A DNA stretch of 9,020 bases from Myxococcota bacterium (lineage in GTDB: Bacteria; Myxococcota_C; UBA6777), in NCBI GenBank assembly GCA_023150835.1, contig JAKLKB010000183.1, positions 1 to 9,020 on the forward strand, written 5' to 3'. Below are positions 1 through 9,020 of the stretch, piece by piece (the first letter of the stretch is position 1; the number at the start of each line of letters is the position of its first letter). The notes beneath the pieces are model-generated. The model saw only the letters and a program-made list of their open reading frames with translations. It was not told the DNA's origin and ran no database searches. The position numbers and the translations under genes are program-made.

Positions 1-100
1 CGTGAACAGGGGAGGGAGCGAAAGTCGGAAGCCTCGGGGATTTTGTTTTTTCATGACGCACGCTGTATGCACGAAATGCAGACGCTGCCCGTTCCAACTT

Positions 101-119
101 CCCCCCGTTGGCCGGGGGG
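101..119. repeat. GC hairpin, 7-bp stem
   Basis: CCCCCCG at 101-107 pairs with CGGGGGG at 113-119 around a 5-base loop. An A/G tract follows on the + strand rather than a T run, so it does not look like an intrinsic terminator in either direction. Its role is unknown. Confidence 0.45.
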
Positions 120-140
120 ATTGAGGGGGGGAGAAAAAAA

Positions 141-330
141 GAAAAGGCGATCAAGACCGACTCTACGAGGTTTCCACCTTAACAAGGCGCGTATGGGGTT
201 CCACCCCACACCCCGCAAGGGAACGATGTCCCCTTGACCCCAAGTCGGCGAAGAGAGCGCAGGTTTTTCATACCGACAACCCCGTCGCTTGAAGTGCCAC
301 GAACACGGGGATTTTTGTCCATCGCGTCAT
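141..330 (+). repeat. Dispersed intergenic repeat, copy 1
   Basis: This stretch matches the reverse complement of 5000-5181. The best block, 193-241, agrees at 41 of 50 aligned positions with the reverse complement of 5089-5138, including 20 identical bases in a row. The next 29 bases are weakly similar. The following 60 (271-330) align without gaps at 42 of 60. A left arm (141-172) shares an exact 11-mer and scattered matches. The block contains a TGGGGT/ACCCCA hairpin (194-208) and a CAAGGG/CCCTTG hairpin, and ends in ACGGGG followed by a short T run (312-316). It codes for nothing recognisable. Identity was counted by hand. Confidence 0.8.
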
Positions 331-380
331 TCCTATCACACCGTCATCGCCGCGCACCGAAGATCACCCTCCGCCGTCGC

Positions 381-2243
381 TCAATGGGCTGCTTTGGCTT
401 TTTTTCCTGACGGGATGGCGTGCCAGATCCGCAACAACAACACAAACCCGATCACACCAAACGGCAACAAAAAGATCGGCCAGTACATCCAATCGCGTGT
501 GGTCAAAAAGCCCAACGCCACCGATTGCACCGCCGTTCCCAAATACACAAACCCATCGATCAGCCCGACCGCTGTGGCCGCCCCCTTGCGCCCGCCAAAG
601 TCCATCGTTGCCGTCCCGCTCAACAAACCGTGCGTACCGATCACCGACATCGACATCAAAAACACGATCAAGCACAACCAAAACGGATTGACCGCCAGAT
701 GCGGTGCGATCGGCAAGATCCGCGCATCACCCGCCCGCATCACTTTGTGCGATTGATCGAGGTGGATCGTCATCGACTTTCCTTCACGCACGATCGATAT
801 CGCCAAACGCCCCACCGACTCGATAGGCATCGAAACAGCCGTTGCAACGGCTTTTCGATGCGCTCGACAAGTACACTTCTTCGCATCCCACGCCGCGCCT
901 TGTTGACAACGCGAAGGAACACAGCGGATCGCCCGCCCCACTTGGCTCCACTGCTTGATATCTTTTTGCTCGTTCACCCCAACGATGCGATCTCCCACCC
1001 TGAGCGGATACGCCGCTTTGTCCTTTGCATCGACACGACCCACCACGTTGGTGTCCCCCCCCATCGTCGCCAACATAAACAACGACGCCACCACCAACGA
1101 CGCATACAACAAACCCGCCACAGGAGCCCGACGGCTCTCGAAGATCAAGTCGCTCATCCACCCCGCAAGGTTCCCACCCACCACACCCGCCACCATCAAG
1201 ATCCCCCCCCAACCCCCTTGGAGAAACGGCACCAAAAACAGCACCCCCCCCGTCAACGTCGCCCAACCAAAGGACTTCTTCTTTCGACGCAGCGCGTACG
1301 ACACCGCAAAGGACACCGCCGCCCCCACAAAAAAAGGCAAAACCGTGTGTACCCAATTCCCCCAATCTCCGCGCCTTACAAAGTGCGTCGATGGCAACAC
1401 CCACACTTCTTTCGCATAGATCGGAAACCAGTGCATCACACCGTTTCGCAACACCCCCGTGCAAAACTCGATCAGTCCGACCGTAAGGATGATCGGGTTG
1501 GTCAACACCCGCAACACGATATCCCGCAACGTCACGTCGCTCTCTTCACCGCTGCTTGCATCACCCGTGTCAAAGTCCTCATAACCCGCATGGCTCGGCT
1601 GATCCTTCAACACAAGCCACTCCACCACGAATATCGCAGCCATCAAGATCGCAGGCCCCCAAAACACCCACCACGTCGGCTTGATCGCGCCCTTGCCCGC
1701 CCCCAAAAACTCCAACAACCAGCCATTCACCGTAAAAGCCAAAAAGATCCCCGACGAGATCATCGTCCCAAAGATCCCCGAAAATCCGCCCCGTTCGCGC
1801 ACATGAAACCAATGCGAATTCACTTTGACGATCGCCACCGCCCCAAAACTCTGAAAGTACATATTCACCGCATAAAGCAGCGACATCGTGTGGGTGATGC
1901 TATCCGTAGAGGGCGGAGCCTTCGCCGTCAACACCGACTGGATATACATCCCCATCAACAGATTCATCACCCCCGATCCCGCTAATGCAAGCAAGATCGC
2001 ACGCTTTCCCCCCATCTTGTCCGTCAGTGGGCCATTCACGAGAAACGCCACACCATACGCCAACGCACCAAAGAAAAAGATCAAACCAAACGCTTCTTTG
2101 GTCATCAAACCGCCAAGCTCATTCTTCGAGACGGTCAGATTATAACGCCCCATGTACAGCAACGCATACGAGAGGCCAAGCGGAAACCAGTTGAAAAAAC
2201 GACGCACACGAAACGCCGCGCTGTGATCGAACGATGAACTCAT
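381..2243 (-). CDS. MFS transporter of the organophosphate:phosphate antiporter (GlpT-like) family with a PDZ-like insert
   Basis: The 620-residue protein probably exchanges a phosphorylated organic compound for phosphate across the inner membrane; the substrate cannot be read from sequence. Family signs are an Arg-Tyr-Asn-Leu motif in helix 1 (Arg33, like GlpT Arg45), the helix 2-3 block with YG and GPLTDK around residues 51-90, and LRNGVMHW in helix 7 (Arg266, like GlpT Arg269). GWMSD follows at 361-365. GlpT is about 450 residues, so this is long. The extra length is two additional hydrophobic segments (about 299-343) and a periplasmic PDZ-like insert (about 397-515). The start was chosen at 2243 because GAGGAG lies four bases upstream. 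The frame stays open for 110 more codons, but those look non-coding and the ATG at 2243 matches the family N-terminus. The gene diverges from the ExbD-like gene; no convincing promoter or terminator was seen. Confidence 0.9.
   Translation of the reverse strand: MSSSFDHSAAFRVRRFFNWFPLGLSYALLYMGRYNLTVSKNELGGLMTKEAFGLIFFFGALAYGVAFLVNGPLTDKMGGKRAILLALAGSGVMNLLMGMYIQSVLTAKAPPSTDSITHTMSLLYAVNMYFQSFGAVAIVKVNSHWFHVRERGGFSGIFGTMISSGIFLAFTVNGWLLEFLGAGKGAIKPTWWVFWGPAILMAAIFVVEWLVLKDQPSHAGYEDFDTGDASSGEESDVTLRDIVLRVLTNPIILTVGLIEFCTGVLRNGVMHWFPIYAKEVWVLPSTHFVRRGDWGNWVHTVLPFFVGAAVSFAVSYALRRKKKSFGWATLTGGVLFLVPFLQGGWGGILMVAGVVGGNLAGWMSDLIFESRRAPVAGLLYASLVVASLFMLATMGGDTNVVGRVDAKDKAAYPLRVGDRIVGVNEQKDIKQWSQVGRAIRCVPSRCQQGAAWDAKKCTCRAHRKAVATAVSMPIESVGRLAISIVREGKSMTIHLDQSHKVMRAGDARILPIAPHLAVNPFWLCLIVFLMSMSVIGTHGLLSGTATMDFGGRKGAATAVGLIDGFVYLGTAVQSVALGFLTTRDWMYWPIFLLPFGVIGFVLLLRIWHAIPSGKKAKAAH
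753..1004 (-). other. PDZ-like domain inserted in the transporter (residues about 414-497)
   Basis: The segment after the helix matching GlpT helix 9 reads LRVGDRIVGVN (414-424), which matches the carboxylate-binding loop and second strand of PDZ domains. It closes with two strand-like stretches around LAISIVREGK and MTIHL (480-495), as PDZ domains do. Between them sits an extra stretch with four cysteines (441, 446, 457, 459), possibly a disulfide or metal site. Arg-rich flanks (ESRR before the preceding helix) place this loop outside the membrane, in the periplasm. The PDZ call rests on motif reading, not a profile search. Confidence 0.7.
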
Positions 2244-2247
2244 GAAG

Positions 2248-2253
2248 CTCCTC
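2248..2253 (-). promoter_or_regulatory. Ribosome-binding site deciding the MFS start
   Basis: GAGGAG on the minus strand sits four bases before the ATG at 2243. It favours this start over the longer open frame that begins near 2573. Confidence 0.8.
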
Positions 2254-2470
2254 AAAAGATGAATGGATTCTGTTCGGAGTGGCTCAAACGATCTGGTGAT
2301 GCGGGTCTTTGCCAAAAAAGGCTGCGGCTTCCTTAGCCCGTCGCTTTGCTCAAGACAAGCCCCCACCGCCCTTTTCCGCAACAACGTTTCACCCCCCCGC
2401 AACACACCCGTATCTTCTGTACAACAATCTCGGAACTTTTTTCCCCCACACGCCACCAACGCCACATCAT

Positions 2471-2518
2471 AACGCGGCAAGTACGCCACCCACACCACCA
2501 ACGCGGCAAGAACGCCAC
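2471..2518. repeat. Short direct repeat, 29-bp period
   Basis: AACGCGGCAAG followed by TACGCCAC (2471-2489) recurs as AACGCGGCAAG followed by AACGCCAC (2500-2518), 18 of 19 identical. It lies 41 bp upstream of the ExbD-like start, so it could be a paired regulator site or simple low-complexity duplication. Confidence 0.55.
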
Positions 2519-2558
2519 AACACACCCAAGCGCTCTCGCCAGACTGTAGGAGTATCCG

Positions 2559-3086
2559 ATGCCACGCAAACACCGAGAAATCGAAGCCGTCGAAGAAATC
2601 AACATCATGCCCCTGATGAACATCATCATGCTACTGATCCCCTTCCTGATTATGAGCACCGAATTCGTCAAGATCGGTGTGATCAACGTCAGCGCCCCCT
2701 CCACTTGCGCTTCTTGTGGTGATAAAAAAACCGAGCCGACCATCCGCCCACCCGCACCGCTCAACCTCACGCTCAACCTCACTTCCCAAGGGGTCACTCT
2801 CCTCACACGCGGCGCTCGTATCCCCCAAGGATGCGACCTCACCCCCAAAGGCATCACCGCACACTCCGAAACACCCACCTTCCCCGACTATCGGCACCAA
2901 CAGGCATCTGCCCTGCGCGCTTGTCTCGCCAAGATCAAAGCCCTCTTCCCCCAAGAAGACAAGATTATCGTCATGGCCGACCCATCGATCCCCTATCACA
3001 AGATCATCGAACTCATGGACATCTCCCGCGAAGCCAACAACAAACCCCTCTTCCCCCTCGTCATGCTCTCCGCCGGCCTCCTCTAA
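2559..3086 (+). CDS. ExbD/TolR-family protein with Asn in place of the membrane Asp
   Basis: The 175-residue protein has the ExbD layout: a short charged cytoplasmic tail (1-13), one membrane helix (about 16-34), then a periplasmic domain. The stretch INIMPLMN aligns with the E. coli ExbD stretch INVTPFID, so the proton-path Asp25 is Asn21 here. ExbD proteins normally pair with ExbB to couple the proton gradient to outer-membrane or envelope work. No ExbB/TolQ or TonB gene lies in the window. The periplasmic part carries CASC (two Cys, just after the helix) and a lone Cys in the middle, and ends in a segment like the ExbD C-terminal fold (KIIVMADPSIPYHKIIELMD). TAGGAG at 2547-2552 supports the start. 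The next gene is convergent, 20 bp away. Family call is firm; the function without Asp is open. Confidence 0.88.
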   Translation: MPRKHREIEAVEEINIMPLMNIIMLLIPFLIMSTEFVKIGVINVSAPSTCASCGDKKTEPTIRPPAPLNLTLNLTSQGVTLLTRGARIPQGCDLTPKGITAHSETPTFPDYRHQQASALRACLAKIKALFPQEDKIIVMADPSIPYHKIIELMDISREANNKPLFPLVMLSAGLL

Positions 3087-3106
3087 TCTCTCAGATCCCT
3101 CTTATC

Positions 3107-3499
3107 TCACCATTTCCCTACAACTATCGGGCTTTCCAACGGTAGCTCTTTCGCAAAAACATCCGCGCCCTCGATCTCCAGTTCCTCTTGAATGGCAGAA
3201 GTCTGGCGGGCTGCCTCAAACTGCTGCTCCATCGTTCGCATCAAGCGTGTTCTGCGCTTGTAATACACCACCTGCCCCAACAACGTCGCCCGCAACCCCA
3301 TCCCCAACAAAAATCCAAACGCCAACACCCAATCCCCCCGATGCACCGTATAAATCACCGCACACAAACGACCCAAGAAATTTAGCAGCGGAAACCACGG
3401 ACTAAAGTCTTCTGCATCTTTGATCCGATACAACCGCACCAACTGCGGAATGTACGAACCTTCGATCATCCACATCCCGATCACACCCAACCATGCCAT
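3107..3499 (-). CDS. PQ-loop (SemiSWEET-like) small membrane protein
   Basis: The 130-residue protein has three predicted membrane helices (about 2-17, 34-52, 56-80) and one PQ-loop repeat: YIPQLVRLYR (16-25, Pro18-Gln19) followed by Ser33 and a conserved-looking Asn-Phe-Leu-Gly stretch. This is the SemiSWEET size and topology; those proteins dimerise into sugar facilitators. The lipid-A-disaccharide synthase N-terminal domain has a similar fold, so substrate is not assignable. A polar tail (81-130), rich in Glu and Gln, follows the third helix and is longer than usual. The ATG at 3499 was chosen because GAGGGA precedes it; a GTG eight codons upstream has no such site. It is convergent with the ExbD-like gene and divergent from the gene at 3710, sharing a palindromic promoter region. 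Confidence 0.8.
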   Translation of the reverse strand: MAWLGVIGMWMIEGSYIPQLVRLYRIKDAEDFSPWFPLLNFLGRLCAVIYTVHRGDWVLAFGFLLGMGLRATLLGQVVYYKRRTRLMRTMEQQFEAARQTSAIQEELEIEGADVFAKELPLESPIVVGKW

Positions 3500-3502
3500 A
3501 TT

Positions 3503-3508
3503 TCCCTC
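3503..3508 (-). promoter_or_regulatory. Ribosome-binding site of the PQ-loop gene
   Basis: GAGGGA on the minus strand lies three bases before the ATG at 3499, a short but acceptable spacing. It decides against the GTG start at 3523. Confidence 0.6.
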
Positions 3509-3553
3509 GCCACACAAAAGCACTCGCTTGTGCTATTCCTATCTGGAAATTAG

Positions 3554-3619
3554 GAAATACAAAGACAAGCCCAAACTGTCAAGGTTTATCTTGACAGATC
3601 TTGTTTTCGACGATATTCC
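3554..3619. promoter_or_regulatory. Divergent promoter pair around a palindrome
   Basis: CTGTCAAG (3576-3583) and CTTGACAG (3590-3597) form a perfect 8-bp inverted repeat with a 6-base centre. Each arm contains TTGACA, the consensus -35. On the + strand it is followed after 17 bases by TATTCC (3614-3619). On the minus strand it is followed after 17 bases by TATTTC (3559-3554). The geometry fits two divergent sigma-70-type promoters, one for the PQ-loop gene and one for the gene at 3710. The -10 matches are weak. The palindrome could also bind a regulator. Confidence 0.6.
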
Positions 3620-3695
3620 CTACTATGAAATTAAGAAACGGTGCCGCGCAAACCAAACACCCACAAACCCCAAAGCCGCACCTCACCCCCAAGAC

Positions 3696-3701
3696 AAGGA
3701 G
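3696..3701 (+). promoter_or_regulatory. Ribosome-binding site of the small SAP-like gene
   Basis: AAGGAG sits eight bases before the ATG at 3710, selecting this start over an in-frame ATG at 3641 that has no such site. The 11-mer AGACAAGGAGA here recurs exactly before cysNC (5192-5202). Confidence 0.75.
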
Positions 3702-3709
3702 ACAAAAAG

Positions 3710-3964
3710 ATGTCGGGACATCCCCACCCCGCCAAGGACAAACTCCTCAAAGAATTTCAACAGATCCAAGAACACCTCGATCGCGTACCGATCCGACGTT
3801 TGCAGCACGTCGCCAAGGCGCTCGATGTTCCCGGGCGTTCACGACTGAGCAAGCGCGTTCTCCTTGAGAGGCTTCCTGCACACATCGTTTCCGCAAACGA
3901 TCACCAACTCTCTTCCGCCTTGACGATCGTCCAAACCGTTCTCGAAAAGAAAAAATCCCCCTAA
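3710..3964 (+). CDS. Small SAP/Rho N-terminal-like helical protein
   Basis: The 84-residue protein has a helical, charged N-terminal part (about 8-25), then the segment [28 protein letters not shown] (about 28-55). This has the helix-extended-helix pattern of SAP and Rho N-terminal domains: a helix, a Gly-Arg-Ser turn, a Ser-Lys pair, then a second helix. Such domains bind nucleic acid, so a DNA- or RNA-binding role is a reasonable inference. A third helix (about 61-80) ends in Lys-rich residues. The protein is a stand-alone module with no catalytic domain. It is divergent from the PQ-loop gene and lies 70 bp upstream of cysD in the same direction. A possible terminator overlaps its stop codon. 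The domain match is weak and made by eye. Confidence 0.6.
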
Positions 3965-3995
3965 CCACCGCGTCGATCGCTGTTGCTTGGTGGTT
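3963..3995 (+). terminator. Possible intrinsic terminator after the SAP-like gene
   Basis: AACCACC (3963-3969, overlapping the stop codon) pairs with GGTGGTT (3989-3995) in a perfect 7-bp stem. The loop is 19 bases and the downstream tract is only CAACTTTTC, so it is a weak candidate. It may instead attenuate transcription into cysD. Confidence 0.35.
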
Positions 3996-4020
3996 CAACT
4001 TTTCATTCCATCCAACCCAC

Positions 4021-4025
4021 GAAGG
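4021..4025 (+). promoter_or_regulatory. Ribosome-binding site of cysD
   Basis: GAAGG lies nine bases before the ATG at 4035. The internal ATG at 4095, which matches the E. coli CysD start more closely, has no such site. This favours the start with a 20-residue N-terminal extension. Confidence 0.5.
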
Positions 4026-4034
4026 TTTACGTCG

Positions 4035-4994
4035 ATGTCCCTCTCCCATCACCTGACGGCGGCTCCGCCACCCCCCACCCAAGCTCTCTCCACGATGCGC
4101 CTAACGCATCTTCGCCAGCTTGAGGCCGAAAGTATCCACATCATCCGCGAAGTCGCCGCAGAGTTTGACAACCCTGTGATGCTGTACTCGATCGGCAAAG
4201 ATTCTTCTGTGATGGTACGTTTGGCCCAAAAAGCCTTTGCTCCCGCCCCCTTGCCTTTCTCACTTTTGCACATCGACACCACCTTCAAATTTCGCGAGAT
4301 GATCGCGTTTCGCGACCACTTTTGCGCCGAACAAGGCTTGGAACTCCTCGTCCACACCAACCCCGAAGGACTCGCCGCCAACGTCTCCCCCTTTACCCAC
4401 GGCAGCAAGATCTACACGGACGTGATGAAAACCCAAGCCTTGCTCCAAGCACTCCAAAAAGGCGGATATGACGCGGCTTTTGGAGGCGCACGCCGCGACG
4501 AAGAAAAGTCCCGCGCCAAAGAACGCATCTACTCTTTCCGCGATCGCTTTCACCAATGGGACCCCAAAAACCAACGCCCCGAACTGTGGTCCCTTTACAA
4601 TGGCCGCCTCCACAAAGGCGAAAGTATCCGCGTCTTTCCCCTCTCCAACTGGACCGAACTCGATGTCTGGCAATATATCGATATCGAAAAGATCCCCGTC
4701 GTTCCGTTGTATTTTGCACGCAAACACCCCGTTGTCGAACGCAACGGAACCCTGATCCGCATCGACGACGAACGTTTCCCCCTTGAACCCAACGAGACCC
4801 CCCAAGAAGTCGTCTGCCGCTTTCGCACCCTTGGCTGCTACCCCCTCAGCGGAGCCGTCCAGTCCGAAGCGACCACCGTTCCTGAGATCATCGACGAGAT
4901 GCTCCGAACCCACCAATCCGAACGACAAGGCCGTGTGATCGATCACGACTCCACTGCTTCGATGGAACGCAAAAAACGCGAAGGCTACTTCTAA
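4035..4994 (+). CDS. Sulfate adenylyltransferase subunit 2 (ATP sulfurylase, small subunit)
   Basis: CysD catalyses sulfate + ATP to APS + pyrophosphate in the cytoplasm, driven by GTP hydrolysis in its partner CysN. The 319-residue protein follows E. coli CysD closely from [13 protein letters not shown] (residues 21-33) to the ERKKREGYF end. The PP-loop SIGKDSS (52-58) binds ATP, and [15 protein letters not shown] (150-164) and FRTLGCYPL are hallmark stretches. The first 20 residues (His/Pro/Ala-rich) are extra compared with E. coli. The start was chosen for GAAGG upstream; a start at 4095 would remove the extension. Only 70 bp separate it from the small gene before. The partner cysNC is 216 bp downstream, unusually far for this pair, because a dispersed repeat sits between them. 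No clear own promoter was found. Confidence 0.96.
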
Positions 4995-4999
4995 GAAGA

Positions 5000-5181
5000 G
5001 TCACGCAATTGACAAAAAAACCCGTGTTCGCAACACCTCAAGCGAGAGAGTCGCTGATTTGAAAAACAGTAATCGTCTCGCCCATGAAGGGGTCAAGGGG
5101 GCTGTGCTCCCTTGCGGGGTGTGGGGTTCCAACCCCACGAAAACGATCCAACTGCGTAAATCCTCTTCTCATCGCCTTTTC
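5000..5181 (-). repeat. Dispersed intergenic repeat, copy 2 (inverted relative to copy 1)
   Basis: It is the reverse-complement counterpart of 141-330 and fills almost the whole cysD-cysNC spacer. In its own sense (minus) it has the left arm GAAAAGGCGAT, a GTGGGGTT/AACCCCAC hairpin (5121-5138), a CAAGGG/CCCTTG hairpin, and a last hairpin with a T run. The spacer between the left arm and the first hairpin is about nine bases shorter than in copy 1. It begins six bases after the cysD stop codon. Confidence 0.8.
5014..5036 (-). terminator. Terminator-like hairpin on the minus strand inside the repeat
   Basis: On the minus strand GTGTT (5036-5032) pairs with AACAC (5028-5024) around a 3-base loop and is followed by GGG and seven T. 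This is a compact intrinsic-terminator shape, but no minus-strand gene is nearby, so it is probably a property of the repeat itself. In copy 1 the same place keeps GTG, CGAACACGGG and a T run, with a weaker stem. Confidence 0.4.
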
Positions 5182-5210
5182 GATCACTGTTAGACAAGGA
5201 GATATCTCGG

Positions 5211-7091
5211 ATGCTTGCCACACAACCTTATACCGATATCCACACGTTCCTCGAACAACACAACAACAAAGAACTCTTGCGCTTCGTTGCCATCGGCTCG
5301 GTAGACGACGGAAAATCCACACTGATCGGACGCCTGCTCCACGACACCCACCAAGTCTACGAAGATCAACTCGCTGATGCACGCGCCCACAGCGCCGACG
5401 GCGAGATCGACTTTGCCCGTATCACCGACGGTCTCAGCGCCGAACGCGAACAAGGCATCACCATCGACGTCGCCTACCGCTACTTCGCCACCGAAAAACG
5501 CAAGTTCATCATCGCCGATACCCCCGGACACGTCCAATACACCCGCAATATGGCCACAGGAGCCTCCACCGCTGATGTCGCCATCATCTTGATCGATGCC
5601 CGTCTTGGCGTACTCCAACAATCCAAGCGCCATGCGTATATCGCTTCGCTACTCGGCATCCCCTATCTTGCCGTTGCCATCAACAAAATGGACCTGCTCG
5701 ACTTTGACCCCAAAGTCTTCTACGCCATCCAACAAGAATTCTTGACCTTCGCTGAAAAGCTCGAATTTGTCGGCCTGCGCTTTTTCCCGATCAGCGCCCT
5801 CAAAGGCGATAACCTGCTCCACCCAAGCGAACGCACCCCTTGGTACACCGACGGCCCGCTACTGCGCTTCCTCGAAGAAGTCCCGCTGCTGCGCGATGTA
5901 GAACATCAGCCCTTCCGCTTCCCCGTTCAACTGGTGTTGCGACCTCATCTTGATTATCGCGGTTTTGCCGGAACCATCGCCTCTGGCGTGATCCGTACTG
6001 GCGACAGCGTGACGGTCTTTCCAAGCGGGAAGACCTCTCGCATCAAATCGATCGATACATACGAAGGCCCCGTCGATACGGCCTTTTCACCGCAATCTGT
6101 AGTGCTTCGTATCACCGACGAAGTGGATATCAGTCGTGGGGATATGCTCGTGCGAAGCGATCAAGCCCCGCCCTACGCAGCCCATACCCTCGATGCCACC
6201 GTCGTTTGGCTTGACGAACAACCGCTTGACCCCAACAAAGCCTACCAGATCAAACACACCACCCGCTCCGTCAAAGCCCACATCGAGCGCGTCCATTGGA
6301 AAAGCGACCCCAACACCCTCGACCACCTCCCCACCACTCACCTCGCCCTCAACGAGATCGGACGGCTTTCTTTAACCTGCCATCGGCCTCTCTTTTTCGA
6401 TCCCTACAAAAACAACCGACACACGGGCGCTTTTATCTTAATCGACACCCTCACCAACCACACCGTCGCCGCAGGGATGCTACTCCCGCTTCCTCCCCAA
6501 GAGATCGCCCCCGATCTTGAACAACAACGCGCCAACGCCCGCTTGATCCGCCCTCGATCCGAAGTCTCCCAAAGCGAACGCACCGAACGACTCCGCCAAC
6601 ATCCCGTCTCCGTCTGGCTTTCTGGACTCCCGGGCGCTGGTCGCACCGCGCTCGCTTATGCCCTCGAACGCCGCTTGTTTGACCTCGGCTATTCCAGCCA
6701 CGTCATCGGCATGACACAAGAACGCCTGCTCCATTCTGCCGAAGAAGCCGCCATGCTTTGCCGACAACTCAACAGCGCCGGACTCCTGTGCATCTACCCG
6801 GGCGATAGCCACTCCCGCTCTGCCCGCGATTATGCTCGCGAGATCATCGGATCTGACCGCTTTTTGTGCGTCGACATCGATGTCCCCCAAGAGCTTTGCC
6901 TCCAACGCCTCGAAACACAACAAGATCCTCGCGTCCCCCTCTTTCATCGCAGCGCCCCACTCTACGAACCTCCCCATCAGCCCGACCTCCGCGCCACCAT
7001 CCTTGAAGACCAACTCGAATCCACCGTCCACCAGATCGTCTCCCTGCTTCGCCAAAAATCCATCCTCCTCCCCATCGAAGAAAAAACCTGA
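5211..7091 (+). CDS. Sulfate adenylyltransferase subunit 1 fused to a degenerate APS-kinase domain (CysNC)
   Basis: The 626-residue protein is the GTPase subunit of ATP sulfurylase, partner of CysD. The N-terminal part is a full CysN: G1 GSVDDGKST (29-37), GITI (82-85), DTPGH (103-107), NKMD (158-161), SAL (195-197), then two beta-barrel domains to about residue 430. DTPGH is followed by Val108, where E. coli CysN has Glu. Residues about 464-616 match the APS-kinase (CysC) fold: VWLSGLPGAG, the helix after it, and LYEPP like the VYEAP of E. coli CysC. However the P-loop Lys is Arg478, the DGDNVR and GFS-DR-EN-RR stretch is missing, and the KGLYKKAR loop is replaced. The fused domain is therefore probably not an active APS kinase. 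AAGGAG at 5196-5201 supports the start. It is likely co-transcribed with cysD despite the repeat between them. Confidence 0.95.
   Translation: MLATQPYTDIHTFLEQHNNKELLRFVAIGSVDDGKSTLIGRLLHDTHQVYEDQLADARAHSADGEIDFARITDGLSAEREQGITIDVAYRYFATEKRKFIIADTPGHVQYTRNMATGASTADVAIILIDARLGVLQQSKRHAYIASLLGIPYLAVAINKMDLLDFDPKVFYAIQQEFLTFAEKLEFVGLRFFPISALKGDNLLHPSERTPWYTDGPLLRFLEEVPLLRDVEHQPFRFPVQLVLRPHLDYRGFAGTIASGVIRTGDSVTVFPSGKTSRIKSIDTYEGPVDTAFSPQSVVLRITDEVDISRGDMLVRSDQAPPYAAHTLDATVVWLDEQPLDPNKAYQIKHTTRSVKAHIERVHWKSDPNTLDHLPTTHLALNEIGRLSLTCHRPLFFDPYKNNRHTGAFILIDTLTNHTVAAGMLLPLPPQEIAPDLEQQRANARLIRPRSEVSQSERTERLRQHPVSVWLSGLPGAGRTALAYALERRLFDLGYSSHVIGMTQERLLHSAEEAAMLCRQLNSAGLLCIYPGDSHSRSARDYAREIIGSDRFLCVDIDVPQELCLQRLETQQDPRVPLFHRSAPLYEPPHQPDLRATILEDQLESTVHQIVSLLRQKSILLPIEEKT
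6588..7088 (+). other. Degenerate APS-kinase (CysC-like) domain
   Basis: Covers residues about 460-626. Compared with E. coli CysC, the Walker A GLSGSGKST reads GLPGAGRTA, the APS-binding stretch starting at DGDNVR is deleted to a short IGMTQERLLHSAEE link, and the ISPHRAER motif is DSHSRSAR. The general length and ending are kept and the frame is intact, so the domain is maintained as protein rather than a nonsense-bearing relic. It may be structural or regulatory. Confidence 0.75.
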
Positions 7092-7115
7092 TCCGCCCTC
7101 CCACCCCCAAGCCTC

Positions 7116-7145
7116 TTGCGATATCTCCCATCCCCCCCGTATGAT
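7116..7145 (+). promoter_or_regulatory. Candidate promoter of the six-helix membrane protein gene
   Basis: TTGCGA (7116-7121, four of six to the -35 consensus), an 18-base spacer and TATGAT (7140-7145, five of six to the -10 consensus) lie about 45 bp before the start codon. This gives the gene a likely transcription start of its own after cysNC. Confidence 0.45.
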
Positions 7146-7178
7146 CGACTCCGCCCCACACCAACAACCTTCACGTAG

Positions 7179-7182
7179 GGAG
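7179..7182 (+). promoter_or_regulatory. Ribosome-binding site of the membrane protein gene
   Basis: GGAG, within AGGGAG, lies six bases before the ATG at 7189. It selects this start; the frame stays open upstream into cysNC but would overlap that gene. Confidence 0.7.
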
Positions 7183-7188
7183 AAACGA

Positions 7189-8625
7189 ATGGCCGATCAT
7201 TTTTTGTTCTTTCTCATCGACAACGAACGCTACGCTTTGGACGGAGAGATCCGCTTTGCAGAAGGCACAGGCGACGATCGCAGTGAATGGTCCATGCGCG
7301 TCTTGCGGCACGAAAAAACGGGGGAGATCTGTTACCTCGAAGACGACCAACTCCACGTCATGTATGCCTATTGGACTCCCGAAGAAGCGATCAACGCCAA
7401 GAAATACCGCGTGGATACTTACGAAAAACACGCCGTCGAAGTCCTCCAAGGCGATGAGATCTTTGAAAAAAGCAACCTTGATCTCGAATACGGCACGATC
7501 GACAACAACAAACTCTCCGAACAAGCATGGGGGATGTTTGAAGGTTCCACCGATGTCTTGGTCGTCAACAAAAAGGAGCTTTTGTTTGGCCGCCGTCTCG
7601 TTAAAGATCACGAAAACGTCTACTACTCCGATATCTTTCCCGCTGAAAAGCTCCAGCGCGTGGCTCATCCCCGCCGCACTCCGCCCGCTTTCGGCGAGAT
7701 GCTTTTTGTGATCGCTTTTGTCGCGCTTTCGATCACAGGGATCATCGACATCTTTGTATTGATGAAGCCGATGGGACCGGACTTTTCCTCGATTTTCTTG
7801 TACGGTGGTTTTGTTGCTTGGGCGATCTGGGTATTTGTCGAGCGCGATTCGTGGCTTTACGCAACCACTCGCTTTTGGGCCGCAGCACTCGGCATTTACC
7901 TTTGCACTGTTCTGTTGGACAATCACATCCACCACACCCATCCCACCAGCTATCGGGCCTTTGTATTGTGGCATATGCTCATCCCCGTCTTACTCGTTGG
8001 GGGACTCCGCTTGTTCTGGCGCAAAGGCTTTGCCGTCCTCTCCCGAAGCGCCCTTACTGCCGCCTTTTGGGTGGTGCTTCTTCACGGCTTCGGGATCTTG
8101 ATCGTCAGTTGCGAAGACGATGCGTGGTGGGGCGGCGACTTTTTTTGGTATCTTGGAGCCCTGCCCTACGGCCACGCCTACACCTTGCTTTTTGTGATCA
8201 TCTTGCTTGTCAAAGCCCGTGATTATCTCTATGTCCCGATGGACAAAGAAGGTTTCATCAAACAGATCCACAAACTCCAAGAGATCCTCCAACGCACACC
8301 CTCCACCAACCCCGAACAAAACAAAGCCGACGCTGAGATCTGCGACGATTTGGCCGATGCCATCGAGATATCTTCCACACCCGAAGTTGCGGCTCTCGCA
8401 CCGCTACTCGAACAATTCCGCACCCTCACACAGATCATCGAAGCCTATGCCACCAAGGCAGAAGAGATATCCGAAGATCCCGATGTACACCAAGACTTGG
8501 CGGTCCTATGCACCGACCTCCAAGAGATCATCGACTTCCTCGACAGCCAACAACCCGTCCACAGCCTTCGCCTATCTCCCTTTTTACGCGCTGTCACCTT
8601 GGACTTGACCATCCCCACAGCCTAA
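7189..8625 (+). CDS. Six-helix membrane protein of unknown function
   Basis: I do not recognise a family for this 478-residue protein. Residues 1-165 are soluble and acidic, with aromatic-rich strands (MADHFLFFLIDNERYALDGE at the start), and no signal peptide. Six hydrophobic segments follow at about 168-192, 200-217, 224-243, 255-276, 286-307 and 317-341. Loops carry WGGDFFW, HIHHTH (246-251) and CEDD (308-311), which could face metal or protons, but that is speculation. Residues 350-478 are a Glu/Gln-rich, mostly helical cytoplasmic tail with possible coiled-coil stretches (about 353-369 and 400-455). The layout suggests a regulated membrane protein or sensor rather than a channel of known type. 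It follows cysNC by 97 bp with its own candidate promoter and site for ribosome binding, so a link to sulfate use is not required. Confidence 0.85.
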   Translation: MADHFLFFLIDNERYALDGEIRFAEGTGDDRSEWSMRVLRHEKTGEICYLEDDQLHVMYAYWTPEEAINAKKYRVDTYEKHAVEVLQGDEIFEKSNLDLEYGTIDNNKLSEQAWGMFEGSTDVLVVNKKELLFGRRLVKDHENVYYSDIFPAEKLQRVAHPRRTPPAFGEMLFVIAFVALSITGIIDIFVLMKPMGPDFSSIFLYGGFVAWAIWVFVERDSWLYATTRFWAAALGIYLCTVLLDNHIHHTHPTSYRAFVLWHMLIPVLLVGGLRLFWRKGFAVLSRSALTAAFWVVLLHGFGILIVSCEDDAWWGGDFFWYLGALPYGHAYTLLFVIILLVKARDYLYVPMDKEGFIKQIHKLQEILQRTPSTNPEQNKADAEICDDLADAIEISSTPEVAALAPLLEQFRTLTQIIEAYATKAEEISEDPDVHQDLAVLCTDLQEIIDFLDSQQPVHSLRLSPFLRAVTLDLTIPTA

Positions 8626-8641
8626 GAGGGTGTCTAGAGCA

Positions 8642-8663
8642 GCGATATCTGAACGCGATATCT
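8642..8663. repeat. Tandem 9-bp direct repeat
   Basis: GCGATATCT occurs at 8642-8650 and 8655-8663. The same 9-mer also occurs at 7118-7126 in the candidate promoter region of the preceding gene. It may be chance in this base composition. Confidence 0.35.
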
Positions 8664-8688
8664 CCGCGTAATGTGTGATCGTAAAAAT

Positions 8689-8714
8689 GTAGGGGCAGCC
8701 CCCTGTGGCTGCCC
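8689..8714 (+). repeat. GTAGGGGCA hairpin, copy A
   Basis: GGGCAGCC (8693-8700) pairs perfectly with GGCTGCCC (8707-8714) around a 6-base loop, preceded by GTAG. GTGTGAT lies nine bases before GTAGGGG, as in copy C. Confidence 0.8.
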
Positions 8715-8723
8715 AAGAATCGT

Positions 8724-8740
8724 ATGGGGTGGAACCCCAT
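8724..8740. repeat. ATGGGGT/ACCCCAT hairpin
   Basis: A perfect 7-bp stem with a GGA loop. Positions 8725-8739 are the exact reverse complement of 194-208 in repeat copy 1, so this may be a fragment of that repeat family. Confidence 0.65.
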
Positions 8741-8849
8741 CAGAGGGTGTCTGGAAACTCGCTACATGACAGTCGAAGAAAACAACGAAAACTCGAGGGG
8801 TTCGTTCAAAACAGATAGCGATGAAGAGGTCAGCGACGCAACAGATCGA

Positions 8850-8875
8850 GGGCAGGCACGGGGGCCTGCCCCTAC
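8850..8875 (-). repeat. GTAGGGGCA hairpin, copy B (inverted)
   Basis: Read on the minus strand it is GTAG then GGGCAGGC pairing with GCCTGCCC around a 6-base loop. It faces copy C head to head, 24 bases apart. Confidence 0.8.
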
Positions 8876-8899
8876 AAAATACCGTGTGATTTCCGACAC

Positions 8900-8925
8900 G
8901 TAGGGGCAACCATGCGCGGTTGCCC
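8900..8925 (+). repeat. GTAGGGGCA hairpin, copy C
   Basis: GGGCAACC (8904-8911) pairs perfectly with GGTTGCCC (8918-8925) around a 6-base loop. The stem differs from copies A and B at two positions, with the matching changes on the other arm. Confidence 0.8.
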
Positions 8926-9020
8926 TCGCTGAGAAGTGTTGCCTCTTGGGGTGAGGGGAATCACAAGACGTCCATTCCTTCGATGTTTCTGTGTACACAT
9001 CCAAAAGATCTCACTGTTTT

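Follow-up and report, generated by a model that had tools for sequence, protein, structure and literature searches.

The window analysed here, a stretch of 9,020 nucleotides from a Myxococcota bacterium, carries on its reverse strand the gene for a 620-residue GlpT-like transporter of the MFS in which a PDZ domain is inserted between two membrane helices (Table 1). A GAGGAG-type ribosome-binding site lies right before its ATG. Divergent from it is a lone ExbD/TolR-like gene (2559-3086), and a similar frame adjoins the orthologue at locus L010. Further along, positions 5211-7091 encode a fusion of CysN and APS kinase; the P-loop of the kinase is GLPGAGRTA, with Arg in place of Lys, and the match to APS_kinase is weak (39.9 bits), so that the kinase half may be inactive. 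An open frame of 597 codons (6832-8625), the later part of which has the character of a multi-helix membrane protein, gave no Pfam or NCBIfam match, and translation probably begins at a point far into the frame (MADHFLFF...).

Table 1. Features of the transporter gene in the window, and partner genes at homologous loci (positions within each locus)
Feature	Position	Strand	Basis
OPA/GlpT-like MFS transporter gene with inserted PDZ domain, 620 aa	381..2243	-	ATG at 2243, stop 381-383, coding 384-2243; translation
R33 codon (equivalent of GlpT R45, TM1)	2145..2147	-	E. coli GlpT alignment; at least 90% conserved
TM7, bearing R266 (counterpart of GlpT R269; codon 1446-1448)	1434..1529	-	Invariant; E. 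coli GlpT alignment
Additional membrane hairpin of two helices (297-320 and 326-341, linked by basic RRKKKSF)	1221..1355	-	AF2 helices; absent from plain homologues
TM9, directly before PDZ (three-residue linker)	1065..1130	-	AF2 model
Complete TM9-TM10 insert (residues ~394-518)	690..1064	-	Absent from plain homologues; family-profile match 690-1055, E 2.9e-36 (the window protein is itself 1 of the profile's 22 rows)
PDZ fold: strands 397-404, 419-423, helix 432-440, strands 479-486, 489-496, 512-516	696..1055	-	AF2 model, S2P profile matches, hhalign
Cys-rich beta-hairpin excursion CVPSRCQQGAAWDAKKCTCRA (C441, C446, W452, D453, C457, C459)	861..923	-	Family conservation
Conserved AGDxR motif and segment up to last strand (residues 497-511)	711..755	-	G505, R508 invariant; A504, D506 at least 90%
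TM10, directly after PDZ	594..686	-	AF2 model
HAD gene, L053	3207-3968
HAD gene, L062	3238-3957
P-loop kinase-like gene, L044	5837-6817
P-loop kinase-like gene, L068	5701-6423
P-loop kinase-like gene, L078	3227-3979
P-loop kinase-like gene, L079	3247-4005
P-loop kinase-like gene, L082	3735-4718
P-loop kinase-like gene, L083	5434-6144
P-loop kinase-like gene, L105	5352-6068

The initial annotation had described the protein as a GlpT-type transporter, and the profile searches, the predicted structure and the alignment with E. coli GlpT were all in agreement with this assignment. In Pfam, the protein matched MFS_1 (PF07690) with 77.8 bits (E 9.5e-22), above the cut-off of 33.4. The nearest NCBIfam models were those of the organophosphate transporters PgtP, GlpT, UhpC and UhpT, all scoring well under their cut-offs: among these equivalog families, TIGR00881 came out best with 93.3 bits against a cut-off of 407.75, and the glpT model reached 66.6 bits against 632.55. 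The transporter is OPA-like and is none of the named GlpT/UhpT/PgtP transporters. AlphaFold2 (AF2) run on a 56-row alignment gave a model with 14 TM helices (pLDDT 91.4, pTM 0.91), which superseded an uninformative prediction of the whole protein from its single sequence (pLDDT 42). Among the matches listed, the best for the model were SLC37A2, GlpT (1pw4) and SLC37A4; it also matched MFS chains at Z scores reaching 42.0 (rmsd 2.9 over 379 aligned residues). Since only MFS structures were among the matches listed, this whole-model search is silent on the PDZ domain, for or against. An orthologue in another genome of the window's genus is 97% identical to the transporter. As regards the ends of the family's proteins, most members, plain (insert-free) and PDZ type alike, finish with His after Gly or Ala (GGH, GAH or AAH; positions 384-392 in the window), and the plain homologues L013, L014 and L015 carry an N-terminal extension of ~110-140 residues that includes hydrophobic segments as well as a stretch rich in Ala and Lys.

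Alignment of the window protein with seven insert-free homologues located two insertions. One comprises ~117-120 extra residues and falls precisely between the helices that correspond to TM9 and TM10 of GlpT, so that the earlier call of a loop of more than 110 residues at 699-1061 was correct to within a few codons. The sequence features that had drawn attention to it are likewise present, namely LRVGDRIVGVN, the final strand pair RLAISIVREGKSMTIHL and four cysteines at residues 441, 446, 457 and 459. The second insertion, at residues ~283-343, places a hairpin of two TM helices between TM7 and TM8 and had been missed in the initial annotation. By the positive-inside rule, the RRKKKSF stretch of the hairpin would lie in the cytoplasm, which places the PDZ domain in the periplasm. 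This is the side originally proposed for the loop, and the transporter family, the AF2 model with its structural matches and the GlpT alignment bear it out. More than 30 homologous loci carry the same TM9-TM10 insert, and G417, D418, W432, C446, C459, R486, G505 and R508 are invariant in 25 aligned inserts, so that the feature is not due to chance. An assembly chimera was rejected, given that both insertions occur in the 97% orthologue from the second genome of the genus and in many distant homologues.

Proteases, RseP among them, are the best-known carriers of the PDZ fold. When the insert was searched alone in Pfam, PDZ (PF00595; E = 0.022, 15.5 bits against a cut-off of 23.2) and PDZ_6 (PF17820; E 0.029, 14.6 bits against 27) both remained below threshold, as might be expected if the insert were some other small beta-rich domain bearing an LxxGDxI motif by chance. 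A profile built from 22 homologous inserts gave a different answer when compared with PDB sequences, the leading matches being PDZ domains of the RseP/S2P (site-2 protease) type: A. aeolicus RseP at E 1.8e-9, a value summed over both its PDZ domains, and E. coli RseP at 0.0018. These alignments are confined to the strand-helix region in the middle and the closing pair of strands, a restriction that also favours a non-PDZ domain. Against it, the insert profile matched the PDZ domains of the host's own S2P homologues in hhalign with a probability of 93% (E 2.6e-7), while the negative controls gave 0.3% and 0.1%. In addition, the corresponding loop of the Planctomycetota homologue L069 holds two PDZ modules, with scores of 37.0, 35.5 and 35.3 bits that exceed the Pfam cut-offs of PF00595, PF17820 and PF13180. 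Finally, the secondary structure of the insert in the AF2 model shows the order of strands and helix published for the permuted PDZ domains of RseP, in which the chain begins at strand C and finishes at strand B (PMC8098476). The PDZ blocks were predicted with pLDDT values of 89-98, falling to 62-73 at residues 461-480.

Profile searches, the L069 match and the structural model thus concur, and neither of the outcomes named beforehand as contradicting a PDZ domain occurred: the predicted structure has the PDZ strand order, and a homologue matches Pfam PDZ families. The PDZ domain proposed in the initial annotation therefore stands, sub-threshold as the insert alone is in Pfam, and we regard the assignment of both the transporter family and the PDZ domain as very likely. 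The non-PDZ alternative is largely refuted and very improbable. The S2P/RseP protease core itself is absent from the transporter, the remainder of which, outside the insert, is MFS according to Pfam and the structure matches.

The four cysteines belong to a conserved motif, C-x4-C...WD-x3-C-x-C, in which C446 and C459 are invariant and C441, W452, D453 and C457 are kept in at least 90% of the family. In the AF2 model the Cys-bearing hairpin lies at residues 450-461. The positions of C441 and C457 were jointly lost in one lineage (L041, L050, L122, L124 and L125), where those of C446 and C459 were retained. Such a joint loss reads as a single evolutionary event and suggests that disulfides C441-C457 and C446-C459 form in the periplasm. 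A zinc ribbon is less likely because this lineage dropped the first and third cysteines and kept the second and fourth.

To determine how widely the architecture is spread, public bacterial genomes were scanned with core motifs, and the best 80 of hundreds of relatives were retained. The hairpin and the PDZ domain with its WD-CxC segment were present in 29 of these best 80, nearly all labelled Myxococcota or Deltaproteobacteria, and additional PDZ-type copies came from the window's genus. The PDZ type also occurs in at least 7 of 195 genomes sampled from the Myxococcota-like phylum, some of which may duplicate genomes among the best 80. In a quick tree built from the MFS core alone, which has open forks, all PDZ-type members grouped together with two Planctomycetota proteins, L077 and L084, that keep the hairpin and have no PDZ domain (SH-aLRT 97), and the hairpin was gained once. 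The PDZ architecture forms one clade, nearly all Myxococcota, with a few other bacteria. Being conserved across Myxococcota and beyond, it is an established architecture and no accident of assembly. Plain homologues exist, and L077 and L084 do without a PDZ domain, so neither the fold nor the family depends on it.

Five genomes represent the window's phylum. Two of them, which belong to the window's genus, carry the PDZ type. In the remaining three all homologues are plain, and the best-matching ones cluster elsewhere, with Myxococcus and Archangium proteins. This distribution makes it possible that the window's genus acquired its PDZ-type transporter horizontally. The TM9-TM10 loop is occupied in other lineages as well. 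Six KSB1 homologues (L067, L068, L071, L072, L073 and L076) have a ~100-residue insert at the same site, with no sign of a diverged PDZ domain in profile comparisons (0.3% against the PDZ insert alignment and 0.1% against the host PDZ domains). This KSB1 insert had no PDB profile match and is, by eye, possibly of beta-alpha-beta-beta-alpha-beta order. Since the KSB1 proteins hold an unrelated domain there and L069 a double PDZ, the site evidently tolerates different periplasmic domains.

With respect to the substrate, R45 and R269 of GlpT are its phosphate-binding arginines. The OPA-type phosphate-site arginines are present in the window protein as R33 and R266 and are conserved family-wide. 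The structural matches with GlpT and with SLC37 proteins, which are sugar-phosphate transporters, point to the same kind of site. The neighbouring genes were also considered. A cytoplasmic HAD phosphatase-like gene (FDLDATLFDNxPR ... YLTGRD), with no evident signal peptide, is the immediate same-strand, operon-like neighbour of the transporter gene at seven loci from several phyla (L053, L062, L099, L106, L108, L110 and L116). Among the Myxococcota-phylum genomes tallied with both genes, from a list covering 120 of 136 genomes, the two lay within 5 kb in 76 of 107 and within 20 kb in 84 of 107. In the window's phylum, the two genomes with the PDZ type have the HAD gene, and the search did not find it in the other three; in the window's own genome it lies on a different contig (41% identity), not beside the transporter. 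Of seven PDZ-type genomes in the Myxococcota phylum, two have the HAD gene adjacent and three unlinked, and in two it was not found. Its co-occurrence with the PDZ type (5 of 7 genomes) is not above the phylum background (136 of 195), so the link is a property of the transporter family and not of the PDZ domain. Some family members adjoin instead a P-loop kinase-like gene (GRPAAGKSE..IDFLKKTP ... EFARGSEHGG ... SILEHGLPD). This adjacency recurs in several phyla; the uncharacterised product matched no Pfam family significantly, and the gene was not found in the window's phylum. Our best inference for the putative substrate, drawn from these sequence data, is a phosphorylated compound.

As to the role of the inserted domain, the tandem PDZ domains of RseP act as a size-exclusion filter above the membrane domain (PMC7728848), and their grooves face the membrane (PMC8098476). 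In its permuted fold, the insert has both termini at the membrane side, in resemblance to RseP, whose PDZ domains filter rather than tether. The very short linkers, together with pLDDT values of mostly 89-98 and a pTM of 0.91, argue for a rigidly placed domain. An RseP-like permuted fold, for the most part confidently predicted and held on three-residue linkers, is the basis of the reading that we prefer. According to it, the protein would be an MFS transporter with 14 helices that belongs to the organophosphate:phosphate-antiporter type and imports a phosphorylated compound. Its PDZ domain, of the RseP type and held together by two disulfides, would hang in the TM9-TM10 loop above the opening of the C-domain on the periplasmic side, where it would serve as a lid or filter, limiting or adjusting entry into the transport cavity. 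We assign this reading as a whole a probability of about 0.45; the lid mechanism, which is proposed by analogy with RseP, is tentative and falls short of an even chance.

The initial annotation had instead proposed that the transporter may be gated by, or tethered to, a periplasmic protein or peptide. The PDZ domain would then be a docking module that recognises either the C-terminal end or an internal segment of a partner in the periplasm, such as a phosphatase, nuclease or lipoprotein. The reality of the PDZ fold is in accordance with this idea, as are the secreted phosphoesterases encoded near some loci (a 5'-nucleotidase beside L069 and a metallophosphatase upstream of L051), but no secreted neighbour is conserved across the PDZ-type loci. 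Moreover, the last strand reads RILPI in the window protein and RxLxAGP in the family consensus where the host S2P/RseP PDZ has GLIGI (register inferred), so that the canonical carboxylate-binding, GLGF-like motif is not evident. Docking is for these reasons a doubtful alternative, though one with an appreciable chance. The PDZ domain could also be a structural or oligomerisation element, either a stabilising periplasmic cap or a dimer contact together with the TM hairpin, with no ligand or gating role. The hairpin and the PDZ domain do mostly co-occur, and the occupation of the same loop by the KSB1 domain and by the double PDZ of L069 fits a purely structural part; yet AGDxR, WD and CxC are strongly conserved beyond the residues of the fold, which suggests a specific function and renders such a passive role unlikely.

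If the lid reading is extended further, the proteins might represent an undescribed class of 14-TM MFS transporters in which an RseP-like, disulfide-stapled PDZ domain controls the periplasmic entrance and senses a peptide, protein or redox signal. They would then be ligand-regulated secondary transporters whose TM9-TM10 loop has repeatedly accepted regulatory domains (PDZ, double PDZ and the KSB1 domain). We consider this extension speculative.

To our knowledge, folded soluble domains within a loop are rare among MFS transporters. No MFS-PDZ fusion was described in the literature searched, which does not by itself prove absence elsewhere; the result is consistent with the initial annotation, in which no described fusion of this kind was known either. 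What is found here is a known transporter fold and a known domain in a widely conserved and apparently undescribed arrangement. With it, the range of RseP-type PDZ domains widens from intramembrane proteases to include a secondary transporter. Whether such domains are general lids for membrane cavities can be tested cleanly here, as there are natural homologues with and without the PDZ domain, and with and without the TM hairpin.

Compared with the GlpT/OPA-family MFS transporters (GlpT, UhpT and PgtP; SLC37A2 and SLC37A4), the window protein shares the 12-TM core, the MFS_1 match and both phosphate-binding arginines, and adds the TM hairpin (7a/7b) and the PDZ domain between TM9 and TM10. Its aligned identity with GlpT is 24%, and GlpT K80 is not kept, being replaced by F67. 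The KSB1 homologues belong to the same transporter family and use the same insertion loop, but their insert is unrelated to PDZ and they have no hairpin. L069, also of the same family, resembles the window protein in the insertion site and in the ends of the insert, and differs from it in having two PDZ modules, without the Cys motif and without the TM hairpin. For their part, the PDZ domains of RseP/S2P are alike in profile similarity, in the permuted strand order, in their periplasmic location and in being inserted into a polytopic protein between two of its TM helices. In contrast to them, the PDZ domain described here is single, its host is a transporter and not a protease, and between its helix B and strand F it carries a conserved beta-hairpin with four cysteines; it also has AGDxR, and a GLIGI-like motif is not evident.
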